Shown here: in pieces, positions 1 to 36,387 of the stretch
Layout of the letters: each line of letters begins with the position of its first letter
How positions within the stretch are numbered: the stretch's first letter is position 1
Virus record (IMG/VR): IMGVR_UViG_3300032323_000325
Span: 1 to 36,387 of that record
Direction: 5' to 3' (one strand)
Source: a virus
Length of the DNA: 36,387 nt
The notes under the pieces: model-generated
The model's database searches: none
The model's input: only the letters and a program-made list of their open reading frames with translations
What the model was told of the DNA's origin: nothing
Position numbers and translations under genes: made by a program

Positions 1-58
1 CCCAATTTCGTGCAAATTGGTTTTGAAAGGGGGGGTGGTCAAAGGGGAAAGGTTGGGG
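1..58. promoter_or_regulatory. Hairpin and G-rich tract upstream of terS
   Basis: CCAATTT at 2-8 pairs perfectly with AAATTGG at 14-20 around a 5-nt loop and is followed by TTTT, which looks like a short intrinsic terminator. It is followed by G runs at 29-35, 44-47 and 55-58. Sequence just upstream of the small terminase gene is where many cos and pac phages carry their packaging recognition site, so this G-rich block is a candidate terminase site. That role is inference; only the hairpin and the G runs are seen. Confidence 0.4.
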
Positions 59-88
59 AATTCCCTGAACGCAAAAGAAAGGTTCAAA

Positions 89-556
89 ATGTCAAAAGAA
101 AAAACACTGCCATCCGAATTGCGTATTGTTCGCAACGGTAGCAAAGCCGATGTGTCGGTTCAGAAAATTAAAACCCGCGTGCCGCAGGCTGACTGGTTGG
201 AAAACCCTGACGCGTGGAACGCAAGCAAGTTTATTCAGGAAACTGCCGACTTCATGTTTGAGATTTACGGAATTGACGCAGACCAAGACAAACACTTACT
301 GGCAATGTTGGCGGATCAAATCACCATTTACGTTGAAGCCAAAAAAGGTGTTGCCCGTGATGGCATAGTTTCAGAATTTAACGGCGGCAAAACAATGGGC
401 GCATCGCCTTATTTTTCAGTGATGAAAGACACGTTAAACAAAATCGTGGTCTTGATGAATGAATTGGGGCTGACACCAAAAGGCCGATTGGGCAAAACGC
501 AAAGCAACACCAATTCTTATGGCGATTTACTTGGTGGCGTTAAATCTAAAAAATGA
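89..556 (+). CDS. terS: Terminase small subunit (P27-like)
   Basis: A 155-residue protein by this start. The region PQADWLENPDAWN and the following helical stretch up to LGLTPKGRLGK match the P27-type small terminase family, which ends in a conserved helical segment before an 'L..tP..R.' motif. Small terminases bind phage DNA and recruit the large subunit for packaging. The ATG at 89 follows an AAAGG-type ribosome site; an in-frame TTG at 17 would add 24 residues encoded by the G-rich tract and is unlikely. Directly upstream of terL, as expected. It overlaps the next tiny ORF by ATGA. Confidence 0.8.
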   Translation: MSKEKTLPSELRIVRNGSKADVSVQKIKTRVPQADWLENPDAWNASKFIQETADFMFEIYGIDADQDKHLLAMLADQITIYVEAKKGVARDGIVSEFNGGKTMGASPYFSVMKDTLNKIVVLMNELGLTPKGRLGKTQSNTNSYGDLLGGVKSKK

Positions 557-630
557 AACATCCAAATAAAAAAGCTGAAGAAAGCAACAAATGGTGGCTT
601 AAATTTCTGCGAAGATTAAAGAAATTATGA
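553..630 (+). CDS. 25-residue basic peptide between the terminase genes
   Basis: This ORF begins in an ATGA overlap with terS and ends in an ATGA overlap with terL, so it bridges the two genes exactly. The product is 25 residues, with a Lys/Arg-rich second half around WWLKFLRRLKKL that could form an amphipathic helix. I do not recognise it. The double overlap suggests translational coupling that lets ribosomes pass from terS to terL; the peptide may have a role of its own or only serve coupling. Confidence 0.4.
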   Translation: MKHPNKKAEESNKWWLKFLRRLKKL

Positions 631-2285
631 AATTAGAAGACGGGATTTTTTATGCCATTGATGTTGTCAAAGGCAACATTACGGTTTGCAACAAAGTTCG
701 ATTGGCGTGTCAACGATTCTTAAATCAACTTGAAGACAAACATTGGGAATATGAATTTGTTGCCGATTACGTTGACCATGTATTGGAATTTTTCGGAACG
801 CTTAAACATACAAAAGGCGCAGACGCAGGAACGCCGCTTGAATTAAAGCCGTGGCAAATTTTTGCTTTATGTGCAATTTACGGTTTCCGTAATAAAAAAG
901 ACCATGAAAAAAGAATGGTGACGGATGTCATTATTTTTATTCCCCGCAAGGCAGGCAAATCAACTTTCACCGCTGGCATCAGTCTTTACGAATTGCAGTT
1001 TGGTGAACATGGCGCGGAAGTCTTTACGCTGGCAACAAACCGCGAACAGGCAACCATTGTGTTTGATGCGTCAAAAGGCTTTGTTGAAAACATGCCAACG
1101 GAAGTTAAAAACGCATTTGATGTCAGCAAATACGAAGTAAAAAAGACAAGTGACAGCCAATCCACATATCGCGCCCTTTCACGCGACAACAAAAAGTCGG
1201 GTGACGGTAAAAACCCATCATGTTGTATTATTGATGAAGCGGCGCAGATTATTGATCGCAACAGCATTGAAGTTTTGCATTCAGGCATGGTCGCACGCAA
1301 AAACCCATTAAGAATTTACATCACAACGGCCAGCTTTACTAAAGACACCAAGTTTTATGAAGACATGCAAGCGTTTGAAGCTATGTTGCAAGGTGATGCA
1401 ACTGACAATCCACATTGGTTTGGTTTGCTTTATGGTCTTGACCCGCAAGATGATTGGCGCGACCCTGCGACTTGGGCAAAGGCAAACCCAATGCACGGGA
1501 TTAGTGTTTACCAAAGCGCGATTGAAGAAAGATGCGAACAGGCAAAATTAAAGCCGGCCGCACTAAATGAATTTTTATGCAAAACGCTGAATGTATATGT
1601 ATCAGCCAATACCGCATGGATTGACCGACAGTATTGGGATGATTCGATTGCCAGCAAGAAAGCAGACCCCGAAGCCGTGTTCATTGGGTTTGACTTGGCG
1701 GCAACGCGAGATTTGAACGCGGTTTGCACGTTGTTTAGATATTCCGAAGACGATTATTTTGCTGAATTTAAGTTTTTCCTGCCTGAAGACGCATTAAATA
1801 TAATTCCAACACACTATCGTGATATATTCGACATTGCAGTCAAATCGGGAATATTACACATTACGCAAGGCAACGTGATGGATGATCGCGAGATTTCAGA
1901 ATACATTAAAAATCAAGCGGCACTATACAATATTCAAGAAGTGGGTTATGATGCGTATAATGCCGCAAGTTTAATTGCGCGACTAAATGATTTTGGGATG
2001 CCAGTTAAGAAGGTTGGGCAAGGCATGGCGGTTTTAAGCAACCCCAGCAAGCACACCGAAAAACTGATAATGTCACATTCTATAAGACACGATGGAAACC
2101 CATTTTTGGGTTGGCAGTTGGGAAACTGCGAGGTTTACGAAGATGTAAACGGCAACATCAAAATTCGCAAGAATGAGGCAGACAAGTCAGCCAAAATTGA
2201 CGGTATCATTGCCATGATTATTGCCATGCACTGTTCGTTAGATCACCCATTAATGTCAACATCATTTGGATTCCGTAGTTTTTAA
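627..2285 (+). CDS. terL: Terminase large subunit (HK97-type ATPase/nuclease)
   Basis: A 552-residue DNA-packaging motor protein. The N-terminal ATPase shows a Walker A-like PRKAGKS at residues 106-112 and a Walker B IIDEA at 201-205. The C-terminal half holds an RNase H-like nuclease with FIGFDLAATRDLNAV near residue 355, where the first Asp is a likely metal ligand, and the KIDGIIAMIIA helix near the end that is typical of Terminase_1 proteins. It translocates DNA into the prohead through the portal and cuts concatemers. Start is coupled by ATGA to the preceding peptide. Full length for the family. Confidence 0.95.
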   Translation: MKLEDGIFYAIDVVKGNITVCNKVRLACQRFLNQLEDKHWEYEFVADYVDHVLEFFGTLKHTKGADAGTPLELKPWQIFALCAIYGFRNKKDHEKRMVTDVIIFIPRKAGKSTFTAGISLYELQFGEHGAEVFTLATNREQATIVFDASKGFVENMPTEVKNAFDVSKYEVKKTSDSQSTYRALSRDNKKSGDGKNPSCCIIDEAAQIIDRNSIEVLHSGMVARKNPLRIYITTASFTKDTKFYEDMQAFEAMLQGDATDNPHWFGLLYGLDPQDDWRDPATWAKANPMHGISVYQSAIEERCEQAKLKPAALNEFLCKTLNVYVSANTAWIDRQYWDDSIASKKADPEAVFIGFDLAATRDLNAVCTLFRYSEDDYFAEFKFFLPEDALNIIPTHYRDIFDIAVKSGILHITQGNVMDDREISEYIKNQAALYNIQEVGYDAYNAASLIARLNDFGMPVKKVGQGMAVLSNPSKHTEKLIMSHSIRHDGNPFLGWQLGNCEVYEDVNGNIKIRKNEADKSAKIDGIIAMIIAMHCSLDHPLMSTSFGFRSF

Positions 2286-2294
2286 GGTGAAAAC

Positions 2295-3704
2295 ATGGCG
2301 ATAACAGATATTTTCAAAAGAAAACAAAAAGATTCATCAGAAAGCAACACGCTTTTTGGTCAAACCGCGTTAGGTAATAACGTATTACGCAACGCCGCAA
2401 CAACGCCAAATGCCGCGGCATATCAACTTTTATATGTAACAACATCAAGCACAACGACCGCTGGCCGAACCATTGATATGTCAATGTTGTCGCGCAATTC
2501 GACAGTCATGGCTTGTATTGGTGTCAAAGCACGCGCATTGGCGCAGTTGCCTATCAAAATCATGGCTTATGGTGAAGACGGCACGCTGGTTGACGCAACA
2601 ATGGATAAAGGTGTTAGCGCACGCGACAAGGCAAAAGCCCGTTCCGTTTTAAGTTTGTTGCAAAACCCAAATCACTTTCAATCACAATACGAATTTTGGT
2701 ATCAGTTTTTGATGTGGCATGAATTAGCGGGTGAAACGTTCACATTGTTATGGCGTAAAGACCAAGACCAAACATTGCAGACCCCGCTTGAAATGTATAT
2801 TCTTGATTCAACGTTAATTACGGCACAATTGACCGAAACGCGTTATCCAGCATACAGATTAAGTTCGCCATCATACGGATTTAATAAAGATGCCGAATTA
2901 AAATCGCATCAAGTGTTACATGTAATGGATGCGGCTTGGCAGGGTAGCGGTTCATTCAACAAAGGCATATTGGCAGTTGAATTAATGGGTCTTGACCAAG
3001 ACATCGACATTTATGCAAACTTTGTTATGCAAAACGGTGCGAAACCGACTGGCCTTTTCCGCACTGACCAAGTAATACCTGACGGCAAGTTTAAAGAAAT
3101 CAAAGCGCGTTTGGCTGAAGCGTGGTCAAGCATGACTGGTTCAAAATCAACAGATTTAAGCAAGCCCGGTCAATCAATTTTGCTTGATAACGGTATGCAA
3201 TACGAAACAATTAAGATGTTGACACTGCAAGATGCAGACGCGGCCGCTTTGAAATTGCAAACAATGAAGCGTATTTGCGGTTTGTTTGGCGTTCCGCCTT
3301 CAATGATTGGCATTGGCGATGCAAAGTATAATAATACACAAACAATGCTTGATGAATTCTACAAATCAACAATGTCACCGTTGCTGATTAACATTCAACA
3401 GAAATTGAAGGGCAGTTTGTTGCAAGGTTATCCAAACCTTTGCATTGAATTCCAAACTGAAAACTTTTTGAAGGGCGCACCAATCGACCAAATGAATTAT
3501 GCGGTCGCTGGTATTAATGCCGGCATTATGACACCAAACGAAGCCCGCGAATATTTGGGTAAGGCTAGTATTGACGGCGGTGATGAATTAAAATCAGATA
3601 ATAAAGAACCGACTGACCCCATTCCGGGCAGTTCGCCGCAATCAACTGGCGGTGGCGGCAATACAAGTCGCATTGGGAGAACGGGGCAAGCTGGAAAAGC
3701 ATAA
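2295..3704 (+). CDS. Portal protein (HK97 family)
   Basis: A 469-residue protein with the HK97 portal signature: NSTVMACIGVKARALAQLPIKI near residues 68-90, a central YEFWYQFLMWHELAGETFTLLWR segment, and the C-terminal RICGLFGVPPSMIG with YNNTQTMLDEFYKSTMSPLL. Twelve copies form the ring at one capsid vertex through which DNA enters and to which the tail attaches. It follows terL with a 9-nt gap and a good ribosome site. The C-terminus is a low-complexity Ser/Gly tail. The stop overlaps the start of the next gene (TAATG). Confidence 0.95.
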   Translation: MAITDIFKRKQKDSSESNTLFGQTALGNNVLRNAATTPNAAAYQLLYVTTSSTTTAGRTIDMSMLSRNSTVMACIGVKARALAQLPIKIMAYGEDGTLVDATMDKGVSARDKAKARSVLSLLQNPNHFQSQYEFWYQFLMWHELAGETFTLLWRKDQDQTLQTPLEMYILDSTLITAQLTETRYPAYRLSSPSYGFNKDAELKSHQVLHVMDAAWQGSGSFNKGILAVELMGLDQDIDIYANFVMQNGAKPTGLFRTDQVIPDGKFKEIKARLAEAWSSMTGSKSTDLSKPGQSILLDNGMQYETIKMLTLQDADAAALKLQTMKRICGLFGVPPSMIGIGDAKYNNTQTMLDEFYKSTMSPLLINIQQKLKGSLLQGYPNLCIEFQTENFLKGAPIDQMNYAVAGINAGIMTPNEAREYLGKASIDGGDELKSDNKEPTDPIPGSSPQSTGGGGNTSRIGRTGQAGKA

Positions 3705-4258
3705 TGGCAAGAGTAAATATTAAAAAGCCAAAAGAATTTAAAGGGTATCATTGGCATCATATTATTCCCAAGCATTTAGGTGGTGATGATAGTGCTAAAA
3801 ATTTAGTTTTATTGTCACCGTATGAACACGCTATGGCACATTTAAAACTATATAAAGAAAACGGATTGCAAGCAGACGCATGGGCTTATAATAGGCTTAT
3901 TAGGCAATCAAAATTAAATTTATCTGAAATTAAATATATTAAACCCAATTTGGGCAAAAAATTTTCAGACGAAGTGAATAAGAAAAAAGGCAGGTCGGGC
4001 AAAGATAATGCAATGTCAAGCCCTGAAATAAGAGAAAAACATAAAAAGATAATGGCAAGCATGGTTGGCAATGCTGTTTTTTCACATAAAGGCAGTGCAA
4101 ACCCTAGTGCAAAAAAAGTAAAGGTAAATAACACCATTTACGATTGCATGAATAGTGTTGCAAACGCTTATTCTGTAAGCCGAGTAACAGTGCGAAAATG
4201 GATAAAAGGTGCAAAACCAAATCAATCGCATAATATTGGCTTTATTGGCTTTGCATAA
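3704..4258 (+). CDS. HNH endonuclease with NUMOD-like repeats (homing type)
   Basis: A 184-residue protein. The N-terminus has YHWHHIIPKHLGGDDSAKNL followed by LSPYEHAMAHLKLY, an HNH nuclease core with paired His and a conserved Asn. A basic middle region (GKKFSDEVNKKKGRSGKDN) resembles NUMOD3 repeats, and the C-terminal segment with YDCMNSVANAYSVSRVTVRKWIKG is a NUMOD1/HTH-like DNA-binding unit. This is the build of phage homing endonucleases. It sits between portal and protease, normally adjacent genes, and its sequence looks more AT-rich than its neighbours, both consistent with insertion. No intron is seen. Confidence 0.85.
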   Translation: MARVNIKKPKEFKGYHWHHIIPKHLGGDDSAKNLVLLSPYEHAMAHLKLYKENGLQADAWAYNRLIRQSKLNLSEIKYIKPNLGKKFSDEVNKKKGRSGKDNAMSSPEIREKHKKIMASMVGNAVFSHKGSANPSAKKVKVNNTIYDCMNSVANAYSVSRVTVRKWIKGAKPNQSHNIGFIGFA

Positions 4259-4282
4259 AATTAAACAAGGGGTTAATCCAAA

Positions 4283-5086
4283 ATGACAGACATTAAGTTT
4301 TTATTTGAATCAAAAGTGCAATTAGGCATTGACGCTGACGAAGCGCAAGGCAGTGGCACAATCGAAGCGCAATTCACGACATGGGGCGCACGCGAGGGCG
4401 CAGACGGCCGCAAGTTTAATTACAAGGCTGAACCATTTATGGAATGGGCAAAAGCGATGGAAGCGACAGGAAAGCCATTGCCAATGTATTTTCAACACAA
4501 TGATGAATCAATGCCAGTTGGCGAGTGGACTTCATTTGAATTTGATGACAAAGGCATGTCAGGCAAAGGCCGTTTATTCACAAATACAAGCGCAGGCCGT
4601 GATTTATACACAATTATGAAAGAATCGCCAAATATGGTTGGCGGTGTTTCCGTTGGCGCATACGCAGACGAATATTGCATGGTAGATGCTGAAGGCAACA
4701 TGCTTGATGCAGGCATCGCGGCTGACGAAGGCTTTTTCCAAATCACAAAAGGTGGTTTGCGTGAAGTTTCTATTGTTATGAATCCAAATAACCTTGAAGC
4801 CAACATCAAAAAACTAGAATCGTGCTTAAATGCAGACGGTTCAGTTGAACCAAGAAATTTGGAACGTGCCTTGCGTGACGCAGGGGTTTCAAAACAGAAT
4901 GCGGCGGTTGCCGTTTCTGTATTTAAGGAAGTAATGGAAAGTCGGCGTGATGCTGGCGATGCAAGCAACCTTAAAAACGACACGGATCGGAGTGATTCTG
5001 AAACGGTAGCCGCCGAAGACGCAATTCTTGCGGCATTTGCCGAAAGAGAATTGTTGAAGAAATTAAATCAACGTATTAAAGGATAA
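4283..5086 (+). CDS. Prohead maturation protease (HK97 family, S78-like)
   Basis: A 267-residue serine protease that processes the capsid scaffold domain inside the prohead. His72 in the MYFQHND segment and Ser123 in GGVSVGAYADE fit the catalytic His and Ser of the HK97 protease family, and GGLREVSIVMNPNN is the conserved 'E.S.V..P.n' strand. The C-terminal third (from about residue 180) is polar and variable and may act as a self-processed or scaffold-binding tail. The gene lies directly before the main capsid gene, with a ribosome site AAGGGG upstream. Confidence 0.92.
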   Translation: MTDIKFLFESKVQLGIDADEAQGSGTIEAQFTTWGAREGADGRKFNYKAEPFMEWAKAMEATGKPLPMYFQHNDESMPVGEWTSFEFDDKGMSGKGRLFTNTSAGRDLYTIMKESPNMVGGVSVGAYADEYCMVDAEGNMLDAGIAADEGFFQITKGGLREVSIVMNPNNLEANIKKLESCLNADGSVEPRNLERALRDAGVSKQNAAVAVSVFKEVMESRRDAGDASNLKNDTDRSDSETVAAEDAILAAFAERELLKKLNQRIKG

Positions 5087-5089
5087 ATC

Positions 5090-6433
5090 ATGTCAGAAAA
5101 AATCATGGAAAAACTTGACGCGATTGAGGCACAAAATGTTGCTGAAATTGCAAAAGTAAACGAAGCGGTTGACGCAAAAGTTGCCGCAATTGAAGAAAAA
5201 CTAAACAACGAATTTGCTGAAAAAGTTGCGGCTTTAGAAGCTAAAGTTGCAGATATTAAATCACCTTCAATCATCAAACTTGAAAAAACAGTTTCAGGCG
5301 ATGTGAACAAACGCGTTCGTGAAGCGTTATCAACATTTTACAAAGGCAACAGCCGTGTTGAAAAAGAATTTGCTTTATTTGCTGACGAAGGCGAACACCA
5401 AGCATTCTTGAAAGAGGCATCAGCATTGACTGGTTCAGGCGCAGGTATCGGCGGTCGCACAGCTTACGACCCGGTGTTTGTTGCACTACGTTTGGCAAAC
5501 CCGTTGCGTGGCGCAGGCCGTAACGTAACAACTGACGGTTCAACATATCAATTTAGAAGCAAGGTTGGCAACGCAGGTGCGGCTTGGGGCTATCCAGTAA
5601 ACAACAACACTTCAGCAACTACTGAAAACACAAACATTTGGCAATTAACATTGCAAGACTTGAACGTTCAGTTCCCAGTTCGTACAGCGGCACTTGACGA
5701 TATTGACGGTCTTGAATCAAACCTTGTTTCAGACATGTTGGTTGAATTCAGCCAAGCTGAAGCGTTATCAATGGTTCAAAACGATGACCAAGGTGCAACA
5801 ACACTTCCATACGGCGGTTCAAACGGCTTGCGCGGTTTAAATCAATATCCGGGCGTAAATGCAACTTACACTGGCGGCACAACTTCAGTTGCGGCATTCG
5901 GTTCAAGTGGCACTGGTTCATCAAGCGGTTTGCATTCAATTGCAACATACGACCAATTGACAACAAACGGTGACGCATTGGCAAACAACGTAACATATAA
6001 AGACGTTGTAAACTTCATTTACGCATTGCCACAACAATACTGGACTGAATCAGCGAAATTCATGATTAGCCCATTAATGCTTGCCGCAATTCGTGGCTTG
6101 ACAGACAGCCAAGGCCGCCCAATTTACGTTGACGGTTTAGCACGCAATGACGGTATTGTTGGCACATTGCTTGGCTTTGATGTGGTTGTGAATAAATACC
6201 TTGACGTTCCATCAATGGATACAGCGGCAGGCACAGACGATTTATTCCCAATGTATTTTGGTGACTGGCAACGTGGTTTTGCAATCGTTGATCGTATGAA
6301 CATGGTGTTGCGTCGTTACGACCAAACATTACCGGGTTCAATCACTTTCTACGGTGAAAAACGTTTGGCATCAAGCATTGTTGATCCAAATGCAATTGTA
6401 CGTTACCGTTCAACTGCAACTGTTACCAAGTAA
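5090..6433 (+). CDS. Major capsid protein 1 (HK97 fold, with scaffold domain)
   Basis: A 447-residue protein. Residues 1-60 form an Ala/Glu/Lys-rich coiled coil, like the delta (scaffold) domain cut off by the HK97 protease. The shell domain starts about residue 110 (SALTGSGAGIGGRTAYDPVF) and ends with the LPGSITFYGEKRLASSIVDPNAIV strand region of HK97-type capsids. The protease gene lies just upstream. The ribosome site is AAAGGATAAATC before the ATG. It is clearly paralogous to the next gene, which lacks the coiled coil. Confidence 0.95.
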   Translation: MSEKIMEKLDAIEAQNVAEIAKVNEAVDAKVAAIEEKLNNEFAEKVAALEAKVADIKSPSIIKLEKTVSGDVNKRVREALSTFYKGNSRVEKEFALFADEGEHQAFLKEASALTGSGAGIGGRTAYDPVFVALRLANPLRGAGRNVTTDGSTYQFRSKVGNAGAAWGYPVNNNTSATTENTNIWQLTLQDLNVQFPVRTAALDDIDGLESNLVSDMLVEFSQAEALSMVQNDDQGATTLPYGGSNGLRGLNQYPGVNATYTGGTTSVAAFGSSGTGSSSGLHSIATYDQLTTNGDALANNVTYKDVVNFIYALPQQYWTESAKFMISPLMLAAIRGLTDSQGRPIYVDGLARNDGIVGTLLGFDVVVNKYLDVPSMDTAAGTDDLFPMYFGDWQRGFAIVDRMNMVLRRYDQTLPGSITFYGEKRLASSIVDPNAIVRYRSTATVTK

Positions 6434-6441
6434 TTAAAGGC

Positions 6442-6466
6442 GGGGCGGGGAAACCTGCCCCCTTTT
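6442..6466 (+). terminator. Hairpin with T-run between the two capsid genes
   Basis: GGGGCGGG at 6442-6449 pairs with CCTGCCCC at 6454-6461 (one G-T pair) around a GAAA loop, followed by C and TTTT at 6463-6466. This is an intrinsic-terminator or RNA-stabilising hairpin. In an operon it would leave capsid 1 abundant and reduce transcription into the second capsid gene and downstream. Confidence 0.6.
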
Positions 6467-6489
6467 AAATCCTTTTAGGAAAATAAACC

Positions 6490-7536
6490 ATGAAAACCCA
6501 AGAAATTTTAAAAGGCATTAAGGAAGCGTTGATTGACGGTAAATCAGTGGTCAATTTTTCCGAAAAAGTCGATTCAAACGAGGCATCAGCATTAACAGGC
6601 AGTGGCCTTGATGTTGGTGGTCGCACTTATTTTGATGATGCGTTTGCGGCATTGCGTTATGCAAACCCATTCCGTCAAGGTTCACGCCAAATCATTGGCA
6701 AAGGTTCAGCCGCACAATTCGTGGCAAAAACAGGTAACGCAACAAGCGCAACAAACCCATTTGGTTACATTGTTGACGCAAATAGTGGTTCACCTGATAT
6801 TTCAACAGCATTTTGGCAATTGCCAATGCGTGTTATTTCAGCACAACTGCCAATTCGTAGCGCAGTATTATCAGACATCAACAATATTGAATCAGCAGTC
6901 GTTAATGATTTAATGTTGGAATTTTCAGCCATCGAAGCATCATCAATGGCATTAAACGTTGACCAATCAGGTTCAACAACAACAACTTTAGGTGGCACAA
7001 GCGGCTTGCGTGGTTTAGTAAACTACGGCACAAGCACAAGCGCGGCCGCATACGGCACAAGCGGCACAGCCATCACAAACGGCTTGCATACAATCTTAAA
7101 AGAAGAATTTAGCGCATCAGCAATTGGATATGATGACATTGTGAACGCGGCATCATTGTTGCCAGCACAATACTGGTCACTTCCCGGCACTGCATGGCAC
7201 ATTCATCCAACATTGCTTGCACAAATCCGCAAATTAAAAGGTTCAACTGGCGGCGCACCAATGTTTGTTGAAGTAGGTGACGAAGACGGTGGCGCGGGCG
7301 CATTCTTGTTTGGTTTCCCAGTTATTCCAAACCCATATTTAGCCGCCCCTGCCGCTGGTAAGATTTCAGCAGTGTTGGCAAATTGGGACAGGTTCATCAC
7401 TATCGTTGACGGTGAAGAAATGACCATTCAACGTTTTGACCAAACACAGCCCGGCACAGTAACGCTTTATGCTGAAAAACGCATGGCATCAACTGTTCGT
7501 GATCCATTTGCAGGCGTGTTTTTAGTTGGGGCTTAA
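6490..7536 (+). CDS. Second HK97-fold major capsid-like protein (paralogue)
   Basis: A 348-residue protein that aligns by eye with capsid 1 over the whole shell domain: SALTGSGLDVGGRTYFDDAF against SALTGSGAGIGGRTAYDPVF, LRGLVNYG against LRGLNQYP, and QPGTVTLYAEKRMASTVRDP against LPGSITFYGEKRLASSIVDP. Only about 35 residues precede the shell domain, so the coiled-coil scaffold domain is missing. It may be a minor capsid component such as a vertex protein, an alternative shell protein, or a decoration derived by duplication. Ribosome site TTTTAGGAAAATAAACC. The reading frame is intact, which argues against a pseudogene. Confidence 0.9.
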   Translation: MKTQEILKGIKEALIDGKSVVNFSEKVDSNEASALTGSGLDVGGRTYFDDAFAALRYANPFRQGSRQIIGKGSAAQFVAKTGNATSATNPFGYIVDANSGSPDISTAFWQLPMRVISAQLPIRSAVLSDINNIESAVVNDLMLEFSAIEASSMALNVDQSGSTTTTLGGTSGLRGLVNYGTSTSAAAYGTSGTAITNGLHTILKEEFSASAIGYDDIVNAASLLPAQYWSLPGTAWHIHPTLLAQIRKLKGSTGGAPMFVEVGDEDGGAGAFLFGFPVIPNPYLAAPAAGKISAVLANWDRFITIVDGEEMTIQRFDQTQPGTVTLYAEKRMASTVRDPFAGVFLVGA

Positions 7537-7538
7537 TC

Positions 7539-8186
7539 ATGGCTGATTCTTATGGCATGACAACTTATGCGGCAACGCGCAATCCGTTCAATTATGATAA
7601 GTTTGAACAGATTGATCGTGCCATAACAACCAATTGGCTTACCCTTGAAGAAATCACCAATCAATTAAACTTGTTTGGTGATGAATCACAGGATGCCTAT
7701 TTGGAAAGTTTGGAATTGGCCGTTCGTATGCACATTGAAGACTACTTGGGAATGCCTATTTTCCCAGTGACATATCGCGTATATTACGGCATCAGTTCAC
7801 AATACAACACGCCATTAAGTTTAGATTTGCCTGAAGTTTCAACAACTGATTTGCAGATTAACAGTGTGAAATTCTACAATGCTGACAACCCAAGCATTTT
7901 AGTGACTATTCCATCAACGGAATATTATTATGATGCGACTGGCAACAAGGTGATTTTGAACACTGGATTGCCTTCAAACATCAGCACAAATCGCACATCG
8001 CCAATTGTTGTTGAATATACGGTCAATCCAAACATAATTGCCCAATATCCTGTAATTAAACAGGCTGGTTTGTTATTGTTTACGCATTTGTATAATAATC
8101 GCAGTGATACAACCGCAACAGGGCTTCAAAAAATTCCGTTTGGGGTTGATGCCTTATTAAGACCCTATAAACCGCTTGTGATGTAA
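7539..8186 (+). CDS. Head-tail connector (HK97 gp6-like)
   Basis: A 215-residue protein. The segment WLTLEEITNQLNLFGDESQDAYLESLELAVRMHIEDYLGMPI is the helical start typical of gp6/gp15-type connector proteins that form a ring under the portal. The C-terminal helix PVIKQAGLLLFTHLYNNRS matches the usual 'a.l.L..hwY.nRe' motif of the family. Longer than the minimal family because of a beta-rich insert (about residues 70-165). It starts 2 nt after the second capsid gene, in the standard place for a connector. Confidence 0.85.
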   Translation: MADSYGMTTYAATRNPFNYDKFEQIDRAITTNWLTLEEITNQLNLFGDESQDAYLESLELAVRMHIEDYLGMPIFPVTYRVYYGISSQYNTPLSLDLPEVSTTDLQINSVKFYNADNPSILVTIPSTEYYYDATGNKVILNTGLPSNISTNRTSPIVVEYTVNPNIIAQYPVIKQAGLLLFTHLYNNRSDTTATGLQKIPFGVDALLRPYKPLVM

Positions 8187-8195
8187 GGAATAGGC

Positions 8196-8540
8196 ATGGC
8201 AATTGCACGCTTTGAAAATGTGGATGTGAACACCCTGACTTTTGGCGTTAATGCCTTTGGTGAAGGTTTAACCACAATCACAAAAAAGTTTACTGGCCGG
8301 CCATTGGTTCAAGATGTAAAAAATTCAGTTGCAATCACTGAACGCTATCGTGTTTATCAAGATTTGATAAGCATGAAATTTAACTATACGCCGTGGATGA
8401 AAGATGTTGTTGATAATCAAAATTTGTATTCAATTACATGGCGCGGTAAAGATTGGCGAATTACCGATTGCGTTGAATCTAATGATAGAATGTCAGTGAC
8501 ATTAATGTGTTACCGTTCCGACCCTGCAACGAAGGTTTAA
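8196..8540 (+). CDS. Head closure / head-tail joining protein
   Basis: A 114-residue beta-rich protein with ITERYRVYQDLISMKFNYTP and SITWRGKDWRITDCVESNDRMSVTLMCYRSDP. The order of strands and the 'W.I..v....d....tl.c....' ending fit the small SPP1 gp16 / HK97 gp7-type joining proteins that close the connector after packaging. Assignment rests on this pattern and on position between the connector and the tail terminator gene. Confidence 0.65.
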   Translation: MAIARFENVDVNTLTFGVNAFGEGLTTITKKFTGRPLVQDVKNSVAITERYRVYQDLISMKFNYTPWMKDVVDNQNLYSITWRGKDWRITDCVESNDRMSVTLMCYRSDPATKV

Positions 8541-8541
8541 A

Positions 8542-8958
8542 ATGACAACACAAAACAACATTGCACAATACGCAACCGCGATTCAGGCGCAACTTAAATC
8601 CGTTGTTGGTTCAGTGCCAGTTTATTCACTGTTCAACCGAAACTTTGCAACTGAACCATTATTTGTGACATGGCAATTGCGTGATGTTCACCAAGATGTT
8701 TACACGGGCATTTATCAAAGCAACAAAGGCATTGATAGGCCAACGTTTCAGATTAGTGTTTTTTCAGGCAGTTCGCAAAGCGGTTTTGAATTGGCAAACA
8801 CTATTATTCAAGCGTTGCATGGTTACACTGGCCAGTTTGGCGGTGTTAGTGGTTTTTATATTGCAAAAGCGGATGTAACTATGTTATATCATGGTTATGA
8901 TGACGAAATAAAACTGTATAATATATTTATGGATTGCACGATTGACATTCCTGCATGA
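8542..8958 (+). CDS. Tail terminator / tail completion protein (DUF3168-like)
   Basis: A 138-residue protein. It begins with a helix (IAQYATAIQAQLKSVVGSVPVYSLFNRNFATEPLFVTWQL) and continues with FQISVFSGSSQSGFELANTIIQALHGYTG and a closing strand KLYNIFMDCTIDIPA. This is the layout of DUF3168-type tail terminators, which cap the tail tube and bind the head connector. It precedes the tail tube gene, as expected. Confidence 0.7.
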   Translation: MTTQNNIAQYATAIQAQLKSVVGSVPVYSLFNRNFATEPLFVTWQLRDVHQDVYTGIYQSNKGIDRPTFQISVFSGSSQSGFELANTIIQALHGYTGQFGGVSGFYIAKADVTMLYHGYDDEIKLYNIFMDCTIDIPA

Positions 8959-9000
8959 TAAGACAGTAATTTATTAATTTTTTAAAAAGGAAATAATATC

Positions 9001-9495
9001 ATGGCTTTACCTGATAAAGTTTTACCGGGGTTTAGTGCAACCTTATATGCACAACCAACCGAAACACCAACACCATTGACAGTTGCAAACCTTAGTGTTT
9101 ATGCAAGCGTTTCAGCAATTGCAGTTTCAGGCAATGAAATTCCAGTTGAGGCAATCCCAGCATTTGGATCAGACGATGCAGTTGCATCATTTGGCGTTGC
9201 TGGTTCTCGTCAAGGCGATAAAATCCCAGTTCAAAATGCACCGACATCAATGTCAATTACAGCGGCTTGGAATCCAGCTGACCCACAATTGCTATTAATG
9301 CGTGGTGATTCTTACAATGGCACAATTGACCGCACTTTTGTTATTTCAGCAACAGACGGCACAGGCATTGTAAATTACGCATTCAACGGTCGCGTTGGCA
9401 ATTTCCAAATTGATGCACAACCGGGTGCTGAAGCAAAATGTATGTTTACAATCCATCCGCGTGGCAATCAATTTGGTTGGACAAACAACACTTAA
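9001..9495 (+). CDS. Major tail (tube) protein
   Basis: A 164-residue beta-rich protein starting MALPDKVLPGFSATLYAQ, with the central GDKIPVQNAPTSMSITAAWNP and the final GRVGNFQIDAQPGAEAKCMFTIHPRG typical of phage tube proteins. Hexamers stack to form the tail tube. Position between tail terminator and chaperone genes supports the call. An AT-rich 5' leader with AAAAAGGAAATAATATC precedes it, and a hairpin follows, consistent with a highly expressed structural gene. Confidence 0.8.
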   Translation: MALPDKVLPGFSATLYAQPTETPTPLTVANLSVYASVSAIAVSGNEIPVEAIPAFGSDDAVASFGVAGSRQGDKIPVQNAPTSMSITAAWNPADPQLLLMRGDSYNGTIDRTFVISATDGTGIVNYAFNGRVGNFQIDAQPGAEAKCMFTIHPRGNQFGWTNNT

Positions 9496-9498
9496 TAG

Positions 9499-9551
9499 TT
9501 TCACCCCGCCGTCAATCAACTGCTAACATAGAGGGAAACGGCGGGATTTTT
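9499..9551 (+). terminator. Long-loop hairpin with T-run (element copy 1)
   Basis: CCCGCCGT at 9505-9512 pairs perfectly with ACGGCGGG at 9538-9545, followed by ATTTTT. The 25-nt loop contains CTAACAT (9523-9529) and GGGAAAC (9533-9539) overlaps the 3' arm. The same order TTTCACCC, GCC, CTAACAT, GGGAAAC, GGG, TTTTAAA is found again at 30366-30413. Terminator or partial attenuator after the tail tube gene is the simplest reading. Confidence 0.7.
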
Positions 9552-9563
9552 AAAGGATAAGAT

Positions 9564-9794
9564 ATGAGTGATGTCAAAATTAATTCAAATAGTGATTTGC
9601 TTGGATTTTTAGTTATGCAAATGGCAAGCAATAAAAAAGACTGGTTTGGATTTACCGAACAACGCGTGACAGGCATTAATCTTGTTCATGAAATTGCAAA
9701 AAATCATGCTGACAAAATGAAGCCGCATGAAGTTGTGTCGTATGTTAAAGAATTAAATGATGAAATTTATCAAGGTTTCATTAAGGTTAAATAA
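9564..9794 (+). CDS. Small hypothetical protein after tail tube gene
   Basis: A 76-residue, mostly helical protein (LLGFLVMQMASNKKDWFGFTEQRV, then KPHEVVSYVKELNDEIYQGFIKV). I do not recognise the family. Strong ribosome site AAAGGATAAGAT. The last base overlaps the next start (TAATG). It lies inside the tail module, so a structural or assembly role is possible but not shown. Confidence 0.7.
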   Translation: MSDVKINSNSDLLGFLVMQMASNKKDWFGFTEQRVTGINLVHEIAKNHADKMKPHEVVSYVKELNDEIYQGFIKVK

Positions 9795-10399
9795 TGGCCG
9801 TTACAAATACCAAATTTGAAATTAAAGGGTTGGCTGAAACGCTTGATGTGTTTAAACAACTTGAATCCGAAATTGGTGACAAACAAGCACGTTCAAAAGT
9901 TTTATTGCCTGCAATTAAAGAAGCAATGCAACCTGTTTTAAATATGGCAAAAATGCTTGCGCCAAATGACACTGGTATGTTGAAAAACACCTTGACGATT
10001 GTTGGTCGCAGGCCAACCAATCGTGATCGCAAATCAAAATATATCACATCAAAAGATTCTGTCATTGCAATGGTAACGACCAAAAATATACCAAAAAAAT
10101 TAAAAAACAAATTTAGTCAATCACATGCTGGCTTGATTTCTGATTATGCAAACGCAACAAAAGGTTCGGAATTTAAAAATATTGCTGGTCAGAAATTAAG
10201 AACAGCAAAAAGAAATTTTTATGAGAATCACGGAATTCCTTACGATGCCCGTGCAGTGGCAAACGAATTTGGAACGGGCAAGATGGGCGCAAACCCATTT
10301 ATGCGCGTTTCATTGGAAAGTCAGGCAATGAAAGTGACTAATTTATTGGGTCAGATATTAAAACAAAAGATTGAACAATATAGGAGTAAGAAAAAATGA
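9794..10399 (+). CDS. HK97 gp10-like head-tail / tail completion protein
   Basis: A 201-residue protein with the gp10-family core: an N-terminal helix (KEAMQPVLNMAKMLAPNDTGMLKNTLTI) carrying the conserved 'aP.dtG.L..s' motif, and the C-terminal YDARAVANEFGTGKMGANPFMRVSLE, matching 'ya..vEfGt....a.PF.rpa'. An unusually long central basic insert (residues about 95-140) separates the halves. The family is thought to act in tail completion. Stop overlaps the next start by ATGA. Confidence 0.8.
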   Translation: MAVTNTKFEIKGLAETLDVFKQLESEIGDKQARSKVLLPAIKEAMQPVLNMAKMLAPNDTGMLKNTLTIVGRRPTNRDRKSKYITSKDSVIAMVTTKNIPKKLKNKFSQSHAGLISDYANATKGSEFKNIAGQKLRTAKRNFYENHGIPYDARAVANEFGTGKMGANPFMRVSLESQAMKVTNLLGQILKQKIEQYRSKKK

Positions 10400-10875
10400 G
10401 TAAACTAGCATCGGCACTTGGCAAGAAATATGAAGAAAACCGCGTTTCAGTAATGACGCGCCAATTTGAATTGGGCAATCATACATTTAAAGTTCGCGTT
10501 CCTAGTGTTGGCGAAATTGAAGCAATTTATAATTATTTTAAAAATCCAAATCAAGATGATGTGGATTTGTCATTTAAAGAAATGACAGCAGGACTAATGG
10601 ATTTAGAAGGCAATGACAGTGATCTTATTCAGCGCACTGAAAATGACATTATTGTTGACGGTCGGTCAATGCGAGAAGCCGCCCAAAATAAAACAGTCTT
10701 GCAATATAGAATTGTTGAGTATATTAAATTTTTAATTCCTGAAAATGGCGAAATGCCAGCGGATTTAACATATAAAGATGTTGAAGACGAATGGCCATTG
10801 GCAATTCAGTTAATGATTGTTGATAAAATCAACGAAGTTATATCGCCTGAATATAAAGAAATTCGGGGAAAGTAG
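10396..10875 (+). CDS. Tail assembly chaperone, short form (lambda gpG-like)
   Basis: A 159-residue acidic protein read in the zero frame. By position (after the tube gene, before the tape measure) and because a lambda-type slippery heptamer lies at its last codons, it is the gpG-type chaperone. These proteins coat the tape measure while the tube polymerises. The ribosome site is TAGGAG about 5 nt before the ATG. Sequence: N-terminal strand RQFELGNHTFKVRVPSVGEI, then helices. Confidence 0.8.
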   Translation: MSKLASALGKKYEENRVSVMTRQFELGNHTFKVRVPSVGEIEAIYNYFKNPNQDDVDLSFKEMTAGLMDLEGNDSDLIQRTENDIIVDGRSMREAAQNKTVLQYRIVEYIKFLIPENGEMPADLTYKDVEDEWPLAIQLMIVDKINEVISPEYKEIRGK

Positions 10876-11216
10876 CAGGTTCATTAAGGGCGCAAGTTCG
10901 CGCATCAATGCTTTTTAATGGACACACGCAACAAACAATTGATGCAATAGATGAAATTACCATGAATCAAATTACGGTAATGTATGCAGACGGTATGATT
11001 GGGAATCAATCAATCCTTTCTGTTTTGGGGGCTTTAACGGCGGGCGTTTTTAATTACACACGCGCACCAAATTCACAGCCATATAGTTTAAAATCAATAC
11101 TTGGGGCAAGTCACGAATATATTTACCCCAAACAAGAAATAAAACCAAGTGATTCGTTGTTGACATTTATGACGCAAGCGCAAGGGTTTGATATGGCAAA
11201 ATTTAAAAAGGGTTAA
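10396..11216 (+). CDS. Tail assembly chaperone, frameshifted long form (lambda gpGT-like)
   Basis: Product of -1 slippage at 10866-10872: 159 zero-frame residues joined to 114 residues read from 10872 (VAGSLRAQVRASMLFNG...), 273 residues in total. The downstream frame also contains an ATG at 10908, but this has no good ribosome site, and the frame is open upstream to the slip site, so fusion is the better reading. In lambda the T part binds the tube protein and the G part binds the tape measure. Confidence 0.8.
10866..10872 (+). promoter_or_regulatory. Programmed -1 frameshift site (GGGAAAG)
   Basis: The heptamer G GGA AAG falls in the zero frame of the chaperone gene exactly as X XXY YYZ, one codon before its TAG stop at 10873. 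It is the same heptamer as in lambda G/T. Slippage by -1 opens a frame that runs without stop to 11216. A GCGC / GCGC hairpin possibility lies a little downstream at about 10889-10903, within the range where stimulators occur. Confidence 0.85.
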
Positions 11217-11219
11217 GTT

Positions 11220-13316
11220 ATGGCAATTATTTCAAGACTTGCAGTTATTTTGGGTTTGGATTCAGGTGAATTCAATGCTGGTCTTGGAAAGGCCGAAGGT
11301 AAACTTTCAGGGTTTAAAGGTGGCGTTGGTGCAACAGGAATTGCACTTGGCGCACTTGGCGCGGCGTTTAGTGCATCGGCAATTGGTGCGGCAAAATTTG
11401 CAGATCAAATTGATGAAGTTGCAACTGCAAATGAAATTTCAATTGGAACGGTTTTAAAATTATCTGAAGCATTAACACTTGCTGGCGGCAAATCCGAAGA
11501 CGCTGGCCGTTTGTTTGCGTCATTCTCAAATAAAATTGAAGAATCACTATCATCAAGCGGCAAAAAAGGTCGTGAATCATTTGAAAAATTAGGCGTTACA
11601 TTAAATGATTTACAGACTTTAGACAGTCAAGATTTGTTTGGAAAAACCTTGCAAGGTTTGGCAAAAATTGAAGACCCGTTAATTCGTAATGCCCGTGCGG
11701 CAGAAGTTTTTGGTAAAGCCGTCAAAGGTGTTGACATTGTTGGATTGAATGAGGAATTTCAAAACAACAAAAAGAATTACGAAGCCGCCGAAAAATCATT
11801 TAAAGACATTGCGGCGGCAATGGATATTCTTGACAGGCAAACTTTTAAATTAAAAATTGCACTTGCTGAAAACATTGGCCCGGCATTTAAAAATAGTTTG
11901 CTTGGGCTTGAAGCCTATATGGCTGGACTTGATAAATTAAGTTTGAAGCAACGCGCCGTCAACGCTTTGTTAAGTATTACACCATTTGGTGCAATTTCAA
12001 CAGTCGGCACAGCAATGACGCAGGGTGCTGGTTCAGTTAAAGAACCAATCAAACCTGAAAAACAAACGTCAGAAATAAAAAGACAAGCTGAAGCATTAAA
12101 TGAAGTAACTGCGGCCGCAACTAAACTTTCAGACGAATACGCAAAACAAAAATTATCTTTAAAACAACAAAGTTTAGAATTAGACCGTCAATTAAAATCA
12201 ATAGGTCAGCAACAAACTGGCGCGGAAAAACTTGCCCTTGAATTTGAAAAGGGCGGAAAATATGCACGTTTAAAAGGCACGGCAGACGAAAAAGCCATAA
12301 TGAATCAACAGCGTCAATTGGATTTGGCAAATCAGCAATATGAACGCGCACAAGAATTGGCAAAGCAAGCAATTAAACAAGAAGAAGTCGAACGTGCCGC
12401 CCGTGAAGCACGCGCAAAAGAAGTTGCACAAATGGCAATTCAAAAAATGGAACATGATCGGGCATTTGGCAGAACAGTTCAAGAATTAGATTTTGCAAAA
12501 GAACGTTTGGATTTGGAAAAAACAATGGCAGGGCAAGCCGATGTAAAAGTAAATAAAGCATTGTCATTGTTTGATTTAGAAAAAGAAATTTTACGTTTGA
12601 AACGTGATGACAAATTAATTACTGAAGAACAAATTGATTTATATAGGCAAGCTGGACAGGCAAGAATTGAAGCGGATGAAGCCAACATTCGCGCACAACA
12701 TACATTCCAAGCTGGATGGTCAAAGGCATATAATAATTTTGCAGAACGTGCCAGCGATTCAGCCGCACTTGGTGCGGAAGCATTTAATTCAATGACGCGC
12801 AATATGGAAAGCGCGTTGGACACATTTGTTCGCACTGGTAAATTGTCGTTTAAAGATTTTGCGGCAAGTGTTATTCAAGATTTATTAATGATACAACTAA
12901 AAGCACAAGCAACAGGATTGTTTAGTTCTTTATTTGGCGGTATGTTTGGCGGTGGTGATGGCGGCGGTATTGGATTGTTTAGTAGTTCAACAGATTTTGC
13001 AAATGGCGGCGGAATAATGGGATTTCTTGGATTTGCCAATGGTGGCGAACCGCCAGTTGGCGTTCCATCAATTGTTGGCGAACGTGGCCCGGAATTGTTT
13101 GTTCCAAAAACATCGGGAACAATTGTGCCAAACCATTCACTTTCATCAGCTATGGGGCAACAACCAAAAGTGGTGTATAATGGCCCGTATATTGCAAACA
13201 TGAGTACGATTGATTCTAAATCATTTGAGGAACGCATATATCAATCATCAAATGCTGTATGGGCGGCAAACGCTTATGCAAATAAATCAATGCCAACGAC
13301 AGGCGGTAGAACATGA
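11220..13316 (+). CDS. Tail tape measure protein (lambda gpH type)
   Basis: A 698-residue protein. The N-terminal region holds Gly/Ala-rich hydrophobic helices (GALGAAFSASAIGAAKFADQID), the middle (about residues 280-480) is a long charged coiled coil, and the C-terminus has the lambda tape-measure domain: RTGKLSFKDFAASVIQDLLMIQLKAQATGLFSSLFG, then FANGGEPPVGVPSIVGERGPELFVPKTSGTIVPN. It fixes tail length and is ejected ahead of DNA. At about 700 residues it predicts a medium-length tail. Stop and next start overlap (ATGA). Confidence 0.92.
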   Translation: MAIISRLAVILGLDSGEFNAGLGKAEGKLSGFKGGVGATGIALGALGAAFSASAIGAAKFADQIDEVATANEISIGTVLKLSEALTLAGGKSEDAGRLFASFSNKIEESLSSSGKKGRESFEKLGVTLNDLQTLDSQDLFGKTLQGLAKIEDPLIRNARAAEVFGKAVKGVDIVGLNEEFQNNKKNYEAAEKSFKDIAAAMDILDRQTFKLKIALAENIGPAFKNSLLGLEAYMAGLDKLSLKQRAVNALLSITPFGAISTVGTAMTQGAGSVKEPIKPEKQTSEIKRQAEALNEVTAAATKLSDEYAKQKLSLKQQSLELDRQLKSIGQQQTGAEKLALEFEKGGKYARLKGTADEKAIMNQQRQLDLANQQYERAQELAKQAIKQEEVERAAREARAKEVAQMAIQKMEHDRAFGRTVQELDFAKERLDLEKTMAGQADVKVNKALSLFDLEKEILRLKRDDKLITEEQIDLYRQAGQARIEADEANIRAQHTFQAGWSKAYNNFAERASDSAALGAEAFNSMTRNMESALDTFVRTGKLSFKDFAASVIQDLLMIQLKAQATGLFSSLFGGMFGGGDGGGIGLFSSSTDFANGGGIMGFLGFANGGEPPVGVPSIVGERGPELFVPKTSGTIVPNHSLSSAMGQQPKVVYNGPYIANMSTIDSKSFEERIYQSSNAVWAANAYANKSMPTTGGRT

Positions 13317-13972
13317 GTTTTCAAGACATATTTGAAATTAGTCAGTCAATTACAGTCAACAATCACAGGACTGTTGGACAACAGGTTAGTCGGTCAGGGC
13401 AAGTTCGCGTTGCTGAATATCTAACGGCTGTTCCTTTTGTGTTTACTGTTCGCCCGCACAACTTTTTATATTATCCGCAAGCCCGTCAAATTTTAAATAG
13501 TTTAGAAGTATTGGATAGGCAATTAGTTGATACCGTTACATTTGCAAGTCAAAATTTACAATGGTTTACAGCTTATCAAGGCGATTTAAATTATGCACAA
13601 TATTCAGTTTTGCAAATATCATCTATTCCGCCAGCAAATTCAACATCAATAACAATTAAAAATTTGCCGACTGTTTCATCAAGCGCAATAGTTTTAAAAG
13701 CAGGTGATTTTATACAAATTGGCGATTATCCTTATAAGGTAACGCAAGATGTTTTGCGCGGATCATCATCAACCGCTGTTGTTACAGTAAACAGACCAAT
13801 TAATATTGAGGGGCTTACTATTAGCCAAATAATTATTGTTGGAAATGAAGTTACTTTTTCATTGTTAATGGAAGCGTTCCCAACCTACACTTTAAACCCT
13901 ATGACAAATGGCGCGTTTATACAGTGGGATTCTGATTTTGTGTTTAGAGAAGCATTAGGACAACCATTATGA
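13313..13972 (+). CDS. Distal/minor tail protein
   Basis: A 219-residue beta-rich protein directly after the tape measure. A segment around GDFIQIGDYPYKVTQDVLRGSSSTAVVTVNRPI looks like the small OB/SH3-like domain seen in minor tail proteins of lambda-like phages, and FSLLMEAFPTYTLNPMTNGAFIQWDSDFVF closes the chain. By order it would correspond to the distal-tail position (lambda M/L region). Exact family not certain. Confidence 0.65.
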   Translation: MSFQDIFEISQSITVNNHRTVGQQVSRSGQVRVAEYLTAVPFVFTVRPHNFLYYPQARQILNSLEVLDRQLVDTVTFASQNLQWFTAYQGDLNYAQYSVLQISSIPPANSTSITIKNLPTVSSSAIVLKAGDFIQIGDYPYKVTQDVLRGSSSTAVVTVNRPINIEGLTISQIIIVGNEVTFSLLMEAFPTYTLNPMTNGAFIQWDSDFVFREALGQPL

Positions 13973-14613
13973 CAACAACAATGGCGGCTTTAAACAGCCC
14001 AAGTATTAAGTATTCTGAATTTATAAGATTAACAATGCCATCAGCCACATATACATTTTGCAGTGCGGCTTCACCAATTACAGTGGATGACATTACATTT
14101 ACAGGGCTTGGCGATTTATTGTCGATTAGTAATATTGCGCAAAACATTAAATCAACAAGTCAAGATTTAAGCATATCGCTTACCGGTATTGACGGAAACA
14201 ATGTTGGAATGGTTTTATCGGCAGATATAAAAGGAAGTCTTGTTGAAATATGGCGTGGCTTTTTAGATGGTAATAATCAAATTTTAATGAGTGGTGGCGT
14301 TCAGCAATTTTTTAAACGCTATCAAGGCATCGTTAATAACGTAAACATTCAAGAAGGTTTTAACGAAGAAGCTAGAACAAGAATTGCAACTTGCGCTATT
14401 GCGTGCGCTTCATTTAAAGTTATTTTACAAAATAGAATTGCAGGTCAAAAAACAACGCCAGCGTTATGGCAAAACACTTACGCTAATGACAATTCAATGA
14501 ATAGAGTGCCAGTTGTAACAGCGCAATATTTTGATTTTGGAAAAGAACCGCAAGGCGGTGGACAAGCCACACCTTCAATACCATCAACATTTTCATCGGG
14601 GAATTTTGGTTGA
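13969..14613 (+). CDS. Minor tail protein (DUF2163 / lambda gpL-like)
   Basis: A 214-residue protein. FIRLTMPSATYTFCSAASPITVDDITFTGLGDLLSI resembles the start of DUF2163-type hub proteins, and SLVEIWRGFLDGNNQIL followed by a VNNVNIQEGFNEEARTRIATCAIACASFKVI segment and NTYANDNSMNRVP is a pattern common in this position (ending 'W...y..D.sm..vp'). Cys residues in CAIACASF might take part in a metal or disulphide site as in lambda gpL, which binds Fe-S; this is speculative. Overlaps both neighbours. Confidence 0.65.
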   Translation: MTTTMAALNSPSIKYSEFIRLTMPSATYTFCSAASPITVDDITFTGLGDLLSISNIAQNIKSTSQDLSISLTGIDGNNVGMVLSADIKGSLVEIWRGFLDGNNQILMSGGVQQFFKRYQGIVNNVNIQEGFNEEARTRIATCAIACASFKVILQNRIAGQKTTPALWQNTYANDNSMNRVPVVTAQYFDFGKEPQGGGQATPSIPSTFSSGNFG

Positions 14614-15056
14614 TAAGAAAAGCTAATAAATTAGACATACCTATTTTGCTAGACTTTATGCGTGAGTTTGCAAAAGAATCGCCAATAAAAACATTAAATA
14701 AATTAGAAAATCATGACAGTAATTATGGGGCTAATTTATTAATAAATATTATTGCTGGTCGCGGGTTTATATTAGTTGATACCGATTTAAATGGAATGAT
14801 TATTGCAATTATAACCCCTAATATTTGGTGTCCGAAAGTATTGGAATTACATGAATTGGCGTGGTGGATTAAGCCAAACAAAAGAAATGGAACGTTAGGC
14901 GGTAAGTTATGGGTGGCTTTTAAAAACGAAGCAGATGAAATGTTAAAAGATAATCGTGTGCAAATAGTAAACATGACTAAGATGTCAACATCTCCATTAT
15001 TAGATTATGAAAAACGCGGTTTTAAATTATTAGATATGAAATATTTTAAGGAATAA
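14610..15056 (+). CDS. GNAT-family acetyltransferase
   Basis: A 148-residue protein with GNAT features: N-terminal IRKANKLDIPILLDFMREFA, central strands GFILVDTDLNGMIIAIITPNIWCP and LHELAWWIKPNKRNGTLGGKLWVAFKNEADEM (a loose version of the acetyl-CoA-binding R/Q-x-x-G-x-G/A region), and the final YEKRGFKLLDMKYFKE. Start is TTG at 14610, overlapping the previous stop, with GGGGAA upstream. Tail-module acetyltransferases of this type recur in phages; substrate is unknown. It occupies the slot where lambda has the gpK peptidase. Confidence 0.75.
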   Translation: MIRKANKLDIPILLDFMREFAKESPIKTLNKLENHDSNYGANLLINIIAGRGFILVDTDLNGMIIAIITPNIWCPKVLELHELAWWIKPNKRNGTLGGKLWVAFKNEADEMLKDNRVQIVNMTKMSTSPLLDYEKRGFKLLDMKYFKE

Positions 15057-15058
15057 AA

Positions 15059-18000
15059 ATGGTTGCCTCAGTAATAGCCGCAGTAACATGGAAAGCCGTT
15101 GCAAGTTTTGCAATTAATTTTGCTTTAACTTTTGCTGTTTCCGCTATTTCTTCAAGACTTTTTGCACAAAAGCCGCTGTCACAAAGACAACCAAAAGATC
15201 AAGGTGTGAGAGAACAAGTCCCACCATCAACAACCAATAGTTTATCTGTTGTTTATGGCGATGCGTATTTGGGTGGCGTTTTTGTTGATGCCGCATTATC
15301 CCAAGACCAAAAGGCTATGTGGTATGTGTTAGCAATTTCAAGCATATCGCCAAACGGTCAATTTTCATTTGATACAACAGAATTTTACTATGGTGACAGA
15401 AAAGTTACTTTTGCAACAAATTCATCTAACGTGCAGTCATTAACTGACGGTGTTGGTAACGTTACAACAGCTATTGCAGGCAATTTAAATATTTGGTTGT
15501 TTACTTCTAGTCAAACTGGAGTAATTACACCTTTGAACGGAACGTTATTGCCGCATCAAGTTATGGCTTACAGCGCATCGGATCAAACAACCGTTCCAGA
15601 AGATTTAGCTTGGGCATCAACTAATCGTCAAATGAATGGATTGGCTTTTGCTATTGTAAGGCTTAGATATAATTTAGAAAACAATATCACCGGATTAGAA
15701 CCTATCACTTTTAAATGTCAGCATTATTTAAATAATCAAGGTTGTGCAAAAGCAGGTGATGTTTGGAAAGACTATTTAGAAAATTCTGTATATGGCGGCG
15801 CAATGAACGCCAACTTAATTGACGTTCCTTCTGCAAATGCTTTAAATGCCTATGGCGATGAATTAATACCTTTTACTAATAATTCGGGCAATCCTGCAAC
15901 AATGCCGCGTTATAGAATTAATGGCGTATTAGACACTAATACCAACGTTCTTGATAATATTGACAAGATTTTAGTTGCGGCCGATTCATGGATGGCATAC
16001 AACGCGGCAAAAGGCATGTGGAGTATTGTTATTAATAAAGCGGAAGTGCCATCATTTTATTTTAATGATGACAATATTATTGGCGAAATTAGTGTTGGTG
16101 CAATTGATATTAACCAATCGACCAATCAAGTTCAGGCAAGGTTTCCTAATGGTTTAAATAAGGACATTTCAGATTATGTGTTTTTAAAAACACCTGATGT
16201 TCTTATGTACCCAAATGAACCTATTAATAAACAGACTGTAGATTTTGATTTAGTAAACAACAATATTATTGCGCAATACTTAGCCAACAGAATATTGGAA
16301 CAATCACGCGAAGATTTAACTTTATCGTTTGCTTCATCTTACGATGGAATTCAAGTTAATGCAGGGGATGTTGTAGCGGTAACAAATACAGCTTATGGTT
16401 GGGATAATAAGTTATTTAGAGTGAATAAAGTTGATGAAGTTTCATTGCCTGACGGCAACTTGGGCGCATCATTTGAAATGATTGAATACAACGCGCAAGT
16501 TTATGACAACGCATCGGTTACTGAATATCAACCTGCACAAAATAGCGGCATTCCATTCTTGGGGTATTTTGGTGATTTGACTGCCCCAACAGTTACAGAC
16601 CAACAGCCAAATGCGGCAATTCCTACTTTTGCAGTAGATTGCCTATTGCCAGCAACAGGGCAAATATTACAAGTAACATTGTATTACACGACAGTTATTA
16701 ATCCATCTAATACCGATTGGATTATGTGGGGTGTGGATTCAACATCTAATTCAACGCCATACACAAACGGAACAACATTAAAATTCCCAAATATTGGATT
16801 ACCAACAGGCACATATTATTTTGCATTTAAAGTTGGCAATAATAGTGGCAATTCAGCATTAAGCGCAATTTCAGATAGTTATAATTGGTTGCCTAATCCA
16901 ACATCGTCAGCAGTGGCGGGAACGTTTTTGGCTGAATTCAGCCCATTTAATTTGTCAGTTCCTTTTGATGGCACACCAACATTTACAGGAATATCGCCAA
17001 AACTTTATGGCACTACATTGGGCGGTTCAATTGATTTTGTGGCGGCACAATCAGACAGCGACCCATTATTTGTAAACAATTCATTCCGTATTGGCGGAAG
17101 TTCAACAACGGGATATGCTGATATTGTAAAGTTGGGGATTACAATTGGCGATCCAACGGATGGTGGTTTTTATGCGTTATTCCCAACGCCAACAGCAATG
17201 GCAACCAATCCTGCAACTTTAGAAGTTCCAGTAAGATATAAAAGCACAACAGGTGATGTTGTTCAAGGCGCAACTGCTGTTTTACAATTTGTTTATTCTA
17301 TCAGGGGCGCAACAGGCGCGGCTGGCGCAAACGGCAATAAAACTGGGGTTGCATATCTTTATCAGTGGAATACAGCCACACCGGGCAATCCAAACGGAAA
17401 TTCAACTTTTGTTTGGGCAACAGTCACAAACCAAAATTATACTGGTGGCAATGGATGGTCAACAACAATTCCTGTTAATCCCGGAACATCAGGAATTCGA
17501 TTATGGCAAGCCGCTATAGGGGTGACAGACACATCAATTGCAGTAACTTCTACAGTCAACTGGACAAGTGGCTTTTCAATTAGCAACATTACGCAAAACG
17601 GTGTTGCAGGCGCAAGCGGAACGCAAACTGCTTTTGCTTTAGTTTATCAATGGGCTTTAACAACGCCTGCCGCACCTGCCGGCAGTTCTACATATACATG
17701 GGCAACAGGTTTATTTACACCAACGCCAGCGTCATGGTCGTTAGCACCAACAGCATCGCCAAGTTTAGGCTATACATTATTTGAAGCTAGAGTAAGGTTG
17801 CTTGATTCTGCAACAGCAACAACAACAACTGTTACATGGTCAACGGCTACAATATCGCCTGTTGGATATTCAGGAACAAATGGTTCATCCGCAAGGGTTT
17901 GTTATGCTAAAACAACATCATCTGCATTAGCTACATCGCCATTAACAATTACAACTGTTGGTTCAACATCATTCCCGCCTAATAATTCATGGGGTGGTTT

Positions 18001-19090
18001 AACAGTTTGGGGCGCAACAGCACCATCTATTGTTGCAGGCGAATCTGTATATCAATCAGACGGCATCTACGACCCAACGACTAACAATACAGTTTGGAAT
18101 GTGCCATACCTATCTACATTAAAAGTAGGTTCATTGTCAGCTATATCTGCAAATTTAGGTTCTATTACAAGCGGCAATATAACGCTTGATAACACATCAT
18201 CTATTAAAGGCGGTCAAACTGCATGGAATACTGGCACAGGATTCTTTTTAGGTTATTCATCATCAGCATATCAATTTAGTATTGGCAATCCAGCAGGACA
18301 ATATTTTGCATGGAACGGACAAAATATTATAAGTAATGGTTTGCCAAAACAAGAAGGTTTGCGTGTTTATGATACTCCCGGCATTTACACATTTAATGTG
18401 CCGCTTGGAATATTTGTAATTTATGTACAAGAAATTATAGGTGCAGGCGGCGGCGGCGGGTGGGGGGCTAATGGCATTGGGTCTTCACCTTATTTTCCCG
18501 GATATGGTGGCGGTGGTGGTGCAGGGGATATTAAAACATACATAAGAATTCCACCAGTAGGGCAATTTTCAGGTCTTGGAACAGAACAATTAACTATTGT
18601 TGTTGGTGAAGGCGGTTTAGGTGCAACAACAGGTGTTTACGGTAATTTTAATGCTTATCCACAATATACCGAGTCATCAAGAGGTGGGACTGGGACAGCA
18701 TCTAGCGTTTCGCTTGTGGGTGGGGCTACTTATGTTACTTGTGCAGGGGGAACAGGTGGATACCAAGAATGTTATGTTACTGGCTTATCAACATCAGTAA
18801 GCCCTCAAGGAACATCGGCAAATGTAAAAGTTCAAACGTTTTGGGATATATTTGGAGGGGGCGGATATGTGTTTCGTACACAATCTCGCGACAATTCAAA
18901 TGGTGTTGGCAATATTTATGGAACAGGTGGCACAATTTTACAAACTCCACCAAGTGGCGCATACGGGTTTAACGCACCATTTTTTGGCACTGGTGGACAT
19001 GGCGGCAGCGGTTCTAGTCCAGCACAGCCTAACAGACAAACTTGGGCGGCACAATCAGGCGGAAGTGGCAGAATTGTTTTACAATGGTAA
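15059..19090 (+). CDS. Tail tip / host-specificity protein (J-like) with Gly-rich C-terminus
   Basis: A 1343-residue protein. Residues 5-33 are strongly hydrophobic (AAVTWKAVASFAINFALTF), followed by TNSLSVVYGDAYLGGVFVD, typical of J-like hub proteins. The middle contains hub/FnIII-like beta domains, then two tandem copies of an about 85-residue repeat beginning TGVAYLYQWNTATPG and TAFALVYQWALTTPA (near residues 760-930). The final about 210 residues are extremely glycine-rich (GAGGGGGWGANG, GYGGGGGAGDI, GTGGHGGSGSSP) and end GGSGRIVLQW, like Gly-rich adhesin tips of phage receptor-binding proteins. Probably contacts the receptor and is the main host-range determinant. Confidence 0.85.
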   Translation: MVASVIAAVTWKAVASFAINFALTFAVSAISSRLFAQKPLSQRQPKDQGVREQVPPSTTNSLSVVYGDAYLGGVFVDAALSQDQKAMWYVLAISSISPNGQFSFDTTEFYYGDRKVTFATNSSNVQSLTDGVGNVTTAIAGNLNIWLFTSSQTGVITPLNGTLLPHQVMAYSASDQTTVPEDLAWASTNRQMNGLAFAIVRLRYNLENNITGLEPITFKCQHYLNNQGCAKAGDVWKDYLENSVYGGAMNANLIDVPSANALNAYGDELIPFTNNSGNPATMPRYRINGVLDTNTNVLDNIDKILVAADSWMAYNAAKGMWSIVINKAEVPSFYFNDDNIIGEISVGAIDINQSTNQVQARFPNGLNKDISDYVFLKTPDVLMYPNEPINKQTVDFDLVNNNIIAQYLANRILEQSREDLTLSFASSYDGIQVNAGDVVAVTNTAYGWDNKLFRVNKVDEVSLPDGNLGASFEMIEYNAQVYDNASVTEYQPAQNSGIPFLGYFGDLTAPTVTDQQPNAAIPTFAVDCLLPATGQILQVTLYYTTVINPSNTDWIMWGVDSTSNSTPYTNGTTLKFPNIGLPTGTYYFAFKVGNNSGNSALSAISDSYNWLPNPTSSAVAGTFLAEFSPFNLSVPFDGTPTFTGISPKLYGTTLGGSIDFVAAQSDSDPLFVNNSFRIGGSSTTGYADIVKLGITIGDPTDGGFYALFPTPTAMATNPATLEVPVRYKSTTGDVVQGATAVLQFVYSIRGATGAAGANGNKTGVAYLYQWNTATPGNPNGNSTFVWATVTNQNYTGGNGWSTTIPVNPGTSGIRLWQAAIGVTDTSIAVTSTVNWTSGFSISNITQNGVAGASGTQTAFALVYQWALTTPAAPAGSSTYTWATGLFTPTPASWSLAPTASPSLGYTLFEARVRLLDSATATTTTVTWSTATISPVGYSGTNGSSARVCYAKTTSSALATSPLTITTVGSTSFPPNNSWGGLTVWGATAPSIVAGESVYQSDGIYDPTTNNTVWNVPYLSTLKVGSLSAISANLGSITSGNITLDNTSSIKGGQTAWNTGTGFFLGYSSSAYQFSIGNPAGQYFAWNGQNIISNGLPKQEGLRVYDTPGIYTFNVPLGIFVIYVQEIIGAGGGGGWGANGIGSSPYFPGYGGGGGAGDIKTYIRIPPVGQFSGLGTEQLTIVVGEGGLGATTGVYGNFNAYPQYTESSRGGTGTASSVSLVGGATYVTCAGGTGGYQECYVTGLSTSVSPQGTSANVKVQTFWDIFGGGGYVFRTQSRDNSNGVGNIYGTGGTILQTPPSGAYGFNAPFFGTGGHGGSGSSPAQPNRQTWAAQSGGSGRIVLQW

Positions 19091-19101
19091 TATGATACAA
19101 T
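19074..19101 (+). promoter_or_regulatory. Candidate sigma-70 promoter with extended -10
   Basis: TTGTTT at 19074-19079 is 16 nt from TACAAT at 19096-19101, and TGA precedes the -10 box as an extended -10. It overlaps the end of the tip gene and would start RNA near 19108, giving a leader of about 60 nt for the 19169 gene and the fibre/lysis genes beyond. Confidence 0.5.
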
Positions 19102-19107
19102 AAAGAA

Positions 19108-19168
19108 AAGACAAGACACCGCGTTTCCGTGAGGGCATGGGCGCGTCATTACCGAGTAGGGGAAAATC
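19108..19168 (+). promoter_or_regulatory. Structured 5' leader of the baseplate/fibre genes
   Basis: CGCG at 19120-19123 can pair with CGCG at 19141-19145, enclosing CCGTG-AGGG-CATGG (a five-pair stem with one G-T, 4-nt loop) at about 19127-19140. AGTAGGGG just after it is the ribosome site for the ATG at 19169. The hairpin may stabilise the messenger or tune translation. No known riboswitch class is recognised. Confidence 0.45.
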
Positions 19169-19654
19169 ATGGCTGTATTTAATAAAAACAGCTTGACGCA
19201 GGTGTCAGGCTTTGATAATCCAATTATTGCTGGCGAATTAGTGTATCAGCAAAAAACTTTTTGGAATCTTGCATTAACCAATGAAGGCGGGTTGCCAGTT
19301 GATTTAACAGGCGCAACCATTAATGCCCAAATTGTTCGCCGTCAATTATCCAATGTTCAAGACAGCCGTTATGGCCTGTCATTTGACATTGAAAATTACA
19401 CACCAACACCAAGCCCAATCACCTTGTCAATCACCAACCGCGTTGATGCTGACGGTGAATTTACGCTTTTAATTGACGATTCATCATGGTCACTTGTTGA
19501 CAGTGACACTGAATTTGCAATTAATGATAGTGATGGTATTGGCTTTTCAGGTCGCATCAAAATCAGTTTCCCACAGGTAGGTTCAACGCCGCCTGAAGAC
19601 AATATAATTTTCTTATTCTTTATTGTGCGTTCCGATGGCATTGTGAAAGTTTAA
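19169..19654 (+). CDS. Virion-associated beta-sandwich protein (baseplate-like)
   Basis: A 161-residue protein with TFWNLALTNEGGLPVDLTGATINAQIVRRQ, a pattern also found at the N-terminus of BppU-type baseplate proteins and small virion proteins of environmental phages. The second half is beta-rich and acidic and ends FLFFIVRSDGIVKV. It begins the fibre block after the tip gene. Role inferred from location and fold pattern. Confidence 0.6.
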   Translation: MAVFNKNSLTQVSGFDNPIIAGELVYQQKTFWNLALTNEGGLPVDLTGATINAQIVRRQLSNVQDSRYGLSFDIENYTPTPSPITLSITNRVDADGEFTLLIDDSSWSLVDSDTEFAINDSDGIGFSGRIKISFPQVGSTPPEDNIIFLFFIVRSDGIVKV

Positions 19655-19663
19655 GGGGGCATT

Positions 19664-19957
19664 ATGGCTAACATAAAAGTTCAAGCCGTTCCCAGCAATA
19701 CAAATGTCAGCGTTCAAGATGCAAACAACCTGACTGTTAATGTTCAAGGTGGGAATAAACTAAATGTGGAAGTCACGCCAATTCCAAATCAAACGATTCA
19801 AATTAATCGTGGGGTTTCAGGAAGGGATGGCGGTGACAGGATTGCTGGTTATCCAGTTGTGATGTCAAACATTAAACGAAATGATGTGGTAATGTTTGGC
19901 GTAAATGAATGGGTAAACACAAATCAAACTGAAATAGTCGATGGCGGCAATTTTTAA
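19664..19957 (+). CDS. Small structural protein of the fibre block
   Basis: A 97-residue protein. The first half is a run of short beta repeats (NVSVQDANNLTVNVQGGNKLNVEVTPIPNQTIQINRG), the second half has GYPVVMSNIKRNDVVMFGVNEWVNTNQTEIVDGGNF. I recognise no named family. It lies 9 nt after the preceding gene and 15 nt before the first fibre gene, so it is most likely a virion component. Confidence 0.65.
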   Translation: MANIKVQAVPSNTNVSVQDANNLTVNVQGGNKLNVEVTPIPNQTIQINRGVSGRDGGDRIAGYPVVMSNIKRNDVVMFGVNEWVNTNQTEIVDGGNF

Positions 19958-19972
19958 TTAAGGGGTTTCAAA

Positions 19973-21172
19973 ATGGCAAATGATATTCGTATTAAACGCA
20001 GAACGAGTGGCGCGGCAGGCGCACCGGCATCGTTAGAAAACGCAGAATTAGCATTCAATGAAGTAAACAACGTTCTTTATTATGGTAAAGGCACAGGCGG
20101 GGCTGGCGGTTCAGCAACAACAATTATTGAAATTGGCGGCAATGGCGCGTTTGTTGATTTATCATCAACGCAAACAATTGGCGGTTCAAAAACATTTACA
20201 TCAACAATTGGCGGTTCAGTTGATGGCAACGCTGGCACAGCAACTAAACTTGCAACAGCCCGCACCATTTCTGTTTCAGGTGACGCAGACGGTTCAGCAT
20301 CATTTGATGGATCAGCAAATGCGGATATTGCAATTACACTTGACACGGTAAACGCAAACGTTGGTACTTATACAAAAGTCACAATTAACGCAAAAGGTTT
20401 GGCAACCGCTGGTTCGCAAGCAAGTCTTTCTGATTTATCAAGCCCAACATCAGATTTCAGTTTTAATAGCAACAAACTGACAAACTTGACTGACCCAACA
20501 AATCCACAGGATGCGGCAACGAAACAATATGTTGACAGCGTGGCGCAAGGTCTTGACCCAAAGGCATCATGTCTTGTTGCAACAACTGGCAACATTGCAA
20601 GTCTTTCAGGTTTATTAACTGTTGATGGCGTAACAGTTGCCGCTGGTGATCGCGTATTGGTTAAAAATCAATCAGCACCAGCAGACAATGGCATTTATGT
20701 TGCAAGCGCATCAGCATGGTCGCGTTCAGCCGATATGGACACATGGGCAGAAGTTCCAAACGCTTTCACATTTATTGAAGACGGCACTGTTAATAAAGAC
20801 ACAGGTTGGGTTTGCACATCAAATCAAGGCGGCACAATTGGTGTGACAGCAATCACGTTTGTTCAGTTTAGTGGTGCTGGTCAATACGATGCTGGAACAG
20901 GTTTAACATTAACTGGTTCAACATTTAGCATCACAAACACTGGCGTTACTGCGGCATCATACGGTTCAGCAAGCAAAACGTTAACTGCAACTGTAAACGC
21001 ACAAGGTCAATTGACCGCGTTGGCAGACACAAACATTGCTATTGCTAATACGCAAGTCAGCGGTCTTGGCACAATGTCAACACAAGATGCAAACAATGTG
21101 TCAATTACAGGTGGTTCAATCACAAACCTGACAACTTTTGACGGCATCACAATTGATGGCGGCACATTCTAA
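19973..21172 (+). CDS. Tail fibre protein
   Basis: A 399-residue fibre protein. It opens with MANDIRIKRRTSGAAGAPASLENAELAFNEVNNVLYYGKG, the usual virion-attachment leader of such fibres, then TATKLATARTISVSGDADGSASFDGSANADIAITL, a repeat type common in lambda Stf-like fibres, and KLTNLTDPTNPQDAATKQYVDS, another fibre hallmark. The C-terminus ends ITNLTTFDGITIDGGTF without a separate chaperone domain. Confidence 0.85.
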   Translation: MANDIRIKRRTSGAAGAPASLENAELAFNEVNNVLYYGKGTGGAGGSATTIIEIGGNGAFVDLSSTQTIGGSKTFTSTIGGSVDGNAGTATKLATARTISVSGDADGSASFDGSANADIAITLDTVNANVGTYTKVTINAKGLATAGSQASLSDLSSPTSDFSFNSNKLTNLTDPTNPQDAATKQYVDSVAQGLDPKASCLVATTGNIASLSGLLTVDGVTVAAGDRVLVKNQSAPADNGIYVASASAWSRSADMDTWAEVPNAFTFIEDGTVNKDTGWVCTSNQGGTIGVTAITFVQFSGAGQYDAGTGLTLTGSTFSITNTGVTAASYGSASKTLTATVNAQGQLTALADTNIAIANTQVSGLGTMSTQDANNVSITGGSITNLTTFDGITIDGGTF

Positions 21173-21212
21173 TTAACTAAACCCTGCTATATAGCAACGA
21201 AAGGGATGCCAC

Positions 21213-22754
21213 ATGGCAAACACGATAAAACCAAAGCGGTCAAATACTGCAAACAAAGTGCCAACCACATCAGATTTGTCTTCAGGCGAATTTGGTGTGA
21301 ATATGGCTGATCAAAAGTCATACATTAATAATGGCACAACAGTTGTTCAGGTTGGCGCAGGAAAAATTGTTGGCTTGCAAGATGTCACCGTTACATCGCC
21401 AACGTCAGGCCAAACATTAACTTGGAATGGCACTGCATGGGTAAATTCAAATGCAAGCGTGGGAACGGTGACAAGCGTTGGCATAACGCCATCAACTGGC
21501 GTTACTGTTAGCAATAGCCCAATTACATCAAGCGGAAACATAACCGTTGGATTAAGCACAAAACTAACTGCCATTCAAAATTTATCAGGCGCAGGATTTA
21601 TAACGCAAAACGGTTCAGGTGCTATTGCAGGTAGAACAATTCAAGCAGGCACAGGCATATCTGTTGCGCATGGCAACGGTTCATCTCAAGACCCAACAAT
21701 ATCAAATAGCGGTGTTTTAGGCGTAACCGCAACAAGCCCTGTTGCATCAAGCGGTGGTCAAAACCCTGTTATTTCAATGACGCAAGCAAGCGGCAGTGTT
21801 AATGGTTGGCTTTCATCAACTGACTGGAATACATTTAACAATAAAACAAGCAATACAGGTACGGTTACTAGCGTTAGTGGCACAGGCGGTTATGGCGGTT
21901 TAACTTTATCAGGCACAGTTACATCATCAGGCAATATTACTTTAGGCGGCACACCAACAGGCACATGGCCTATTGCCATATCAGGAAATGCAGGAAGCGC
22001 AACAACAGCGTCAACTGCAACAACTGCAACAAATCAGTCAGGTGGCACAGTAAACGCTACAACGGGCGCATTTAGCGGTGTAGCATCATTTTCGGCTGGT
22101 TCTCAAACTGCCCCATCTATTACAAGAACAGGTGATACAAACACGGGTATTTTTTTTCCTGCCGATGACACTATTGCGTTTACTGAAGGCGGTCTTGAAC
22201 GTATGAGGCTTAATGCAGATGGAGATTTTTTTGTTGGTAAACAAGTAGTTAATTATAGAGGTTTAGGGCTTCAAACTGAATTAGTTGGTAGAATATTCGG
22301 GATTACAAGTAATCTACCAAACCCAAACTTTTTTTGTTCTAAAGAAGGTTCTACTGGGGATGTGTTTAATGTTTTTTATAACGGCGGGTTTGTTGGTGGT
22401 ATAGCAACCAATGGTTCATCTGTTTCCTATAACACTACATCAGATTACCGCCTAAAAGAAAACATACAGCCAATGATTGGCGCATTGGATAAAGTAAAAA
22501 AACTTAAGCCCTGCACATACACTTGGAAAGCTGACGGAACAATTAGTCAAGGATTTATTGCACACGAATTGGCAGAAGTTATACCCGACTGCGTAACTGG
22601 TGAAAAAGACGGATTGGATGAAAAAGGAAATCCAAAATATCAAGGGGTGGATTCTTCATTTTTAGTGGCAACATTAACAGCGGCAATACAAGAACAACAA
22701 GAAATAATTGCATCAATAAAATTAAGAATTGAAGATTTAGAAAGTAAAGGATAA
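21213..22754 (+). CDS. Tail fibre/spike with C-terminal S74 self-cleaving chaperone
   Basis: A 513-residue protein. The N-terminus (MANTIKPKRSNTANKVPTTSDLSSGEFGVNMAD) resembles that of the preceding fibre, implying the same attachment site. The body consists of Ser/Thr/Gly-rich beta repeats. The C-terminal about 104 residues form a peptidase S74 intramolecular chaperone: TSDYRLKENIQPMIGALDKV, YTWKADGTISQGFIAHELAEVIP and a final coiled coil. Cleavage would fall before Ser410, with the Ser-Asp dyad as in endosialidase chaperones, leaving a mature trimeric fibre. Ribosome site AAAGGGAT. Confidence 0.9.
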   Translation: MANTIKPKRSNTANKVPTTSDLSSGEFGVNMADQKSYINNGTTVVQVGAGKIVGLQDVTVTSPTSGQTLTWNGTAWVNSNASVGTVTSVGITPSTGVTVSNSPITSSGNITVGLSTKLTAIQNLSGAGFITQNGSGAIAGRTIQAGTGISVAHGNGSSQDPTISNSGVLGVTATSPVASSGGQNPVISMTQASGSVNGWLSSTDWNTFNNKTSNTGTVTSVSGTGGYGGLTLSGTVTSSGNITLGGTPTGTWPIAISGNAGSATTASTATTATNQSGGTVNATTGAFSGVASFSAGSQTAPSITRTGDTNTGIFFPADDTIAFTEGGLERMRLNADGDFFVGKQVVNYRGLGLQTELVGRIFGITSNLPNPNFFCSKEGSTGDVFNVFYNGGFVGGIATNGSSVSYNTTSDYRLKENIQPMIGALDKVKKLKPCTYTWKADGTISQGFIAHELAEVIPDCVTGEKDGLDEKGNPKYQGVDSSFLVATLTAAIQEQQEIIASIKLRIEDLESKG

Positions 22755-22758
22755 TTTT

Positions 22759-22941
22759 ATGTCACAAGCCCCGCAAGACTTACTTGAAAAATATGTTGAC
22801 CAAATGATTGGAAAAACAATTGTTGGGGCTGGCACAACTGAAGACGATAGTTTTGAAATTGATTTAAGTGATGGCAGTGTCGTGGTCTTTTGGGGCGATG
22901 AATTGTCGATGTTGATTGATAACAGTGAATTGTTAAATTAG
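22759..22941 (+). CDS. Small acidic hypothetical protein
   Basis: A 60-residue acidic protein (DQMIGKTIVGAGTTEDDSFEIDLSDGSVVVFWGDELSML). Short beta-strand pattern; no membrane segment. It starts 4 nt after the S74 fibre with a ribosome site AAAGGAT. Family not recognised; its place at the fibre/lysis border says little about function. Confidence 0.65.
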   Translation: MSQAPQDLLEKYVDQMIGKTIVGAGTTEDDSFEIDLSDGSVVVFWGDELSMLIDNSELLN

Positions 22942-22951
22942 AAGGCCAGTT

Positions 22952-23209
22952 ATGGATGACCAAATAAAACGACTTGACCGAATCGAAGAAAAACTTGATA
23001 AGGTTGGCGAAGCGATAATTTCATTGGCGCGAATGGAAGAACGCATGATAACGCTATTCAAACGAATGGACATGTATGACCAACAGCAAGCCGCGTTGGA
23101 AGTTCGTGTAACAAACGTTGAAATGAAAAACGCATCAGCCGCATGGATTGAACGTGTCATTTGGTTGGTAATTGGCGCAATTGTTGTTTACTTTATAAAT
23201 GGAAAATAA
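22952..23209 (+). CDS. XhlA-like small membrane protein (lysis-associated)
   Basis: An 85-residue protein with an N-terminal coiled coil (DQIKRLDRIEEKLDKVGEAIISLARMEERM) and one C-terminal membrane helix (AAWIERVIWLVIGAIVVYFIN). This layout matches XhlA/haemolysin-type proteins found next to phage holins and endolysins. Ribosome site GAAGG. It is the first of several membrane proteins before the endolysin. Confidence 0.7.
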   Translation: MDDQIKRLDRIEEKLDKVGEAIISLARMEERMITLFKRMDMYDQQQAALEVRVTNVEMKNASAAWIERVIWLVIGAIVVYFINGK

Positions 23210-23226
23210 ATATGGAAGGGTTTGAA

Positions 23227-23571
23227 ATGGAATCAGCAAAAGAATCAGCAAGTCGGTTTATTGGTAAATACGGAATGCCATTGATTGTTTTCTTAGTATG
23301 CGTTGGCGTTTTTGCCGCATCATTTTTATCATCAGAGGCATTAACCCCAGTCATTGGATTGGTTGCAACTGCGGCAATGGCTTTGATTGGTATTCTTACT
23401 GGAATCACTGGCACACAAGACAAACAAGACCGCCCTGAAATTGAAGTCATAAAAGATTTAGTTGCTAGATTAGACAAAGCCGACATTCCAATGTCAGTTA
23501 TTGTTGAAGGTGACAAAGTAACCGTGACAAAAGGGCAAGATTCAATCACAACGGTTAAGGATAAAAAATGA
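23227..23571 (+). CDS. Two-helix membrane protein, holin candidate
   Basis: A 114-residue protein by the ATG at 23227, chosen because GGAAGGG ends 6 nt before it; an ATG at 23212 lies inside that ribosome site. Two hydrophobic helices, GMPLIVFLVCVGVFAASFL and ALTPVIGLVATAAMALIGILTGI, are followed by a charged cytoplasmic tail. Size, topology and position immediately before the endolysin (ATGA overlap) fit a holin. No family recognised with confidence. Confidence 0.65.
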   Translation: MESAKESASRFIGKYGMPLIVFLVCVGVFAASFLSSEALTPVIGLVATAAMALIGILTGITGTQDKQDRPEIEVIKDLVARLDKADIPMSVIVEGDKVTVTKGQDSITTVKDKK

Positions 23572-23981
23572 TTAATTCACGCAATATAAATGATTTGCAC
23601 CCAAAGGTTGCGGCAATGACAACAGAATTTGTTAATCGTTGCAAAGCCGCCAACATTGATGTGATTATTACATCAACATATCGTGATATTGAATCGCAAA
23701 ATGCTTTATATGAACAAGGTCGATCATTGCCGGGCAAGAAAGTTACAAACGCAAAGGGCGGTCAATCATTTCACAACTGGAAAGTTGCATTTGATTTTTG
23801 CCCAATTGTTAATGGCAAAGCGGCATGGAGTGATGTGGCATTGTTTACCAAATGCGGTGAAATTGCTGAAAGCGTTGGTCTTGAATGGGCTGGCCGTTGG
23901 GTTAAGTTTAAAGAATTAGCACACTGCCAATATACTGGCGGATTAAAACTTGCAGACTTTCAAGCTGGAAAACAACTATGA
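23568..23981 (+). CDS. Endolysin, M15-type L-alanyl-D-glutamate peptidase
   Basis: A 137-residue zinc peptidase of the VanY/CwlK/T5-endolysin type, which cuts the stem peptide of peptidoglycan. Zinc ligands are visible: His69 and Asp76 in QSFHNWKVAFDF (SxHxxxxAxD) and His119 in LAHCQYTGG. STYRDIESQNALYEQGRS carries the conserved Arg and Gln residues of the active site. No signal peptide, so release should depend on a holin. Flanked by membrane-protein genes. Confidence 0.92.
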   Translation: MINSRNINDLHPKVAAMTTEFVNRCKAANIDVIITSTYRDIESQNALYEQGRSLPGKKVTNAKGGQSFHNWKVAFDFCPIVNGKAAWSDVALFTKCGEIAESVGLEWAGRWVKFKELAHCQYTGGLKLADFQAGKQL

Positions 23982-24181
23982 ATTTTGACAGCATTGGTGG
24001 CCGCAGATTCTTTTTTGCCGTTGGTTTGACATTATTATCGGCATTTTTACTTTATGCAGGCAAGTTGACAAGTGGTGATTTTACAAGCGTTGTAAATTTT
24101 AACGTGATTGCCCTTGTTGCCGGACACACCGCAGACAAATTTGCAAACAGGAAAACCAAAAATGATAATGATGCTGGTTAA
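23978..24181 (+). CDS. Small membrane protein, second holin candidate
   Basis: A 67-residue protein with a first hydrophobic helix FFFAVGLTLLSAFLLYAGKL and a weaker second one near FTSVVNFNVIALVAGHTADKFA, then a short charged tail. It overlaps the endolysin stop (ATGA) and its 3' end overlaps the Rz-like gene. Similar small proteins follow endolysins in many phages and are annotated as holins. Which of the lysis membrane proteins is the true holin cannot be told from sequence. Confidence 0.65.
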   Translation: MNFDSIGGRRFFFAVGLTLLSAFLLYAGKLTSGDFTSVVNFNVIALVAGHTADKFANRKTKNDNDAG

Positions 24182-24641
24182 AACTTACTGGAAACAACTT
24201 GCGGCAGTAGCCTTAATTCTGTTTATTTTTCTTTTTGGATGGTATAAAGGCAACGCATATCAAAAAGCCAAATTTGAAGCGTTTGTGCAAAGCCAAAAGG
24301 AATTGGCAATTCAACAACAGGCACGCAATGATTTAATTAAAAAAAATCAAAATGAAATAATATTGCAATCATCCAATGCTTACAATGACACAGTTAAAAG
24401 GATAAATGATTATTATGCAAAAAATAAGCCTATTATTATTGGTCGTGTTGACGGGATGCACGACACTGACCCCAGTTCCGACACAATGCCCAACGTTCAA
24501 AAAACCGCCGGTGCATTTACCGAAGGCGGGGGAAACGAAGACGCAATTTCTCTTGAACATGATTGCGCCATAACAACGGCACAATATAACGCGTTGCATG
24601 AAACATGGGATGATTTGTGCAAAGTGAATCAATGCGAATAA
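24162..24641 (+). CDS. Rz-like inner-membrane spanin
   Basis: A 159-residue protein from the ATG at 24162 (an earlier in-frame ATG at 24108 lies deep within the preceding gene). One N-terminal membrane helix (LAAVALILFIFLFGWYKGNAY) is followed by a helical periplasmic region (residues about 30-85) as in i-spanins. Together with the embedded lipoprotein at 24415 it should fuse inner and outer membranes in the last lysis step of a Gram-negative host. The C-terminal part with two Cys is extra compared with lambda Rz. Confidence 0.8.
   Translation: MIMMLVKTYWKQLAAVALILFIFLFGWYKGNAYQKAKFEAFVQSQKELAIQQQARNDLIKKNQNEIILQSSNAYNDTVKRINDYYAKNKPIIIGRVDGMHDTDPSSDTMPNVQKTAGAFTEGGGNEDAISLEHDCAITTAQYNALHETWDDLCKVNQCE
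24415..24573 (+). CDS. Rz1-like outer-membrane lipoprotein spanin, embedded in Rz
   Basis: A 52-residue ORF in the +1 frame wholly inside the Rz-like gene. It has a signal peptide MQKISLLLLVVLTGC with lipobox LTGC (Cys15), then a Pro-rich mature part containing TPVPTQCP and KKPPVHLPKAG. This is the classic embedded Rz1 arrangement. An in-frame ATG at 24406 would add three residues; AAAAGGA at 24396-24402 lies 3 nt from that start and 12 nt from this one, so the start is uncertain. Confidence 0.85.
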   Translation: MQKISLLLLVVLTGCTTLTPVPTQCPTFKKPPVHLPKAGETKTQFLLNMIAP

Positions 24642-24658
24642 TCGCTAAAGGATAAGAC

Positions 24659-25819
24659 ATGATTGATGTAAGTTTAAAACAGTATGCAACTGAAAGACAG
24701 TTGCAGTACATTAACGCAATCAATGAACATGGAAGTTACAGAAAAGCCGCGACCGCATTGAATTGTGGCAAAGGTTCAATTCAGAAAGCCGTTGAATTGG
24801 TCAAACGCAAAGCGGCAAAACAAGGGTATGCCCCTGAACATGGAATGATTCACGCCGTTCCCGAACCGTTTATTGTCAAAGGCCATTCGACACTTTACGA
24901 TAAAGACGGCAACACAAAGTTGCAATGGGTAAAGACAACCGTTGAAGACACCAAAATTCAACAAATGATGTTAGAAGCTATTGAAGCGTTAAAAGAAGAA
25001 ATACCGCGTGTCAATCCAATGTCAGCCCCGCCGCTTGGCAATCACAACCTTTTAAACTGCTATGTCATAACCGATTATCATTTGGGCATGTTGGCATGGA
25101 GTGAAGAAACTAGAGGCGGTGATTGGGATATTGACATTGCCCAAGAATTAATTATCAAGTGGTTTGCACAAGCCATTCAACAATCACCCGATGCAGACAC
25201 AGCCGTTTTTGCACAACTATCAGATTTCTTGCACTTTGATGGCATGGATGCCGTCACGCCAGCATCAAAACATTTGCTTGATGTTGACACTAGGTTTGCC
25301 AAATTAGTTCGTTCAGCAATCAGGGTGTTGCGAACAGTGATTGATATGTTGCTGGCCAAGCATCAAAAGGTGCATGTCATTATGGCAGACGCAAATCACG
25401 ATCCAGTGTCACAAATATGGTTGCGCGAATGGTTCAGCGTGTTGTATGAGAATGAACCGCGTATCACAGTGGATAAATCGCCAAACCCTTATAATGCGTT
25501 TGAATTTGGCAAGACCGCATTGTTTTTCCATCATGGCCATAAACGCAAGGTGACAAACGTCAGTGAAGTATTTGCAGGCCAGTTCCGCGAAATGTTTGGC
25601 CGCACAAAATATGCTTATGCACACACAGGCCATTTGCATTCGATTGATGTTAAAGAAAACAACTTGATGATTGTAGAACAGCATCGAACGCTTGCCCCTG
25701 CGGATGCGTATGCCGCACGCGGCGGTTGGTTGTCAGGTCGTGATGCCAAAGTGATTACATATCATATCAATTTTGGTGAAGTCAGCAGATTAACCATTAA
25801 TTCGGATATGCTGAAATAG
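24659..25819 (+). CDS. HTH plus metallophosphoesterase-like protein
   Basis: A 386-residue protein. An N-terminal helix-turn-helix (QLQYINAINEHGSYRKAATALNCGKGSIQKAVELV) precedes a calcineurin-type phosphoesterase core with the usual motif order: ITDYHLGM (D-x-H), AQLSDFLHFDG, MADANHDPVSQ (variant of GNHD/E), FFHHGH and AHTGHLH. The metal ligands appear kept. Proteins of this combined build are widespread in phages next to the lysis or structural block; the substrate (nucleic acid or nucleotide) is unknown. Ribosome site AAAGGATAAGAC. Confidence 0.85.
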   Translation: MIDVSLKQYATERQLQYINAINEHGSYRKAATALNCGKGSIQKAVELVKRKAAKQGYAPEHGMIHAVPEPFIVKGHSTLYDKDGNTKLQWVKTTVEDTKIQQMMLEAIEALKEEIPRVNPMSAPPLGNHNLLNCYVITDYHLGMLAWSEETRGGDWDIDIAQELIIKWFAQAIQQSPDADTAVFAQLSDFLHFDGMDAVTPASKHLLDVDTRFAKLVRSAIRVLRTVIDMLLAKHQKVHVIMADANHDPVSQIWLREWFSVLYENEPRITVDKSPNPYNAFEFGKTALFFHHGHKRKVTNVSEVFAGQFREMFGRTKYAYAHTGHLHSIDVKENNLMIVEQHRTLAPADAYAARGGWLSGRDAKVITYHINFGEVSRLTINSDMLK

Positions 25820-25868
25820 TTTAATTTTTTGCCTGCAAATTAACTTATGGTTTATAAATCAGGCAAAA

Positions 25869-25881
25869 TGTAAACTTTACA
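25869..25881. repeat. Palindrome TGTAAA-C-TTTACA
   Basis: A 13-bp perfect dyad with one central base. A relative with the same half-sites but a 6-nt spacer lies at 26264-26281, so the two bracket the pqqA island. Such half-sites could bind a dimeric regulator. No protein is assigned. Confidence 0.4.
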
Positions 25882-25922
25882 ATACAACTGCAAAGTCTTT
25901 ACAAAAAATGATTTTATACAGA

Positions 25923-26027
25923 ATGCGGCGGTTAAATAATAAAAACTTATGGGATGGCCGTTATGTCAAAGTTCGCCGTTCAGATAAGAACAAGCGCAAA
26001 TATCTAAAAATTAGACATCAATCATGA
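25923..26027 (+). CDS. Possible 34-residue basic peptide
   Basis: A short ORF rich in Arg and Lys (MRRLNNKNLWDGRYVKVRRS at the start). There is no convincing ribosome site, and nothing in it is recognised. It lies in the otherwise non-coding 5' part of the pqqA island. It could be a real small protein or chance; apart from it and the dyads I see nothing else between 25820 and 26040. Confidence 0.25.
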   Translation: MRRLNNKNLWDGRYVKVRRSDKNKRKYLKIRHQS

Positions 26028-26040
26028 TTTTCACTATTGT

Positions 26041-26087
26041 TTGCGTGGAATATTAGGCAGATTATTATATGCAAGCAATTTTGCTTG
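26041..26087 (+). promoter_or_regulatory. Candidate pqqA promoter with dyad at the start site
   Basis: TTGCGT at 26041-26046 is 16 nt from TATTAT at 26063-26068. CAAGCAA at 26072-26078 and TTGCTTG at 26081-26087 form a 16-bp dyad located where transcription would begin, so it could be an operator or a 5' hairpin. AAGGG at 26097-26101 then gives a good ribosome site 8 nt before the pqqA ATG. Promoter boxes are inferred by eye. Confidence 0.45.
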
Positions 26088-26109
26088 ATATTTATTAAGG
26101 GCTAACATC

Positions 26110-26181
26110 ATGTGGACTAAACCAGCGGCAACAGAAATGCGTTTTGGCTTTGAAGTTACAATGTATGTAATGAACAAGTAA
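26110..26181 (+). CDS. pqqA: PqqA, ribosomal peptide precursor of the cofactor PQQ
   Basis: A 23-codon gene. The peptide starts MWTKPA, continues with [14 protein letters not shown] and has Glu15 and Tyr19 in the E-V-T-M-Y core. In PqqA of known PQQ producers (for example the 23-residue Klebsiella peptide) the same Glu15 and Tyr19 are cross-linked by the radical-SAM enzyme PqqE with its chaperone PqqD, then released and converted to PQQ by the remaining Pqq enzymes. Length, the MW.KPA start and the G.EVT.Y motif all match. The gene stands alone: no pqqB, C, D or E is in the window, so the peptide would feed host enzymes. It has a ribosome site (AAGGG) and a candidate promoter. PQQ is the cofactor of methanol dehydrogenases, suggesting a methylotrophic host. 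Confidence 0.93.
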
Positions 26182-26187
26182 TTCAAC

Positions 26188-26259
26188 AGGATTCCAAATA
26201 TAACGCCAAGCAGGAAACTTTCTTTATAACAAAGGTAATAATCAAGCATTTGGAATCCT
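26188..26259. repeat. 12-bp inverted repeat downstream of pqqA
   Basis: AGGATTCCAAAT at 26188-26199 and ATTTGGAATCCT at 26248-26259 are perfect reverse complements separated by 48 nt. The first arm starts 7 nt after the pqqA stop. There is no T-run after the second arm, so it is not a normal terminator. It could fold into an RNA stem protecting the pqqA transcript 3' end, or mark the edges of an acquired segment. Confidence 0.6.
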
Positions 26260-26263
26260 ATGA

Positions 26264-26281
26264 TGTAAAATATACTTTACA
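26264..26281. repeat. Palindrome TGTAAA-N6-TTTACA
   Basis: An 18-bp dyad with the same half-sites as the palindrome at 25869-25881. It lies between pqqA and the terminator of the leftward operon. A regulator-binding role is inference. Confidence 0.4.
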
Positions 26282-26290
26282 TTTTGAATT

Positions 26291-26319
26291 AAAAAAATAG
26301 GGGGCGTTTTAAGCCCCCT
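26291..26319 (-). terminator. Intrinsic terminator of the leftward operon
   Basis: AGGGGGC at 26299-26305 and GCCCCCT at 26313-26319 form a perfect 7-bp GC-rich stem with a 7-nt loop. On the minus strand it is followed by a run of seven T (A run at 26291-26297), which is an ideal rho-independent terminator for the leftward genes. It would also block that transcription from running antisense through pqqA. Between it and the last gene (26320-26366) I see nothing. Confidence 0.85.
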
Positions 26320-26366
26320 TAAACGTAGTGTGCGGAGATTCACACCAAATGGCATTTTCATGCCAG

Positions 26367-26510
26367 TTAATTATCAGTAATTATGTCAAACAAGTCAAGA
26401 ATCCAAAGCCATATAATTGCAATTGGAATCCATGCCCAACAAGTTAATATCAACAACCAAACTTTGTGTTTAGTTTTCAATGTCGTTTTCCGTATAACCA
26501 ACATTCCCAT
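26367..26510 (-). CDS. Small membrane protein at the operon end
   Basis: About 47 residues from the ATG at 26510, with one strong hydrophobic helix VWLLILTCWAWIPIAIIWLWILDLF and a short acidic end. The start is uncertain: an ATG at 26504 or a TTG at 26480 (with GGAAAA upstream) would also keep the helix, and an in-frame ATG at 26555 lies further inside the preceding gene. It overlaps the 3' end of the upstream gene. Family not recognised. Confidence 0.55.
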   Translation of the reverse strand: MGMLVIRKTTLKTKHKVWLLILTCWAWIPIAIIWLWILDLFDIITDN

Positions 26511-26694
26511 TTTGGGCGATAGCGCGGTCGCGTGATGTTGTTTGCCAGTCTTCACTGTATTCAGGCAATGGCGGCGGAATATACTTTTCTTTTTTCTTTA
26601 CGCCAAAAATTCTATCAAAGGCCGCTTCACCTTCAGGACTTAAAACCCCGCGTGTTTGTATTGCATCGCCAGTAATGTCATTTGTTGCCGCCAT
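26470..26694 (-). CDS. Hypothetical protein, 74 residues
   Basis: A polar 74-residue protein (GVLSPEGEAAFDRIFGVKKKEKYIPPPLPEYSEDW in the middle) with no membrane segment. It starts in an overlap with the stop of the 59-residue membrane protein upstream, with an AAAGGGTAAC-type ribosome site. Tight coupling places it in the leftward operon. I recognise no family. Confidence 0.65.
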   Translation of the reverse strand: MAATNDITGDAIQTRGVLSPEGEAAFDRIFGVKKKEKYIPPPLPEYSEDWQTTSRDRAIAQNGNVGYTENDIEN

Positions 26695-26857
26695 TTGTTA
26701 CCCTTTCAACTGAATCAATAAATGCCGTTAATAACCCCAACGGGATTGTCATAAAAACATACCACCAATTGTGTTCAGACATAATTAGCCAAGCAATGCC
26801 AAGCTGGCCAATCAAATCAATAATTGTATATTGTTTTTTTGCTAAATATTTAATCAT
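26678..26857 (-). CDS. 59-residue membrane protein
   Basis: MIKYLAKKQYTIIDLIGQLG is followed by hydrophobic stretches IAWLIMSEH and WWYVFMTIPLGLLTAFI, suggesting one or two membrane passes. It is joined to its neighbours by a TAATG overlap upstream (stop of the winged-helix gene) and a 17-nt overlap downstream. The full junction fit supports a real gene despite the small size. Role unknown. Confidence 0.6.
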   Translation of the reverse strand: MIKYLAKKQYTIIDLIGQLGIAWLIMSEHNWWYVFMTIPLGLLTAFIDSVERVTNGGNK

Positions 26858-27309
26858 TATGCAAATCCATCATAAAGTGCAAAGGATGAACCAATTGACG
26901 CGCCCATTGCTTTTCGTTTAGGTCGTTGCCAAGCATAGTCACTGCCGGGGCGATCAAGGTTGCGAACAATACGGCCAAACGGTGACGGCACTTCACGATG
27001 TCGGTTATGTGCAACATCGGATATGTTCGTCATGCGTTGCACTAATTCCTTTTCAATTTGCGCGTCAGTGCGCGGAATGAACGGCTTGTTAGTGGAACGG
27101 TAAAATTTCATGTTGCCTTTTTGCATTACTTTCACATCAACAACATGCCCTTCATCCATTAAGAACCGCAAATACCATTTAACAGCACTTGCATTTTCGC
27201 CAGTAATTCTTGAAAGTTCCATTTGCGTCAGCACTTGTTTCAATAAAATATTGTAAACGTTCAAACGCTTTTCATCGCATATTTTATAACGCCGATATTT
27301 TGGGTTCAT
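26857..27309 (-). CDS. Winged-helix DNA-binding protein
   Basis: A 150-residue basic protein. Residues about 15-55 (KRLNVYNILLKQVLTQMELSRITGENASAVKWYLRFLMDEGHVVDV) form a winged helix-turn-helix of the MarR/ArsR-like shape: helix, helix, recognition helix, wing. The C-terminal half is basic and probably disordered (RHREVPSPFGRIVRNLDRPG). It could regulate the early region or assist replication. Ribosome site AAAGGAAACGAC. It begins 72 nt after the SSB-like gene, in a gap with nothing else seen. Confidence 0.65.
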   Translation of the reverse strand: MNPKYRRYKICDEKRLNVYNILLKQVLTQMELSRITGENASAVKWYLRFLMDEGHVVDVKVMQKGNMKFYRSTNKPFIPRTDAQIEKELVQRMTNISDVAHNRHREVPSPFGRIVRNLDRPGSDYAWQRPKRKAMGASIGSSFALYDGFA

Positions 27310-27381
27310 GTCGTTTCCTTTCTTATATGGATGGGCTTACTTTCACACCCCCTGCATGATTTCAGCCCAATTTTTTACACG

Positions 27382-27636
27382 CTAGAACGGGATATTTTCG
27401 TCAGGCGCATCATTTAACCCAGCATTGCTTGGTTGATTGTTTGCAGTTTTTTCATCAGGTTTAAACATTTGAAACCAACCGTCAAAGTTTACTGGCATTG
27501 ATTCAATTATCAAAGCAATCCCAGCATCGTTTTTGGCTTCAATAGCAACGCCGCAACGATGCCAGCGTGTTTTCATTTCACCCGCTTTGTTTTTGTATTC
27601 ACCGGCTTTCGCCATCACATTAAATAGAACCGCCAT
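27382..27636 (-). CDS. Small putative ssDNA-binding protein with SSB-like tip
   Basis: An 84-residue protein. The N-terminal strands (LFNVMAKAGEYKNKAGEMKTRWHRCGVAIEA) recall the first strands of an OB fold, and the chain ends in APDENIPF, very like the acidic C-terminal tip (D-D-I-P-F) by which bacterial SSB recruits partner proteins. Together with exonuclease and ERF genes upstream it fits a phage recombination set. It is much shorter than usual SSB (about 170), so a partial OB fold or a different fold is possible. Confidence 0.6.
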   Translation of the reverse strand: MAVLFNVMAKAGEYKNKAGEMKTRWHRCGVAIEAKNDAGIALIIESMPVNFDGWFQMFKPDEKTANNQPSNAGLNDAPDENIPF

Positions 27637-28252
27637 TTTTAATACCTTTCAATTGTTGTGTCAACGTTTCCGTTTCCGTTAAAAATTTAATTACTTCACT
27701 TTCTAATTCCGCAATATACGCATCATCACGTTCAACGCGATAAATATATAGTGCTAAATTATCACCAACGTCAGGACAATAGGACACAAAATCAACCCAT
27801 TTGCGGCCAGTGCAAGCCAATTGCCATTGCATTTGATGATAATACTTTGCAGGCGATTTGCCTGATAAGACTGTTTCAACATGATTAGCGGCCGTTGGGC
27901 ATTTAATTTCAATCAGCCCTTCACTACCAACCATTCCGTCAGGTGATGCCCCAGCCATTTTAATTGTTGGATGATTAACAAATGCAATTTCAGTGACAAA
28001 CACACCTGACAATGCTTCATATAATGAACGGGCAACTGGTTCAAGCATTGTGCCGCGTTCCATGTGATGATTGGTAAACCCTTCATCCTTTGTGCCTGTT
28101 AAGCGTTCACAAACCAATTGAATGCGGTAGTTGCGGCGGGTAGCGGCTTCACCTGATTTGCCAGCGGCCATAACATCGGCAACACGGCTGGCGGTTACTT
28201 TACCCAGTCGCATGGCAAACCATTCAGGCGTGCCTTGTTCAATGTTTTCCAT
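27620..28252 (-). CDS. YqaJ/lambda-type exonuclease
   Basis: A 210-residue alkaline-exonuclease-like protein. GTPEWFAMRLGKVTASRVADVMA is the typical YqaJ start, and the PD-(D/E)XK core is seen in MERGTMLEPVARSLYE, MAGASPDGMVG and LIEIKCPTAANH (Asp, then Glu-x-Lys), followed by YYHQMQWQLACTGRKWVDFVSY. It resects DNA ends so that the annealing protein can act. ATG at 28252 has ribosome site AAGGTGA; an in-frame ATG at 28315 lies within the small upstream ORF. Confidence 0.92.
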   Translation of the reverse strand: MENIEQGTPEWFAMRLGKVTASRVADVMAAGKSGEAATRRNYRIQLVCERLTGTKDEGFTNHHMERGTMLEPVARSLYEALSGVFVTEIAFVNHPTIKMAGASPDGMVGSEGLIEIKCPTAANHVETVLSGKSPAKYYHQMQWQLACTGRKWVDFVSYCPDVGDNLALYIYRVERDDAYIAELESEVIKFLTETETLTQQLKGIKNGGSI

Positions 28253-28391
28253 CAAATTCACCTTTTTTAACTGGATTTGCAAGGCGATATTTGTTGCCCA
28301 AATATGCAATGGCATCCATTAATTTTTTATCGTAAATTTTTTTGTGTTTTGCATCAGGATTTTTCATGCCATAAAGTGAAATGATTGTCAT
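28239..28391 (-). CDS. 50-residue basic protein between ERF and exonuclease
   Basis: An intact ORF, MTIISLYGMKNPDAKHKKIY at the start, rich in Lys and with GNKYRLANPVKKGEF near the end. It fills the gap between the two recombination genes exactly, begins 1 nt after the ERF stop with a GAGGG ribosome site, and overlaps the exonuclease start by 14 nt. Family unknown. It could be an accessory factor of the recombination pair. Confidence 0.6.
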   Translation of the reverse strand: MTIISLYGMKNPDAKHKKIYDKKLMDAIAYLGNKYRLANPVKKGEFDGKH

Positions 28392-28392
28392 T

Positions 28393-28965
28393 TTAATTTC
28401 CCTCAAAAAGTGATTTCATTTGGTCTTTAGCGGTGACAACGGCTTTAGTTGCCGCAACATCGCCTTTGCATAACACAATGACAGTTTGATATGCCGTCAT
28501 TAATTCAGCCATTGTCTTGCAGTTTGTTATTTGCTTGACCAATGTTTCCGTAGAAATACGGTTGCCTTCATCGCGATTGCTTGCCCTATCGCCATCATCA
28601 TCATCAGCGTATAAGCCACAAATAGCAGAAAGAGAATAGCGGCGTAAATAGGTAAGTGCCGAACCGAAACCCTGCGGGTCTTGTTTAGATAATGGGCAAG
28701 TCGCGGTGTCTTCAATCCATTCCCCCGATGTGTGTAATAAGCGTGTTGTTAGGTGCAAGCGGCCATCATCACTTGGCGTTGGCGTTTGCATGAATATAAT
28801 GTTGTTGTCGTTTAATTGCGTTTTGACCGCATCAATCACGCTGGATAGATCAGCGTAGTTATTTTTTAAGTGCGGGTTTTTTGCGTTTTCTACAGCAAAC
28901 TTAATTGATTTTTGCGCCAATAGCAAATCAGGTGCAATTTTTACAAGCGTTTCGGATGTTTTCAT
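28393..28965 (-). CDS. ERF-family single-strand annealing protein
   Basis: A 190-residue recombinase of the ERF type. Diagnostic segments are LLLAQKSIKFAVENAKNPHLKNNYADLSSVIDAV and GFGSALTYLRRYSLSAICGLYADDDDGDRA, the family's conserved core. It anneals complementary strands after resection. The C-terminal part is helical and ends MKSLFEGN. It is transcribed with the exonuclease and SSB-like genes, forming a complete two-component recombination system. Confidence 0.92.
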   Translation of the reverse strand: MKTSETLVKIAPDLLLAQKSIKFAVENAKNPHLKNNYADLSSVIDAVKTQLNDNNIIFMQTPTPSDDGRLHLTTRLLHTSGEWIEDTATCPLSKQDPQGFGSALTYLRRYSLSAICGLYADDDDGDRASNRDEGNRISTETLVKQITNCKTMAELMTAYQTVIVLCKGDVAATKAVVTAKDQMKSLFEGN

Positions 28966-28971
28966 GTTGTC

Positions 28972-29250
28972 TTATTCCTGTTCTAGTTTAATTTTGCCTA
29001 TGTATATTCCATCTTCTTGAATAGATGTTCTTAATAAATAATTATGTGGGGCTACTGTTCTGTTCATATACACATACAAATACTGTGGCTTTTTAGGCTG
29101 TGGTTTAATGCGGTATTCGTGTCGTTCAGCAAATGTAGGTGCAACTTTTTTATTAATTTTGTTCCATTCATCTTCGCCGTGATACTTACATTCAATCTCT
29201 GCACCATCAGCCCATGCTTTTATTTCTTTATGCCATTTATGTTGTGCCAT
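28972..29250 (-). CDS. Conserved phage hypothetical protein, 92 residues
   Basis: It opens with KWHKEIKAWADGAEIECKY and continues with EWNKINKKVAPTFAERHEYRIKPQPKKP, a pattern seen in many phage proteins in which a short 'I.aWadGa.ie.r....W........w....yRIkp' unit is repeated or isolated. Function unknown. It follows the 28-residue membrane peptide by 1 nt. Confidence 0.65.
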   Translation of the reverse strand: MAQHKWHKEIKAWADGAEIECKYHGEDEWNKINKKVAPTFAERHEYRIKPQPKKPQYLYVYMNRTVAPHNYLLRTSIQEDGIYIGKIKLEQE

Positions 29251-29251
29251 A

Positions 29252-29338
29252 TTAATACCACCATTTAATTAAAGAATATGCAAAAAATGCAAATGCAAGC
29301 GTTGTAAATATGTATAAAGCCCAGTCGTGGTTGTTCAT
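29252..29338 (-). CDS. 28-residue single-pass membrane peptide
   Basis: MNNHDWALYIFTTLAFAFFA and four to eight more residues form a single membrane helix. A GAGGG ribosome site lies 8 nt before the ATG, the start is 2 nt after the previous stop and the stop is 1 nt before the next ATG. Such exact filling of a gap supports expression. Role unknown; small early membrane peptides can act in superinfection exclusion or lysis control. Confidence 0.5.
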   Translation of the reverse strand: MNNHDWALYIFTTLAFAFFAYSLIKWWY

Positions 29339-29339
29339 G

Positions 29340-29561
29340 TTATTTGCCCTCGATGCTAAAGATTTCGTTTTCGATGTCTTCAATAATAGAAGATGAAAGA
29401 ATTGACCAAATGTTGGTTGTGTCACCCGTCAGTTCAACTGAACGGATGTCAATGTCATAAAGTGTTGGTGAATCGCCAGTGCCATAAGCGTCACGGCATT
29501 TTTCGCAGGTGTAGTAAACATCAAGGTCGATTCCGTTGATGGTGATGGTTTGAACAGACAT
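29340..29561 (-). CDS. Hypothetical protein, 73 residues
   Basis: Start ATG at 29561 follows AAAGGAAACAAT; an earlier in-frame ATG at 29615 lies inside the upstream gene. The protein has a CEKC pair (YYTCEKCRDAYG) that might bind metal as part of a partial site, then an acidic C-terminal half. I recognise no family. Confidence 0.65.
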   Translation of the reverse strand: MSVQTITINGIDLDVYYTCEKCRDAYGTGDSPTLYDIDIRSVELTGDTTNIWSILSSSIIEDIENEIFSIEGK

Positions 29562-29604
29562 ATTGTTTCCTTTCGTTTCCAGTAAGGGGCTTGCGCCCCA
29601 TTTG

Positions 29605-29841
29605 TTATTCATCATTCATTACATAATTAAATAAAACAAATTTTGCGCGATTAATAGTTTGGCGCGCTTGTTCATTCATGTCAAATTCAATTTCTTGTTG
29701 TGCATCAGACATTAGACTTGCGGCGCACATAACATAATCTTTAATTCCAATTAGACTTTTACGCAATTGTTCTTCAGAACAACCGTAGCATTGTAAATCC
29801 CATTCTAATTGTTCGTTTGTTTGTGTTGTAGTTGTTGTCAT
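29605..29841 (-). CDS. First gene of the leftward operon, 78 residues
   Basis: A soluble, helical, acidic protein from the ATG at 29841 (AAAAGGAAAC upstream), beginning MTTTTTQTNEQLEWDLQCYG. An ATG at 29910 in frame would start before the promoter -10 box and is less likely. As the first early gene it might be a host-takeover or regulatory factor, but no motif shows this. Confidence 0.65.
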   Translation of the reverse strand: MTTTTTQTNEQLEWDLQCYGCSEEQLRKSLIGIKDYVMCAASLMSDAQQEIEFDMNEQARQTINRAKFVLFNYVMNDE

Positions 29842-29888
29842 TTTAGTTTCCTTTTCGTTTCCGTTAATATGCGAAGTGCATGAGTAAG

Positions 29889-29917
29889 AATATACAGATA
29901 AATTATACATTGTGCAA
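29889..29917 (-). promoter_or_regulatory. Leftward early promoter
   Basis: On the minus strand TTGCAC (29917-29912) is 17 nt from TATATT (29894-29889), a good sigma-70 match and spacing. It would drive the recombination operon. It lies in the only divergent intergenic region of the window. Confidence 0.6.
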
Positions 29918-29930
29918 ACTATTTATACAT
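29891..29930. repeat. Repeated TTATACAT/TATACA sites in the divergent control region
   Basis: TTATACAT occurs at 29903-29910 and again at 29923-29930, exactly 20 bp apart (about two helical turns), and TATACA also occurs at 29891-29896. The repeats overlap the leftward promoter. They could be operators for a phage regulator such as the small XRE protein at 31905, or AT-rich promoter elements. Confidence 0.45.
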
Positions 29931-29961
29931 TTTTTAAAAATAATTTGAAAGTGTGGTTTTT

Positions 29962-30309
29962 ATGCAACAATCTGAACATCAAGAACAAGTTGCCCTGATT
30001 CAATGGTTTCGCATGGCATATCCAAAGTTGATATTGTTTGCCATTCCCAACGCCGCAAAACGTAGCCCGCAACTGGCCAGTTACATGAAAGCCGAAGGCA
30101 TGTTGGCTGGCGTGTCGGATTTGTTTTTAATGAAACCAAACAAAACGCATCATGGCTTGTTTGTTGAAATGAAGTCAAAGGCTGGCAAAGTTTCAGATCA
30201 GCAAGAATATTTTATTGGCATGGCAAAAGCCAACGGGTATGCGGCTTGCGTATGTTATTCATTTGATGAAGCGCAGGCGGCAATCACAAATTACTTGCAT
30301 GATGTATAA
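29962..30309 (+). CDS. VRR-NUC domain nuclease
   Basis: A 115-residue protein from the ATG at 29962 (a GTG at 29953 is possible). It spans a whole VRR-NUC domain of the PD-(D/E)XK group: SEHQEQVALIQWFRMAYPKL, IPNAAKRSPQ, GMLAGVSDLFLMKP (Asp) and LFVEMKSKAGKVSDQQ (Glu-x-Lys). Such phage proteins are thought to resolve or cut branched DNA. First gene of the rightward early operon. Confidence 0.9.
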   Translation: MQQSEHQEQVALIQWFRMAYPKLILFAIPNAAKRSPQLASYMKAEGMLAGVSDLFLMKPNKTHHGLFVEMKSKAGKVSDQQEYFIGMAKANGYAACVCYSFDEAQAAITNYLHDV

Positions 30310-30339
30310 GTTATGAATTAAGATGAATAAGGCTAGGTT

Positions 30340-30413
30340 ATGCAGACCGAAAAGGTGAATCCCGATTTCACCCTGCCAACTTTCTAACATCGGGGAAACT
30401 GTCGGGGGTTTTA
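30340..30413 (+). promoter_or_regulatory. Structured leader with upstream ORF before the replication gene (element copy 2)
   Basis: GGTGAA (30354-30359) pairs with TTCACC (30367-30372) around a 7-nt loop; CCCGAT in that loop (30361-30366) can pair with ATCGGG at 30389-30394, giving an H-type pseudoknot. CCCGA could instead pair with TCGGG at 30402-30406, next to GGGGG (30404-30408), the ribosome site for the ATG at 30415. A 15-codon ORF (MQTEKVNPDFTLPTF) runs from 30340 to 30387 through the structure. TTTCACCC, CTAACAT and GGGAAAC are shared with the element at 9499-9551. Confidence 0.55.
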
Positions 30414-30414
30414 A

Positions 30415-31134
30415 ATGTATTATTACCAGCATCACATAGGCGATTACCGCCGCGACACATCCCATTTGACATTGCTTGAACATGGAATATATAGGCAACT
30501 TATTGATTTATATTACATGACTGAAAAGCCATTGGATGCGAACGCATTGCGTTTGATAAGCGCACGCACTACGGATGAAGTGCAAGCGGCAAAGCAAATC
30601 TTATCCGAATTCTTTAATCTTGAAGACGGTCTTTATTATCACGACCGTTGTGAAGACGAAATTGCCAAGTTTCACAGTAAGTCAGAAAAGGCAACTGCCA
30701 GCGCAAAAGCGCGTTGGAATAAAAACAAAGGGTTACAAGATGCGAACGCATTGCAAACGGAAAGCGATGGCAATGCTAACCATAAACCAATAACCAATAA
30801 CCATAAGCCATTAACCAAAATAAAATACACGCCGCAAATTCCTGCGGAATTATTGGCTGATTATTTAAAGTTAAGAAAAGCCAAGAAAGCAGGCGAATTA
30901 ACCGAAACAGCTTTCAAAGGGATTGAACGCGAGGCGTTAAAGGCTGGCATTGATGCGGAACGGGCAATTCAAATATGTTGTGAACGTGGATGGGTTGGTT
31001 TTAAGGCTGAATGGATTCAGGCAAAACCACAAAAACAATCATTTCAGGATTCACGCGAAGCCGCCGCAAGAACCGCATTTGGTTCATTGCTGACAAATCA
31101 ATTTCAGGTTGAAAAGGTGATTGACCATGAATAA
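30415..31134 (+). CDS. Replication initiation protein with DUF1376 domain
   Basis: A 239-residue protein. Residues 1-90 are a DUF1376 domain: YYYQHHIGDYRRDTSHLTLLEHGIYRQLIDLYYMTEKPL. A linker (NHKPITNNHKPLTK) coded by two 21-bp iterons follows, then a helical C-terminal domain (ELLADYLKLRKAKKAGELTETAFKGIEREALKAGI) ending WVGFKAEWIQAK, as in phage replication proteins. By position and iterons it is the functional equivalent of lambda O. The translation start is preceded by the structured leader. Confidence 0.85.
   Translation: MYYYQHHIGDYRRDTSHLTLLEHGIYRQLIDLYYMTEKPLDANALRLISARTTDEVQAAKQILSEFFNLEDGLYYHDRCEDEIAKFHSKSEKATASAKARWNKNKGLQDANALQTESDGNANHKPITNNHKPLTKIKYTPQIPAELLADYLKLRKAKKAGELTETAFKGIEREALKAGIDAERAIQICCERGWVGFKAEWIQAKPQKQSFQDSREAAARTAFGSLLTNQFQVEKVIDHE
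30777..30818 (+). repeat. Two tandem 21-bp iterons, candidate replication origin
   Basis: Copies at 30777-30797 and 30798-30818 match at 19 of 21 positions; each contains TAACCATAA and AACCAA. They are followed by AT-rich sequence. Placement inside the replication-protein gene mirrors lambda, whose origin iterons lie in O. Origin function is inferred. Confidence 0.6.
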
Positions 31135-31339
31135 TTGGATAAGTGTTAAAGACAAAATGCCAAATGAAGGTGAAATTGTAATGACATACGGTTCAGGTGC
31201 GGCCAACACACAATTTTGCCAAGCATATTATAGGGCAAATGGCTTTTGGCAAGAATTAGATGAATGCGGTGATTTTTTAGATGATTCACCAACACACTGG
31301 ATGCCATTGCCTGAACCGCCAAGGGATGATAATGAATAA
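31127..31339 (+). CDS. DUF551 family protein
   Basis: A 70-residue protein starting MNNWISVKDKMPNEGEIVMTYGSG and ending DDSPTHWMPLPEPP, the conserved beginning ('W.pv.e.lP..g..V') and ending ('ThWmplPepP') of DUF551. Common in phage early regions, function unknown. The ATG at 31127 follows AAAAGGTGA and overlaps the end of the replication gene. Confidence 0.9.
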   Translation: MNNWISVKDKMPNEGEIVMTYGSGAANTQFCQAYYRANGFWQELDECGDFLDDSPTHWMPLPEPPRDDNE

Positions 31340-31697
31340 ACAACCTTTACCATTAGAATGGATTGAACGCATATTTCAACGCTTGCATGGCCGATTTGGC
31401 AATTCATTCACAGACAAATTTAAAATGGGTCAGTATGACAACCAAGGCAACGACATTGGATTGTTAAACGCCAAGCACGTTTGGTCAGAAGAATTGGCAG
31501 GCATATCACCTGAACGCATAAAGAATGGTTTGCTGGCAACTTATGAATACGCGCCATCGTGTGACCAATTTAAGGCGCAATGCAAATCAACACCTATTGC
31601 ACACCAGGACTTTGCAAAACTGCCAGCACCGCCAAAGGATTTGCAGAAAGCCGCCGAGAATTTGGCCAAGATAAAAAATATTCTACATTGTCATTAA
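31332..31697 (+). CDS. Replication protein P-like protein
   Basis: A 121-residue protein: LPLEWIERIFQRLHGRFGNSFTDKF, then NAKHVWSEELAGISPERIKNGLLATYEYAPSCDQFKAQC. This two-part layout, ending in the '.P....F...C' motif, resembles the C-terminal part of lambda P-like helicase loaders, though it is shorter than lambda P (233). It follows the DUF1376 gene as P follows O. No helicase gene is seen, so host DnaB would be used. Ribosome site AAGGGATGAT. Confidence 0.65.
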   Translation: MNKQPLPLEWIERIFQRLHGRFGNSFTDKFKMGQYDNQGNDIGLLNAKHVWSEELAGISPERIKNGLLATYEYAPSCDQFKAQCKSTPIAHQDFAKLPAPPKDLQKAAENLAKIKNILHCH

Positions 31698-31710
31698 TTT
31701 ATAGTATAAA
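31682..31710 (+). promoter_or_regulatory. Candidate internal promoter for a leaderless transcript
   Basis: TCTACA at 31682-31687 is 17 nt from TATAAA at 31705-31710. Transcription would start about 31717, at or next to the ATG at 31719, which has no ribosome site. This arrangement would give a leaderless messenger, as known for lambda cI from PRM. Confidence 0.4.
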
Positions 31711-31718
31711 ATTACACA

Positions 31719-31895
31719 ATGATTGAACGGCGATATACAGTGATTGATGAATTTGGCGAACCAATCCGCAAATTTTACACGCGGGGTGACGCACGGGCTT
31801 TTATTGAAAAACGGCCTGAAATGAAAATCGTTGTTGCACCAAAAAAAGATATATTTGACAAATTGCTTGATGATGTTGGTCAAGCCCCATTTTAA
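31719..31895 (+). CDS. 58-residue protein upstream of the XRE regulator
   Basis: It begins MIERRYTVIDEFGEPIRKFY and includes RGDARAFIEKRPEMKIVVAPKK. The strand-helix-strand pattern is compact and complete. No ribosome site precedes it, but a -10 box ends 8 nt before the ATG. It lies 9 nt before the small XRE gene, so it could share in control of the early region. Family not recognised with confidence. Confidence 0.6.
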   Translation: MIERRYTVIDEFGEPIRKFYTRGDARAFIEKRPEMKIVVAPKKDIFDKLLDDVGQAPF

Positions 31896-31904
31896 GGACA
31901 AAAC

Positions 31905-32075
31905 ATGACCGGTGATGAATTAAAAAAATACCGAAACCAAATGGCGTTGACACAAACGCAATTGGCCGCCGCTATTGATAGAACGCGGGATATGATTGCC
32001 AAGTATGAATCAGGCAAATACCCAATACCGCAAAAGATTAAAGAACGCATTTGGGCAATGGCGCGTGGAAGTTAA
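31905..32075 (+). CDS. Small XRE/Cro-type HTH regulator
   Basis: A 56-residue protein that is almost entirely one helix-turn-helix domain: LKKYRNQMALTQTQLAAAID, then DMIAKYESGKYPIPQKIKERI. The L-T-Q-x-x-L-A and 'W/YE.G...P' motifs are those of XRE proteins. Size is Cro-like, without a dimerisation or cleavage domain. A ribosome site AAGGACAAAAC precedes it. The repeated sites at 29891-29930 are a possible target. Confidence 0.85.
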   Translation: MTGDELKKYRNQMALTQTQLAAAIDRTRDMIAKYESGKYPIPQKIKERIWAMARGS

Positions 32076-32328
32076 ATGGGAAACTTGGGGAAAGTATGCC
32101 GTTAAGACAAAAGGCTATTCAATCAGCAAGGCAATGATTGAGGAAAAATGGCTTTATACATTATGGAAACTGCCCGCAACATCACTTGGAAACTTTGGGA
32201 GTGCAAATGACGCAAAAAAAGCGCACTTGGAATTTGTCAGCACTGAACAGGCCAAACTTGATTCAACTGATTCAGGAATTGGATTGTTCAATAAACTGGC
32301 AAATAATTATTCAGCCCGCAAAGGTTAG
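32065..32328 (+). CDS. Hypothetical protein, 87 residues (GTG start)
   Basis: From a GTG at 32065 that overlaps the XRE gene end, giving MEVKWETWGKYAVKTKGYSI and then EEKWLYTLWKLPATSLGNFGSANDAKKAHLEF. The 'Y..kT..gy.i.k......W.Y.lW......lG.f.sa..Ak...e' pattern is common in short phage proteins of unknown role. Upstream in-frame ATG at 31996 lies inside the XRE gene. It overlaps the NinB-like gene downstream by over 120 nt in another frame, which is unusual. Confidence 0.6.
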   Translation: MEVKWETWGKYAVKTKGYSISKAMIEEKWLYTLWKLPATSLGNFGSANDAKKAHLEFVSTEQAKLDSTDSGIGLFNKLANNYSARKG

Positions 32329-32575
32329 TCGCACAAACGATCAAAACCGCAGATTGTGGGATTTATACAGGAATATTGGAAACTTTCTTGGTTATACCGC
32401 TGACGAATTGCATTTGTTGATGGGGTTTAAGTTTTTGCGCCAGCATCAGTATGTGGGTGACACAATGGTTGAGTATATTGAAAGCACAACTAAACTTGAC
32501 ACAAAGCAAATGATGCAATACCAAGAAAGCATTGAAATTTGGGCATCACAATTGGGCTGGTCTTGGAATGATTAA
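32207..32575 (+). CDS. ninB: NinB/Orf-like recombination protein
   Basis: A 122-residue protein with SRTNDQNRRLWDLYRNIGNF, YTADELHLLMGFKFL, and STTKLDTKQMMQYQESIEIWASQLG, the central and C-terminal motifs of the NinB (lambda Orf) family that loads recombinases on SSB-coated DNA. ATG at 32207 follows GGGAG at 32198-32202. The first 45 residues overlap the preceding gene in another frame; the family signature lies after this. It overlaps the next gene by ATGATT. Confidence 0.8.
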   Translation: MTQKKRTWNLSALNRPNLIQLIQELDCSINWQIIIQPAKVSRTNDQNRRLWDLYRNIGNFLGYTADELHLLMGFKFLRQHQYVGDTMVEYIESTTKLDTKQMMQYQESIEIWASQLGWSWND

Positions 32576-32939
32576 AAATCGCGGATTGCACAAAAAGTTT
32601 GTCGATTTTTCAGGATTGCGTTTTGATAAAATATCGCCAATGGATTTTGATGCGTTTTTTGAATTTAAAGATGAATTATTTGTATTTGTTGAAACAAAAT
32701 ACAATAATGCCCCATTACCATTAGGGCAACGCCTTGCGCTTGAAAGGGTTTGTGATGCGATTCAATCGGACTGGCAAAAAGCAATTGTGTTTATAACCTG
32801 TCATTATGATGAAGGTCTTGATGTGGATATTGATTTGGCAAAAACAATTGTTACGCAATACAGATATAAATACGAATGGCACACGCCAAAACAACCGATC
32901 ACATTATTTGATGCAATTGAAAGGATTAGACCGAAATGA
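32568..32939 (+). CDS. Predicted PD-(D/E)XK-like phage nuclease
   Basis: A 123-residue protein. SPMDFDAFFEFKDELFVFVETKYNN has the Asp, strand and Glu-x-Lys spacing of the nuclease core, and PLPLGQRLALERVCDAI carries the conserved Gln helix. A Holliday-junction or branch-cutting role beside NinB is plausible. The catalytic set is inferred from spacing only. ATG at 32568 overlaps the NinB-like stop. Confidence 0.65.
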   Translation: MIKNRGLHKKFVDFSGLRFDKISPMDFDAFFEFKDELFVFVETKYNNAPLPLGQRLALERVCDAIQSDWQKAIVFITCHYDEGLDVDIDLAKTIVTQYRYKYEWHTPKQPITLFDAIERIRPK

Positions 32940-33211
32940 TTATTGAACAAGATATTCGTGAAAAGTTTGAAAAATGGGCTGGTCAGCAAAATCACAACTT
33001 GACACGACACCCAACAAACAACGATTTTTATTACAACCGCGATGTTTCAATGTTGTGGGTGTGTTATGCCGAAGCGTATGCACAAGGCCGCATGGATGAA
33101 AACGCAAGCATTCAGGATATGCTTGAAGACGCATTTGATGATGCCCCTGAAACAGAATTGCCAGTTGTTGCAAATATATTGTATGAACGCAGTGAAGGTT
33201 TAGATGAATAA
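32936..33211 (+). CDS. Hypothetical acidic protein, 91 residues
   Basis: It begins MIIEQDIREKFEKWAGQQNH and contains VCYAEAYAQGRMDENASIQDM and an acidic end. The N-terminal 'ir..Fe.Wa' with central 'v...w.ay..Gr' resembles a short phage protein family of unknown function. Starts in an ATGA overlap with the previous gene. Confidence 0.65.
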   Translation: MIIEQDIREKFEKWAGQQNHNLTRHPTNNDFYYNRDVSMLWVCYAEAYAQGRMDENASIQDMLEDAFDDAPETELPVVANILYERSEGLDE

Positions 33212-33251
33212 ATAAGATTGGATAAGACAAGATGAATAAGGAAAAAGCATT

Positions 33252-33491
33252 ATGAATTTAAATAGATTAAGTATGTTTAGAAGTTACACAGGTGAATTTA
33301 ATGGAAAAGCTGAATTTATTGGTGACGCTGGCGAAGTTTCTTTAAATTTAAATCAAGAGCAGTGCAAACAGGTTTTAATTGTATTGGGTGATGCGCTAAT
33401 TAATACTGCTAGAGATACCGCACAAAAACTATCAGTAGAAGTTATTGATGCTGTTGTTGATGCTAAAAGAATTGAGGTGAATGATGACTAA
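33252..33491 (+). CDS. Hypothetical protein, 79 residues
   Basis: A beta-strand N-terminus (FRSYTGEFNGKAEFIGDAGEVSLNLNQEQCKQVLIVLGDALI) followed by a helix with alternating Ala/Asp/Val. Similar small proteins with a 'G.v.l.l..e....l..ig..l' core recur in phages. It overlaps the following gene by 11 nt. Function unknown. Confidence 0.65.
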   Translation: MNLNRLSMFRSYTGEFNGKAEFIGDAGEVSLNLNQEQCKQVLIVLGDALINTARDTAQKLSVEVIDAVVDAKRIEVNDD

Positions 33492-34197
33492 AGACGAAGC
33501 ATTAAAAATGTCGATTGAAGCAATAGGACAGACAATACACAGACATATTGCAAATGGTCAGATATGGACTGGAGATTATGTAGAAGAAAACTCGTATCCA
33601 GTATTATTGAACAAAGCAATCAACGCTTGCAAAGAAGCACTAGAACAACCAATAACAAGGGATTGGAAAGACACAATAAACGAACGCATTGCGAAAGATG
33701 ATGAATTTAAAGAAGCACTAGAACAACCAGCGCAAAGCATAACGGAAGGTGCAACAATGTTCAAACAGGTTGGCAATTCACCAAAGCCATCGCCACCGCC
33801 ACCAATACACGCTTGCACTTATAGTAGAACCATGAATCAGGAATATCCAAGAAAATGTGTTCATTGTGGAAAAGTTGAAGCACTAGAACAACCAGCGCAA
33901 GAGCCTTTAACTAGGGCGCAACAAGTTATTCGTGCAAATAATAAAGCACTAGAACAACCAGCGCAAGAGCCTGTGGCGCATTTTGTGTTTAGCGGAAATG
34001 TGTGGTCACAGGTTGCAGATGAATATAAAAATGAGCATTTTGCAGTACCACTCTACATCCACCCTCATCAATGGCAAGGATTAACGGATGATGAGATAGT
34101 GAAAGCATTTAATTTATGCGATTGGATGAATGAACCTATTACAGAATTTGCCCGTGCTATTGAACAAGCATTAAAGGAAAAGAATGCTATTAAATGA
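33481..34197 (+). CDS. Repeat-containing protein with ALEQPAQEP units
   Basis: A 238-residue protein. After an N-terminal helix (MTKDEALKMSIEAIGQTI) it carries four ALEQP units, the last two as ALEQPAQEP, within a variable linker that includes a CTYS...CVHC set of Cys possibly forming a small zinc site. The end, GLTDDEIVKAFNLCDWMNEPITEFARAIEQALK, is a separate helical domain. Phage proteins of this mosaic, repeat-rich kind are common and variable; function is unknown. Confidence 0.7.
   Translation: MMTKDEALKMSIEAIGQTIHRHIANGQIWTGDYVEENSYPVLLNKAINACKEALEQPITRDWKDTINERIAKDDEFKEALEQPAQSITEGATMFKQVGNSPKPSPPPPIHACTYSRTMNQEYPRKCVHCGKVEALEQPAQEPLTRAQQVIRANNKALEQPAQEPVAHFVFSGNVWSQVADEYKNEHFAVPLYIHPHQWQGLTDDEIVKAFNLCDWMNEPITEFARAIEQALKEKNAIK
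33631..33972 (+). repeat. Dispersed direct repeats in the ALEQP gene
   Basis: GCACTAGAACAACCA occurs four times, within units at 33631-33651, 33709-33729, 33877-33907 and 33943-33972. The last two also share GCGCAAGAGCCT after it. Near-exact repeats would allow domain gain or loss by recombination. Confidence 0.8.
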
Positions 34198-34375
34198 TTT
34201 GCCCTTTGAACATCCATTGCGTAACACGCCATTAATTGAAATTGGTGCTGAATATCAGATAAAAGACAGCAAGGTTTGGGCAAAAGTAACGCCGCCTTAT
34301 GGCATTGCCAAAAAAACATTCAATCAATTAGGTGAAGTTTGGACTAAATGGGATAAATGGAAAGCCACAAAATGA
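34184..34375 (+). CDS. Hypothetical protein, 63 residues
   Basis: It begins MLLNDLPFEHPLRNTPLIEI and contains QIKDSKVWAKVTPPYGIAKKTFNQLGEVW. It overlaps the end of the repeat gene by 14 nt and the next start by ATGA, so is translationally linked to both. No family recognised. Confidence 0.6.
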   Translation: MLLNDLPFEHPLRNTPLIEIGAEYQIKDSKVWAKVTPPYGIAKKTFNQLGEVWTKWDKWKATK

Positions 34376-34656
34376 CAAAGGTTGAAAAGCAACGGTTTCA
34401 AATGTTGGTTGATTTGGGATGTATAATTTGTTTGCGTGGGGGTTGGGGACATTCACAACCTGAAATTCATCACATACGCAAAGGTCAAGGGGTCGGCCAG
34501 CGGGCTAGTCATGACAAAACAATTCCATTATGCCCAGCACATCACCGCACTGGGGGATATGGCGTTGCTATACACGCAGGGCAAAAGGCGTTTGAAAATA
34601 AATTTGGGGATGAACATTTTTTGTTAGAATATACCAATCAATTAATAGGGGCGTAA
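34372..34656 (+). CDS. Ref-like HNH nuclease
   Basis: A 94-residue protein with CIICLRGGWGHSQPEIHHIRKGQGVGQRASHDKTIPLCPAHHRTG, the C-x-x-C, EIHHI and 'ipLCp.HH' order of the phage P1 Ref-like family, followed by AIHAGQKAFENKFGDEHFLL. P1 Ref is a RecA-dependent HNH nuclease that makes directed breaks during recombination. The ATG at 34372 overlaps the preceding stop and is preferred to an in-frame GTG/ATG start inside that gene. Confidence 0.85.
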   Translation: MTKVEKQRFQMLVDLGCIICLRGGWGHSQPEIHHIRKGQGVGQRASHDKTIPLCPAHHRTGGYGVAIHAGQKAFENKFGDEHFLLEYTNQLIGA

Positions 34657-34657
34657 C

Positions 34658-35062
34658 ATGAAACAGACATTTACAGTTATTGAAGGCCGCATGAATGAAC
34701 AAACGGTCACGCTTGGCGAATTCTTTTTAACACTATTGCACAGCGCAACAAATACACATATTCTACATTTGCAAACCAAGTCATACGCTGAACACAAAGC
34801 GTTGCAGGGCTTTTATGAAAACATTGCTGACTTGACTGATAGCATTATTGAAGCGTGTCAAGGTAAAAACCAAAACATTGTGGAATATCCACACGCATAC
34901 ACACCGCCAATGGCGAATGGTCTTGATGAATTGAAAGCGTTGTCATTGTATGTGCAAGCAAACCGCAGTGTTGTTGGTGCTGACACAGAATTGCAGAATT
35001 TGGTTGATGAAGTGATGGCATTGATTAATTCAACCATTTACAAACTTACATTCTTAAAATAA
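34658..35062 (+). CDS. Ferritin-like / Dps-like protein (DUF5856-type)
   Basis: A 134-residue, all-helical protein. ATNTHILHLQTKSYAEHKALQGFYENIADLTDSIIEACQGK looks like the first two Dps helices ('H..Ht....H.al...y....d..D...E'), and a third and fourth helix follow after YTPPMANGLDELKAL. Similar phage proteins are grouped with ferritin-like or DUF5856 proteins. A DNA-binding or protective role is inferred. Only part of the Dps iron ligands can be seen (His, His, Asp, Glu). Confidence 0.65.
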   Translation: MKQTFTVIEGRMNEQTVTLGEFFLTLLHSATNTHILHLQTKSYAEHKALQGFYENIADLTDSIIEACQGKNQNIVEYPHAYTPPMANGLDELKALSLYVQANRSVVGADTELQNLVDEVMALINSTIYKLTFLK

Positions 35063-35071
35063 GGATTGATT

Positions 35072-35344
35072 ATGAAACCTGAAGTTCAAGCGGCAGTGGA
35101 TAAGTTAATCGCCAGTTATGGTGACGTTAAGCGTGAAGCCAAATCAATACAACTTGACCCAGTTGATGTTCGTGACGCATTCTTGCAATCAGTAGTGGGA
35201 ACGGTAGAACATTATGTGTTGGCCTTATTACATGACAACAACCCAGTTGGCACAATGACTGCGACAGTGATTAACAAGGGAAAGAAGTCAAAGGCAATGT
35301 TGATTAATGATGTGGTGTTACCTGATTCAGTCATTGAAGACTAG
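35072..35344 (+). CDS. Hypothetical protein, 90 residues
   Basis: A protein from the ATG at 35072 (AAGGATTG upstream; a TTG at 35066 would add two residues). It has a helical N-terminus (MKPEVQAAVDKLIASYGDV) and a strand-rich end (MTATVINKGKKSKAMLINDVVLPDS). No family recognised. Follows the Dps-like gene closely. Confidence 0.6.
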   Translation: MKPEVQAAVDKLIASYGDVKREAKSIQLDPVDVRDAFLQSVVGTVEHYVLALLHDNNPVGTMTATVINKGKKSKAMLINDVVLPDSVIED

Positions 35345-35364
35345 ATAAAAAAGGATAAGATAAG

Positions 35365-35625
35365 ATGAAGGCAGTTGATTTATTAATAGATGATTTAAAA
35401 AATAATGAATGGCATGTTTGTTCAACCGGTTGCACACTAGCCAATAAACGAAACAATGTAACTGTTTGGATTGCAAACGTTCCTGTTTTTGACACAAATG
35501 TTTATGACCCCTCGCCAATGTCATTGTCATTTATTGAAAAATGGAAACTATACAAAGCGGTTAAGGTCGCAATTAACAATGCAATCGTGAAAGAATTGCA
35601 ACGTGCCAATCGCCCCATTAAATAA
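35365..35625 (+). CDS. Hypothetical protein, 86 residues
   Basis: It begins MKAVDLLIDDLKNNEWHVCS, then CTLANKRNNVTVWIANVPVFDTNVY and SLSFIEKWKLYKAVKVAINNAIVKEL. The arrangement is helix, strands, long helix, a frequent small phage protein build. Its 3' end overlaps the HNH gene start by 23 nt. Function unknown. Confidence 0.65.
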   Translation: MKAVDLLIDDLKNNEWHVCSTGCTLANKRNNVTVWIANVPVFDTNVYDPSPMSLSFIEKWKLYKAVKVAINNAIVKELQRANRPIK

Positions 35626-36019
35626 CAAGTGCCGTGAATTGGGGTGCAATAACCCCAAGACATCCCGTTCAACGTTTTGTGTCAATCATGGTGGTGGCAT
35701 AACAGAAAAGGGAAAAGAGAACAGCAAGTTATACAGTCAAGGTTATTGGAAGAAGCAAAGACAGGCACAGTTAAGCAAAGCCCCGTTATGTGCGGCGTGT
35801 TTAATTAATGGCAAGGTGATACAGGCTGAACACATTGACCATGTATTCCCACACAGACAGAATGCCGAACGGTTTAGACGCAACCTGTTTCAGTCATTAT
35901 GCCCAGCATGTCACACCATTAAGACACAGTTTGAAAGTCGTGGGGTATATTTGTATTACAGCAAGCACGGTGTCATTACATACAATGATGCTGATTACAA
36001 TAGAGTGATAAAAGGATAA
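35603..36019 (+). CDS. HNH endonuclease (packaging-associated type)
   Basis: A 138-residue protein, GTG start. An N-terminal Cys-rich unit (CRELGCNNPKTSRSTFCVNH) is followed by an HNH core: LCAACLINGKVIQAEHIDHVFPHRQ, FRRNLFQSLCPACHTIKTQFE, with two C-x-x-C pairs and H-x-x-H. In HK97-like phages such HNH proteins lie beside the terminase genes and help it cut DNA. If the genome ends join, this gene lies close upstream of terS. Confidence 0.9.
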   Translation: MPIAPLNNKCRELGCNNPKTSRSTFCVNHGGGITEKGKENSKLYSQGYWKKQRQAQLSKAPLCAACLINGKVIQAEHIDHVFPHRQNAERFRRNLFQSLCPACHTIKTQFESRGVYLYYSKHGVITYNDADYNRVIKG

Positions 36020-36022
36020 GAC

Positions 36023-36334
36023 ATGAACAAGACAGACATATTGAGAACGGCTGAAGAATGTATCACGGTCGATAGACAATCCACACACGGGAACGCTGAA
36101 GACAACTTCAGTCGCATTGCCGCACTATGGACAGCATACTTTGACAATGCTTATTACTTTGATGCAAAGGATGTGGCCGCAATGATGGTGCTATTTAAGA
36201 TGGCACGCTACAAAGCCAACCCATCACACCCTGACAACATGATTGATGCGTGTGGGTATGCCGCATTTGCAGGCGAGATGGGGTATGCAAGAAATATTGA
36301 GATGCCTGACATCCCCGAATTCAACGATTATTGA
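36023..36334 (+). CDS. DUF6378 family protein
   Basis: A 103-residue protein: LRTAEECITVDRQSTHGNAEDNFSRIAALW, YYFDAKDVAAMMVLFKMARYK, and NMIDACGYAAFAGEM. The 'R...hG....n....ia.lw' and 'D......Kl.R.......D...D..GYa' motifs match DUF6378 and recall MazG-like helical folds with acidic metal-binding residues; nucleotide-linked activity is possible but unproven. Ribosome site AAAGGATAAGAC. Confidence 0.8.
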   Translation: MNKTDILRTAEECITVDRQSTHGNAEDNFSRIAALWTAYFDNAYYFDAKDVAAMMVLFKMARYKANPSHPDNMIDACGYAAFAGEMGYARNIEMPDIPEFNDY

Positions 36335-36387
36335 TTTATTCATTGAGAAAAACGAATAACTTAAATATTTAACGACCCCGAAACAAG
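36335..36387. other. Right end of window, non-coding
   Basis: AT-rich sequence without an ORF. If joined to base 1 it makes a gap of about 140 bp between the last early gene and terS, containing the hairpin at 2-20 and the G-rich tract. Nothing else is seen. Confidence 0.5.

Follow-up and report, generated by a model that had tools for sequence, protein, structure and literature searches.

The window, the whole stretch of 36,387 nucleotides of viral DNA analyzed here, contains an intact pqqA gene (26110..26181, + strand) whose ATG lies at 26110 and whose stop codon ends at 26181. The gene encodes a 23-aa PQQ precursor peptide, identified by family models and by conservation, in which the residues that PqqE cross-links in PqqA (Glu15 and Tyr19) are present with the E-x3-Y spacing. 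The peptide scores about twice the curated cut-off in both PqqA models: 42.4 bits (E 6.4e-11; cut-off 21.1 bits) with Pfam PF08042, and 40.4 bits (E 1.8e-10; cut-off 20 bits) with the equivalog model NCBIfam TIGR02107. Since both scores exceed the cut-offs, this is not a chance ORF. None of the solved structures matches the peptide. The original prediction had placed a PqqA family member with its own ribosome site at this position, between phage genes; the coordinates, the length, the Glu15/Tyr19 motif and the phage setting were all correct on re-reading, and the two models bear out the family assignment.

The ribosome site is a Shine-Dalgarno sequence, TTAAGGG (26095..26101, + strand), whose AAGGG lies 8 nt before the ATG. 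Upstream, a conserved 5' leader of about 86 nt (26024..26109, + strand), shared with many other phage pqqA copies, includes a short hairpin (CAAGCAA-TT-TTGCTTG, 26072-26087); 26 viral and 6 host pqqA copies have a similar hairpin upstream. The leader is probably a promoter plus 5' UTR, and a search upstream of the window gene gave no sigma-70 promoter above the chance level. An intrinsic terminator on the - strand (26299..26319) faces the leftward genes, and its + strand stem, which has no strong T run, could serve as an end for transcripts running through pqqA. An antisense ORF that overlaps pqqA (26034-26249) was rejected as a gene; its similarity to phage P19250A is confined to the 28 aa of the pqqA overlap.

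The carrier phage and its host

The genes of the window include those for terminase, portal, head protease, tape measure, tail fibre, endolysin, spanin and recombination exonucleases, together with two tandem capsid paralogues. The capsid-family genes (5090-6433 and 6490-7536, + strand, both phrog_10) are 42% identical over 333 aa; the same pair is found in P19250A, which makes this an old duplication within the phage group. The upstream neighbour of pqqA is a DNA-repair-exonuclease/metallophosphoesterase gene (phrog_704; 24659..25819, + strand). On the other side lies a leftward recombination/early module (26367..29910, - strand) with a YqaJ/RecE-like exonuclease and an Erf-like annealing protein, and pqqA is positioned at the junction of this module with the rightward late genes.

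The large terminase subunit (TerL) and its P19250A counterpart share 79% identity, whereas the next best match reaches 35%, and the two genomes are syntenic over most of their length. Host contamination of the contig is ruled out by this synteny with a phage isolate. By genome comparison the window is a P19250A-like phage, and because of the TerL identity and the synteny its host is almost certainly a Methylophilaceae bacterium, likely a relative of "Ca. Methylopumilus", in keeping with the methylotroph host predicted originally; these hosts are freshwater bacteria that consume methanol. P19250A infects M. planktonicus LD28 (PMC7678222).

The closest relative found (L374) has an exonuclease 93% identical to that of the window, and carries the same pqqA 93 nt after the exonuclease gene, in 163 bp of 92% identical DNA; the expected presence of the gene in close phage relatives is thereby confirmed. 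Two stretches around the gene differ between these genomes. The roughly 200 bp that separate the pqqA leader from the exonuclease gene (25820-26023), in which a 39-codon ORF lies (25908-26027), are missing in L374 and partly present in L378. Right after pqqA, the window has a perfect 12-bp inverted repeat (AGGATTCCAAAT / ATTTGGAATCCT, 26188-26262) within about 100 bp that are absent from L374, and this repeat was found in no other fetched locus.

Distribution, placement and conservation of phage pqqA

A tblastn search of a phage collection found pqqA in nine isolates infecting Methylophilales or Methylophilaceae and in one circular metagenomic phage; two weak matches in Acinetobacter "phages" (E 0.01) are left out of the isolate count. 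The isolates span several lineages: small phages of the Venkman and P19250A types, MEP301, MEP401/402 (Zobellviridae), and four T4-like Melnitz phages (Kyanoviridae). The gene had been predicted to be easily missed by annotation, and in none of the nine (0/9) is it annotated as PqqA, which shows that very short metabolic genes escape standard annotation. In Melnitz and MW202481 a hypothetical ORF is annotated on the opposite strand where pqqA lies; the annotated ORFs that run antisense over the real gene in MZ577097 (76100-76195) and MW202481 (2067-2195) are probably annotation errors. Plasmid matches are weaker and come mostly from Rahnella, Paraburkholderia, Caballeronia and Acinetobacter, some of them in megaplasmids or chromosome-size records.

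At least 273 IMG/VR viral contigs hold a full pqqA copy, as collected by scans with DNA patterns in which several residues are fixed (at least 120 contigs in each scan); these are hit lists without a denominator, and the counts do not translate into a rate of carriage. An SD-like motif occurs at positions -20..-4 in 272 of the 273 copies. More divergent viral PqqA types (L025, L004, L018, L028, L079) may come from phages of other PQQ-making hosts.

The gene stands alone, as had been claimed from the sequence. None of pqqB, pqqC, pqqD and pqqE was found in the window. With profile models, pqqD and above-cut-off pqqE were absent from 51 viral records (the window included), and pqqB and pqqC from 34. 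The pqqC model detects its gene in four Methylophilaceae genomes, which makes its null result in the viral records meaningful. A PQQ-dependent alcohol dehydrogenase gene accompanies pqqA in 1 of the 51 records (G131, the 72-kb contig of L043; 34049-35731), as in a Lake Baikal virus.

Placement varies among relatives. Often pqqA follows the exonuclease gene, 88-490 nt downstream; in other relatives it is found elsewhere and inverted, or is absent from the fetched DNA, and in P19250A it occupies the same junction as in the window in inverted orientation. Occurrence beside the exonuclease gene is patchy and many relatives lack it there, so the group as a whole does not require pqqA. Both neighbours lie on the opposite strand in 67 of 200 viral copies. 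An intrinsic terminator lies within 130 nt after pqqA in 101 of 246 viral copies, compared with 1 in shuffled sequence. The terminators, the antisense placement, the patchiness and the shared leader, whose promoter is putative, fit a gene of host origin that is stand-alone and movable.

In the search that left codons 15 and 19 open, both Glu15 and Tyr19 are kept in 121 of the 121 viral matches listed. The Glu and the Tyr are likewise present in copies located by way of the adjacent exonuclease gene instead of a pattern, even in the divergent type MWTKPSATELRFGMEITAYVMNR. There are 231 distinct viral and isolate pqqA DNA versions, of which 74 encode the exact window peptide. Over these sequences pS is 0.61 and pN 0.10, a ratio of 0.17 that is biased downward because the patterns fix several other residues; most conserved residues besides 15 and 19 belonged to the search patterns, and the Glu15/Tyr19 result is free of this bias. 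The window gene shows the following features of an auxiliary metabolic gene: a location within a phage genome with phage genes on either side, a close host counterpart (an identical peptide is encoded in many Methylophilaceae genomes, where the original prediction had proposed to look), and purifying selection in phages, the ratio being read with its downward bias. As judged from these comparisons, phage pqqA is real and selectively maintained.

Proposed role in infected methylotrophs

All 120 Methylophilaceae genomes sampled contain pqqA, with a median of 4 copies and up to 12, and full-score pqqE is usually present once per genome. This combination of multiple pqqA copies with usually one pqqE was noted earlier in the family (PMC4109929). 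In a wider sample of the order, the median is 2 copies among the other genomes with any pqqA. Phages and hosts share their commonest peptide, which accounts for 125 of the 207 host copies that were examined. PqqA availability is cited in PMC11317620 as rate-determining for PQQ in Methylovorus MP688; in M. extorquens AM1, pqqA is reported as non-essential in work that left out the orphan copies (PMC11317620). A family of PqqA-like RiPPs is co-expressed with defence systems in hosts, and these are not phage genes (PMC11118758).

We consider it probable (about 0.75) that the real, maintained phage pqqA supplies extra substrate to the PQQ enzymes of the host, and so would sustain PQQ-dependent methanol dehydrogenase (MDH); expression, processing, the rise in PQQ and the benefit are all putative steps. 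In an infected member of the Methylophilaceae, probably one related to "Ca. Methylopumilus", the peptide would be expressed by the phage as a stand-alone unit. Host PqqD and PqqE would bind this peptide and join Glu15 to Tyr19 by a cross-link; the other enzymes of the host pathway would then convert the cross-linked peptide into PQQ. The added PQQ would keep MDH loaded, and methanol oxidation could go on while host synthesis is shut down. Because one PqqA is consumed per PQQ, extra gene dosage would be useful for the substrate and not for the enzymes, and this one-for-one consumption would explain why phages carry pqqA alone. The invariant Glu15/Tyr19 pair, the purifying selection, and the multiple host copies of pqqA alone strengthen the case for substrate supply. 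Against a benefit to the phage are the several pqqA copies with which the host is equipped beforehand and the reported non-essentiality of pqqA in M. extorquens AM1. Both MDH and PQQ persist for a long time in the periplasm, and for this reason a benefit within one lytic cycle is only putative.

Capture of a short, multicopy host gene by chance, with no role in infection, is an unlikely explanation of the same distribution. Capture would be easy from hosts with 3-12 pqqA copies, many of them stand-alone, and the patchiness beside the exonuclease gene and the different orientation in the window and P19250A fit a passenger. Passengers decay, however, and the low pN/pS (0.17), the 74 synonymous versions of a single peptide, the constancy of Glu15 and Tyr19 in every unbiased match listed, the SD-like motif before nearly all viral copies, and the recurrence of the gene in unrelated phage lineages all argue for upkeep. 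It is highly doubtful that the peptide is a decoy or regulator which engages PqqD/PqqE or a protease and is not itself a PQQ precursor. Phages commonly encode small proteins that inhibit enzymes of the host, and the peptide is indeed carried without the PQQ enzymes; yet a decoy would not need the intact cross-linking pair, which is never lost, nor does a blocking role suit a commonest phage peptide identical to that of the hosts. It is very improbable that the extra PQQ serves a different end from methanol oxidation, for instance the handling of lanthanides (a link between orphan pqqA and the lanthanide response is suggested in PMC11317620) or the exclusion of superinfecting phages whose receptor is a PQQ importer (in E. 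coli, PQQ prevents infection by a phage using PqqU; PMC12124388), since the same receptor logic would be needed in several unrelated lineages whose receptors are hypothetical, and the PQQ-dependent alcohol dehydrogenase in one pqqA phage record, as in the Baikal virus (PMC7678222), points to methanol oxidation.

The substrate-supply reading can be extended, with the balance tipping slightly in its favor, to lone pqqA as a general feature of Methylophilaceae phages: unrelated lineages would have gained the gene repeatedly because a ribosomally made, stoichiometrically consumed precursor limits cofactor synthesis in the host, and the auxiliary metabolic gene would supply not an enzyme but a substrate. 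Enzymes or their subunits are the products of most auxiliary metabolic genes, whereas phage pqqA encodes a lone precursor peptide, which suggests that for methylotroph phages cofactor synthesis has a bottleneck at the substrate. Such a bottleneck would match the unexplained multicopy pqqA of the hosts. The idea is directly testable, as nine sequenced isolates carry the gene and cultured hosts are named in their records.

Comparison with known systems

Phage pqqA and its reading as a PQQ boost are already known from Lake Baikal, where a 2020 study described virus-borne pqqA alongside methanol dehydrogenase, with the same interpretation (PMC7678222). The Baikal virus population VP_266 resembles the window in its phage-borne PqqA gene, its predicted Methylophilaceae host and the proposed PQQ boost for methanol dehydrogenase; it differs in being grouped with T4-like viruses and in also encoding methanol dehydrogenase, whereas the P19250A-like window has pqqA alone. 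Viruses of reservoir sediment likewise have pqqA listed among their auxiliary metabolic genes, but pqqD and pqqE are also reported there and the genes are read as serving phosphate solubilisation (PMC13188868). The open-access full texts on the isolates Melnitz (PMC9004378), MEP401/402 (PMC10580990) and Venkman (PMC8163748) do not mention phage pqqA.

P19250A (KX815270) is like the window in synteny, in TerL and in an unannotated pqqA at the same late/leftward junction; its pqqA differs in orientation and its peptide reads differently. The stand-alone pqqA copies of Methylophilaceae often encode the identical peptide, lie apart from pqqBCDE and are followed by a terminator, and some have the upstream hairpin. 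In contrast to the window gene, these copies are chromosomal, at about four per genome beside the full pathway. Relative to these systems, what is new here is the breadth of phage pqqA across phage lineages, the conservation of its cross-linked pair, and its missed annotation in isolates.
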